DNA of 39,235 nt from assembly GCA_009889625.1 (NCBI GenBank), contig WTZU01000010.1:1-39235 (forward strand), in the 5' to 3' direction. This document shows positions 1 to 39,235 of the stretch, piece by piece. The translations under genes were made by a program, and so were the position numbers. Below the pieces are notes generated by a model, which was not told the origin of the DNA, did no database searches, and saw nothing but the letters and a program-made list of their open reading frames with translations. Each line of letters starts with the position of its first letter. Position 1 is the stretch's first letter. Origin of the DNA: Candidatus Hikarchaeia archaeon HikBin5 (GTDB lineage: Archaea; Halobacteriota; Halobacteria; Halobacteriales; Hikarchaeaceae).

Positions 1-1
1 C

Positions 2-991
2 GACCCGTGGAAATTAAAATTTGAATATGGAAGTACAACTAAAAGAAGTGTTCCAATATCATTTTGGCCGAGTTTATCAAGGCCAGACGGATACAATTAT
101 CCTAGTATAAAAAGAAGGGATGTCGATTTTAACACAAGGGAAGGAGTTGTTCAATTGATGGAAGAAATGTCATTTGACAAAATATTGTTATTGTCTGAAC
201 AAATTCTCACTTTTGCTATGCTAGAAGAGGACAAGCGTCAAACAAAATTTGCAGAGGCATACACTCGGTATATGCTTGACAAGATAGCAGATGCGGATGA
301 TGGGATGTATATGTCAATTCCGGTTCCTTATAATGATCCGGAGAAAGCTGCAGATCTTATTGATGATTATGCAAATGAAAAGGCAATTATTGGTGCTTGT
401 GTATTAACAGCCCGCATTCAACCTCCAATGGGACATCGGAAATATGATCCAATTTATGATGCCTGTCAACGTGCGGATTTGCCGGTTTTGTTCCACGGTG
501 GCAGTGCCACACTAGATAATTTTGGTTGGTTGTCAGGTTTTACAACAATTATGGAGACGCATGCCCTAGGATTTCTATTTGACAATATGGCAACTATTGC
601 GAATGTTGTCTCTCAGGGAGTTCCAGAGAAATTTCCTAAACTAGATTTTGTATTTCAGGAGACGGGGTTATTTTGGATACCAATGATGATGTACAGGATG
701 GACATGGAATATTTGAGAATGCAAGATGAGGCTATTTTGATGAGAAGGCGCCCTTCAGAATATATGAAAGAATTTTATTATGGTACCCAACCTCTTGAGA
801 TAGTACCAGATAAAAAATATTTCAAATATGTTATTGAAATGCTTGGTGGGCCAGAAAGGTTGATGTATGCATCGGACTATCCACACGAAGATTTTGATGA
901 TCCGAGTGCGATAAACGAATTGACCTTTTTGACCGAGGAAGAGAAGGCTGGGATTTTGGGGAAAAATGCAGAGGAGGTTTTTGGAGTATGA
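2..991 (+). CDS. Amidohydrolase_2 family metal-dependent hydrolase/decarboxylase, 5' end missing
   Basis: The reading frame is already open at the first bases, so the N-terminus, including the usual HxH metal motif, lies outside the window. A TTG at 155 and an ATG at 158 are internal codons rather than starts, because the upstream frame (WPSLSRPDGYNYPSIKRRD and what follows) reads like protein. Visible family marks are a metal-ligand-type His in LPVLFHGG, a second His in METHALGF, an E-x-G strand (FQETGLFWIP), the late Asp in YASDYPHEDFD, and a C-terminal NAEEVFGV helix. These fit the amidohydrolase_2 fold shared by ACMSD-like decarboxylases and aromatic-acid hydrolases. The substrate cannot be read from the sequence. 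Its TGA overlaps the ATG of the Rieske gene (ATGA), so the two are translationally coupled and probably act in one pathway. Family confidence is high; reaction unknown. Confidence 0.85.
   Translation, partial: DPWKLKFEYGSTTKRSVPISFWPSLSRPDGYNYPSIKRRDVDFNTREGVVQLMEEMSFDKILLLSEQILTFAMLEEDKRQTKFAEAYTRYMLDKIADADDGMYMSIPVPYNDPEKAADLIDDYANEKAIIGACVLTARIQPPMGHRKYDPIYDACQRADLPVLFHGGSATLDNFGWLSGFTTIMETHALGFLFDNMATIANVVSQGVPEKFPKLDFVFQETGLFWIPMMMYRMDMEYLRMQDEAILMRRRPSEYMKEFYYGTQPLEIVPDKKYFKYVIEMLGGPERLMYASDYPHEDFDDPSAINELTFLTEEEKAGILGKNAEEVFGV
971..977 (+). promoter_or_regulatory. Shine-Dalgarno-like site for the Rieske gene
   Basis: GAGGAGG lies 10 nt before the ATG at 988, inside the end of the amidohydrolase gene. 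It is one of the few clear ribosome-binding sites in the window and fits an internal gene of an operon. Confidence 0.55.
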
Positions 992-1344
992 TTGAAGTCT
1001 GCAAAGTGGGAGATATAAACCATGGAGAGAGTAAGGTAGTAAAAGTAAAAGGTGTAGAAGTGGGCATATTTAACATAGATGACGAATACTACGCTTTGTT
1101 AAATTCTTGTAACCATCAAAGAGGACCGGTGTGTACGGGAGACATAAGAAGGCGTGTTGACGGAGATATTCCAGAAATGGGAAGACCACCAAATGAATAT
1201 TTTACAGAGGATTATGTGGTGATATGTCCATGGCATGGATGGGCATATGATATCAAAACAGGCAGTCATGCGGGCGATCCTGATATCAAAATACCAACTT
1301 ATGATGTCGTGGTGAAGGACCAGATAGTATACATAGATGTATGA
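988..1344 (+). CDS. Rieske [2Fe-2S] ferredoxin-like protein
   Basis: This 118-aa soluble protein is one Rieske domain. The cluster ligands are visible as C41-x-H43 (SCNHQRG) and C80-x2-H83 (CPWHGWAYD). The CPWHGW form is the one found in Rieske-type dioxygenase ferredoxins and oxygenase subunits. No transmembrane segment is present, so it is not a cytochrome bc Rieske subunit. Thirty-six residues separate the two ligand pairs, more than in a minimal Rieske ferredoxin; the extra part is hydrophilic (RRRVDGDIPEMGRPPNEYF). The ATG overlaps the amidohydrolase stop and a GAGGAGG site precedes it. The likely role is electron delivery to an oxygenase in the same catabolic route, but no oxygenase alpha subunit is seen in the window. 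Confidence 0.88.
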   Translation: MIEVCKVGDINHGESKVVKVKGVEVGIFNIDDEYYALLNSCNHQRGPVCTGDIRRRVDGDIPEMGRPPNEYFTEDYVVICPWHGWAYDIKTGSHAGDPDIKIPTYDVVVKDQIVYIDV

Positions 1345-1449
1345 ATATAAGAAGAAGAATTGAGTATAAATTCAACAAATTTTCCGACGAAGATATCCTA
1401 CTGAGTTAGGAGGGAAAGAAATAGATATTAAAATACCCATAGATTATTT

Positions 1450-2436
1450 ATGCAGAAAGTTAGTTATGGGTTATTATTACCACATTTTGGAGAACACGCA
1501 TCAGCTTCTTCATTGATAGAAGGGGCAAAAAGAGCGGAAGAACTAGAATTTGATTCTGTATGGGTCAGAGACCATTTCTTACGGTTTCATGGACATGGTT
1601 TTGAAGGGTCAAGTGCCAATATGGTAGAACCATTTGTTGTATTGGCGGGTTTGGCGGCGGCAACTAAAAAATTAAAATTGGGAACTGCTGTTGCCGTGCC
1701 GTGGAGGCATCCGTTGTATATGGCACATCTATTTGCTAGTTTGGATTGGCTATCCGAGGGGCGAGTTATTGCAGGAATGGGTGCGGGTGCGACTTTGTTT
1801 AAAGATGAATTTGAGCTAGTGGGATTGGGCCTGGATGATCGAGTAGATGCGGTGAGAGAAGCGGTTGATATTATGCGATTGGCATGGGAAAATGATGAAA
1901 TAACCTATGATGGGAGATTGTTCCCAGTAGAGGGATTGGGAATTGCCCCAAGACCAGATAGAGAAATACCTATTTGGTATGGAGGATCCACCCCAGCGTC
2001 TGCTAGAAGGGCAGTGGAATATTGTGATGGTTGGTTCCCAGGTAGAATCACTATTCCTACATTTAGGGTGAGGATGCGTCAATTGAGAGAACTGTCAGAT
2101 GAGAGTGGAAAAGACATGCCAACTGTGGGAGTGGTTCCCCCCACTAGTCCAGATACTACTCGTGTGAAGGCATTGGAGCCCGTTAATGTAGAGGGACTAC
2201 TAAATGCTGCAAATAATCAGAAGTGGTGGCTCAAACCAAAATCGGGAAAATTCGAGAATCTAGATGATTTAGAAGGAGTGATCATGGCAGGGACACCAGA
2301 AGACATCGCGCAAGAAGTGGGGAAATTTATTGAAGCTGGGATTGACCATATCGTCTTTGATCTTCGTTTTAGATTGCACGATTATGATTATTGCATGAAT
2401 ATGATAGGAGAAGAAGTTCTTCCACTTGTTAAGTAA
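1450..2436 (+). CDS. LLM-class (luciferase-like) flavin/F420-dependent oxidoreductase
   Basis: The 328-aa product is a single luciferase-like TIM barrel of normal family length. It has the typical N-terminus (YGLLLPHFGEHAS), an early EELEFDSVWVRDH strand-helix, KLGTAVAVPWRHP, the RVIAGMGAGA glycine loop, and a central PIWYGGSTPASARRA segment. Members use F420 or FMN for oxidoreduction or monooxygenation; which cofactor is used here cannot be decided. The ATG is preferred because an in-frame TAA lies about 20 nt upstream and the N-terminus aligns with the family. An AGGAGGG stretch lies about 35 nt upstream, too far for an ordinary ribosome-binding site. It follows the Rieske gene by 105 nt and precedes the CocE-type hydrolase by 41 nt on the same strand, so membership in one catabolic operon is plausible. 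Confidence 0.85.
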   Translation: MQKVSYGLLLPHFGEHASASSLIEGAKRAEELEFDSVWVRDHFLRFHGHGFEGSSANMVEPFVVLAGLAAATKKLKLGTAVAVPWRHPLYMAHLFASLDWLSEGRVIAGMGAGATLFKDEFELVGLGLDDRVDAVREAVDIMRLAWENDEITYDGRLFPVEGLGIAPRPDREIPIWYGGSTPASARRAVEYCDGWFPGRITIPTFRVRMRQLRELSDESGKDMPTVGVVPPTSPDTTRVKALEPVNVEGLLNAANNQKWWLKPKSGKFENLDDLEGVIMAGTPEDIAQEVGKFIEAGIDHIVFDLRFRLHDYDYCMNMIGEEVLPLVK

Positions 2437-2477
2437 GCATATACAAGTATAAGAGGTGGGAAGATCTTTTCCCCGAT

Positions 2478-4211
2478 ATGCAATTTTATGTAGAACGGGA
2501 TGTGCCCATGCCTATGAGAGATGGGGTTATTCTTAGAGCAGATATCTATCGACCTAGTGAAGATGGGGAATACCCAGCTCTACTGACACGGATTCCATAC
2601 AATAAATCTAGTGCGCAATCCACAGGGGCTCCGATGGTAAATCCCATTCAAGGACCAGAGCGTGGTTATGTAATTGTTGTTCAAGATACCAGAGGGAGAT
2701 TTACATCGGATGGGGAATTCGTTCCATTTTATACCGAAGCCAATGATGGGTATGATTCGGTTGAGTGGGTCGCAGAACAAGAATGGTGTAACGGGAAAGT
2801 AGGAATATATGGAAATTCATATCTTGGCGTCACGGTTAGACAAGCTGTTGTTTCAAATCCACCTCATTTAGAGGCCGCTGTTGCATATCTAACAGGGGCT
2901 AACTATCACCAAGGTTGGACGTATACAGGAGGTGCGTTTGAATTGGGATTTAACCACAGATGGGCAATAAAATTGGCTTTGGGAGCTGTTTCTGGATTGG
3001 ACGAAAATAAGAGAGAAATAGCAAAAAAACATCTAACCTATGCGGCAGCTCATTTGCAAGAAAGTATGTCTTATTTGCCACATAGAAATGCACCGGGACT
3101 GGAAAGAGAACTAGTGAGTTACTATCAAGATTGGTTAGATCATCCGGCCTATGATGAGTATTGGGAATCCATTGACGCAACGCGAAAGGCGTCTGACGTT
3201 TCCGCGCCTACTTTGGACATAACAGGTTGGCAAGATCTCTTTTCTAGAGGTCATATGGATATGTACAATGCTTTGCAAGAAAGTGGAAAAGAAACTCCGA
3301 AAAATGAACAGAGATTGTTGATTGGACCATGGGCTCATGAATCATATATGGGGTATGCCAATGATAGGGTTGGGGACAAAGTATTTGGACCCATAGCATC
3401 GAGCGCCGCGGGTTTTGTTGGGCCATTTATATTTTCTTGGTTTGATGCGTGGTTGAAAGGAGAAACTGAAAAACTCGAAGGGTTGCCCCTTGTTCGTTAT
3501 TTCGACATAGGGTCTAGAGAGTGGACCAATACAGATACGTGGCCTCCAGAGGGCAAGGATATTAAATATTATTTGCATAGTGCGGGGCAAGCAAATACTA
3601 GGTTTGGGAATGGTACTTTATTATTGAATACTCCGGATGTACAATGTCCAGATAGTTACCAATATGATCCACTTGACCCAGTTCCAACCATGGGTGGTAG
3701 AATCCAAATGCCAGAGGTGCAAGAGGCAGGGGTAAAAGATCAATCGGTGGTTGAAGAAAGAGAAGATGTGCTAGTATATACAACTCCTCGTTTGGACAAA
3801 GCTGTGAAGATAGCAGGTCCTGTTGAAGCAAATTTATTCATATCGAGTTCGGCGGTGGACACTGATTTCACAGCGAAACTGGTAGATGTAGAACCAAATG
3901 GGTACTGTGGAAATGTTACAGAGGGGATTCTGAGAGCTAGATATAGAGATTCAATGGAAGAGGCATCATTCATGCAGCCAGGAAATGTGTATGAAGTTTC
4001 TGTGGATTTATGGCATGTTGCCCATACATTCAAACCAGGGCATAGAATTAGATTGGAGATTTCTTCGAGCAGTTTCCCAAGATGGGATAGAAATCCGAAT
4101 ACAGAAGTTCAACCTTGTGATGCGTCTGTGGGAGATATGAAAATTGCCACTAATACTATTTACCATGAATCGGACAAGGAATCATTTTTATCTCTTCATG
4201 TAGTGGAATAA
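2478..4211 (+). CDS. CocE/NonD family serine hydrolase (X-Pro dipeptidyl-peptidase S15-like)
   Basis: This 577-aa alpha/beta hydrolase carries a C-terminal jelly-roll (X-Pro dipeptidyl-peptidase C-terminal) domain. The nucleophile is S114 in GNSYLG, preceded by WCNGKVGIY as in cocaine esterase. The likely acid is the Asp in ITGWQDLFSRG, and the likely base is the His in GPWAH near residue 287. The oxyanion region is TRIPYNKSS, and a QDTRGRFTSDG strand is also characteristic. The C-terminal third (VEANLFISSSAVDTDFTAKLVDVEPNG) is the usual beta-sandwich. Relatives cleave esters, amides or acyl-amino bonds; the substrate here is unknown. No signal peptide is visible, so it is probably cytoplasmic. 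It closes the run of four plus-strand catabolic genes. Confidence 0.9.
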   Translation: MQFYVERDVPMPMRDGVILRADIYRPSEDGEYPALLTRIPYNKSSAQSTGAPMVNPIQGPERGYVIVVQDTRGRFTSDGEFVPFYTEANDGYDSVEWVAEQEWCNGKVGIYGNSYLGVTVRQAVVSNPPHLEAAVAYLTGANYHQGWTYTGGAFELGFNHRWAIKLALGAVSGLDENKREIAKKHLTYAAAHLQESMSYLPHRNAPGLERELVSYYQDWLDHPAYDEYWESIDATRKASDVSAPTLDITGWQDLFSRGHMDMYNALQESGKETPKNEQRLLIGPWAHESYMGYANDRVGDKVFGPIASSAAGFVGPFIFSWFDAWLKGETEKLEGLPLVRYFDIGSREWTNTDTWPPEGKDIKYYLHSAGQANTRFGNGTLLLNTPDVQCPDSYQYDPLDPVPTMGGRIQMPEVQEAGVKDQSVVEEREDVLVYTTPRLDKAVKIAGPVEANLFISSSAVDTDFTAKLVDVEPNGYCGNVTEGILRARYRDSMEEASFMQPGNVYEVSVDLWHVAHTFKPGHRIRLEISSSSFPRWDRNPNTEVQPCDASVGDMKIATNTIYHESDKESFLSLHVVE

Positions 4212-4319
4212 AATCGAAGTCCCTCCCATTTTTGAAGGAACCCGAAATCCTATCAAATTTGTCATAGGAGAGGATGTGTTTCTAATTAAGAGCGGAGAGG
4301 AAATATGTCATAGAAGATA

Positions 4320-4571
4320 TCATACATATTTGTCAAAGATCGCCTTTGCTAGTCTCTTTCCTATATTACCCCCTAACCAAACATTGAAGATTCCAATATA
4401 GAGGAGCCAAATGAGTAAAACATTTACAAACATGACCCCAGGACCTGGATAGCCCCAACCGCCAATTCCGGCAATTCCATTTACACGGAACCAGAAAAGG
4501 GGAAACAGTACAAGTATATCGATTGTTAGCATAGTTATAGCGAATAGTATTTGTTGTCTAAACGAAAGCAT
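4320..4571 (-). CDS. Small two-helix membrane protein, unknown
   Basis: The product has 83 aa. Two hydrophobic helices (about residues 8-28 and 46-66) flank a glycine/proline-rich loop (GIAGIGGWGYPGPG), and a basic tail follows (KRLAKAIFDKYV). I do not recognise the family. It starts with ATG 62 nt beyond the end of cgi121 on the same strand and converges with the CocE-type gene, leaving 108 nt between them. The composition and helix pattern support a real gene, but nothing indicates function. Confidence 0.6.
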   Translation of the reverse strand: MLSFRQQILFAITMLTIDILVLFPLFWFRVNGIAGIGGWGYPGPGVMFVNVLLIWLLYIGIFNVWLGGNIGKRLAKAIFDKYV

Positions 4572-4579
4572 TGGATTTA

Positions 4580-4633
4580 CCTGACTTCTATATGACGTGC
4601 TAGTTCATAAAACTACAGGAAATGGAAGTCGGG
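4580..4633 (-). other. Nested inverted repeats after cgi121
   Basis: CCTGACTTC (4580-4588) pairs with GAAGTCGGG (4625-4633) with one mismatch. Inside lies a perfect 5-bp hairpin, TAGTT-CATAA-AACTA (4601-4615). It begins immediately after the cgi121 stop and ends before the small membrane gene. It could be a processing or termination structure or a leader hairpin. This is an observation only. Confidence 0.3.
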
Positions 4634-5125
4634 CTATTTAGAGAGATTAAGAAGGGACACACGTTCGAGTACTAATGATTCTATATCGTTCGAAGTGACC
4701 TCTAATTCTGCCATAGTTATGTTAAAAAAAGTGCGAATTACATCCATATTTTGAATTGGGTTTATTACATCAGTGGGTATGATTAATTCCCGTAAAGAAT
4801 CAGAAGCCTCCTTCTCTTTTTCGCCATAAGTAATTATAACAATTTCAGTGGTTTCTGGCCCTATACACATTTCCATCGCCCGATTAATTTGGCGCCTACC
4901 TGAAGCATAAAGGATAAATTCTATTGCAGGGTCTTTTGCAATAGTTTCACCACGATCGAAGGCTCTTTTGGAGTATTTTGCTGCGAGAGACAGATGAGAA
5001 GTTCCAGCGACATATCGAGCGTCAAGGGATTGAATGATACATTGGTACTTATCAGATATAGAAGAGAGATCATCAAGGAAAGAAGAGACATTATTAGATT
5101 TCAAAGATCCTTGAATAATAATCAT
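4634..5125 (-). CDS. cgi121: KEOPS complex subunit Cgi121
   Basis: This 163-aa protein matches the Cgi121/TPRKB family. It has the DARYVAG element (35-41), the helical run SHLSLAAKYSKRAF, and the most conserved block, EFILYASGRRQINRAM (69-84), followed by an EIVIITYG strand. In KEOPS, Cgi121 binds Bud32 and the tRNA 3' end and stimulates t6A formation on ANN-decoding tRNAs. The ATG directly abuts the TAA of hel308 with no gap, so the two are co-transcribed. The same helicase-Cgi121 pairing occurs in haloarchaea as far as I recall. Length and motifs are complete. Confidence 0.88.
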   Translation of the reverse strand: MIIIQGSLKSNNVSSFLDDLSSISDKYQCIIQSLDARYVAGTSHLSLAAKYSKRAFDRGETIAKDPAIEFILYASGRRQINRAMEMCIGPETTEIVIITYGEKEKEASDSLRELIIPTDVINPIQNMDVIRTFFNITMAELEVTSNDIESLVLERVSLLNLSK

Positions 5126-7372
5126 TTAAAAATCCCCCAGATTTGCTTGGTCTTTGTCTTCTTGAGTAGAACGATTTTGGGTTTTTATAGTAGAAAAGGG
5201 TCGATCTTCATGTATGCCGTCTAGAGAAGAATCAGTTCGACCTGCATTTCGTAGGATCTGTTCAGTGGTGAGTCTTCGTCCGGAAAGTGCATTGAGAATG
5301 AGTTCTTTGTCTGCAATTCGTAAATCTAATCGGGTGTGAATTCCATGAGAGAATAGTTGCCTAGCACGTATTCGTCCTATTCCTTCAACTGAAACCAGCT
5401 CAAGTAATTCCTCTTTTACTCCATATTTAACTCGTCTTTGCAGATTTCGGATAGTTGAAAGGGAGGAAAGATTTAGAGAGACTGCAATTCTTTCTGTTGC
5501 CCTTAGTAGCCAGTGTGCAGTGTCAATTTTGGCACGGATATCTCCGGGGCCCATTCGGTAGCGTTTTGTGATTGTTTCTTCGTTTATTTCTTCTGACCAA
5601 TCATCAATCATTTTCGCTGTTTTGAGTGCAGATAGCCAATCCTCCCAATGGGGATCAAATTCAGAAGGCGAGGAACCTAATAAATCGGATTGATGCTCAT
5701 ATGCTAATTGATAGTAGAACTCCCTATCTCCAGATTTTAGGTATAATGGATAAGTATCAGGAGTTCGGCTGATTAGATGATATAAGCCCAATGGGCTTGG
5801 ATTTTCAGAGTGTTGCAATCCATAGATGATTTCTGCTGCAGACATGGGGTCAAGATAAATTCTAGATATTTCTTGTCCAATTTTAGTTGCCATGATATCC
5901 CCATCGGTGATGTTAAGAAATTTATTGGTTTCTAGATATCCTAGTACGGAATTTGTTACGTGTGTGAGTCTTTTTGTATTAGTTGTTTGGGTCGCATAGA
6001 GGGTTCCGTCTAAAAAGTCCAAAAGCCCCTCGGTTGTTGTGGCGAACCCAGTGGCTATAGCAGAAAGAATATGTGTTCTTAGAGCAGGTTCCACGGCTAA
6101 CTTGGATTCAACCGATTCAGGTTCTGCCCCAATATATCGATCGAATAATTCATTGAATTCGTCTGAGCTCGAAGCGAGTAGTATGGCCTCACCATAAGGG
6201 TCTAAATTTGGTCGGCCAGCACGTCCGAACATTTGATGCATTTCAATGACAGAGAGAGGTTCCATCCCACCACGGAAAGAATTATATCTACGCCAATCTC
6301 GGACTATAACACGTCTGCTAGGTGTATTTACCCCGGCAGCAAGAGTTGGTGTTGCACAGACAACTTTTATCGTGCGGTCGCGGAAAGAGTTTTCAACTAT
6401 TCTTCGATGATTATTGATCAATCCAGCATGGTGGAATGCAGATCCTAATTCTATCGAACTTGCCAAAGTGGTAGCTAATTCAGTTTCGCCTTCGTCCCGG
6501 ACTTGGTCTGCTATTTCGGTTAAGTCAGATCTATTTTTCTGAGTGAAATTACTCGTGACACTAGATATTTTTTTTGCGGCTGATTCGGCATTTCTGCGAG
6601 AACTAACGAAAACAAGAGCAGATCCATCTTCGTGTAAAACATCATGAATTATATCCTCAACGGGGTTAGACTTAAATGGGATATTTCTAGTGGTTCCATC
6701 GTCGAAATGGATAGAGTTTTCGTGGAAAACACCTGTCCGGAGTGAAATTGGCCTCCAAGAAGATTCGATTAGGGTTGCATCCAGCCATGTTGCAATTTCG
6801 TGTGCATTTCCAATGGTTGCAGAAAGGCCAATGATTTGAATCCCAGGATTTATATGAATAAGTTTTGCCAGAGTCATTTCTAGAGTTGGCCCTCGGGATG
6901 CATCATCTAGGAGATGAATTTCATCTGCTATGATGCAAGTGAGATCTGAAATCCAAGGGGCGAAATTTCTAATTAAAGAATCTACTTTCTCGGAAGTGGC
7001 TACGATTATATCTTTGGTCGCAAGCCAATCGTCTGTACTTTCGTAATCTCCGGTAGAACTTCCAACAGAGATATCAATTTCGTCGAATCTATCAAATTCG
7101 CGTTTTTTTTCATTGGCCAGAGCCCGTAGTGGGACAATATATAAGGCTTTGCCGCCGCGAGCTATGGATGAAAGCATAGCTAATTCTGCGAGAAATGTTT
7201 TCCCGCTAGCAGTAGGAACGCTGGCGACTATGCTTTTCCCTTGGGTAATGCCCGCTTCTACCGCCATTGCTTGGGGGGGATAGAGTGTGTTTACACCGCT
7301 AGATTTCAGCAAAGCTATTGCATTGTCGGGTAAGTCGGATAAATCATCTACATTCACTTCTATTGATGACAA
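5126..7372 (-). CDS. hel308: Hel308-type ATP-dependent DNA helicase
   Basis: The 748-aa protein has the complete superfamily 2 Ski2-like set: a Q motif in LYPPQAMAVEAG (30-41), Walker A PTASGKT (53-59), PLRALANEK, the DEIH box (150-153), SATIGN, and motif VI in MFGRAGRPN. Winged-helix and ratchet domains follow, then a C-terminal helix-hairpin-helix (VEGIGRIRARQLFSHGI). Hel308 unwinds lagging strands and recombination intermediates at stalled forks. The call uses a TTG start. A GTG five codons downstream (7357), giving MNVDDLSDLP, aligns better with the short N-termini I recall for haloarchaeal Hel308, so the start is uncertain. The gene is divergent from the ferredoxin gene and is followed without a gap by cgi121. 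Confidence 0.93.
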   Translation of the reverse strand: MSSIEVNVDDLSDLPDNAIALLKSSGVNTLYPPQAMAVEAGITQGKSIVASVPTASGKTFLAELAMLSSIARGGKALYIVPLRALANEKKREFDRFDEIDISVGSSTGDYESTDDWLATKDIIVATSEKVDSLIRNFAPWISDLTCIIADEIHLLDDASRGPTLEMTLAKLIHINPGIQIIGLSATIGNAHEIATWLDATLIESSWRPISLRTGVFHENSIHFDDGTTRNIPFKSNPVEDIIHDVLHEDGSALVFVSSRRNAESAAKKISSVTSNFTQKNRSDLTEIADQVRDEGETELATTLASSIELGSAFHHAGLINNHRRIVENSFRDRTIKVVCATPTLAAGVNTPSRRVIVRDWRRYNSFRGGMEPLSVIEMHQMFGRAGRPNLDPYGEAILLASSSDEFNELFDRYIGAEPESVESKLAVEPALRTHILSAIATGFATTTEGLLDFLDGTLYATQTTNTKRLTHVTNSVLGYLETNKFLNITDGDIMATKIGQEISRIYLDPMSAAEIIYGLQHSENPSPLGLYHLISRTPDTYPLYLKSGDREFYYQLAYEHQSDLLGSSPSEFDPHWEDWLSALKTAKMIDDWSEEINEETITKRYRMGPGDIRAKIDTAHWLLRATERIAVSLNLSSLSTIRNLQRRVKYGVKEELLELVSVEGIGRIRARQLFSHGIHTRLDLRIADKELILNALSGRRLTTEQILRNAGRTDSSLDGIHEDRPFSTIKTQNRSTQEDKDQANLGDF

Positions 7373-7399
7373 GACGCGAGCGATAGTAATGAGGGTGAT

Positions 7400-7411
7400 G
7401 GATTATAATCC
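7400..7411. promoter_or_regulatory. Palindromic TATA region between hel308 and the ferredoxin gene
   Basis: GGATTATAATCC is a perfect 12-bp palindrome. Its core ATTATAAT is centred 33 nt upstream of the hel308 TTG. GATTATAA recurs at 7414-7421, 13 bp downstream. It may be a bidirectional promoter element or an operator. Confidence 0.4.
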
Positions 7412-7469
7412 AAGATTATAACTGATATATCTCGGCATACATAAGACAGACTATGACGAAGGTAGAAAT

Positions 7470-7712
7470 ATGAGAATAGAATTTGATCGATATACATGTA
7501 CAGGTATGTTTCAATGTGTGCATGAATGGGAAGGGATTCAGAAAAATCTTAAAGTGGGAAAAGCAGACCTAAGGGATTCGATAGAGACAGATGAGCACAT
7601 ATTCGTGGCGGAGGTCCCAGATGGAGAAGAATATGAAGCAGAAATGGCTGCTCGTGTTTGTCCAGTTGATGCAATAAAACTATACGATGACGAAGGGAAT
7701 CGGATTGTGTGA
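7470..7712 (+). CDS. Small three-cysteine ferredoxin, probably [3Fe-4S]
   Basis: This 80-aa acidic protein resembles the small ferredoxins of haloarchaea. The binding loop reads C10-TGMFQ-C16, with the remote cysteine C64 in ARVCPVDAIKLYDD. The position normally held by the second cysteine of C-x2-C-x2-C carries Met13. With only three cysteines, a [3Fe-4S] cluster is the simplest expectation. It likely serves as a cytoplasmic electron carrier. It stands alone, divergent from hel308, and its stop lies 18 nt from that of malate dehydrogenase on the other strand. A weak SD-like GAAGGT lies just before the ATG. Confidence 0.85.
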   Translation: MRIEFDRYTCTGMFQCVHEWEGIQKNLKVGKADLRDSIETDEHIFVAEVPDGEEYEAEMAARVCPVDAIKLYDDEGNRIV

Positions 7713-7730
7713 AAGAACTGAGGGAAAATA

Positions 7731-8645
7731 CTAGAGCAGGTTATATTCTGAATTTAATTTTTCTGCTGATTTTTGGAGTGCATTTTGTTCAGAAGGGGAT
7801 AGATCCCATTCTATGATTTCTTTCATTCCATTAGAGCCTAGATGAATGGGGACGCCCAGGCTGACATTTGACAGGCCATATTCACCATCTAGGACCACGG
7901 AACAAGGATATGTATGATTATTATCTTCTATGATTGAAGATACCATATGATATAATCCGGCTGATGGCCCCCATTGAGTGGCTTTTTTCTGTTCAATGAC
8001 ACGCATAGCAGATTCTTTTAAGCTGGATAAAATAGCTTCCATTTCATCGGGGGAGAATGTTGGTGTCGTGGTTTCTGATAATTTAATTTGGGAAAAAATA
8101 GGAACTTGGGAATCTCCATGTTCGCCCAAAATTGCTGCATCAATTGCAGTCGGGGGGAGAGAAAGTTTTTGGGAAAGTGTATATCGAAATCTTGCAGAAT
8201 CTAGAATACCACCAAATCCCAGCACACTCTCTCGGGGGCGATTTCCGGATTCAAACACATACCGATTGAGTAGATCTACAGGATTTGTAGTGATAATTGA
8301 GATAAAATCGTCATTGTATTCTAGAAGTGAATTGATAATAGAATCTAGAATGTTCTTGTTATCAGTGGCTAGATCAATTCTAGTTTGCCCAGGTTGTCTT
8401 GGCTTCCCTGCAGTTATAACAATAATATCAGAATTTTCTGTATCAGAATAATCTCCACAGAAAACTTCAGTATCAGAATGATAGGCTAGAGCGTGATTCG
8501 TATCTTCTGCCTGTCCAACCGTGAAGGAATGTTTTGAAGGAATATCGACGTAGACTATTTCAGTTACGATAGATTGGACTGCGAGATGATACCCAAATGA
8601 AGAGCCCACCGTTCCCGCCGCCCCTATGATAGAAACTTTTGTCAT
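7731..8645 (-). CDS. mdh: NAD-dependent malate dehydrogenase (LDH-like type)
   Basis: The product has 304 aa. The Rossmann loop GAAGTVG (8-14) is followed by an Asp in YVDIP that favours NAD over NADP. The substrate loop is AGKPRQPGQTRIDL, with Arg at the discriminating position that selects malate/oxaloacetate over lactate/pyruvate. The catalytic His lies in ILGEHGDSQ and a further substrate Arg in FGGILDSARFRY. It closely resembles the Haloarcula enzyme from memory. I chose the ATG at 8645 over an in-frame TTG four codons upstream because MTKVSIIGA matches the family start and a TATA-like box is centred 27 nt upstream of it. The enzyme catalyses the last TCA-cycle step. Confidence 0.93.
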   Translation of the reverse strand: MTKVSIIGAAGTVGSSFGYHLAVQSIVTEIVYVDIPSKHSFTVGQAEDTNHALAYHSDTEVFCGDYSDTENSDIIVITAGKPRQPGQTRIDLATDNKNILDSIINSLLEYNDDFISIITTNPVDLLNRYVFESGNRPRESVLGFGGILDSARFRYTLSQKLSLPPTAIDAAILGEHGDSQVPIFSQIKLSETTTPTFSPDEMEAILSSLKESAMRVIEQKKATQWGPSAGLYHMVSSIIEDNNHTYPCSVVLDGEYGLSNVSLGVPIHLGSNGMKEIIEWDLSPSEQNALQKSAEKLNSEYNLL

Positions 8646-8667
8646 TATCAAAGACAACTCAGTCGAA

Positions 8668-8677
8668 TATTTAAAAC
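8668..8677 (-). promoter_or_regulatory. TATA-like box for mdh
   Basis: The minus-strand sequence TTTTAAATAT is centred about 27 nt upstream of the chosen ATG and no SD lies between. This indicates a leaderless transcript and supports the 8645 start. Confidence 0.5.
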
Positions 8678-8749
8678 GCTTCGAAAGGAAACGAGAGAAT
8701 AATTGATTCTTCGGAGGATTTTTGTCTCGATGGATTTTTAGGTGTATTA

Positions 8750-9178
8750 ATGGCAGAAATAGATAAAGAGGCAGAAAAGGAAAAACTTCGTTTGCAATTT
8801 GAAAGAGAAGCCAAAAGTCGAGAGTCTGCTCGAGTTATGAGTTCTCTTTTATTACAGGGAGCAACCATGACTAGAAAACATTGTGAGATGTGTGGAGATC
8901 CTATTTTTCGTCAGGAGGGGAAAGAATTTTGTCCAAGTTGCAAGGGGGAGGAACAAGTCACAAATGGAGAAAATGTAGATAAACAAAATGTTCAACAGAT
9001 CGGGCAAGAGGAGAAAGGGGAACACATAGCTGGTGCTCGTTCTGCAATAATAGATAAGATAGAAGATCTTACAAAGAAAGTGGAACAGGAAGAAGACATA
9101 CAGAAAATGAAAGAGTATTTAAGTGCGATAAAAGAAGCTACTGAAGTTCTTCGAATTATGGATGAAATTAGTGAGTGA
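8750..9178 (+). CDS. UPF0148 / Sjogren's autoantigen-1 type zinc-ribbon protein
   Basis: This 142-aa protein has a charged N-terminal helix, then the family signature SSLLLQGATMTRKHCEMCG with a zinc ribbon formed by C45, C48, C61 and C64 (CEMCG and CPSC). A long charged helix or coiled coil occupies roughly residues 95-142. UPF0148 is widespread in archaea and resembles the zinc finger of eukaryotic autoantigen p27; its function is unknown. It is divergent from mdh and ends 9 nt from the convergent membrane gene. Confidence 0.85.
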   Translation: MAEIDKEAEKEKLRLQFEREAKSRESARVMSSLLLQGATMTRKHCEMCGDPIFRQEGKEFCPSCKGEEQVTNGENVDKQNVQQIGQEEKGEHIAGARSAIIDKIEDLTKKVEQEEDIQKMKEYLSAIKEATEVLRIMDEISE

Positions 9179-9187
9179 GAGGAGAAA

Positions 9188-9571
9188 CTATGCGATTAAA
9201 GAAGCATAGAGACAAATAGCTGTCAGAACGCTTAACACGGCGATTGGAATTGGCGGGATTGATTCACTGAAACCACGGAGTTTGCCAGAAATGACAGTAG
9301 CCGCTATAACTACTGACCCAATTGCAGTTGCAAGAAGGATGGATTTCAGCGCATCGCCGCTCGTTATCGTCAAACTACAGTAGAGATTGATAATACCAAT
9401 GGCCATGAGACTGCCTCCGAGTGGTAGCCTTAGGCCAGCAAGGGGTTTAACAGCTGATTTGACAACTTTGCCCATTATTCTTTCGTTGAAGCCGACTGGG
9501 TCGAGATTCATTAATATTCCTATGATGACGCAGACGGCGCCTACTATTTGCATGGCTATTACAGTTACCAT
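9188..9571 (-). CDS. Four-helix integral membrane protein, unknown
   Basis: The 127-aa product has four predicted membrane helices (about 4-24, 44-66, 76-94 and 107-126). A conserved-looking loop with Asn/Asp/Pro (MNLDPVGFNERIMGKVVKSAVKP) lies between helices 1 and 2. I do not recognise the family. It lies 74 nt downstream of hef on the same strand. That gap holds AT-rich patches that could be a promoter of its own. Confidence 0.65.
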   Translation of the reverse strand: MVTVIAMQIVGAVCVIIGILMNLDPVGFNERIMGKVVKSAVKPLAGLRLPLGGSLMAIGIINLYCSLTITSGDALKSILLATAIGSVVIAATVISGKLRGFSESIPPIPIAVLSVLTAICLYASLIA

Positions 9572-9645
9572 GAGGAGGTAGTGGATTTGATCAGGTATAG
9601 ATATAGCGGTGGATCGAATGAGGATCTAGATAAATAGTTGAAGGA

Positions 9646-11922
9646 TCAGGAGGAGTAGGGGGAAGAGGTGATCTTAGTGATACGTTCCGCGGTTATTTTT
9701 CCAACTCCTTTTACTTGTTGAAGTTGGTTTTCGTTGGCAGACATAATAGCTTGGACAGTGCCAAAATGTGCTAATAAAAGTTGGGCAGTTATCGGCCCTA
9801 TTTCTGCCATTGAAGATACTACATATTCTTGCTGTTCGGAGAGGGTTTTTTGGGATTTAGATCCATGAATCTGTATAGACCTTCCTGTGGAAATTTGTTC
9901 TCTGCGTGCGATTAGCTCAAGCATGTGTGCGGTGTCATTTTCGTCGGATGTTCTCAATACACTAGCGCCAAAATTTATTGCGAGGGAAGCCATTGCCCCT
10001 CTAATTGCGTTGGGGTGTATATTTCGTTTGGAATATAAAGAGCCCTCTCCTTCTATTATAACAAGGGGACGAGAATAGTTTTGAGATAGATTTTTAACTT
10101 GGTCAAATAAAGATCTGTCATTCCCAACGAGTGTATCTAAAAAATCATCGATCGTTTTTCGTTCGACTGCAACACGGTCGGAGAGGATATAGTCACCCAC
10201 TACGAGGGTTTCTAGCTTAATTTGTATATTTTCGTTGGAAGATAATTGCTTAGTTATTGAAGAGTTTAGTTCTCTTTGATCGGCGATGATTTCTATTTTT
10301 GATGCAGGATCAGTGGTAGCAAAATCAGTGAGTGTTGGCTGTGGATTAGAAGGAGGGTTTGCAGGATGCTGTTTAGTATCTAATTTTGCAAGAGAGGATC
10401 TTAAAGATCTCAATTCATTGTGCATTTTTTGCTCTCTTTTTCGGGAGATCCAGAAGTAGGTTTCATCGCGAGTATCATTTGCCATTATAACAACCACTTT
10501 TCCTTGAGTTCCCCTTCCAGTTCTACCTCGACGTTGTATGGTTCGAATGGCTGTGGGGACAGGTTCAAAGAAAATAACTAGATCTACATCAGGGATATCT
10601 AAACCCTCCTCGGCAACAGATGTAGAGACTAAAACGTTGAAATCGCCGTTTTTGAATTTAGAGATTGTTGTGTGTTGCTGTTTTTGGGTCATTCCAGCAG
10701 ATCCATCTCTAGTGGCTTGGCCAACAAAACGTTCTGTTGAAAAGGTAGGGGATAAAAAAGCAGTAAGAGAATCTGCAGTATCTCTCGACTCGGTGAAAAC
10801 AAGAACTCTTACACCGCCATTAATCCCAAGTTCTTCTGCGATTAGAACACGGGTTGTTTCAAATTTGGGATGGATGCCTTGATGTTTTTTTGCGAGGTGT
10901 TTTGCTTGCTGAGTTAAGGGGTCGGAGATGAATCTTTGGGCTGCTTTTGAAGCCCCAGATGTCCGGGATGCATTCTTTTGGCGTTCGAGGTATTGATTTA
11001 ATGCATCTACGCTTTGAGTTTCTACGTAGTTGATACCAACTTTTATTTTTCTGAGTTCTGCGTGTAGAGAAAGTGCTTCATATCCATCTCCATTTCCTGC
11101 ATCTATTTGGGATTGGATTTGGGACCTAAGTTTTCGAAGATCATTCTCAGATAAACTATTAGAAGAAGGAACAGAGATTCCAATGGATTTCATCCGAGAG
11201 AGGCGTTTCTTCAGGAGGCTACGGAGTAAATTTCTAATTTCTATTGCCTCCGGAGGCAAGTTCACTCGAACCCATTCTATATGAGTTTTTCCAGCAAAAT
11301 GAGCAACTTCGGGGTCATCTTCTGTGAGTATTTCAGTGTTTGAAAGAGACAGATTATCGCAAACTGCAAGAATGGACTCAATATCATTTCCAGGAGATGC
11401 AGAAAGACCAGTTGAGAGAGGATTTGATGCATCGGCCGCATATCGTTCTGAAATATACGTGTAGGCATAATTTCCAGTTGCCCTATGGCATTCGTCGAAG
11501 GTGCAGTGGACTACGTCTTTGAGCGAGATTCTCCCACTAATTAGATCGTTTTGGATAACTTGGGGGGTTGATATGACAATAGTAGCTTGGTTCCACAACT
11601 CACTACGTTGTTTTGGGGGAATTTCTCCAGTAAAAGATACAATTTCGGAGGGAGGTAAATCCAGCCAGGTTCGATAATCGTTTGTGTGTTGATTTACGAG
11701 TGGTTTAGTAGGGGCAAGAAGCAAAGATTTACCACTAGTTTGGTTTAATCGGTGGACAGTTACTAACAGGCTAATTGCAGTTTTTCCGAGACCGGTTGGT
11801 AAGCAAACTAGAGTGTTTTCAGAAAGTGACTTTTCTGCGAGTTTTAATTGATATGGCCGAGATTCAAGGGCCCCAGGACGGATGAGCGGGTGTTGAACAC
11901 TGACTGAATTTTTTTCTTGCAT
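9646..11922 (-). CDS. hef: Hef fork-structure helicase/nuclease
   Basis: The 758-aa protein fuses an SF2 helicase to an XPF/MUS81 nuclease. Helicase motifs are LPTGLGKT (41-48), the DECH box (143-146), GLSASPGND, STSVAEEGLDIPD, and motif VI QRRGRTGRG. After a linker rich in Ser, Pro and Asn comes the nuclease, with ADQRELNSS, GDYILSDRVAVERKTIDDF containing the ERKxxxD catalytic signature, and FGASVLRTSDENDTAHML. The C-terminus carries tandem helix-hairpin-helices (AEIGPITAQLLLAHFG, VKGVGKITAERI). Hef cuts and remodels stalled forks and flaps, an archaeal relative of FANCM/XPF. All key residues are present. It starts 55 nt after the glyS stop on the same strand. Confidence 0.95.
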   Translation of the reverse strand: MQEKNSVSVQHPLIRPGALESRPYQLKLAEKSLSENTLVCLPTGLGKTAISLLVTVHRLNQTSGKSLLLAPTKPLVNQHTNDYRTWLDLPPSEIVSFTGEIPPKQRSELWNQATIVISTPQVIQNDLISGRISLKDVVHCTFDECHRATGNYAYTYISERYAADASNPLSTGLSASPGNDIESILAVCDNLSLSNTEILTEDDPEVAHFAGKTHIEWVRVNLPPEAIEIRNLLRSLLKKRLSRMKSIGISVPSSNSLSENDLRKLRSQIQSQIDAGNGDGYEALSLHAELRKIKVGINYVETQSVDALNQYLERQKNASRTSGASKAAQRFISDPLTQQAKHLAKKHQGIHPKFETTRVLIAEELGINGGVRVLVFTESRDTADSLTAFLSPTFSTERFVGQATRDGSAGMTQKQQHTTISKFKNGDFNVLVSTSVAEEGLDIPDVDLVIFFEPVPTAIRTIQRRGRTGRGTQGKVVVIMANDTRDETYFWISRKREQKMHNELRSLRSSLAKLDTKQHPANPPSNPQPTLTDFATTDPASKIEIIADQRELNSSITKQLSSNENIQIKLETLVVGDYILSDRVAVERKTIDDFLDTLVGNDRSLFDQVKNLSQNYSRPLVIIEGEGSLYSKRNIHPNAIRGAMASLAINFGASVLRTSDENDTAHMLELIARREQISTGRSIQIHGSKSQKTLSEQQEYVVSSMAEIGPITAQLLLAHFGTVQAIMSANENQLQQVKGVGKITAERITKITSSPYSS

Positions 11923-11977
11923 CCCGATTCAACCTGTAAATTCGAAACCTGTGGTGTTAAGGTATTCGTTGAGACTA

Positions 11978-13708
11978 TTATAGGTCAAAAAAGGCAGAGG
12001 ACCCATTTCGGAGATTTTCTAATAGTGCAGATAGAGAATCGACATCGACCCTTATTTGAAGCGCTGAATTTCGTTCTCTAAGGGTCACAGTTTGGTCCTC
12101 AAAATATTGGTGATCGACCGTGACGCAAAACGGAGTTCCAACTTCATCTTGGCGACGATAACGTTTTCCAATACTACCGGACTCGTCGTAAAGGACGGAG
12201 AGGCCACTTGTGCGGAGGTTGGAGGCTATATCTTGTGCGACCACATCTAAATCATCGCGGGTTAGGAGGGGGAATACACCCACAAAGATTGGAGAGATTG
12301 AAGAAGGGAGAGAAAGTAAAGATCGTGCCTCACCATCGACTATGTCTTCATGGAAAGTGTGGGCAAGTATAGAGTAGATAATTCTGTCAATGCCAAATGA
12401 TGGTTCGATCACATGAGGTAGTATGTGTTCCCCAGTCACGGTGACTTTTTCTGTTGTAGGATGAAGACACTCTGAAAGAATAGAATGAGTAGTTCCATCG
12501 ATTTCCACAGATAGTTCGGGGGAATCAAAAATGGTGGAATCTTCCGATGCCATTTCATCTATTTTAGATAGTATTTCTGGGGTTAATTTTCCAAAAGTTG
12601 GTCCGAAGTAACCCATGTCGGGGTTTAGATTGGTTTGTAGTTTCTCTTGAGGTTCATCAAGAGGAATAAACATTGTAAAATCAGCTGATGAGTGGGTGTT
12701 GTGTTTAGAAAGATCATAATTTCCACGATGTGCGAATCCAGTTATCTCAATCCAATCTCCATCGATTTCTACTTCAGCGTCCCAACAGTCTGATGCGTAA
12801 TGTGCCAATTCATTGGGCATATGCTGTCGGTACCGGAAACGGGTGAGGTCAATCCCAATGGAATCATACCAGTTGGCAGAGAGTTCCAAATAATATGCTA
12901 GCCATCGATTTTCAATTATGTTTTGATCTATTGCTTCGGTGGGCGTTACAAATTCGATGTTCCCATTTGATTCTTGTTGAGAAACAGAATAGAGAGGAAG
13001 TTTAGTAGTTGTTGGATTAATTTCGGGGCCAAGATCAGTGGGGTGGATGAATAGTTCTAATTCTGCTTGTGTGAATTCCCTCAATCGGGTGAGTCCCTTT
13101 CTAGGACTAATTTCGTTTCGATAAGAAGTTCCTATTTGGGCTACGCCAAATGGCAATTTTCCACGCGCATAATCAGATAGTCTTGGAAATTCAACAAAAA
13201 TTCCTTGTGCAGTCTCGGGGCGGAGATATCCAGGGGTTTGAGAACCAGGTCCAACTTTTGTGGCGAACATGAGGTTGAATTCCTGCAAGGTTGAATCGTC
13301 CAGGGTGTTTTTACAAGATGGACAAGTGAGGGAATACTTAGAGAGGAGTTTTTTGAACTCCTTAACAGAAACATCTGGGGATTCAAGAAGTGTGTGTTGA
13401 CTCTCAAGTAAATGGTCAGCTCTATAGGATATTTCGCATGTTGAACAACTTATAAGAAGATCATCAAATCCATCTAAATGTCCCGATGCTTTGAATACAG
13501 GAGAAGGGGAGATGGTGGGGGTTGAAATTTCAAAGTGGCCTTCTCCAATAACGAATTTCGTTCTCCAAGAATTTTCAATATTACTTTTTAATGCGGCACC
13601 CATGGGACCATACGCGTAAAATCCTGCCAACCCACCATAGGAATCATTTGCAGAAAAAAAGAATCCCCTACGTTTTGCCAGCTCGTTTAGAACGTCTATA
13701 TGGGTCAT
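11978..13708 (-). CDS. glyS: Glycyl-tRNA synthetase, alpha2 class II type
   Basis: This 576-aa protein is the archaeal/eukaryotic-type dimeric GlyRS. Visible marks are the N-terminal RRGFFFSANDSYGGLAGFY, an inserted domain with zinc-like cysteine pairs (SCSTC and CPSC), the glycine/ATP pocket PETAQGIFVEFPRL, motif 2 region SYRNEISPRKGLTRLREF, motif 3 FGIDRIIYSIL, and a C-terminal anticodon-binding domain (PIFVGVFPLLT onwards, with YDESGSIGKRYRRQDEVGTPFCVTVD). Length is as expected. The gene is divergent from a small conserved gene 33 nt away and upstream of hef. Confidence 0.96.
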   Translation of the reverse strand: MTHIDVLNELAKRRGFFFSANDSYGGLAGFYAYGPMGAALKSNIENSWRTKFVIGEGHFEISTPTISPSPVFKASGHLDGFDDLLISCSTCEISYRADHLLESQHTLLESPDVSVKEFKKLLSKYSLTCPSCKNTLDDSTLQEFNLMFATKVGPGSQTPGYLRPETAQGIFVEFPRLSDYARGKLPFGVAQIGTSYRNEISPRKGLTRLREFTQAELELFIHPTDLGPEINPTTTKLPLYSVSQQESNGNIEFVTPTEAIDQNIIENRWLAYYLELSANWYDSIGIDLTRFRYRQHMPNELAHYASDCWDAEVEIDGDWIEITGFAHRGNYDLSKHNTHSSADFTMFIPLDEPQEKLQTNLNPDMGYFGPTFGKLTPEILSKIDEMASEDSTIFDSPELSVEIDGTTHSILSECLHPTTEKVTVTGEHILPHVIEPSFGIDRIIYSILAHTFHEDIVDGEARSLLSLPSSISPIFVGVFPLLTRDDLDVVAQDIASNLRTSGLSVLYDESGSIGKRYRRQDEVGTPFCVTVDHQYFEDQTVTLRERNSALQIRVDVDSLSALLENLRNGSSAFFDL

Positions 13709-13741
13709 GGATTTTAATTACTGTCTTTTAGCTTGTGAAAG

Positions 13742-13957
13742 ATGGGCAAGGAAAAGTATTTCGACGGGTTTATGTTAAATGACAGCAATTCGCACGGTAT
13801 GGTGGGAATATCAAAAAGTGGAGATGGTCACGAGATTATGGCTTCTATCGACATAGAGGGGGATACTTCGAGACTCATAATTGCAGATATTACAGAAGAT
13901 GGTGCTTGGATTTGTGCATCTGTGTTGGATTCCCTCGATTTGGCGAAGTGGGCTTAA
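13742..13957 (+). CDS. Small conserved protein, possibly the haloarchaeal DUF7556-like family
   Basis: The product has 71 aa. The core EIMASIDIEGDTSRLIIADITEDGAWICAS has strand character, and it ends in DLAKWA. I recall haloarchaeal small proteins with a similar pattern (MASVD, then a short loop, then FVIADIT and a terminal EW motif) annotated as a DUF. The match is from memory and function is unknown. It is divergent from glyS with 33 nt between the starts. TTTTAATTA at 13713-13721 is a possible TATA box about 25 nt upstream. UvrB follows on the same strand after 64 nt. Confidence 0.65.
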   Translation: MGKEKYFDGFMLNDSNSHGMVGISKSGDGHEIMASIDIEGDTSRLIIADITEDGAWICASVLDSLDLAKWA

Positions 13958-14021
13958 GAAAAGTATCGGGTTAAATAAAATAACGTTTGTCTAAAATAGT
14001 TCCAGTTGTTACTATTGTACA

Positions 14022-16028
14022 ATGGGGATAGATGGGGGAAAATTCCGTGTAGAAGCTGGGTTTGAACCAGCAGGTGATCAGCCGAATGCTATTGGAAAGG
14101 TAGTAGCTGGATTTGAAGAGATGAAGAAGCGCCAGATACTCCTCGGAGTTACTGGATCGGGGAAAACGAACACGGTTTCGTGGGTAATTGAAAAGTTGGG
14201 GATACCTACCTTAGTTATTACCCATAACAAAACCCTTGCTGCCCAATTGTATGAAGAGTTCAGGGTATTGTTTCCCGAAAATGCGGTGGAATATTTTGTT
14301 TCTCATTATGATTATTATCAGCCGGAAGCATATATTGAACAAACTGACACATATATTGGAAAAGATGCGTCAATAAATGACCAAATAGAGCGCCTACGTC
14401 ATTCGGCAACCCATTCTTTGTTGACTAGGAAAGATGTTATTGTAGTTGCTTCGGTTTCTGCCATATATGGTTTGGGAGACCCCCTAGATTATGAAAACAT
14501 GGCGATTAGATTGACAAAGGGACAATCGATTGAAAGGGATGAAGTAATCCGAGAATTGGTAAATTTGAACTATCATCGGAATGATATTGATTTTTCTCAT
14601 GGGAAATTTAGAGTTCGAGGAGATACTATTGAGATATATCCTATTTATGCACGATATTCAATAAGAGTTGAATTTTGGGGAGATAAAATTGAGCGACTAA
14701 CAAGTTTCGATCCGCTAGAAGGTAAATTGAAAGGTGAAGAGACCGCAGTATTAGTTCATCCTGCTGAGCATTATTCCATTCCAATGGAACGGTTAGATAA
14801 CGCCATTTCAGAAATTGAATCGCTCATGGAAGAGCAAATAGGATATTTTGAACGGAGCGGAGATCTGGTTGCTGCCCAGAGAATCGAAGATAGAACCAAA
14901 TTTGATATTGAAATGTTAAAAGAAACGGGCCACGTTCCAGGGATAGAAAATTATTCAGTTCATCTTTCTAATCGGGTGTCGGGAGACCCACCATATACAT
15001 TAATTGATTATTTCCCAGATGAATTTTTAATCGTGGTGGATGAGTCCCATCAAATGTTGCCTCAGATTCGTGGCCAGTTTGCAGCGGACAGGTCGCGGAA
15101 GGAAGCACTAGTAGAAAATGGTTTTAGGCTGCCTACTGCATATGACAATCGTCCTCTTACATTTGAAGAATTTGAGAAGATAGATGTCAAAACATTGTAT
15201 CTTTCGGCTACTCCGGGAGATTATGAATTGGGAATGTCTAACCAAATTGTAGAACAAATAGTAAGACCAACATACTTGATTGATCCCAGGATAACGGTTG
15301 TACCTGCTAAAAATCAGATAGATGATTTAATGGAAAGGATTCGGGAGAGAGTAGAAATGAGTGAAAGAGTTTTAGTGACAACATTGACAAAACGCATGGC
15401 AGAAGATTTGACTGAATATTTAATAGGTGCTGGTTTTGCTGCAGAATATATGCATAGCGAAACGAAAACATTGGAGAGGCACGAGCTAATCAGAGGATTG
15501 CGATTGGGCGAATTTGACATATTAGTTGGAATTAATCTATTGAGAGAAGGACTTGACCTCCCGGAGGTTTCATTAGTTGCAGTACTTGATGCAGATCAAG
15601 AAGGATTCCTACGTTCTACACGGGCATTAGTTCAGATAATCGGAAGGGCGGCCCGAAATATAAATGGAGAAGTTGTATTATATGCAGACAGGATTACCAA
15701 ATCGATGGAAGCTGCAATGGCAGAAACAGAGAGGAGAAGGGAGTTGCAAAAGCTATACAATAAAAAATATGGATACGTTCCTAAATCAATTGAAAAACCA
15801 GTTGGAGATTCGGGGTTACCAGGGATGCGAACAGATACAGGAGGGATGGGGAGGGCAGTGCCAAAAGATTATTATGATGCCATAGAAATATGCGAGGTTT
15901 TGAATGAGAAAATGAAAGAAGCTGCAGAAAATCTTGAGTTCGAACTTGCAGCAGATATTAGAGATAGAATTAGAGAGTTGCAAAAGAAATTTAAAAATGA
16001 AAATCAAGGTATTAGTCCGGAAGAATAA
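14022..16028 (+). CDS. uvrB: UvrABC system protein B
   Basis: The 668-aa protein is full-length UvrB. It shows Walker A GVTGSGKT (42-49), the damage-probing beta-hairpin region [22 protein letters not shown], the DEAD-like VVDESHQML, a [10 protein letters not shown] motif, the RecA-2 motifs [13 protein letters not shown] and QIIGRAARN, and a C-terminal UVR motif ([21 protein letters not shown]) for UvrC contact. UvrB verifies damage in nucleotide excision repair. Bacterial-type UvrABC in haloarchaea and some methanogens is generally viewed as acquired from bacteria. The stop lies 6 nt from that of uvrC on the opposite strand. uvrA is not in the window. Confidence 0.97.
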
Positions 16029-16034
16029 AAATAA

Positions 16035-17762
16035 TTAGAGTTGATTTTTGAGTTTGATCGCTGTTTGTTTTCCAATCCCTTTAATGTCACAAAGTTCGGT
16101 GAGAGACGCGCGTCGAATTCCATCTATAGATCCAAAATTTTGGAAAAGTCTTTTTCGGAGTTCGGGTCCGATTCCAGGTACAAAATCTAATGTTGTGGTT
16201 ACGTCATCGCGCAGGTGTCGGTGATATGTAAGAGCAAATCTATGGGATTCGTCGCGGATGTGTTGAAGGAGGTGGAGATGAGATGCGTTTTTGGGCCATT
16301 TTTGATTCCCAGTTTGAGTAACGACGATATCATTTGGTTTTTGTAATGCGATAACGGGTACATCCCATTTGGTATCTGAGAGAGCACATAGGGCTGCATT
16401 TAATTGGCCTATGCCACCATCAACTACAAGTAAATGAGGATCGGGCCGAGAATCAGTCCCCGAAATAGAACGGTTTGCTCTCCAAAAAATGAGATCGTAC
16501 ATATTAGAATAGTCATCATTAGTCTCTTTGAGTTTTAATCGCCTATAGGACGATTTTTCAGGGTATCCATCGGCGAAAACTACGTTGCTTCCAACTACAT
16601 CTTCTCCGGTGGAGTGGCTTATATCAAATGCTTCTATACGAGTAGCCTGACGGATAGAAAGTAGATCTTGAATGGCAAGAATAGCATCTTTTGAAACAAA
16701 ATTTTGACGGGAATTTTTTAATGCCATTTCGACCAACACCGATTCTCGTCCAGTAGTAGGAATAGATATGTTAACATGCTCAGAAGAGAGCCAGGTATGA
16801 ATTCCAGGGTCGTGAATGTGGTCTGACAGGATTATAGAACTGGGTAAAATTCTATCTGCATAGTATTGAGATATGAATGCGGAAAGAATTGTTTCAGGAG
16901 TAGAATGGAGAGGAGTATCAAGTATATGTTGTTCTCTGTCAAGGAGCATTCCCTTCTCAATGTGGAAACGTGAAACTATAGAGTGGTTGCCTTCTATTGA
17001 GACTGCAAGTATATCCATAGTTTTTAAGTCTCCGTGTTTTTGAACCGCGTCGCCGCCGCCATGGAGTCCACGGACTGCGTTCAGTCTATCTCGGAGGGTG
17101 GCTGCTTGTTCATATTGTTGAGCATGAGATGCAGAATCCATTTTTTCTAGTAAAGATTGGAATAGATTTCCTGGTGCTCCACGAAAGAATGCTTCTGCAG
17201 AAGATACATCCTCAATATACGCTTTTTGAGAAATATAATCAACACAGGGTGCAGTACAAAGTCCAAGATCATAGTCTAAACAAGGGCGAGAACGACCGGA
17301 AAATTTATGATCGGAACAACCCCTTATTCCAAAAGTTTCTCTTATGGCTTTCACTGTTTCATCCACTTTTTTTCGGTCGGTAAAAGGACCATATACTGTT
17401 GCTTTGGTATCAGGGTCCCGAGTGACTTCTATACGAGGGTATTCGTGATTGGATATTTGGACAAGTGGATAAGATTTATCATCTCTTAACCGGACGTTGT
17501 ATTTTGGTGCGTGGCGTTTGATGAGATTTGCTTCTAGGAGTAATGCTTGGGTCTCTGTGTTGGTAATGGAGATATCAATCCTATCTGCCGTTTGGACCAT
17601 TTGTTGGATTCTAGGAGAGCGAGGGTCGATGTAAGAACGGGTGCGAGAATAGAGGTTTATTGCTTTTCCTATGTATATGGGAAAATCCTGAGAATAGAAG
17701 AGATATACACCAGGTTTTTTTGGAAAATCAGAGGTCCATAGAAGCAGATCTTCTTTATCCAT
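16035..17762 (-). CDS. uvrC: UvrABC system protein C (dual-incision nuclease)
   Basis: The 575-aa protein has an N-terminal GIY-YIG nuclease (GVY at 18-20, YIG at 30-32, then GKAINLYSRTRSY). A four-cysteine region follows (GCSDHK, RPCLDYDLGLCTAPCVDYI), then a UVR motif (SLLEKMDSASHAQQYEQAA). The RNase H-like endonuclease domain follows (IEAFDISHSTGEDVVGSNV and LLVVDGGIGQLNAA), and the C-terminus has paired helix-hairpin-helices (VPGIGPELRKRLFQNFG, IKGIGKQTAIKL). It makes the 3' and 5' incisions beside UvrB-marked lesions. It is tail-to-tail with uvrB and head-to-head with thrC. Confidence 0.96.
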   Translation of the reverse strand: MDKEDLLLWTSDFPKKPGVYLFYSQDFPIYIGKAINLYSRTRSYIDPRSPRIQQMVQTADRIDISITNTETQALLLEANLIKRHAPKYNVRLRDDKSYPLVQISNHEYPRIEVTRDPDTKATVYGPFTDRKKVDETVKAIRETFGIRGCSDHKFSGRSRPCLDYDLGLCTAPCVDYISQKAYIEDVSSAEAFFRGAPGNLFQSLLEKMDSASHAQQYEQAATLRDRLNAVRGLHGGGDAVQKHGDLKTMDILAVSIEGNHSIVSRFHIEKGMLLDREQHILDTPLHSTPETILSAFISQYYADRILPSSIILSDHIHDPGIHTWLSSEHVNISIPTTGRESVLVEMALKNSRQNFVSKDAILAIQDLLSIRQATRIEAFDISHSTGEDVVGSNVVFADGYPEKSSYRRLKLKETNDDYSNMYDLIFWRANRSISGTDSRPDPHLLVVDGGIGQLNAALCALSDTKWDVPVIALQKPNDIVVTQTGNQKWPKNASHLHLLQHIRDESHRFALTYHRHLRDDVTTTLDFVPGIGPELRKRLFQNFGSIDGIRRASLTELCDIKGIGKQTAIKLKNQL

Positions 17763-17882
17763 TAGAGAAAGTATGTTTCTTAGGTTTTTTAAACTATCTT
17801 GATAAGACGTAAAGATTTGCCATGGTGGGAGATTGAATAGACCACTTCTTTTTTGGCCATAGACATCATTTTGAGGTTATTG

Positions 17883-19148
17883 ATGGCAGACCTAACAATT
17901 GAAAGTATTGGGAAAAAGAAACCTAGTTCTATTAAAGGGGATGTTTGGTTGACTTGTATTGAATGTGGAGAAGCATACCCTCCTTTTGATTTTGTAATAT
18001 ATAGATGTCAGAAATGTAGAGGTTTATTGGAAGTGAGATATGCGAATCTACCAAAATTTGAAGATTTTTCAGGACGTGGTGTGTGGAGATATAGTGCTTC
18101 GTTGCCATTCGAGAAAGGAGTCAGTATAAAAGAAGGAGATACACCATTATATACGGTTCCAAGAATAGAAACCGAGATCGGAATAGACACCTTGCGAGTG
18201 AAACACGAAGGTATGAACCCAACAGGTAGCTTCAAAGATAGAGGAATGACCGTCGGGGTGAGAGTGGTGCAAGAACTAGGAGTGGAGAGACTAGCTTGTG
18301 CATCTACTGGAAATACTAGTGCTTCTTTAGCCGCCTATGGTTCGAGGGCGGGTTTGGAAGTGATTGTATTATTACCAGCAGGAAAAGTGGCAATGGGAAA
18401 AGTCGCCCAGGCGAGTTTGCATGGTGCAAAAATATTACAATTGGATGGAAATTTTGATGAGTGTCTAGATATAGTTACTAAACTGGCAAATGAAGGTGAA
18501 GTTTATTTACTAAACTCCGTGAACCCATTCCGATTAGAAGGTCAGAAGACTATTGGATTTGAGATCCTTGAACAATCATTGGAAGAAGTTGGGAGATATC
18601 CGGATAGAATTGTATTGCCAGTCGGCAATGCAGGTAACACGGCGGCACTATATAAAGGGTTTAGAGAACTAGTAGCAAGTGGTGCACTCAAAGTAGAAGA
18701 GGTACCAAAAATAACAGCGATACAAGCAGAAGGAGCATCTCCTGTTGTTGAGGCTATTAAAAGTGGTAAGGGACAAGTAGAGAGGTGGTCGGATGTGGAA
18801 ACCAAAGCAACGGCGATTAGAATTGGAAATCCAGTTAATGCTCCAAAAGCACTTCCTGCGATACGGGAAACGAAAGGTACAGCCATCTCTGTTTCGGATG
18901 AGGAGATATTGGCGGCTCAATGTGAACTAGCTGAAGAAGGGATTGGAGTGGAACCGGCATCTGCCGCGTCAATTGCGGGATTGAAGAAATTACGTTCTCA
19001 AGGAGTTATTGAAGATGGAGAATATGTCGTCTGTTTAGCTACAGGAGTTCTATTGAAAGACCCCGATGCAGCTAGTTTTGCGAGAGATGCCCCAAGGGAG
19101 ATTCCAGCAAGTGTGGAAGCAGTTATGCAAGCCATTTTAAATTCATAA
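17883..19148 (+). CDS. thrC: Threonine synthase
   Basis: This 421-aa PLP fold-type II enzyme has an N-terminal zinc ribbon (C25, C28, C42, C45), common in archaeal ThrC. The PLP lysine is K118 in NPTGSFKDRGM, and the phosphate-binding SLAAYGSRAG and LPVGNAGNTAALY loops are present. It converts O-phosphohomoserine to threonine. I use the ATG at 17883, not the TTG ten codons upstream, because MADLTIES is the plausible start. The neighbouring serine genes make an amino-acid synthesis cluster. Its stop is 10 nt from that of serA on the other strand. Confidence 0.94.
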   Translation: MADLTIESIGKKKPSSIKGDVWLTCIECGEAYPPFDFVIYRCQKCRGLLEVRYANLPKFEDFSGRGVWRYSASLPFEKGVSIKEGDTPLYTVPRIETEIGIDTLRVKHEGMNPTGSFKDRGMTVGVRVVQELGVERLACASTGNTSASLAAYGSRAGLEVIVLLPAGKVAMGKVAQASLHGAKILQLDGNFDECLDIVTKLANEGEVYLLNSVNPFRLEGQKTIGFEILEQSLEEVGRYPDRIVLPVGNAGNTAALYKGFRELVASGALKVEEVPKITAIQAEGASPVVEAIKSGKGQVERWSDVETKATAIRIGNPVNAPKALPAIRETKGTAISVSDEEILAAQCELAEEGIGVEPASAASIAGLKKLRSQGVIEDGEYVVCLATGVLLKDPDAASFARDAPREIPASVEAVMQAILNS

Positions 19149-19158
19149 GATACGGATC

Positions 19159-20739
19159 TTATTTGTTTAGAGAAATTGGGTAAATATCAGTGATACGGTC
19201 ATCAGAAATTAATTTTTTCTGCGCATCTTCGGGGAGGGGATCGTCGATGCTATAGACGGTGAGTGCCCCGCCGCCTATGTTTTCTCTTGAGTTGAACATT
19301 GCTCCGATGTTTATATTGTGTTCACCAAGAGTGGTGCCTATGAATCCAATCACTCCGGGTCGGTCTATGTTTCGAGAGATGAGCATATGCCCAGAAGGAA
19401 CTGCGTCGACTCTGAAGCCATCAATGCTAACAATTCGAGGGTCCTCATTTGCAAAGATCGTTCCTTCTATACATATGGATTTTTCATCGCTGAGAAGGGT
19501 TACTGAGACTAGGCTTTGGAAACCATCCACATTTGGGTGTTTATTTTCTTGGATACGGACTCCGCGTTCTTGGGCAACACGGAATGCATTTACCGAATTG
19601 ATTCTCCATTCGAGTGAAGTGAAAACACCTTTGATTGTACTCGCTGTGACGAGGTTTGTGTCTAAAGAAGCAATCTCACCAGAATATGTTAATTCAATTG
19701 AATTGATGGGCTGTTCGAGTAATTGTGTGGCCAAATTCCCTGCAGTTTCCATGAGTCCAATATAAGGATGAATTTTGGAAAAGGTTGCTTCATCAATTGA
19801 GGGAGAATTGAGGGAATTTTCAACAGGATTCCCATTTAAGGCTGCGATTATTTGATTGGCCACATCAAGAGAGACATTTTCCTGGGCTGTTTCAGTGCTA
19901 GCTCCAAGATGAGGAGTAACAATGACGTTTTGCAATCCAAGAAGAGGATTGTCAGATGATACAGGTTCTTCTGAGAAAACATCTATCGCGGCGCCTGCTA
20001 TAATTCCATCTGAAGCTGCTTGGGCCAATGCAGTTTCATTGACTATCCCACCTCTTGCGCAATTGATTAGGTAGCCATCTTTTAATTTTTTTAATTCTTC
20101 CGATCCGATGAGATCTTTTGTTTCGGGGGTCAGAGGAGTGTGAATGGTTAAAACATCGGCTTTTTCTATGCAAGTGGGTAGATCTGCCAATGAAATACCA
20201 AGTTGGTCTGCCCGGTCTTGGGAGATATAAGGGTCAAATGCCACAATATTCATCCCGAGTGAGAGAAATCGTTTGGCCACTTCCTGTCCAACCCGCCCTA
20301 AGCCCACAATTCCTGCGGTTTTGCCATCAAGTTCTATTCCGATAAAATTTTTCTTTTCCCATTTCCCCTCATTGAGAGAAATATGGGCCTGGGGAATTTT
20401 TCTTGCTATTGCAAACGTCATTGCGATGGTGTGCTCGGCTGCTGCATGTATATTTCCTTCTGGTGCATTTACAACAATAACACCATTTTCAGAAGCTGCG
20501 TTTAAGTCGATGTTATCAATTCCAACGCCGGCACGTCCAACAATAATGAGATCTGACGCCGCTTCGATTAGGGTTTTAGTTACAGAAGTGCCCGACCTAA
20601 CTATAAGCCCACTAGCGTTTTTAATCTTATCCAAGAGTTCTTTTTCTGTGGAGTTGTATGCTAATTCGACTTCATGTCCAGCTTCTTTAAGGATATCCAA
20701 ACCTGTTTTGTCAATAGGTTCTGCTACTAAAACCTTCAT
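19159..20739 (-). CDS. serA: D-3-phosphoglycerate dehydrogenase
   Basis: The 526-aa protein has the long SerA architecture. An NAD-binding catalytic core carries GLGRVG (146-151), R229 in NCARGG, E258 in DVFSEEP and H277 in TPHLGAST. It is followed by an intervening (ASB) domain and a C-terminal ACT domain (MLISRNIDRPGVIGFIGTTL) that usually senses serine. It oxidises 3-phosphoglycerate to 3-phosphohydroxypyruvate, the first step of serine synthesis. It is divergent from serB with 96 nt between the starts. A TATA-like box lies about 27 nt before the ATG. Confidence 0.96.
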   Translation of the reverse strand: MKVLVAEPIDKTGLDILKEAGHEVELAYNSTEKELLDKIKNASGLIVRSGTSVTKTLIEAASDLIIVGRAGVGIDNIDLNAASENGVIVVNAPEGNIHAAAEHTIAMTFAIARKIPQAHISLNEGKWEKKNFIGIELDGKTAGIVGLGRVGQEVAKRFLSLGMNIVAFDPYISQDRADQLGISLADLPTCIEKADVLTIHTPLTPETKDLIGSEELKKLKDGYLINCARGGIVNETALAQAASDGIIAGAAIDVFSEEPVSSDNPLLGLQNVIVTPHLGASTETAQENVSLDVANQIIAALNGNPVENSLNSPSIDEATFSKIHPYIGLMETAGNLATQLLEQPINSIELTYSGEIASLDTNLVTASTIKGVFTSLEWRINSVNAFRVAQERGVRIQENKHPNVDGFQSLVSVTLLSDEKSICIEGTIFANEDPRIVSIDGFRVDAVPSGHMLISRNIDRPGVIGFIGTTLGEHNINIGAMFNSRENIGGGALTVYSIDDPLPEDAQKKLISDDRITDIYPISLNK

Positions 20740-20760
20740 GACTTGGGAAGACTAGTCGAC

Positions 20761-20770
20761 GATTATTAAC
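20761..20770 (-). promoter_or_regulatory. TATA-like box for serA
   Basis: The minus-strand GTTAATAATC is centred about 27 nt before the serA ATG at 20739, with no SD between. A leaderless transcript is likely. Confidence 0.5.
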
Positions 20771-20803
20771 ACTTTCTGATGAGGACAGGGTGAAAAATTG
20801 AAA

Positions 20804-20814
20804 AAATATATATA
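20804..20814 (+). promoter_or_regulatory. TATA-like box for serB
   Basis: AAATATATATA is centred 27 nt upstream of the GTG start at 20836. This supports both a leaderless transcript and the GTG as the true start. Confidence 0.55.
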
Positions 20815-20835
20815 GGAAGAGACCTGGAAATTGTT

Positions 20836-21471
20836 GTGCAACTTATTGTATTTGATTTTGATGGGACATTATCAGGGGGAGAGATGATAGTTGAATTAGC
20901 TATGGAAGTGGGCCAGGGACCTCAAATAAATGAAATTACAGAAAAATCCATGCGTGGTGAAATAAATTTTGCAGAGAGTCTCTCTTTGAGAACGGGTTTA
21001 TTAAAAGGGCTTTCGGAGAAAAATGCCGGGGCGGTTTATCAGAAGACGTGTTTACGTCCAGGAATGGGAGAATTATTGGAAGAACTGAAGGATAAAAATC
21101 TAAAAATTGCAATAATAACAGGTGGATTTCTAGAAGGAGTGGAAAATGCACTATTAAATTTGGATGTGGATGTTGATTGGATTGTTGCGAATGATCTCAT
21201 GGTCGAGAGGGGGTGTCTTACAGGAGAAGTGAAGGGGGAATTTCTACATAGATCAAAAAGAGAAGCTCTAGAAAAAATATGTACAATTGCAGAAATACCA
21301 ATTGAAGAAGTAATTGCAGTAGGAGATGGGGCAAACGACATACCTATGTTAGAGATGGCTGGTTTTTCAATAGGGTTTAAACCAAAAATGATTGTAAGTG
21401 AGTATTGCGATGTGGTTGTAGAGACCGTAGATGAATTAAAAGAAGCATTGGTAGAAAGAAATATTTTATAA
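20836..21471 (+). CDS. serB: Phosphoserine phosphatase
   Basis: This 211-aa HAD-superfamily phosphatase shows motif I DFDGTLS (D7 nucleophile, D9 acid/base), motif II in IAIITGGF, K141 (motif III) and motif IV GDGANDIPML (D164, D168). The cap segment SMRGEINFAESLSLRTGLLKGL is typical of SerB. It dephosphorylates phosphoserine to serine. It starts with GTG, supported by the TATA spacing. The protein ends 4 nt before the convergent metX stop. Confidence 0.92.
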   Translation: MQLIVFDFDGTLSGGEMIVELAMEVGQGPQINEITEKSMRGEINFAESLSLRTGLLKGLSEKNAGAVYQKTCLRPGMGELLEELKDKNLKIAIITGGFLEGVENALLNLDVDVDWIVANDLMVERGCLTGEVKGEFLHRSKREALEKICTIAEIPIEEVIAVGDGANDIPMLEMAGFSIGFKPKMIVSEYCDVVVETVDELKEALVERNIL

Positions 21472-21475
21472 CAAA

Positions 21476-22675
21476 CTATTGCGAGAATAGGCTGTTATGA
21501 ACAGGGGCAAAATTGGTTTGTGATTCGTGGATGGTGTCTGTGATTGAACTTGAGTTTGTCCCATCAGAGAGGAATCCGGACAGGGGAGGCCCAACATTAT
21601 TTGGTTCTACGAGGAATGCATCGTGACCGTATGGTGAATCGATGACATGGTGGATTGTTTTAATATTGGCATTCCTAAAAGAACAGGCTAGTTCTTCTGA
21701 AGATTCACTAGGAAAATGCCAATCTCCAGTGAAAGATATTAGTAATACCTCCCCAGTGAATGCAGAAAGTGCATCGGTGTCAGAATCGTATCCAGAAGAT
21801 AGATCATAATTATCCATTGCACGTAGCAAATATAGGTAACTATTGGCATCGAATCTAGTTGTAAACTTTTCAGAGTTATAATCCAAATATGATTCAACTT
21901 CGGTGTAGGGGAAAAATGCTGCTGCCGGGTCAGATGGTGCAAAATCATAAAGTGAATCTCTTCCTGCAGACCTTCGTCCGAACTTAGATAGCATAGAATG
22001 TTTTGAAAGATACATTACATGTCCAATCTTTCTTGCTTGTGCCAATCCATGATATGGAGGAGTGGACCCATAGTAATCACCTCCGTTCCAATTTGGATCT
22101 CCGGTGATAGATTTGCTTGCGATGGAATCTAATGCTATGCATTGAGGGTCTAGTCTTGCTGCAGTTGCGATAGGAATTAATCGATGGACATCGTCCGGAT
22201 AGAGTTTGGCCCATTCTAACGCGTTCATGCCACCAACAGAACCTCCGATGACGGCGTGTAAGCGGCCGACACCTAGATGGTCTAACAGCATTCTTTGGCA
22301 ACGTGTCCAATCAGTGACTGTCACAGGAGGGAAGTCAGTTCCATATGGCGATCCGGTTTCTGGAGAAATAGAAGAAGGGCCAGAAGAACCATAGCAGGAT
22401 CCAACTACATTGACGCAGACAATGAAATAATCAGTTGTATCAATGGCCTTACCAGGGCCGACTATGGTATCCCACCATGCACGTGCTTGTCCAGTAGTAT
22501 CGGTTCGATGGTGGCCAGCTATATGAGTACTTCCAGTTAAAGCATGGCAAATTAAAATTGCATTGTCTCCTGTGAATTCACCATAAGTTTCATATGCCAG
22601 AGTTAGATTGGTGATAGATTCACCGCAAGCGAAAGTGAATTCACCGAAATCAATTGTATCTTTTGTTATATTCAT
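21476..22675 (-). CDS. metX: Homoserine O-acetyltransferase
   Basis: The 399-aa alpha/beta-hydrolase-fold acyltransferase shows [26 protein letters not shown], the [14 protein letters not shown] block, nucleophile Ser in [12 protein letters not shown], the acid in SFTGDWHFP and the His in SPYGHDAFL. It acylates homoserine, probably with acetyl-CoA, to enter methionine synthesis. Acetyl versus succinyl specificity is not decided by eye. The ATG at 22675 gives [15 protein letters not shown] as in haloarchaeal MetX; an upstream in-frame TTG is rejected. A GGAGA lies just before it. No metY is adjacent. Confidence 0.93.
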
Positions 22676-22680
22676 AGTTT

Positions 22681-22685
22681 TCTCC
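22681..22685 (-). promoter_or_regulatory. Shine-Dalgarno-like site for metX
   Basis: GGAGA on the minus strand ends 5 nt before the ATG at 22675. With an AT-rich box (ATAGATAAAGA, about 22708-22718) upstream, the message would have a short leader, unlike the leaderless pattern of many neighbours. Confidence 0.45.
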
Positions 22686-22725
22686 AAGAATATTGGGTTT
22701 TGTAGTATCTTTATCTATATGGAAG

Positions 22726-22769
22726 AATATAACTATTACGTATAATTTTTTTTATAAATATAACTATTA
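22726..22769. repeat. 13-bp direct repeat upstream of metX
   Basis: AATATAACTATTA occurs exactly at 22726-22738 and again at 22757-22769, a 31-bp period (about three helical turns). It lies in the 113-nt gap between the class V aminotransferase stop and the metX ATG, just upstream of the presumed metX TATA box. It fits a two-site operator; the T8 run between the copies adds to the local AT-richness. Confidence 0.55.
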
Positions 22770-22788
22770 AATAAGAAAACAGAACGAG

Positions 22789-23955
22789 TTATAATGTTTT
22801 TTCTGCGATATCAAGTGCCGAATCTATGTCTGTTTCGATTCCACAATCATTCAAGGCTTCACCAATAGTTCGAATACCACGAAGTACTTGTTCGGGGGAA
22901 AGATCGCCCATATTAGACATACGTAGGATGAGGTCTTTCAGGTGTGCATGGCCACCACTAGCAGTTACATTTCTTTGTTTTATGGACTTGAAGAAATCAG
23001 AAGAATTACTAGAAATTGGGTCTGGCAAGGATACAACAGTTACTGTATTTGAATAGTTGCTGTAATCGTCTATACGGGGGAACATGGAGAGGTCCATTTC
23101 AGCAAATGCCAAACGGTTTGCTTGAGCCTGGAGCCTATGGCGAGAAATTCTATTTTGTATTTTCTCTTTTCTTATATTTTCCAATGCGACTACAAAGGCA
23201 CGTACTAGTGTTACTGCACTAGTAAATGGTGTTTTGTTTTGTTTTGTTGTTTTAACGTATGCCGGAAGGTCTTGGTAATAACCAGCATTGGTATTATCAA
23301 AGGCATCTATTGCATTATCCGTGGCGAATATTGCGCTTATACCAGGAGGTGCTGCTAACGCTTTTTGTGCATCTGCCACTACCACATCCACATTCCACTC
23401 ATCTATCTTGAATTCATCTCCTCCAATACAGGAGACTCCATCTACTACGAAAAATGCCCCATTTTCTTTCGCGATTTGACCTACTTCTTTGATTGGGTTC
23501 ATAATGCCGGTGGAGGTGTCTTGATGGACCATTGCAACTACACGAGTATTGGGCGTAATAGTCTCTTTTATTAGTTCCATGTCAAATGAATCTCCCCAAT
23601 TTGCTCGGATGGGTTTGACCAAACAATTTCGGTTGGCGATATCAACAAACCGCTCCCCAAATTTTCCATTATCTAGTGCAACTACTTCGTCCCGTGGCCC
23701 AGCTAGATTAGTAATGGCAGCTTCCATCCCCATGGTTGCAGTGCCCATTAGAGGTATACTCATACCATTTTTAGCGCTTCTCGTGCCGTCGAGGGTTGAA
23801 TTGCAGAAAACATAATCTAGACCATCTCTAAATTTTTGATACGTTTCTGCGAATTCGGGGGACCTATGCGAAACTAAAGTGCGTGCCATTTCATCTCTGA
23901 CGTTTTTTGAAATGGGCACAGGTCCTGGATTTAGCATCAAAAATTCTTCTACCAT
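22789..23955 (-). CDS. Class V aminotransferase (serine/alanine-glyoxylate type), candidate phosphoserine aminotransferase
   Basis: This 388-aa PLP enzyme of fold type I, class V, has the N-terminal LNPGPVPISKNV, the MGTATMGMEAAI phosphate loop, VHQDTSTG, the PLP-binding Asp in FFVVDGVSCIGG, and the Schiff-base lysine in DAQKAL (K198). The start is the ATG at 23955; an in-frame TTG eight codons upstream is less likely. Class V enzymes of this group are broad in substrate, and relatives in methanogens transaminate phosphohydroxypyruvate. With serA and serB nearby and no other candidate, it may fill the SerC step. Serine:pyruvate or alanine:glyoxylate activity remains possible. Confidence 0.85.
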   Translation of the reverse strand: MVEEFLMLNPGPVPISKNVRDEMARTLVSHRSPEFAETYQKFRDGLDYVFCNSTLDGTRSAKNGMSIPLMGTATMGMEAAITNLAGPRDEVVALDNGKFGERFVDIANRNCLVKPIRANWGDSFDMELIKETITPNTRVVAMVHQDTSTGIMNPIKEVGQIAKENGAFFVVDGVSCIGGDEFKIDEWNVDVVVADAQKALAAPPGISAIFATDNAIDAFDNTNAGYYQDLPAYVKTTKQNKTPFTSAVTLVRAFVVALENIRKEKIQNRISRHRLQAQANRLAFAEMDLSMFPRIDDYSNYSNTVTVVSLPDPISSNSSDFFKSIKQRNVTASGGHAHLKDLILRMSNMGDLSPEQVLRGIRTIGEALNDCGIETDIDSALDIAEKTL

Positions 23956-23993
23956 AGCTGGAGTACTTTTGAATTGCAATTAAACCCATCGAG

Positions 23994-24815
23994 TTAGATT
24001 TTGTTTGCGGTGTAAGATATTGTAAGAAATTTAAGTCCAAATAACCACATTTCATGAGTAGCCACTATCGTTTCTGATGGCGATTTCAAAAGAGGGGGTT
24101 GAAAGGGTAAAACTTGGAATCTTTGAGACATGGGGAGTGCTATAGCCCCTATAGCAGTGACTAGGTATATCCCCCCATCAGAAGAAAAGGGACGAGTGTT
24201 GAGTTCGATTCCGGATTTCAGATTTTTTACATTTAGCACAGTGCTTAGGTTGGAAAATGGCAGAGGTGCTGCGATATTAACATAAGTGGTAGATTTCTTT
24301 TTATGGGTGGCATAAAGGGCGACAAAAACAGTCTCGTTTTCGTTGTTGGTTCGAATCCAAGCTCTGGTTCCATCGCGGGGGTCCATAGAGGAGGGAATAT
24401 AAACGAATTTACTTTTCATTTCATTGATAATTCCGCTATGTCCAGGGAGGTTTAATTGTTCCATATAAGACGTTAAGTAACTAGTTAAGAAAGCACCAGT
24501 TTTAAACGGGTGGTGCCAGAATACTTGATATTCCAGGATGTAAGATGATGTCTGTTCATAGAAATCTTTGATGGAGTGATGGATTAAACTTGGATCAAAA
24601 TTTGGTCCAGCTAAAATTGTTATATCATCAATTTCACCACAGGGATTTGGAGAAGAAATTAGGTCGTATTCTGACAGATAATTTCCACCTATTTTCAGCT
24701 TTCCAAAAAGAGGACTAAATGGTATTTTCTTCGTGATGGTTGTGTGATTGTACGAAAGGTAGCTAGATAGAAATAGAGATAGAAGAATAAAATACCAGAA
24801 AAATAAATTTTCCAT
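23994..24815 (-). CDS. Membrane-anchored protein of unknown family at the end of the arg operon
   Basis: The product has 273 aa. The chosen ATG lies 5 nt after the argF stop; a longer frame reaching into argF is rejected because it overlaps it. Residues 1-25 (MENLFFWYFILLSLFLSSYL) form a signal anchor. The rest is soluble and beta-rich, with ILAGPNFDPSLIHHSIKDF, SSMDPRDGTRAWIRT, ETVFVALYATH, YVNIAAPLPFSNLSTVL, DGGIYLVTAIGAIALPM and a terminal ATHEMWLFGLKFLTISY. No cysteine pairs or obvious catalytic triad are seen. I do not recognise the family. Co-direction and spacing put it on the arg transcript, but nothing links it to arginine chemistry. Confidence 0.7.
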   Translation of the reverse strand: MENLFFWYFILLSLFLSSYLSYNHTTITKKIPFSPLFGKLKIGGNYLSEYDLISSPNPCGEIDDITILAGPNFDPSLIHHSIKDFYEQTSSYILEYQVFWHHPFKTGAFLTSYLTSYMEQLNLPGHSGIINEMKSKFVYIPSSMDPRDGTRAWIRTNNENETVFVALYATHKKKSTTYVNIAAPLPFSNLSTVLNVKNLKSGIELNTRPFSSDGGIYLVTAIGAIALPMSQRFQVLPFQPPLLKSPSETIVATHEMWLFGLKFLTISYTANKI

Positions 24816-24820
24816 GAACT

Positions 24821-25738
24821 CTATATATCCACATATTGAGAAGGGTTGAGGAGGAACACTAACAATCCATTTTGTGCATATAACCTGTTTTCTGCTTGGG
24901 CCCATACAAGAGATCGATTACCATCGAGTACGTCTGTAGATATTTCTTCATTTCGGTGGGCGGGTAAACAATGCATGACTGAGGCTTCAGTTTTTTCTAG
25001 AAGGGTAGAATTTATCTGGAATCCACTAAAATCGGATAAACGTTTTTCTCTTGTTGTTTCATCGCCCATGCTTATCCACGTATCAGTGTATACCACATCC
25101 GCTTCTGATACTGCTTCTTTTGGGTCATTTGTGATGGTTAATGAAATGGAAGAGGATTCCAAAATCGATAGAGTTTCTGCTGAAAGTCCGTATCCTTTTG
25201 GGGTGGCGACAGTTAGATCGATTCCCATGATAGAACATGCTCGAGCGAATGAGTTAGATACGTTGTTGCCATCTCCAACCCAAGCAGCATGTGTATTAAA
25301 ACCCCCAAATGTTTCGTCTATAGTAAGTAAATCTGCTAAAGATTGACATGGGTGGGCTTTATCAGATAGCCCATTTATAACAGGGATTGGAGAAGTAGAA
25401 GATAGTTGCTGCAAAAATGAATGATCAATGACCCTCACCATGATTGCGTCCACGTAGAGTGAAAGAGATTTGGTGGTATCAGAAAGGGATTCACCTCTGC
25501 TTAGCTGTAGTTGAGAAGGATCAAGTAAAACTGCATCTCCTTTGAGCATATTCATGCCGACTTCAAAAGAAACGCGGGTACGAGTACTAGGTTTTTGGAA
25601 TAACATAGCGAGTGTCTTTCCAGAAAGCAAGGGCTGTGTTTTACCACCAATTTTTGATTGTTTTATTTCTTTTGCAAATTTTAAAATGGAAGTTATATCC
25701 GACTTTTTTAAATCATCTATATCTAATAAGTGAGTCAT
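24821..25738 (-). CDS. argF: Ornithine carbamoyltransferase
   Basis: The 305-aa enzyme has the carbamoyl-phosphate motif STRTR (51-55), HPCQSLADL, and the ornithine-binding MHCLPAHR near the C-terminus. WVGDGNNVSNS marks the ornithine domain. It converts ornithine to citrulline. The ATG overlaps the argE stop (ATGA); a TTG seven codons upstream is rejected. It is the last enzyme gene of the operon. Confidence 0.95.
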   Translation of the reverse strand: MTHLLDIDDLKKSDITSILKFAKEIKQSKIGGKTQPLLSGKTLAMLFQKPSTRTRVSFEVGMNMLKGDAVLLDPSQLQLSRGESLSDTTKSLSLYVDAIMVRVIDHSFLQQLSSTSPIPVINGLSDKAHPCQSLADLLTIDETFGGFNTHAAWVGDGNNVSNSFARACSIMGIDLTVATPKGYGLSAETLSILESSSISLTITNDPKEAVSEADVVYTDTWISMGDETTREKRLSDFSGFQINSTLLEKTEASVMHCLPAHRNEEISTDVLDGNRSLVWAQAENRLYAQNGLLVFLLNPSQYVDI

Positions 25739-26805
25739 AATTTTGATAATCGAGTGCAAACGTTGTTCAGAACATCAATACTGAGATAGAATTCAGGTAG
25801 TGAAATTTGTTCATCTGGGGCGTGATCGAATGAAGAATCTCCGGGGCCATATGTAACCATAGGTACATCCCAAGAATCCGCATAAATATTCATATCGCTG
25901 GTTCCGGTTTTCCGTAATTGCCGGGGGATGGCGTCGAATTGTCTTATCGCGGTGCGGAATGCCCTTGCAGGGAGAGTTCTAGCACTCATCATAACTGGGT
26001 TTACCATATCTTTCCAATGTACTGTTCCAGTGGTTAGTTCATTGTCTGCTATTTCCCTAACCTCATCCACAGATAAATGTGGAGGCACCCTAAACTGGAC
26101 GTCGAAAGTGACTTCAACTGAAAGTCCATCATGGCTAATACCACCATTTATCATGATGGGTTTAGGGGTGACTTGTTCAAAAATTGAATTTTCAGATTGA
26201 GTAGGAGTGGGCTCGGGGGAGAAATCAACTTCGTTAAAACAGGTTTCAACTGAAGACCACCATTCTATTGCATCTTGGAGTGCATTTTTTTCTGGACGGG
26301 AGGTATGGCCAGATCTACTTGTTGCAACATATGTTCCATTAAGAAGACCGCGATAACCAAGCGCGATGGCATCCCACCCACTAGGTTCACCATTGATTAC
26401 ATGATCAGGGATGGCATCTCGTGTTTTGACCAAATGTCGTGCGCCTAGGGAATCATGTTCTTCGCTTACGACTCCCACGAAACTAACTCCATTAGTTACT
26501 GCAGCGATTGCCATGGCAGAGAGGGGACCTTTGGCATCCACAGATCCACGTCCCCAAAGTACATCCCCCTCTACTCTAACAGGAATTTCTCCAGGGACTG
26601 TATCGATGTGAGAGGTCAAGAGAACTGAATCATTTGCAGGTGAATGTACATTTCCCATTTCGTCAATCCACACTTCACGTTGGTGATTTTGGAAAAATTC
26701 TACTAATTTTTCTGCGCATTGTTTTTCTTCTCCAGAATAAGAAGGAATAGACACTAAATCTACAAGCAAAGATTTTGCTTCTTTTTTGCTCCAAGTGGAA
26801 CTCAT
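25735..26805 (-). CDS. argE: [ArgW]-L-ornithine hydrolase (ArgE/LysK, M20 metallopeptidase)
   Basis: The 356-aa M20 enzyme shows zinc-site motifs SHIDTVPG (H66, D68), GRGSVDAKGPL (D90), the catalytic Glu in VVSEEHDS, a ligand in NGEPSGWD and the late His in SSFDHAPDE. In the carrier pathway it releases ornithine from the C-terminal Glu of ArgW. It overlaps argD upstream (ATGA) and argF downstream (ATGA). Homologues labelled LysK do the same for lysine; the setting beside argF/G/H makes ornithine the expected product. Confidence 0.9.
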   Translation of the reverse strand: MSSTWSKKEAKSLLVDLVSIPSYSGEEKQCAEKLVEFFQNHQREVWIDEMGNVHSPANDSVLLTSHIDTVPGEIPVRVEGDVLWGRGSVDAKGPLSAMAIAAVTNGVSFVGVVSEEHDSLGARHLVKTRDAIPDHVINGEPSGWDAIALGYRGLLNGTYVATSRSGHTSRPEKNALQDAIEWWSSVETCFNEVDFSPEPTPTQSENSIFEQVTPKPIMINGGISHDGLSVEVTFDVQFRVPPHLSVDEVREIADNELTTGTVHWKDMVNPVMMSARTLPARAFRTAIRQFDAIPRQLRKTGTSDMNIYADSWDVPMVTYGPGDSSFDHAPDEQISLPEFYLSIDVLNNVCTRLSKL

Positions 26806-27938
26806 GAGGTTTCCTCCAGAATTTGAGTTATTGCAGATATGAAATCTTCCGCATGAGTTTTATCTATAGTCAAAGGTGGTAAAAGTCGGACCACAGTCTT
26901 TCCTGCAGGTAATGCTAGAATTCCATGATTTGATGCGAGTTTGTTGAGTATAGGTCCAGACCCATGCTTGACTTGAATTCCAATTAACAGGCCAGAACCA
27001 CGTATATCACGTGTCTGATCGCCGATGGCCCCTTCTAATTCTTTAATTATATAAGATCCAAGCTTAGATGCGTTATTGGATAGATTTTCACGTTGGATGA
27101 CATCTATAGTGGCATTTCCCGCTGCGCAGATTACAGGCCCGCCACTGAAAGTACCTCCGTGATTGCCAGGGTCATTTGCTATCCAATCTTTGCAGAAGGT
27201 TGCCCCAATGGGTAGTCCATTTGCCAATCCTTTTGCAGATGTGAGGATGTCGGGCACTATATTATCTTGATTGCAAGTCCAAAAAGACCCAGTTCTTCCA
27301 AGACCAGTTTGGATTTCATCGAGGATCATAGCCGCCCCAACTTCTTCGGTTATTTTCCGGACTTCTTGTAAATATCCAGGCGGAGGTAGGTTGACTCCAC
27401 CTTCTCCCTGTATTGGTTCAACAATAACAGCTGCTGTTTCTTCAGAAATGGTATCTACTAATGATTCTACATCTCCAAAAGTTGCGAAATCAAAATCGGG
27501 AGTTAATGGTCCGAACCCTTTCTTGTAAGTTGGTTTCCACGTTGCAGAAAGTGCACCCAGTGTACGGCCATGGAAAGCCTGTTTTGTTGAGATTATTTGG
27601 GATCTCTTTGTTGCATGACGGGCAAATTTTATTGCCGCTTCATTTGCTTCAGTTCCAGAATTACAAAGCCAAATGTTTTGGATATCCCCAGGAGATATTT
27701 CGATTAATTTTTCATGGAAATCATCTCGAATGGTAACGGGGAAGGATCCTTGAACGTATGATAATTTTTCTAGTTGATTTTGAATTGATGAGATTACATC
27801 TGGGTGGTTATGTCCCACAGGGACGCATGCATAACTAGCTCCTAAATCCAAGTATGCAGTGCCATCGGGTGTGTAGAGATATACCCCATCTCCACGATCG
27901 ATGTGAATATTTTTCCTTGAGAAAATAAAGTTATTCAC
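26802..27938 (-). CDS. argD: [ArgW]-glutamate-semialdehyde aminotransferase (ArgD/LysJ)
   Basis: This 378-aa class III PLP aminotransferase has the cofactor loop [16 protein letters not shown], the ring-stacking [21 protein letters not shown] for PLP nitrogen, and Schiff-base K236 in [13 protein letters not shown]. It transaminates carrier-bound glutamate semialdehyde to bound ornithine using glutamate. It starts with GTG that overlaps the argB TGA (GTGA), and its own TGA overlaps argE. Confidence 0.92.
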
Positions 27939-28756
27939 AATATCGCCTCAGGATAGATGTGGGTACCACCTCCATTTAGTGCAGAGATGAGTGGTTTGTG
28001 TTCATTGGCACTGGCTATGATGGATTTTTTTGCTCCTTGTTGGATTGCATCTGTTGCTGCCATTAATTTACGTGTCATGAATCCTTCGGATGCATTTTGA
28101 AGAAGTGAATATTGTTCTGGTGTTTTGGCCTCGGAAAGAAGTGTATTTGGATTAGAGATATCCTGATAAATACCTGAGACGTCTGTAAGAGACACTAGTG
28201 TTGCGGAGAGGGATCCAGCAATTGATGATGAGACCCGATCTGCATCTGTGTTGACTGCGACACCATCTTCTGCCATCATAGGAGGAGATATCACAGGGAC
28301 ATATCCGTTTTCTAGTAAAAGTTGTATGAGATCCACATTAACCGTGGTTATTTTACCAGAATAATCTCCTCTTAGAATTTTTTTCTTTCCATCGATGATT
28401 GCCCGAATCGAATTTTTTCGGGGGCCAGATAGCAATTTTCCATCCACTCCGGAAAGCCCAATTGCATTTACATTGAGATTTTGTAATTTTACTACTATAT
28501 TAGTGTTAAGTGAGCCAGCCATAGTCATAGTAAATACTTCCATTGTAGGTTCGTCGGTGAAACGCCCCACAACACCAGCAGGTGTTTCGACGTAAGTGGG
28601 AACAATTCCCATTCGTTCTAGGTTTTCATCTATCGCGGTGGAACCTCCATGGACTATAACAAGGGATTCTCCCTGAGTTGATAAATGAGAAATATCATCT
28701 AGTGCCCCTGCAGGGTCTACTGCTTTTGCACCTCCTATTTTCAATACGATAGTCAT
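27935..28756 (-). CDS. argB: [ArgW]-glutamate kinase (ArgB/LysZ)
   Basis: The 273-aa amino-acid kinase starts VLKIGGAKAVD, with VIVHGGSTAIDENLERMG and the ATP-binding NTDADRVSSSIAGSL typical of acetylglutamate-kinase-like enzymes. It phosphorylates the side-chain carboxylate of glutamate held on ArgW. It lies 23 nt after argC and overlaps argD by 4 nt. Confidence 0.92.
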   Translation of the reverse strand: MTIVLKIGGAKAVDPAGALDDISHLSTQGESLVIVHGGSTAIDENLERMGIVPTYVETPAGVVGRFTDEPTMEVFTMTMAGSLNTNIVVKLQNLNVNAIGLSGVDGKLLSGPRKNSIRAIIDGKKKILRGDYSGKITTVNVDLIQLLLENGYVPVISPPMMAEDGVAVNTDADRVSSSIAGSLSATLVSLTDVSGIYQDISNPNTLLSEAKTPEQYSLLQNASEGFMTRKLMAATDAIQQGAKKSIIASANEHKPLISALNGGGTHIYPEAIL

Positions 28757-28779
28757 AGTTGAATTATAATTCTGTTAGG

Positions 28780-29820
28780 TTAAGGAGACCCGGTAGGGTG
28801 TAGACTCCTGTATGCAAGACCCATAGTTTCGTCTAGGCCAAGTGCTATATTAGTAGCATGTATAGCCTGTCCTGCAGATCCTTTCATCATGTTATCGATT
28901 GCAGAAAAAACCACAAGTCGATTGTTTCTCTTATCTATCTCAAATGCTATTTCTACATTATTTGTTCCGGCTACTACCTTTGGTTCGGGATATCGATAGT
29001 TGCCTCCAGATCCACTTAATAGATTTACAAAAGGTTCGTTTTGATAGGACTCGCGGTAGGCCTTCCAGATCATTGGTTTGGTCAAATTAGGTTCATTTGG
29101 GAAAATATGACATGTTGCAGAGGCCCCTCTGATCATATCAACTGCGTGGACTGTGAAAGCTACCTTTGCACCGATTTCTTGTTCTATTTCGGCTTCGTGC
29201 CTATGTCCAGTGGGGGCATAAGGTCGGACTATACCAGATCGGACCGCGTGGTGAGAGGAAGTGCTCCCACTAGCTCCGCCTTCAGACGACCCAACTTTGA
29301 TATCTGCAACTATTGTATCTTTTTCAGTTAATATTCCTGTTTGAAATAGAGGATATAAACCAAGCAGAGTGACCGTAGAATTACATCCACCGCAGGCAAT
29401 GAGTGTTGCAGATTTGAGATCTTCTCGGTGGATTTCGGGGAGGCCATAAACAGCTTGGTTGAGTAATTCGGGTCGAGAATGTCCGTGATAGTATTCATCG
29501 TATTTTTTGGGATCTTTAAGTCTAAAATCTGCACTTAAATCAACAACTAAATCTGCTGCTTCGGAGAAATCATCTATTTGATTCATAGAAACCCCATGGG
29601 GTGTTGCTGTGAAGAGAACATCAACAGGATCTAGTTCGTCGGGTGAAGAATATTTTAGTTTTAAATCTCTGAGATTTGGGTGTGTGTAGCCAATAGAACG
29701 ACCAGAATATTTTCGACTAGTAACTTGACTTATTTCTAGTTCGGGATGGTCACACAAAATTCTGAGTAATTCCCCTCCAGTGAAACCACTTGCACCTATC
29801 ACCGATGCTGAAAATGTCAT
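28780..29820 (-). CDS. argC: [ArgW]-glutamyl-phosphate reductase (ArgC/LysY)
   Basis: The 346-aa NADPH reductase has the N-terminal nucleotide loop GASGFTGGELLRIL, the catalytic Cys146 in ACGGCNSTV, and SEGGASGSTSSHH. HRHEAEIEQEIG is the family's substrate-side element. It reduces carrier-bound glutamyl phosphate to the semialdehyde. Its ATG overlaps the argX TGA (ATGA). Confidence 0.94.
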   Translation of the reverse strand: MTFSASVIGASGFTGGELLRILCDHPELEISQVTSRKYSGRSIGYTHPNLRDLKLKYSSPDELDPVDVLFTATPHGVSMNQIDDFSEAADLVVDLSADFRLKDPKKYDEYYHGHSRPELLNQAVYGLPEIHREDLKSATLIACGGCNSTVTLLGLYPLFQTGILTEKDTIVADIKVGSSEGGASGSTSSHHAVRSGIVRPYAPTGHRHEAEIEQEIGAKVAFTVHAVDMIRGASATCHIFPNEPNLTKPMIWKAYRESYQNEPFVNLLSGSGGNYRYPEPKVVAGTNNVEIAFEIDKRNNRLVVFSAIDNMMKGSAGQAIHATNIALGLDETMGLAYRSLHPTGSP

Positions 29821-30683
29821 TTTATATCACCTTTTTTGTGAACTAGGGACTCAATCCAATTAATTATGTGTGAAGGAACATCTACATCTACGCATTCATT
29901 GAGTGCCTTAAATTCAGTTCCAGGATTGATTTCATGTACTGTGAATCCACCTTCTTCTAACTCCATGAGATCGACTCCAAGTAACCCTCCTCCAACAGCT
30001 TTGGAAGCTTGTTCAACTAGTGAAGCGACATCATCAGGGATTTCATATGCCGCCGATTGGGCTCCTTTTGCTGCATTTGTCAACCAATGTGTAGAAGTCC
30101 GAGTCATGGCGGCAATTGGATTTCCATCTGCTGCGACAACGCGGATATCCCTATTGGGTTTATTAATAAATTTCTGTATGTAGAAAATTTTATGTTCATA
30201 ATGCCCAAGTGTCGCTTTGTGTTCCACTATGGCCTCTGCTGCAGTTCTATTATCTATTTTTGCCATTAATCGGCCCCACGATCCAACTACTGGTTTAATC
30301 ACACAGGGGTATCCGATAGATTCGATGGTTTCAAGTGCACTTTCGGTGGAAAACGCTACTGTTGTTTCGGGAGTGGGAATTCCCGCTTTGGTCAATAAAA
30401 GACTTGTCTTGATTTTATCGGAGCAGCGTTCGACAATGGCGGGTTTATTGACGATAGGAATATCGTAAGAATCGAAAAACATTGAAGCAAATTTACTTTG
30501 GCTTTGTGCTATGCATCTATCGATTACGATGTCCAAGTCTTTAAAATCAGGAGAGGGCGACTTTATAGAAAATTGGTGTTTTCTGACATCGATTTTAAGT
30601 ATGTCGTGGCCTCTAGATCTAAGCTCCGTTAGAAGTAACTTCTCGTCCGCTCTAATTTGGGAATATAAAAACCCGACATTCAT
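29817..30683 (-). CDS. argX: Glutamate-[ArgW] ligase (ArgX/LysX, RimK-like ATP-grasp)
   Basis: The 288-aa ATP-grasp enzyme begins MNVGFLYSQIRADEKLLL, typical of LysX/ArgX. ATP-binding parts are YPCVIKPVVGSWGRL and YIQKFINKPNRDIRVV, with metal-site VDLMELEEGGFTVHEINPGTEFK. It joins glutamate to the C-terminal Glu of ArgW by an isopeptide bond. The stretch after EIN reads PGTEFK, where I remember NHTxEFK in relatives. AT-rich TTTATTAATTAA about 28 nt upstream of the ATG could be another promoter. Confidence 0.92.
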   Translation of the reverse strand: MNVGFLYSQIRADEKLLLTELRSRGHDILKIDVRKHQFSIKSPSPDFKDLDIVIDRCIAQSQSKFASMFFDSYDIPIVNKPAIVERCSDKIKTSLLLTKAGIPTPETTVAFSTESALETIESIGYPCVIKPVVGSWGRLMAKIDNRTAAEAIVEHKATLGHYEHKIFYIQKFINKPNRDIRVVAADGNPIAAMTRTSTHWLTNAAKGAQSAAYEIPDDVASLVEQASKAVGGGLLGVDLMELEEGGFTVHEINPGTEFKALNECVDVDVPSHIINWIESLVHKKGDIK

Positions 30684-30739
30684 GAGAGGGTCACTTTAGG
30701 GTTAGTTAATTAATAAATGTTACTATATACCTAAAGCCA

Positions 30740-30910
30740 CTATTCGCCCCAATCTTCTTCCAACTCGGGCGCTGTGGAGAGTTCCACAGGGTCTACACTG
30801 ATTACCTCTAGTTCTATTCCACAATCGTCGCAATCTAGGATTTCTCCAGATTCCACGTCGTCAGATATTGTGAGTTCGGATCCACATTCAACACATGTTG
30901 TGTTTACCAT
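30740..30910 (-). CDS. argW: Amino-group carrier protein ArgW (LysW family)
   Basis: This short 56-aa gene is easy to miss. The N-terminal half is a zinc ribbon with C6-x2-C9 and C27-x2-C30 (TTCVECGSEL and DCDDCGIEL). The rest is acidic and ends in EDWGE, the hallmark C-terminus of LysW. Glu56 is where ArgX attaches substrate glutamate, and its gamma-carboxyl protects the amino group through the pathway. It sits between argH and argX, 65 nt and 56 nt from them, with its own TATA-like box. Confidence 0.95.
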   Translation of the reverse strand: MVNTTCVECGSELTISDDVESGEILDCDDCGIELEVISVDPVELSTAPELEEDWGE

Positions 30911-30935
30911 AATGTGAGGATAAACAAGACTTCGG

Positions 30936-30945
30936 TTTAAAATTT
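30936..30945 (-). promoter_or_regulatory. Probable internal promoter (TATA) for argW
   Basis: The minus-strand AAATTTTAAA is centred about 30 nt upstream of the argW ATG, in the 65-nt gap after argH. The spacing fits a leaderless start. It may raise carrier-protein output above that of the enzymes. Confidence 0.45.
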
Positions 30946-30975
30946 CCTAATTTGATTATATACCAAGATAGAAGA

Positions 30976-32418
30976 TTATTTTAAGTAAGCTCTAGCTTCT
31001 CGGATTAATTCTTCTTTGGATTGTTCTATTTGATTTTTATAAGTCGTGTGGAGTTTAAAATTAGAATCTAGACCTATTTTTGCATTGGAAATCGAATCCA
31101 AAACGATTCTAGGAGAGGGGCCCCCAAGTGAATCCCTCATGTTTACATTTTTAATAGGATCTAGAGCAGATTCTATTAAATCTTGGGTGCAAAATTCATC
31201 CATGGGACTTCCCATTATCGTGTTGAAATTGGAAGCTATATCTTCATAATTACTTTCTGATTTTGCTACTATTTGATGGGCTTTTCTAAAAGGAATTCCA
31301 GCCATTGTTAACGTATCTGCAACACCGGTTGCTGTGGAGAATCCATCTCCGGCGGAAGATAAGAGAAGTTCGGCATTCCAAATGGAGGTTTCTATTATTT
31401 TAGAAAGAATATTCGCAGATTCCAGCATTTTTTCTGTAGAATTCCAAATATAAGGAGTTGCAGATTGAAGGTCTCTATTGTAAGCCCGGGGGAGGCCTTT
31501 CAAAGTTGCAAAAGTGCCCGAAAAAGTAGCTAGTGTTGTTGCCGATGCTGCCCGTATTAATTCTAATGTATCGGGGTTTTTCTTTTGAGGCATAATAGAC
31601 GAAGTGGAAGCATAATCGTCGTCTATATCGACGTAATTTTTATTTGAGTAAAAAATTAAATCGTTGGAGATGTTTGAAAACGTAATAGAAAGGGAACACA
31701 AAGATGCTGCAGATTCCAATAAAAAATCTCTAGATGAGACTGCATCCATGGTATTTTCAATTATACCAGAAAATCCTAGAAGAGTGGCGGTTTTTTCACG
31801 ATTGATGGGGAAAGGAGTTCCTGCAAATGCCGCAGATCCGAGTGGTGATAGATTAATTCGGTTATACACATCAAAAAATCGTTGGATATCTCGTTCAAGG
31901 GAGCTATAGTATGATAAAAGCCAATGTGAAAGGGTTGTTGGCTGTGCATTTTGTAAATGGGTGAAACCAGGGATGATGGTTGTAGTATGATTCTTAGCCG
32001 TAGAGAGAATGACCTCTTGAAGTGATAAAACTGAATTTATTAGAGACAAAATATCATTTCTTAGTTGATAACGGATGCATGTTGAAACTTCGTCATTTCT
32101 ACTTCTGGCCGTATGCATCCTGCCCCCGGCTTCTCCAATTTTATTTACTAACTCAGTTTCAATGGCAGCGTGAATATCCTCTGCAGAGGGTAGATGTTCA
32201 AATCCAGCTTCATAGATGGAAAAAAGTCCATCGATTATCGCCTTGGCATCGGTTTTGGAGATTATATCTTCTTCAGCTAGCATTGTTACATGGGCCAAAT
32301 CCACTAGGATATCTGCCTCAAAAATATGGTGATCAACATCCATAGATGAAAGGAAACTTCTAGCAGAACCTCCACTAAATCGAGTGCCTCCTATTATGTC
32401 ATGGGAATTATTTGTCAT
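30976..32418 (-). CDS. argH: Argininosuccinate lyase
   Basis: The 480-aa fumarase/aspartase-superfamily enzyme has HTARSRNDEVST, TIIPGFTHLQNAQPTTLSHW and the signature SSIMPQKKNPD that carries the catalytic serine loop. It splits argininosuccinate into arginine and fumarate. The ATG at 32418 (MTNNSHDIIGGTRFSGG) overlaps the argG 3' end by 11 nt; a start 24 codons upstream is rejected because it runs far into argG. Confidence 0.95.
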   Translation of the reverse strand: MTNNSHDIIGGTRFSGGSARSFLSSMDVDHHIFEADILVDLAHVTMLAEEDIISKTDAKAIIDGLFSIYEAGFEHLPSAEDIHAAIETELVNKIGEAGGRMHTARSRNDEVSTCIRYQLRNDILSLINSVLSLQEVILSTAKNHTTTIIPGFTHLQNAQPTTLSHWLLSYYSSLERDIQRFFDVYNRINLSPLGSAAFAGTPFPINREKTATLLGFSGIIENTMDAVSSRDFLLESAASLCSLSITFSNISNDLIFYSNKNYVDIDDDYASTSSIMPQKKNPDTLELIRAASATTLATFSGTFATLKGLPRAYNRDLQSATPYIWNSTEKMLESANILSKIIETSIWNAELLLSSAGDGFSTATGVADTLTMAGIPFRKAHQIVAKSESNYEDIASNFNTIMGSPMDEFCTQDLIESALDPIKNVNMRDSLGGPSPRIVLDSISNAKIGLDSNFKLHTTYKNQIEQSKEELIREARAYLK

Positions 32419-33616
32419 TTTTATCAGTATGTTGTTTAGCTTCGAAGATGGCAGAAGACATCCTTTCTTGGAGTCCATGATATTTTGCAACTCCTATGGC
32501 ATCTGCTTGTGTTATATCATCTATGACATCAGAGGTATTGAAAGAAGCTGCTGATGCAGAATGTACTGCATATGGACTTTCTCGTGAAACTGCCCTTGCA
32601 TGACCGCCTTGTAAATCCAAGGTCACAGAACCAGTTACTCGTTTTTGAGTGGAAGAAATAAAACTATTTAATGCTTCGACAAAGGGCGAATATATCAATC
32701 CTAAATATGCTTGCTCTGCCCATGCATCGTCTATAGAAGTTTTGAATTTTCTTTCTTCTTTGGTAAGTACCAAATCCTCTAGTGCAGAATGGGCATTGAG
32801 AAGGGCCGTTGCGGCAGGGTGTTCATAATTTTCTCTGACTTTGAGTCCTAAAATCCGGTCTTCCATTACGTCAGTTCGCCCGACGCCAAAATTTCCACAG
32901 AGAATATTTAGATGTTCTATTAACTCCATAGGAGAATGGTTAGTACCATCTACAGCTACAGGGTACCCTTCTGCAAATTCAATGGTAACTAGTTTGGACT
33001 CTGAAGAAGGTGGTTTTGTCCACTCATAAATGGAACCAGGAGGTATAGTAGAAGGATCCTCTAGTTCCCCACCTTCGATTGATCTAGACCAGAGATTTGT
33101 GTCTATACTCCAGATCCCATCGTTTCCAGATTTTATGGGCAGGTTATTTTCTTTTGCATATTGAATTTCCCAACTTCGTGTTAATGCAAGATCGCGGATG
33201 GGTGCTGCTATTTCTAGACCAGATCCGCGCCAAACTGCTTCGAATCTCAATTGGTCGTTTCCCTTCCCGGTGCACCCGTGAGCGAGTGCCTTACATTTGG
33301 ATTTTTTTGCCTCTTCAAGAATCGCATTTGCTATTATAGGTCTAGCTAGAGCAGTTCCTAAAGGATATCCTTGGTAAGTTGCGTTTGCCCTTACTGCATC
33401 GAGACATAGATTGGCAAAATCAAATCTAGCATCGAGTATTATTAGGTCCAAAGAGAGTTCTTCTGCCGTTTCCTTTGCTTGTTCAAATTCACTTTTTGGT
33501 TGACCCACATTTACAGTGATTCCGATTACTTCATCATATCCATATTTTTCTTTGAGAAGAGACACGCAGACTGTTGTGTCAAGACCACCAGAAAATGCGA
33601 GTGCCACGCGATTCAT
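32408..33616 (-). CDS. argG: Argininosuccinate synthase
   Basis: The 402-aa N-type ATP pyrophosphatase has PP-loop SGGLDTT near residue 9, then VNVGQP, AHGCTGKGNDQLRFE, and later NFGVGRTDVMEDR. It condenses citrulline and aspartate. The ATG at 33616 is chosen over a TTG two codons before it. A TATA-like box is centred about 29 nt upstream. It is the promoter-proximal gene of the nine-gene arg block. Confidence 0.96.
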   Translation of the reverse strand: MNRVALAFSGGLDTTVCVSLLKEKYGYDEVIGITVNVGQPKSEFEQAKETAEELSLDLIILDARFDFANLCLDAVRANATYQGYPLGTALARPIIANAILEEAKKSKCKALAHGCTGKGNDQLRFEAVWRGSGLEIAAPIRDLALTRSWEIQYAKENNLPIKSGNDGIWSIDTNLWSRSIEGGELEDPSTIPPGSIYEWTKPPSSESKLVTIEFAEGYPVAVDGTNHSPMELIEHLNILCGNFGVGRTDVMEDRILGLKVRENYEHPAATALLNAHSALEDLVLTKEERKFKTSIDDAWAEQAYLGLIYSPFVEALNSFISSTQKRVTGSVTLDLQGGHARAVSRESPYAVHSASAASFNTSDVIDDITQADAIGVAKYHGLQERMSSAIFEAKQHTDKNDK

Positions 33617-33640
33617 GACCAATATATTGTAGTGATGGGT

Positions 33641-33650
33641 TATAATATGT
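33641..33650 (-). promoter_or_regulatory. TATA-like box for the arg operon
   Basis: The minus-strand ACATATTATA is centred about 29 nt upstream of the argG ATG, with no SD between. This is the likely main, leaderless promoter of the arg genes. Confidence 0.55.
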
Positions 33651-33727
33651 GATGTTTGGAACGAACAGGTGATAGGAGGGCATAAAGGAAGTAATTAACA
33701 AGATTACTAGAGATATATTCACAAGAA

Positions 33728-33735
33728 ATTTAAAT
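33728..33735 (+). promoter_or_regulatory. TATA-like box for the 404-aa membrane protein
   Basis: ATTTAAAT is centred about 26 nt upstream of the ATG at 33758, a leaderless arrangement. A 6-bp inverted repeat (AGTAAT/ATTACT, 33690-33708) lies further upstream in the same intergenic region. Confidence 0.45.
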
Positions 33736-33757
33736 GGACCAAAGTAAACGGTGAACG

Positions 33758-34972
33758 ATGAATGAAAAATTATACCCCCTTCATGCTGAAGGTCCAGATT
33801 TGATATTTGGATTCTCAACGATTTATTTTGGATTACTTGCCTTTGCTGCCATCGTTGTTTTCTTAATGTACAGAAGGAAGGGGGCATTGCCAAAGATAGG
33901 TGAACCATATTATGATTTGATGGTCCTTGTATTGGGAATGTGGTGGTTAGGTGGACTTCTAATCGATGCGTTTGCGCATATTTCAGGAGTAGTGGATGAT
34001 ACTTTTTTCACTCCGTGGCATGCCATATGGTATGCAGGTGCTACTGCGTATGGAGCATATATGTTTTATGCCATTATCCCAGAAGATGGGCTTGGGAGTC
34101 TTGTAAGAAAACCATTGGAGACTATACAAAGTATCGCTCCAGAACACAAGGCAGGAGTTTATGGAATTATTCTGTTTGGACTATCAGGATTTGGAGATAT
34201 GATCTGGCACGAAACCCTCGGTGTTGAAACAAGTGTAGATATCCTTCTTTCTCCCGCCCATATTGGACTTTTCATTGGACTTATGATGGCAGTTACGGCG
34301 CCGATGTGGTCGGCGTGGGCTGACGAAAAAAGTGGCAGGGATGGTTTCAAATCGCAAGTGGTGATTGTTTTTGGGCTTGGTGCGGCATGGGTTGGTACAG
34401 TACTGATTACCCTTTATGGAAATATTTGGTTTGATCCCCTACAAACATTCTGTTATGATGGGGGCGGGTCTTATTGTTTGAATGAGATTTATGATGTTGG
34501 ATTGAGCCAGGGAATGCGGGCTTTGTTAATTCAAGCTGTTGTGAGTTCAATTGTGGTCTTACTTTTCATTCGTCGGTGGATGCCTGCCCGGGGGAGTCTA
34601 TTTGTTCTTTTCATATTCCCTGCAATTGGTATTTGGGTCTACAGTGAATTTAATAATGCATTATTATTGATGGGTATTGCGTGGGCAATTATTGTAGAAC
34701 TTGGCCTACCCATTCTTCAAAGAGGTAGGAAACATTTGTTTGTACCATTGGTCACTACAAGCCAAGTTGGTGTGTTCATGGTTTCATGGTTATGGCGAGC
34801 TGAAGAGTGGGTAAGTGAGATATATTGGATAGAAGGAACCAACTTACATATATTTCCGTTTGGTTGGACTATTCATGCTACATTTGGGGCTTTGGTCATG
34901 TGCGCATTTATTGGCTGGATTGTAAGTGTTATTGCGTTTCCGCCCCCAATCCCAGGTCTCAAGGGGGATTAA
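33758..34972 (+). CDS. Histidine-rich polytopic membrane protein, unknown
   Basis: The 404-aa protein has about eleven hydrophobic helices. Histidines and acids sit within or at the edge of membrane segments: D70 and H74 (LIDAFAHI), H88 (FFTPWHAIWYAG), D147, H151 and E152 (GFGDMIWHETLG), H168 (LLSPAHIGLFIG) and H373 (WTIHATFGA). Such paired WH and PxH motifs suggest metal or heme binding. I recall bacterial hypothetical proteins with a similar WHE, then LLSPxH, pattern, but I cannot name a family. Two cysteines (C232, C240) lie in one loop. It has its own TATA box and is followed 39 nt later by another membrane protein. Confidence 0.8.
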   Translation: MNEKLYPLHAEGPDLIFGFSTIYFGLLAFAAIVVFLMYRRKGALPKIGEPYYDLMVLVLGMWWLGGLLIDAFAHISGVVDDTFFTPWHAIWYAGATAYGAYMFYAIIPEDGLGSLVRKPLETIQSIAPEHKAGVYGIILFGLSGFGDMIWHETLGVETSVDILLSPAHIGLFIGLMMAVTAPMWSAWADEKSGRDGFKSQVVIVFGLGAAWVGTVLITLYGNIWFDPLQTFCYDGGGSYCLNEIYDVGLSQGMRALLIQAVVSSIVVLLFIRRWMPARGSLFVLFIFPAIGIWVYSEFNNALLLMGIAWAIIVELGLPILQRGRKHLFVPLVTTSQVGVFMVSWLWRAEEWVSEIYWIEGTNLHIFPFGWTIHATFGALVMCAFIGWIVSVIAFPPPIPGLKGD

Positions 34973-35011
34973 TAAAAACGTAGAAAAGGTCTGAAATAAA
35001 AGGTCAACCAT

Positions 35012-35467
35012 ATGTCAACATTTTTGGGTGGAGCAATAGCAGGAGGGATTGGAGGGATTGTTATAGCACTATTGATCAATTTCGTTCTGAATAAAAATAT
35101 AGAACAAGATGGACCCCTACCGGGCGCATTATTTATTTCTAAATATATAGGACATAAAGATCCTCGTGAATACCAAAAAGAGGGTTTGGTTATAAGTGTA
35201 GTTTATGCTTGTTTGTTGGGGGGCATTATTTCAATGTTATTTGCAGGTATAATTACAGCCATGGGGATGGTGATATTAGTAGGATTGTTAATCGGTGGAG
35301 GAGTGGGAATAATAAATGAAAAGGTATGGATGCAGAAGATATTGGGAATAAGAATGGATTGGGAATGGAAAAATAGATCCGTTTCTCAATCGCGTATAAA
35401 ATTTATGTTTACAAATATAATATATGGGATGGTTGTTTTGGGAATAATAACATATGGAGGAATATGA
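35012..35467 (+). CDS. Glycine-rich membrane protein, unknown
   Basis: The 151-aa product has an N-terminal helix (about 4-27), two closely spaced helices (about 61-103, very Gly-rich) and a C-terminal helix (about 130-149). The loop after helix 1 reads DGPLPGALFISKYIGHKDPREYQKEG in two parts and looks conserved in style. I do not recognise it. It lies between the 404-aa membrane protein and the 2H phosphoesterase-like gene on the same strand, with gaps of 39 and 18 nt. Confidence 0.7.
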   Translation: MSTFLGGAIAGGIGGIVIALLINFVLNKNIEQDGPLPGALFISKYIGHKDPREYQKEGLVISVVYACLLGGIISMLFAGIITAMGMVILVGLLIGGGVGIINEKVWMQKILGIRMDWEWKNRSVSQSRIKFMFTNIIYGMVVLGIITYGGI

Positions 35468-35485
35468 AGTGGGAGAATTGATCCT

Positions 35486-35974
35486 GTGTGGAGTTTAAAT
35501 GTCACAATACCTCAAAAAGTAAGTAGATTGATTGAGGAGATGGCACCAGCATTGTGGAATTGGGAAGAAATTTGTGAAGATCCAACATTGGTAATTAAAC
35601 GTTTTGAAACAAAAACTGCAAAAGAGGAAACTGAGATTAGACTTTTATTAGAAAAGATAGAACCATTTGATGTCCAAATCGGAAATATAAGAACTTTTGA
35701 TATTGCACAGAGGGGAATTTCACCGGTTTTGTATATAGAAGTAGAAAGTCCAGGAATTGAGGCGCTTCATGAAATGTTAGTGGGCATTTTTGGATGTGTA
35801 AAAGGAATAGAGGGCCAAGACTATACACCACATATAACATTGGCTAGAGGAGAATGTAGAGAATATATCGAATTTGAGGAACGCCCAGATCCAATACAGT
35901 GGGAAGCTGATGAATTGGAATTTTGGCATAGTGGCAAAATGCAAAAGAGGAATAAGATAAAATTGAAAAAATAA
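35486..35974 (+). CDS. 2'-5' RNA ligase/cyclic phosphodiesterase-like (2H) protein with one HxT motif
   Basis: The 162-aa product keeps the C-terminal half-site YTPHITLARG (H116, T118) and the VLYIEVESPGIEALH strand-helix of LigT-like proteins. Where the first HxT would stand, the sequence reads LVIKRFET, so one catalytic histidine is missing. I recall haloarchaeal relatives with the same KRF block. The GTG start yields MWSLNVTIP, which matches the family start. It may bind RNA or nucleotide phosphates without classical 2H chemistry. Confidence 0.75.
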   Translation: MWSLNVTIPQKVSRLIEEMAPALWNWEEICEDPTLVIKRFETKTAKEETEIRLLLEKIEPFDVQIGNIRTFDIAQRGISPVLYIEVESPGIEALHEMLVGIFGCVKGIEGQDYTPHITLARGECREYIEFEERPDPIQWEADELEFWHSGKMQKRNKIKLKK

Positions 35975-36073
35975 ATAAGTTAAGACTTGTTTTTTCTGAA
36001 AGAATAAGAGAGGATACGGAAAATAGATTTTGACATCGTAACAGACAAGAATGAAAGATGCGCCTAACACAGT

Positions 36074-37285
36074 ATGGGGCCGATTGAATGGAAAAATATC
36101 TATCGTCTGGCACATCCCAGACAGATGGGACTTATTGCGATTGCACATGCATTGCATGAGTTTTATTGCGTGGTCTTACCCCCTATTATACCATTTATTG
36201 TTATTGATTTTGAGGTTTCATATTCCCAGGCGGGGTGGTTGGTGACTGTTTTTTATATAGTATATGCGTTGTTCCAACTTCCGTCCGGCATTTTGGCTGA
36301 TAAAATTGGGAAACGGTATGTTCTGGGGTTGGGACTAGTGTTGTTAGCAATTGGTGTAATTCTTGCAAGTATGGCAAATACATATCAAGCATTGTTATTG
36401 TCCCAAGTGGTTGCAGGGATAGGAGGTAGTACATATCACCCCGCTGGTTTGTCTGCAGTGTCAGATTTAGAGAGTGGCAAAACCGCAGGTAAAGCCATGG
36501 GATTCCACGGATTGGGAGGAGCTATTGGGACTGCATTGGCCCCTGCAGTCATAGGAGGAATAATCCTATTTACTGATTCTTGGCGTTTGGCCCTCTCAAT
36601 CACTGCAATTGTAGGAATTGTATATGCTGTTTTGTTCCATAAAGAATTTATTGAACCTGATGGTCCTATAGAGAATATAGGAAAGAAAATTACAATATCG
36701 GATAGAAAAATAAAAACTCAAATTAAAGAGTTCCCATGGGGGCCGTGGGTTGTTGGATTGGTTTCTATCAATTTTTTATTAGGAGTGGAAATTGGAGCAG
36801 CTAGGACTTTCACTACTTCTTATGTATTTTTGAGAAGTTCAGAGATGGTTGGTTTTGCGAATACTGTATTTTTTGTTATGCTTGTTGGTGCAGGAGTATC
36901 GACAATTGGAATAGGACCGCTTGCAGATATATTCGACAAAAAAAATCTTGGTGCTTTAACGTTTGTAATGACAGGGTTTCTATTGGTTTTAACATGGATT
37001 GTTCCGCCAAATAAAATGCTCCTCATAGGGTTATTTTTCCTTATAGGCGCCATGATGTGGACAACTGTTCCAGTTATGAATGCATTGACAGCAACATATG
37101 CCAAAACTGAATTTTCAGGGATGTTGTTTGCTTTGACTTTGACAGGTTCGGCACTAGGTAATTCTATGGGGCCATTTATGTTTGGGATAATCCTAGAACA
37201 TGTAGACATTATGGTTGCATATCCGATTATAGCTTCATCTAGTCTCGTCGGAGCGATTGCATTTCTCATAATGAAGAGATATTAA
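36074..37285 (+). CDS. MFS transporter, fosmidomycin-resistance-like subgroup
   Basis: The 403-aa protein has twelve predicted helices. The N-terminal half has AIAHALHEFYCVVLPPIIP, SQAGWLVTVFYIVYALFQ, then LADKIGKRYVLGLG (the MFS helix 2-3 motif) and GIGGSTYHPAGLSAV. The YHPAG plus FHGLGGAIGTALAP pattern is that of FsR-type transporters. The substrate is unknown; export of small phosphonates or metabolites is only a family possibility. The 99-nt upstream gap holds no gene. Confidence 0.87.
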   Translation: MGPIEWKNIYRLAHPRQMGLIAIAHALHEFYCVVLPPIIPFIVIDFEVSYSQAGWLVTVFYIVYALFQLPSGILADKIGKRYVLGLGLVLLAIGVILASMANTYQALLLSQVVAGIGGSTYHPAGLSAVSDLESGKTAGKAMGFHGLGGAIGTALAPAVIGGIILFTDSWRLALSITAIVGIVYAVLFHKEFIEPDGPIENIGKKITISDRKIKTQIKEFPWGPWVVGLVSINFLLGVEIGAARTFTTSYVFLRSSEMVGFANTVFFVMLVGAGVSTIGIGPLADIFDKKNLGALTFVMTGFLLVLTWIVPPNKMLLIGLFFLIGAMMWTTVPVMNALTATYAKTEFSGMLFALTLTGSALGNSMGPFMFGIILEHVDIMVAYPIIASSSLVGAIAFLIMKRY

Positions 37286-37303
37286 GAATGAGTTTATAGA
37301 AAA

Positions 37304-37426
37304 ATGGAGATAATTGTTTTCTTATTGATTGGTGTCTTGGTGTTAATCTTTTTTGCATTTTACTTAATTCTTAGAAGATCAATAGTGGGATTTAAAGAAG
37401 GATTTGATTCTAGTCGGAGGGAGTAA
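37304..37426 (+). CDS. 40-aa single-pass membrane miniprotein
   Basis: ATG opens a 40-codon frame that reads MEIIVFLLIGVLVLIFFAFY, then LILRRSIVGF and a charged tail KEGFDSSRRE. The design (one helix, an Arg-Arg stop-transfer, a short cytoplasmic tail) is protein-like and I recall similar haloarchaeal DUF miniproteins. It begins 18 nt after the MFS stop, suggesting co-expression, and ends 47 nt before the M29 gene. Confidence 0.6.
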   Translation: MEIIVFLLIGVLVLIFFAFYLILRRSIVGFKEGFDSSRRE

Positions 37427-37446
37427 ACAATTCACATCGAAATTCG

Positions 37447-37454
37447 TATAATAT
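37447..37454 (+). promoter_or_regulatory. TATA-like box for the aminopeptidase gene
   Basis: TATAATAT is centred about 24 nt upstream of the ATG at 37474. It favours that start over the in-frame ATG at 37453, which would overlap the box. Confidence 0.4.
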
Positions 37455-37473
37455 GGCCTGTAAAAGAAGGGAC

Positions 37474-38571
37474 ATGGATCCACGAATTAGAGAACATGCG
37501 AATATTATTTCCATGCATTCAACTTCCATGAAAAAAGGAGATAATGTCGTCATAGATGCAGATCCTATTGCGGACGATTTGGTAACTTCTTTGTGTGAAA
37601 TTTGTGCAGAAATTGGAGCAAACCCATTGGTCACTAGAGGGAGGACGGGTGGACGGTTTTTGAGATCATATTTGAACAATTCAAATGGTGAGTTTCAGAT
37701 TGCATCTCACGAATTAGCGTTGTTTGAGCAGATGGACGTGTATATTGTGATAAGAGGTGGTGGGAATGATTCAGAAATGGCGGACGTAGATCAAAATAAA
37801 ATAAATGAATATGGATTGGTGCGGAAACCAATAAGAGATATTAGGTTATCAAAACGGTGGTGTTTGACTCAATTTCCAGCCCCTCAAAGTGCTCAAAGGG
37901 CAAATATGAGTACTGAGGAATATGAGAATTTTGTATGGGATGCAATAATAAAAGATTGGGGTGTTCAAAAAAATCATCAACAAAAACTTGTGCAATTGCT
38001 CGAAGGGGGAGATCGTATTCGTCTGGTGAGTGGGGACGCAACAGATATTACTATGAATATTGGAGGGATGGTCCCAATTAATGATTATGGGAATCACAAT
38101 TTGCCAGGGGGAGAAGTGTTTACTGCTCCAATTATAGAATCGGTTGAGGGAGAAGTAACATTCGATATTCCATTGAACTACAAGGGCCACACAATTGAGC
38201 AGGCATATCTTAAATTTGAAGAAGGTGTGGTGACAGATCATAATGCGGATCGGAATGGCGAAATATTAGGAGAAATACTATCTGCAGATCGGGGGGCGAA
38301 ATCAGTTGGTGAATTAGGAATAGGCATGAATAGAGGCATAGATCGGTTTACAAACAACATACTCTTTGATGAAAAAATGGGAGATACGATTCATATCGCG
38401 GTGGGAATGGCTTATGGAGATACAGTAGGGAGAGGAATGAAAAAGAATGAAAGTTCCGTGCACGTAGATATGATCACAGATATGTCAAAAGATTCGTTTA
38501 TTGAACTCGATGGGGAATTAATACAAATAGATGGGTGTTTTGTATTTGAAGAGGGATTTAAGCAAAAATAG
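37474..38571 (+). CDS. M29 family aminopeptidase
   Basis: The 365-aa protein resembles thermophilic aminopeptidases T/AmpS. Metal-site regions are visible: GGEVFTAPIIESVEGEVTFD (Glu), SVGELGIGMNRGIDRF (Glu), DEKMGDTIHIAVGMAYGDT (His) and SSVHVDMITD (His, Asp). The N-terminus is MDPRIREHANII; an upstream ATG seven codons earlier is rejected because of the TATA position and family start. It removes N-terminal residues from peptides in the cytoplasm. It ends 16 nt from the convergent VOC gene. Confidence 0.9.
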   Translation: MDPRIREHANIISMHSTSMKKGDNVVIDADPIADDLVTSLCEICAEIGANPLVTRGRTGGRFLRSYLNNSNGEFQIASHELALFEQMDVYIVIRGGGNDSEMADVDQNKINEYGLVRKPIRDIRLSKRWCLTQFPAPQSAQRANMSTEEYENFVWDAIIKDWGVQKNHQQKLVQLLEGGDRIRLVSGDATDITMNIGGMVPINDYGNHNLPGGEVFTAPIIESVEGEVTFDIPLNYKGHTIEQAYLKFEEGVVTDHNADRNGEILGEILSADRGAKSVGELGIGMNRGIDRFTNNILFDEKMGDTIHIAVGMAYGDTVGRGMKKNESSVHVDMITDMSKDSFIELDGELIQIDGCFVFEEGFKQK

Positions 38572-38587
38572 AATGGGGAAATGGGAA

Positions 38588-38983
38588 TTAATTTGATTTT
38601 TGTTTAATTTCGATGATATAACCAAAGGGATCTTGTAGATATATTGCCGGTGCCCTTCCAGTTGCTCCCAATGGATTCCCTTCCCTTAGGAGAGATATGT
38701 TTGCATTGGAAAGTTTTGTTTTGACATCAGATATGGGCATATCTACTATCAATGCGAAATGGTCATAGTTACTTTTGTCAGGGGGCGAAAAATCATCAAT
38801 TGGGCGTACATGTAGTACGGTGGTTTCTCCAAGACGGAATGTGAAAAGTGTCCGCGAACCATTTTTATATTCCTCTATTTGTTCTGCTTCAAATCCTAAA
38901 ATATTTGAATAGAATTCTAATGCATCATCAACCCCCGTTTTTGGGATTTGAATATTGACGTGGTCTATTGCAACGACGTTCAT
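38588..38983 (-). CDS. VOC/glyoxalase superfamily protein
   Basis: The 131-aa protein has two beta-alpha-beta-beta-beta modules. Ligand-like residues are H8 (IDHVNIQIP), H75 (YDHFALIVD) and E125 (GYIIEIK); RAPAIYLQDPFGYIIEI is the usual C-terminal signature. Members include glyoxalase, dioxygenases and drug-binding proteins; no substrate can be assigned. The gene is divergent from the Tat lipoprotein gene across a 151-nt region with inverted repeats. Confidence 0.85.
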   Translation of the reverse strand: MNVVAIDHVNIQIPKTGVDDALEFYSNILGFEAEQIEEYKNGSRTLFTFRLGETTVLHVRPIDDFSPPDKSNYDHFALIVDMPISDVKTKLSNANISLLREGNPLGATGRAPAIYLQDPFGYIIEIKQKSN

Positions 38984-39020
38984 AATTAGTACTATAAAGA
39001 GACAAGGGATAAATGATAAG

Positions 39021-39055
39021 ATATTCGTTTTGGTTATAGTAAAGGGAACGAATAT
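39021..39055. repeat. Perfect 9-bp inverted repeat, 17-bp spacer
   Basis: ATATTCGTT (39021-39029) is the exact reverse complement of AACGAATAT (39047-39055). It lies 38-72 nt upstream of the VOC ATG and 80-114 nt upstream of the lipoprotein ATG. The half-site centres are 26 bp apart. It is a candidate operator for either gene. Confidence 0.5.
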
Positions 39056-39065
39056 TAACCAGGGG

Positions 39066-39090
39066 CATGACTCTGTTAATTAGTGTCATG
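39066..39090. repeat. 6-bp inverted repeat next to the lipoprotein promoter
   Basis: CATGAC (39066-39071) pairs with GTCATG (39085-39090) across 13 bp. It ends 12 nt before the TATA-like box of the lipoprotein gene, where archaeal regulators often bind. Confidence 0.4.
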
Positions 39091-39102
39091 ATAGTAGGAA
39101 CC

Positions 39103-39109
39103 TTTATTA
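39103..39109 (+). promoter_or_regulatory. TATA-like box for the lipoprotein gene
   Basis: TTTATTA is centred about 29 nt upstream of the ATG at 39135 with no SD between, so a leaderless start is likely. Confidence 0.45.
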
Positions 39110-39134
39110 GTTAAGTGACCTACTTGTCAGACGT

Positions 39135-39235
39135 ATGTCAGGTGACAACAATATACAAAGAGGAAGCTCCCGAAGGAAATTCCTCGCAATAACATCCACT
39201 GCTGCTGCAGCAGGCATAGCCGGCTGTACAGGTAG
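39135..39235 (+). CDS. Tat-exported lipoprotein, 3' part missing
   Basis: Only the first 33 codons are in the window. They form a Tat lipoprotein signal: SSRRKFLAI (R13, R14), a hydrophobic Ala-rich stretch, and the lipobox IAGC with lipidated Cys31. Many haloarchaeal substrate-binding and redox proteins have this type of leader, and the rest of the protein is unknown. Two inverted repeats and a TATA-like box lie upstream. Confidence 0.8.
   Translation, partial: MSGDNNIQRGSSRRKFLAITSTAAAAGIAGCTG

Follow-up and report, generated by a model that had tools for sequence, protein, structure and literature searches.

PmoC/AmoC (Pfam PF04896; PDB 7s4h, 7yzy and 9leg) is the subunit type of the copper membrane monooxygenases (CuMMOs) in which the CuC and CuD sites are located. 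The ligands of CuC in PmoC are Asp156, His160 and His173, those of CuD are Asn227, His231 and His245, and the two sites are about 6 Å apart (PMC12576850). Of the two, CuD, whose ligands are neutral, is regarded as the site of catalysis in pMMO (PMC11194816). In the literature searched, an incomplete set, no relatives of PmoC/AmoC were found apart from the CuMMOs proper and their additional single copies of xmoC, and no prior description was found of the 404-aa protein family presented here. The first-pass annotation of this DNA had been unable to place the protein in any known system; it can now be placed, with good support, as a new stand-alone and distant branch of the PmoC/AmoC (CuMMO) superfamily. 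Like the CuMMOs of the Thermoplasmata (Angelarchaeales), it is archaeal and keeps the AmoC/PmoC C-site ligands, but the Angelarchaeales CuMMOs are encoded in recognisable amo/pmoCAXB clusters (PMC9038741), whereas a lone C-like gene is present in the Hikarchaeia-like and Poseidoniales genomes.

The window, which is the whole stretch of 39,235 nucleotides that was analysed, corresponds to contig C2 of a 1.07 Mb bin (41% G+C, 70.5% complete) belonging to a small family within the order that also contains the haloarchaea. The 404-aa gene starts with ATG and lies in the order divergent argG, 404-aa gene, 151-aa gene, LigT-like gene and MFS gene. A second copy, with 68% identity, was present on contig C4 of the same genome. 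A fragment at the edge of contig C14 (G000:C14:1-84; L003/L007), with one stop and 61% identity to residues 334-361, is a possible third copy. The AlphaFold model (pTM 0.90) had about eleven membrane helices, in agreement with the polytopic protein predicted by the first-pass annotation. The features of the gene are listed in Table 1.

Table 1. Features of the 404-aa gene, with positions in the window
Feature	Position	Strand	Basis
Gene for a probable PmoC-related integral membrane protein, 404 aa, 11 predicted TM helices	33758..34972	+	ORF list; AlphaFold mean pLDDT 92.3; 549 relatives
Four-TM-helix core, residues 46-192, aligned with the PmoC CuC/CuD region	33893..34333	+	Fragment model pLDDT 89.1; Foldseek; merged-profile hhalign
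Hairpin 1, residues 66-94, with D70, H74, T85 and H88; aligned with PmoC CuC D156/H160/H173	33953..34039	+	Invariance in 81 sequences; joint alignment; PMC12576850
Hairpin 2, residues 144-171, with D147, H151, E157 and S165-P166-x-H168; aligned with PmoC CuD N227/H231/H245, Asn to Asp	34187..34270	+	Invariance in 81 sequences; joint alignment
C-terminal six helices, residues 193-404, outside the PmoC-aligned part; C232 and H373 in archaea	34334..34969	+	Clade-wise conservation

The 151-aa gene (35012-35467) encodes a Gly-rich protein that had been suggested as a subunit of the 404-aa protein, the two forming an enzyme or transporter of the membrane. As such a pairing would lead one to expect, the genes lie side by side in the same direction, only 39 bp apart, but the pair was not conserved when related loci were compared, and no 151-aa homologue was found beside the 404-aa relatives at these loci. 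The sister genome G003 (locus L211) kept argG, the 151-aa gene, the LigT-like gene and the MFS gene in the same order as positions 32408-37285 of the window, with only about 136 bases between the 151-aa gene and argG, and no 404-aa gene was found there or elsewhere in that genome; in genome G002 the two genes were on different contigs. As this gene order is kept with and without the 404-aa gene, the latter was either acquired at or lost from this conserved locus, and a partnership of the two proteins is extremely unlikely. Weak relatives of the 151-aa protein were present in several haloarchaeal genomes, and a larger haloarchaeal sample contained no relative of the 404-aa protein.

Relatives of the 404-aa protein were retrieved in one scan of GTDB genomes with two patterns, [DE][TS]FFT[PW]WH and an LLSP-x-H motif. 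The scan yielded 549 relatives, 80 of which were retained, giving 81 sequences with the window protein. The retained relatives were from archaea (Poseidoniales and a Halobacteriales bin), Actinomycetota, Chloroflexota, Bacillota and Rokubacteria, and in the tree the archaeal rows were set apart by a branch with strong support. The distribution of the family is patchy. A full-length member was present in about 17 of the 194 genomes of one Poseidoniales-order sample, and in none of the 394 sampled genomes of the window's phylum, the window's own genome excepted. The best named relative was labelled 'Halobacteriales archaeon isolate ALOHA'. On plasmids, tblastn matches were named 'hypothetical protein' in Deinococcus, Arthrobacter and Rhodococcus and were unannotated in Nonomuraea and Paenibacillus; the Deinococcus plasmid homologues carried D70, H74, H88, D147, H151, H168 and E157, which are described below. 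Searches of Pfam, NCBIfam, PHROGs and PDB sequences with the 404-aa family gave no match above threshold, a viral fold library gave no match, and the window protein matched no transporter family in Pfam.

Twelve residues were invariant in the 81 sequences, namely D70, T85, W87, H88, Y92, H74, D147, H151, E157, S165, P166 and H168. Invariance at the motif positions is partly due to selection, because the two motifs were used for retrieval; D70, H74, D147, H151 and E157 lie outside both patterns, and the invariance of the six Asp/His residues is far beyond chance. These six belong to two tandem helix hairpins of the form D-x3-H…(T/S)PxH, with the spacings D70-x3-H74-x13-H88 and D147-x3-H151-x16-H168, and the two hairpins resembled each other within the family (E 0.002). 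The six residues had all been named in the first-pass annotation, and the other two that it named fared less well: E152 was kept only in the closest archaeal relatives, being T in most bacteria, and H373 was present in 19 of 19 archaeal rows, whereas most bacteria have E at this position. An acidic residue that is invariant but had been overlooked is E157.

The D-x3-H…H spacing of both hairpins led us to suspect a relationship to PmoC. PmoC sequences were taken from Methylomirabilota and viral contigs and were checked against solved PmoC chains. When the window family was aligned directly with PmoC by hhalign, the hairpins were in register, but 20 of 400 shuffles scored as high and reversed PmoC scored higher, and hmmsearch from the family to PmoC did not separate PmoC from background. 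A regular expression for the double hairpin was fitted post hoc and has illustrative value only. The Pfam AmoC model (PF04896) matched none of the 81 members at E 1 and nothing in the window's genome, while the same model gave matches in Methylomirabilota. As the direct comparison fails these controls, the link to PmoC depends on a bridging family.

This bridging family, of about 545 aa, is from Poseidoniales (L198-L207; e.g. L198:6639-8267) and was retrieved by the profile of the 404-aa family (E 3e-9 to 4e-5) without any PmoC input. It has no Pfam match and no name was found for it. It shares the two hairpins with the window family but differs in having a fused C-terminal domain, which opens with SGHTIH/SAH and closes with a TM helix. 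The motifs of the bridging family, DLQWHTDVGRDKLFTPPH and DDFWHTSYGVDTTIITPPH, are spaced as in PmoC, and the Arg165-Asp166 pair is among the shared features. In profile comparisons the bridging family matched the window family with an E-value of 1.3e-6 and PmoC with 0.003, with 0 of 300 shuffles scoring as high. The C-terminal six helices of the 404-aa protein are partly common to the bridging family, with the hhalign alignment reaching residue 331 in one run. A PmoB-like origin of the fused C-terminal domain was also considered and was unsupported by hhalign against one PmoB.

The merged profile of the window and bridging families matched PmoC with an hhalign E-value of 2.6e-5, colinearly over both hairpins. 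Its score of 40.3 compares with 13.7 ± 2.4 (maximum 22.1) for shuffled controls, 0 of 300 being as high, and with 10.3 for the reversed control. All 10 PmoC sequences (26.9-42.0) outscored all 93 real membrane decoys (maximum 21.6). When 35 sequences were aligned jointly, with PmoC numbering set by alignment to the published ligands, ten columns were conserved, namely the six copper-ligand positions plus D166/E, T170, E237/D and P243. The CuC positions were kept in all sequences as D70, H74 and H88. At CuD, two of the three positions were identical (H151 and H168), and Asn227 was replaced by Asp147 in all sequences, a conservative change, so that all six positions are shared and five are identical.

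When the model of the core fragment was searched with Foldseek against 350,542 PDB chains, PmoC 7yzy_C was ranked 2 of 40 (best probability 0.38, TMq 0.46) and AmoC 9leg_C was also among the 40 matches; the two E-values were weak (2.1 and 8.2), and taken alone this predicted likeness is only suggestive. With the full-length model, PmoC was absent among the 50 matches listed. These weak Foldseek scores, together with the non-significant comparison of the window family alone and the presence of about eleven helices, more than in PmoC, are what would be expected if an unrelated polytopic protein had acquired similar DxxxH...PxH hairpins by convergence. Such an origin is improbable given the merged-profile E-value with its clean shuffled and reversed controls, the separation of PmoC from every real membrane decoy, and the agreement in colinear order, spacing and second-shell positions D166/E237. 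Judged from the sequences, the site-bearing core is very probably homologous to PmoC. The 404-aa family and PmoC share a colinear four-helix core with two hairpins and the equivalents of D166/E, T170, E237/D and P243. Unlike PmoC/AmoC, the 404-aa family possesses an additional C-terminal half, which brings it to about eleven helices, has no match to the Pfam AmoC model and lies outside any xmoCAB operon, and none of the genomes tested yielded PmoA or PmoB. The models for these two subunits (PF02461 and PF04744) gave no match in 11 genomes with the 404-aa or the bridging family, the window's genome among them being 70.5% complete, and both were found in the control genome G430.

In the model, D70, H74, H88, D147, H151 and H168 lie where helices 52-75/86-105 and 128-154/166-188 end on one and the same side of the membrane. 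The loops on this side contained 1 K/R, compared with 12 on the opposite side, so that by the positive-inside rule the site would face outwards and be extracytoplasmic. The first-pass annotation had proposed binding of metal or heme. The first of these is strongly supported by the six invariant Asp/His residues at PmoC copper-ligand positions. A heme-binding membrane protein with His ligands would account for several conserved intramembrane histidines and for a sub-threshold NCBIfam match to TcuB, which scored 15.5 bits where the cutoff is 246.6. However, there is an invariant Asp beside each His pair, the spacing is PmoC-like and placed at the helix ends, unlike the paired mid-membrane His of b-type cytochromes, and no cytochrome family was matched in the library searches. 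Heme binding is therefore very unlikely.

The explanation that we prefer, and regard as fairly probable taken as a whole, is that the 404-aa gene product is a stand-alone, distant homologue of PmoC/AmoC with metal sites and a redox role. The two tandem hairpins would bring two Asp-His-His triads next to each other, close to the extracytoplasmic side of the membrane, and by analogy with the closely spaced sites of PmoC these triads may hold copper (one or two ions) or some other metal. Metal binding at the two sites is likely on this analogy, and copper is a reasonably probable identity for the metal. The bound metal would most likely act in a redox reaction with O2, a membrane-soluble substrate or both, for which a small molecule or a quinol would serve as donor, in the absence of PmoA and PmoB. 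Catalysis, as opposed to copper handling, is put forward tentatively, and the protein is possibly an oxidase or oxygenase. As the Asn to Asp change at CuD alters the charge of the presumed catalytic site of pMMO (PMC11194816), the chemistry may differ in the 404-aa family.

In Nonomuraea relatives and Paenibacillus, at about 26 bacterial loci, the gene directly 3' of the family gene encodes a secreted protein in which two His triads are invariant. A gene for a PCu(A)C+YtkA protein followed the family gene in an Anaerolineaceae bin, and in Rhodococcus and Deinococcus the family gene was near a multicopper oxidase, ctaD or a heavy-metal P-type ATPase. No conserved neighbour was found for the archaeal members among related loci. 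Together with the run of genes around the bridging family described below, these neighbours point to copper, as anecdotal evidence, and loosely to the oxidation of a lipid-like substrate. With no PmoA or PmoB and no conserved archaeal operon, the substrate cannot be read off.

The same neighbours may be taken to indicate that the PmoC-homologous site handles copper or zinc, as a membrane store, a sensor, an importer, or a means of delivery to or from the secreted His-triad protein. This role would fit the PCu(A)C/YtkA gene, the heavy-metal P-type ATPase with a metal-sensitive regulator, the secreted protein with its two H...HxH triads, and a multicopper oxidase with SHOCT and two-component genes, as well as the carboxylate present in both sites, unlike the CuD site of pMMO. 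The close archaeal relatives, however, are without conserved neighbours, and the bridging-family genes are found in an enzymatic-looking context, in a recurring run that has a ketoacyl-synthase III-like gene and its 237-aa neighbour on one side and, on the other, an epimerase/SDR gene together with a conserved gene of about 430 aa. Metal handling is possible but rather doubtful, and a redox role for the stand-alone PmoC homologue is preferred.

Several hundred stand-alone relatives with intact copper-ligand positions would supply an outgroup for tracing how methane and ammonia oxidation arose, and the family would offer simple single-chain models to probe the roles of CuC and CuD. Marine archaea with no recognised monooxygenase would gain a candidate copper redox enzyme. 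A wider proposal, which we consider speculative and somewhat unlikely, is that these proteins are widespread, unrecognised one- or two-component copper oxygenases of marine archaea and soil bacteria, which share a common ancestor with PmoC/AmoC, act on lipid-like substrates without PmoA/PmoB, and show the origin of the methane and ammonia monooxygenases.

Some further observations were made on the family and its neighbours. The His-triad neighbour (L043:6080-7414, L083:5957-6769 and relatives) was a secreted protein or lipoprotein with two invariant H-x12-HxH motifs and no Pfam match, and from these motifs it is possibly copper-binding; a PmoB-like origin for it was unsupported by hhalign against one PmoB. 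Poseidoniales proteins of about 748 aa (G666:C80, G586:C46) weakly matched positions 205-312 of the model only, and may be either a further relative of the C-terminal half or a chance match. In one Anaerolineaceae bin, three family members were arranged in tandem (L088:4860-8317).
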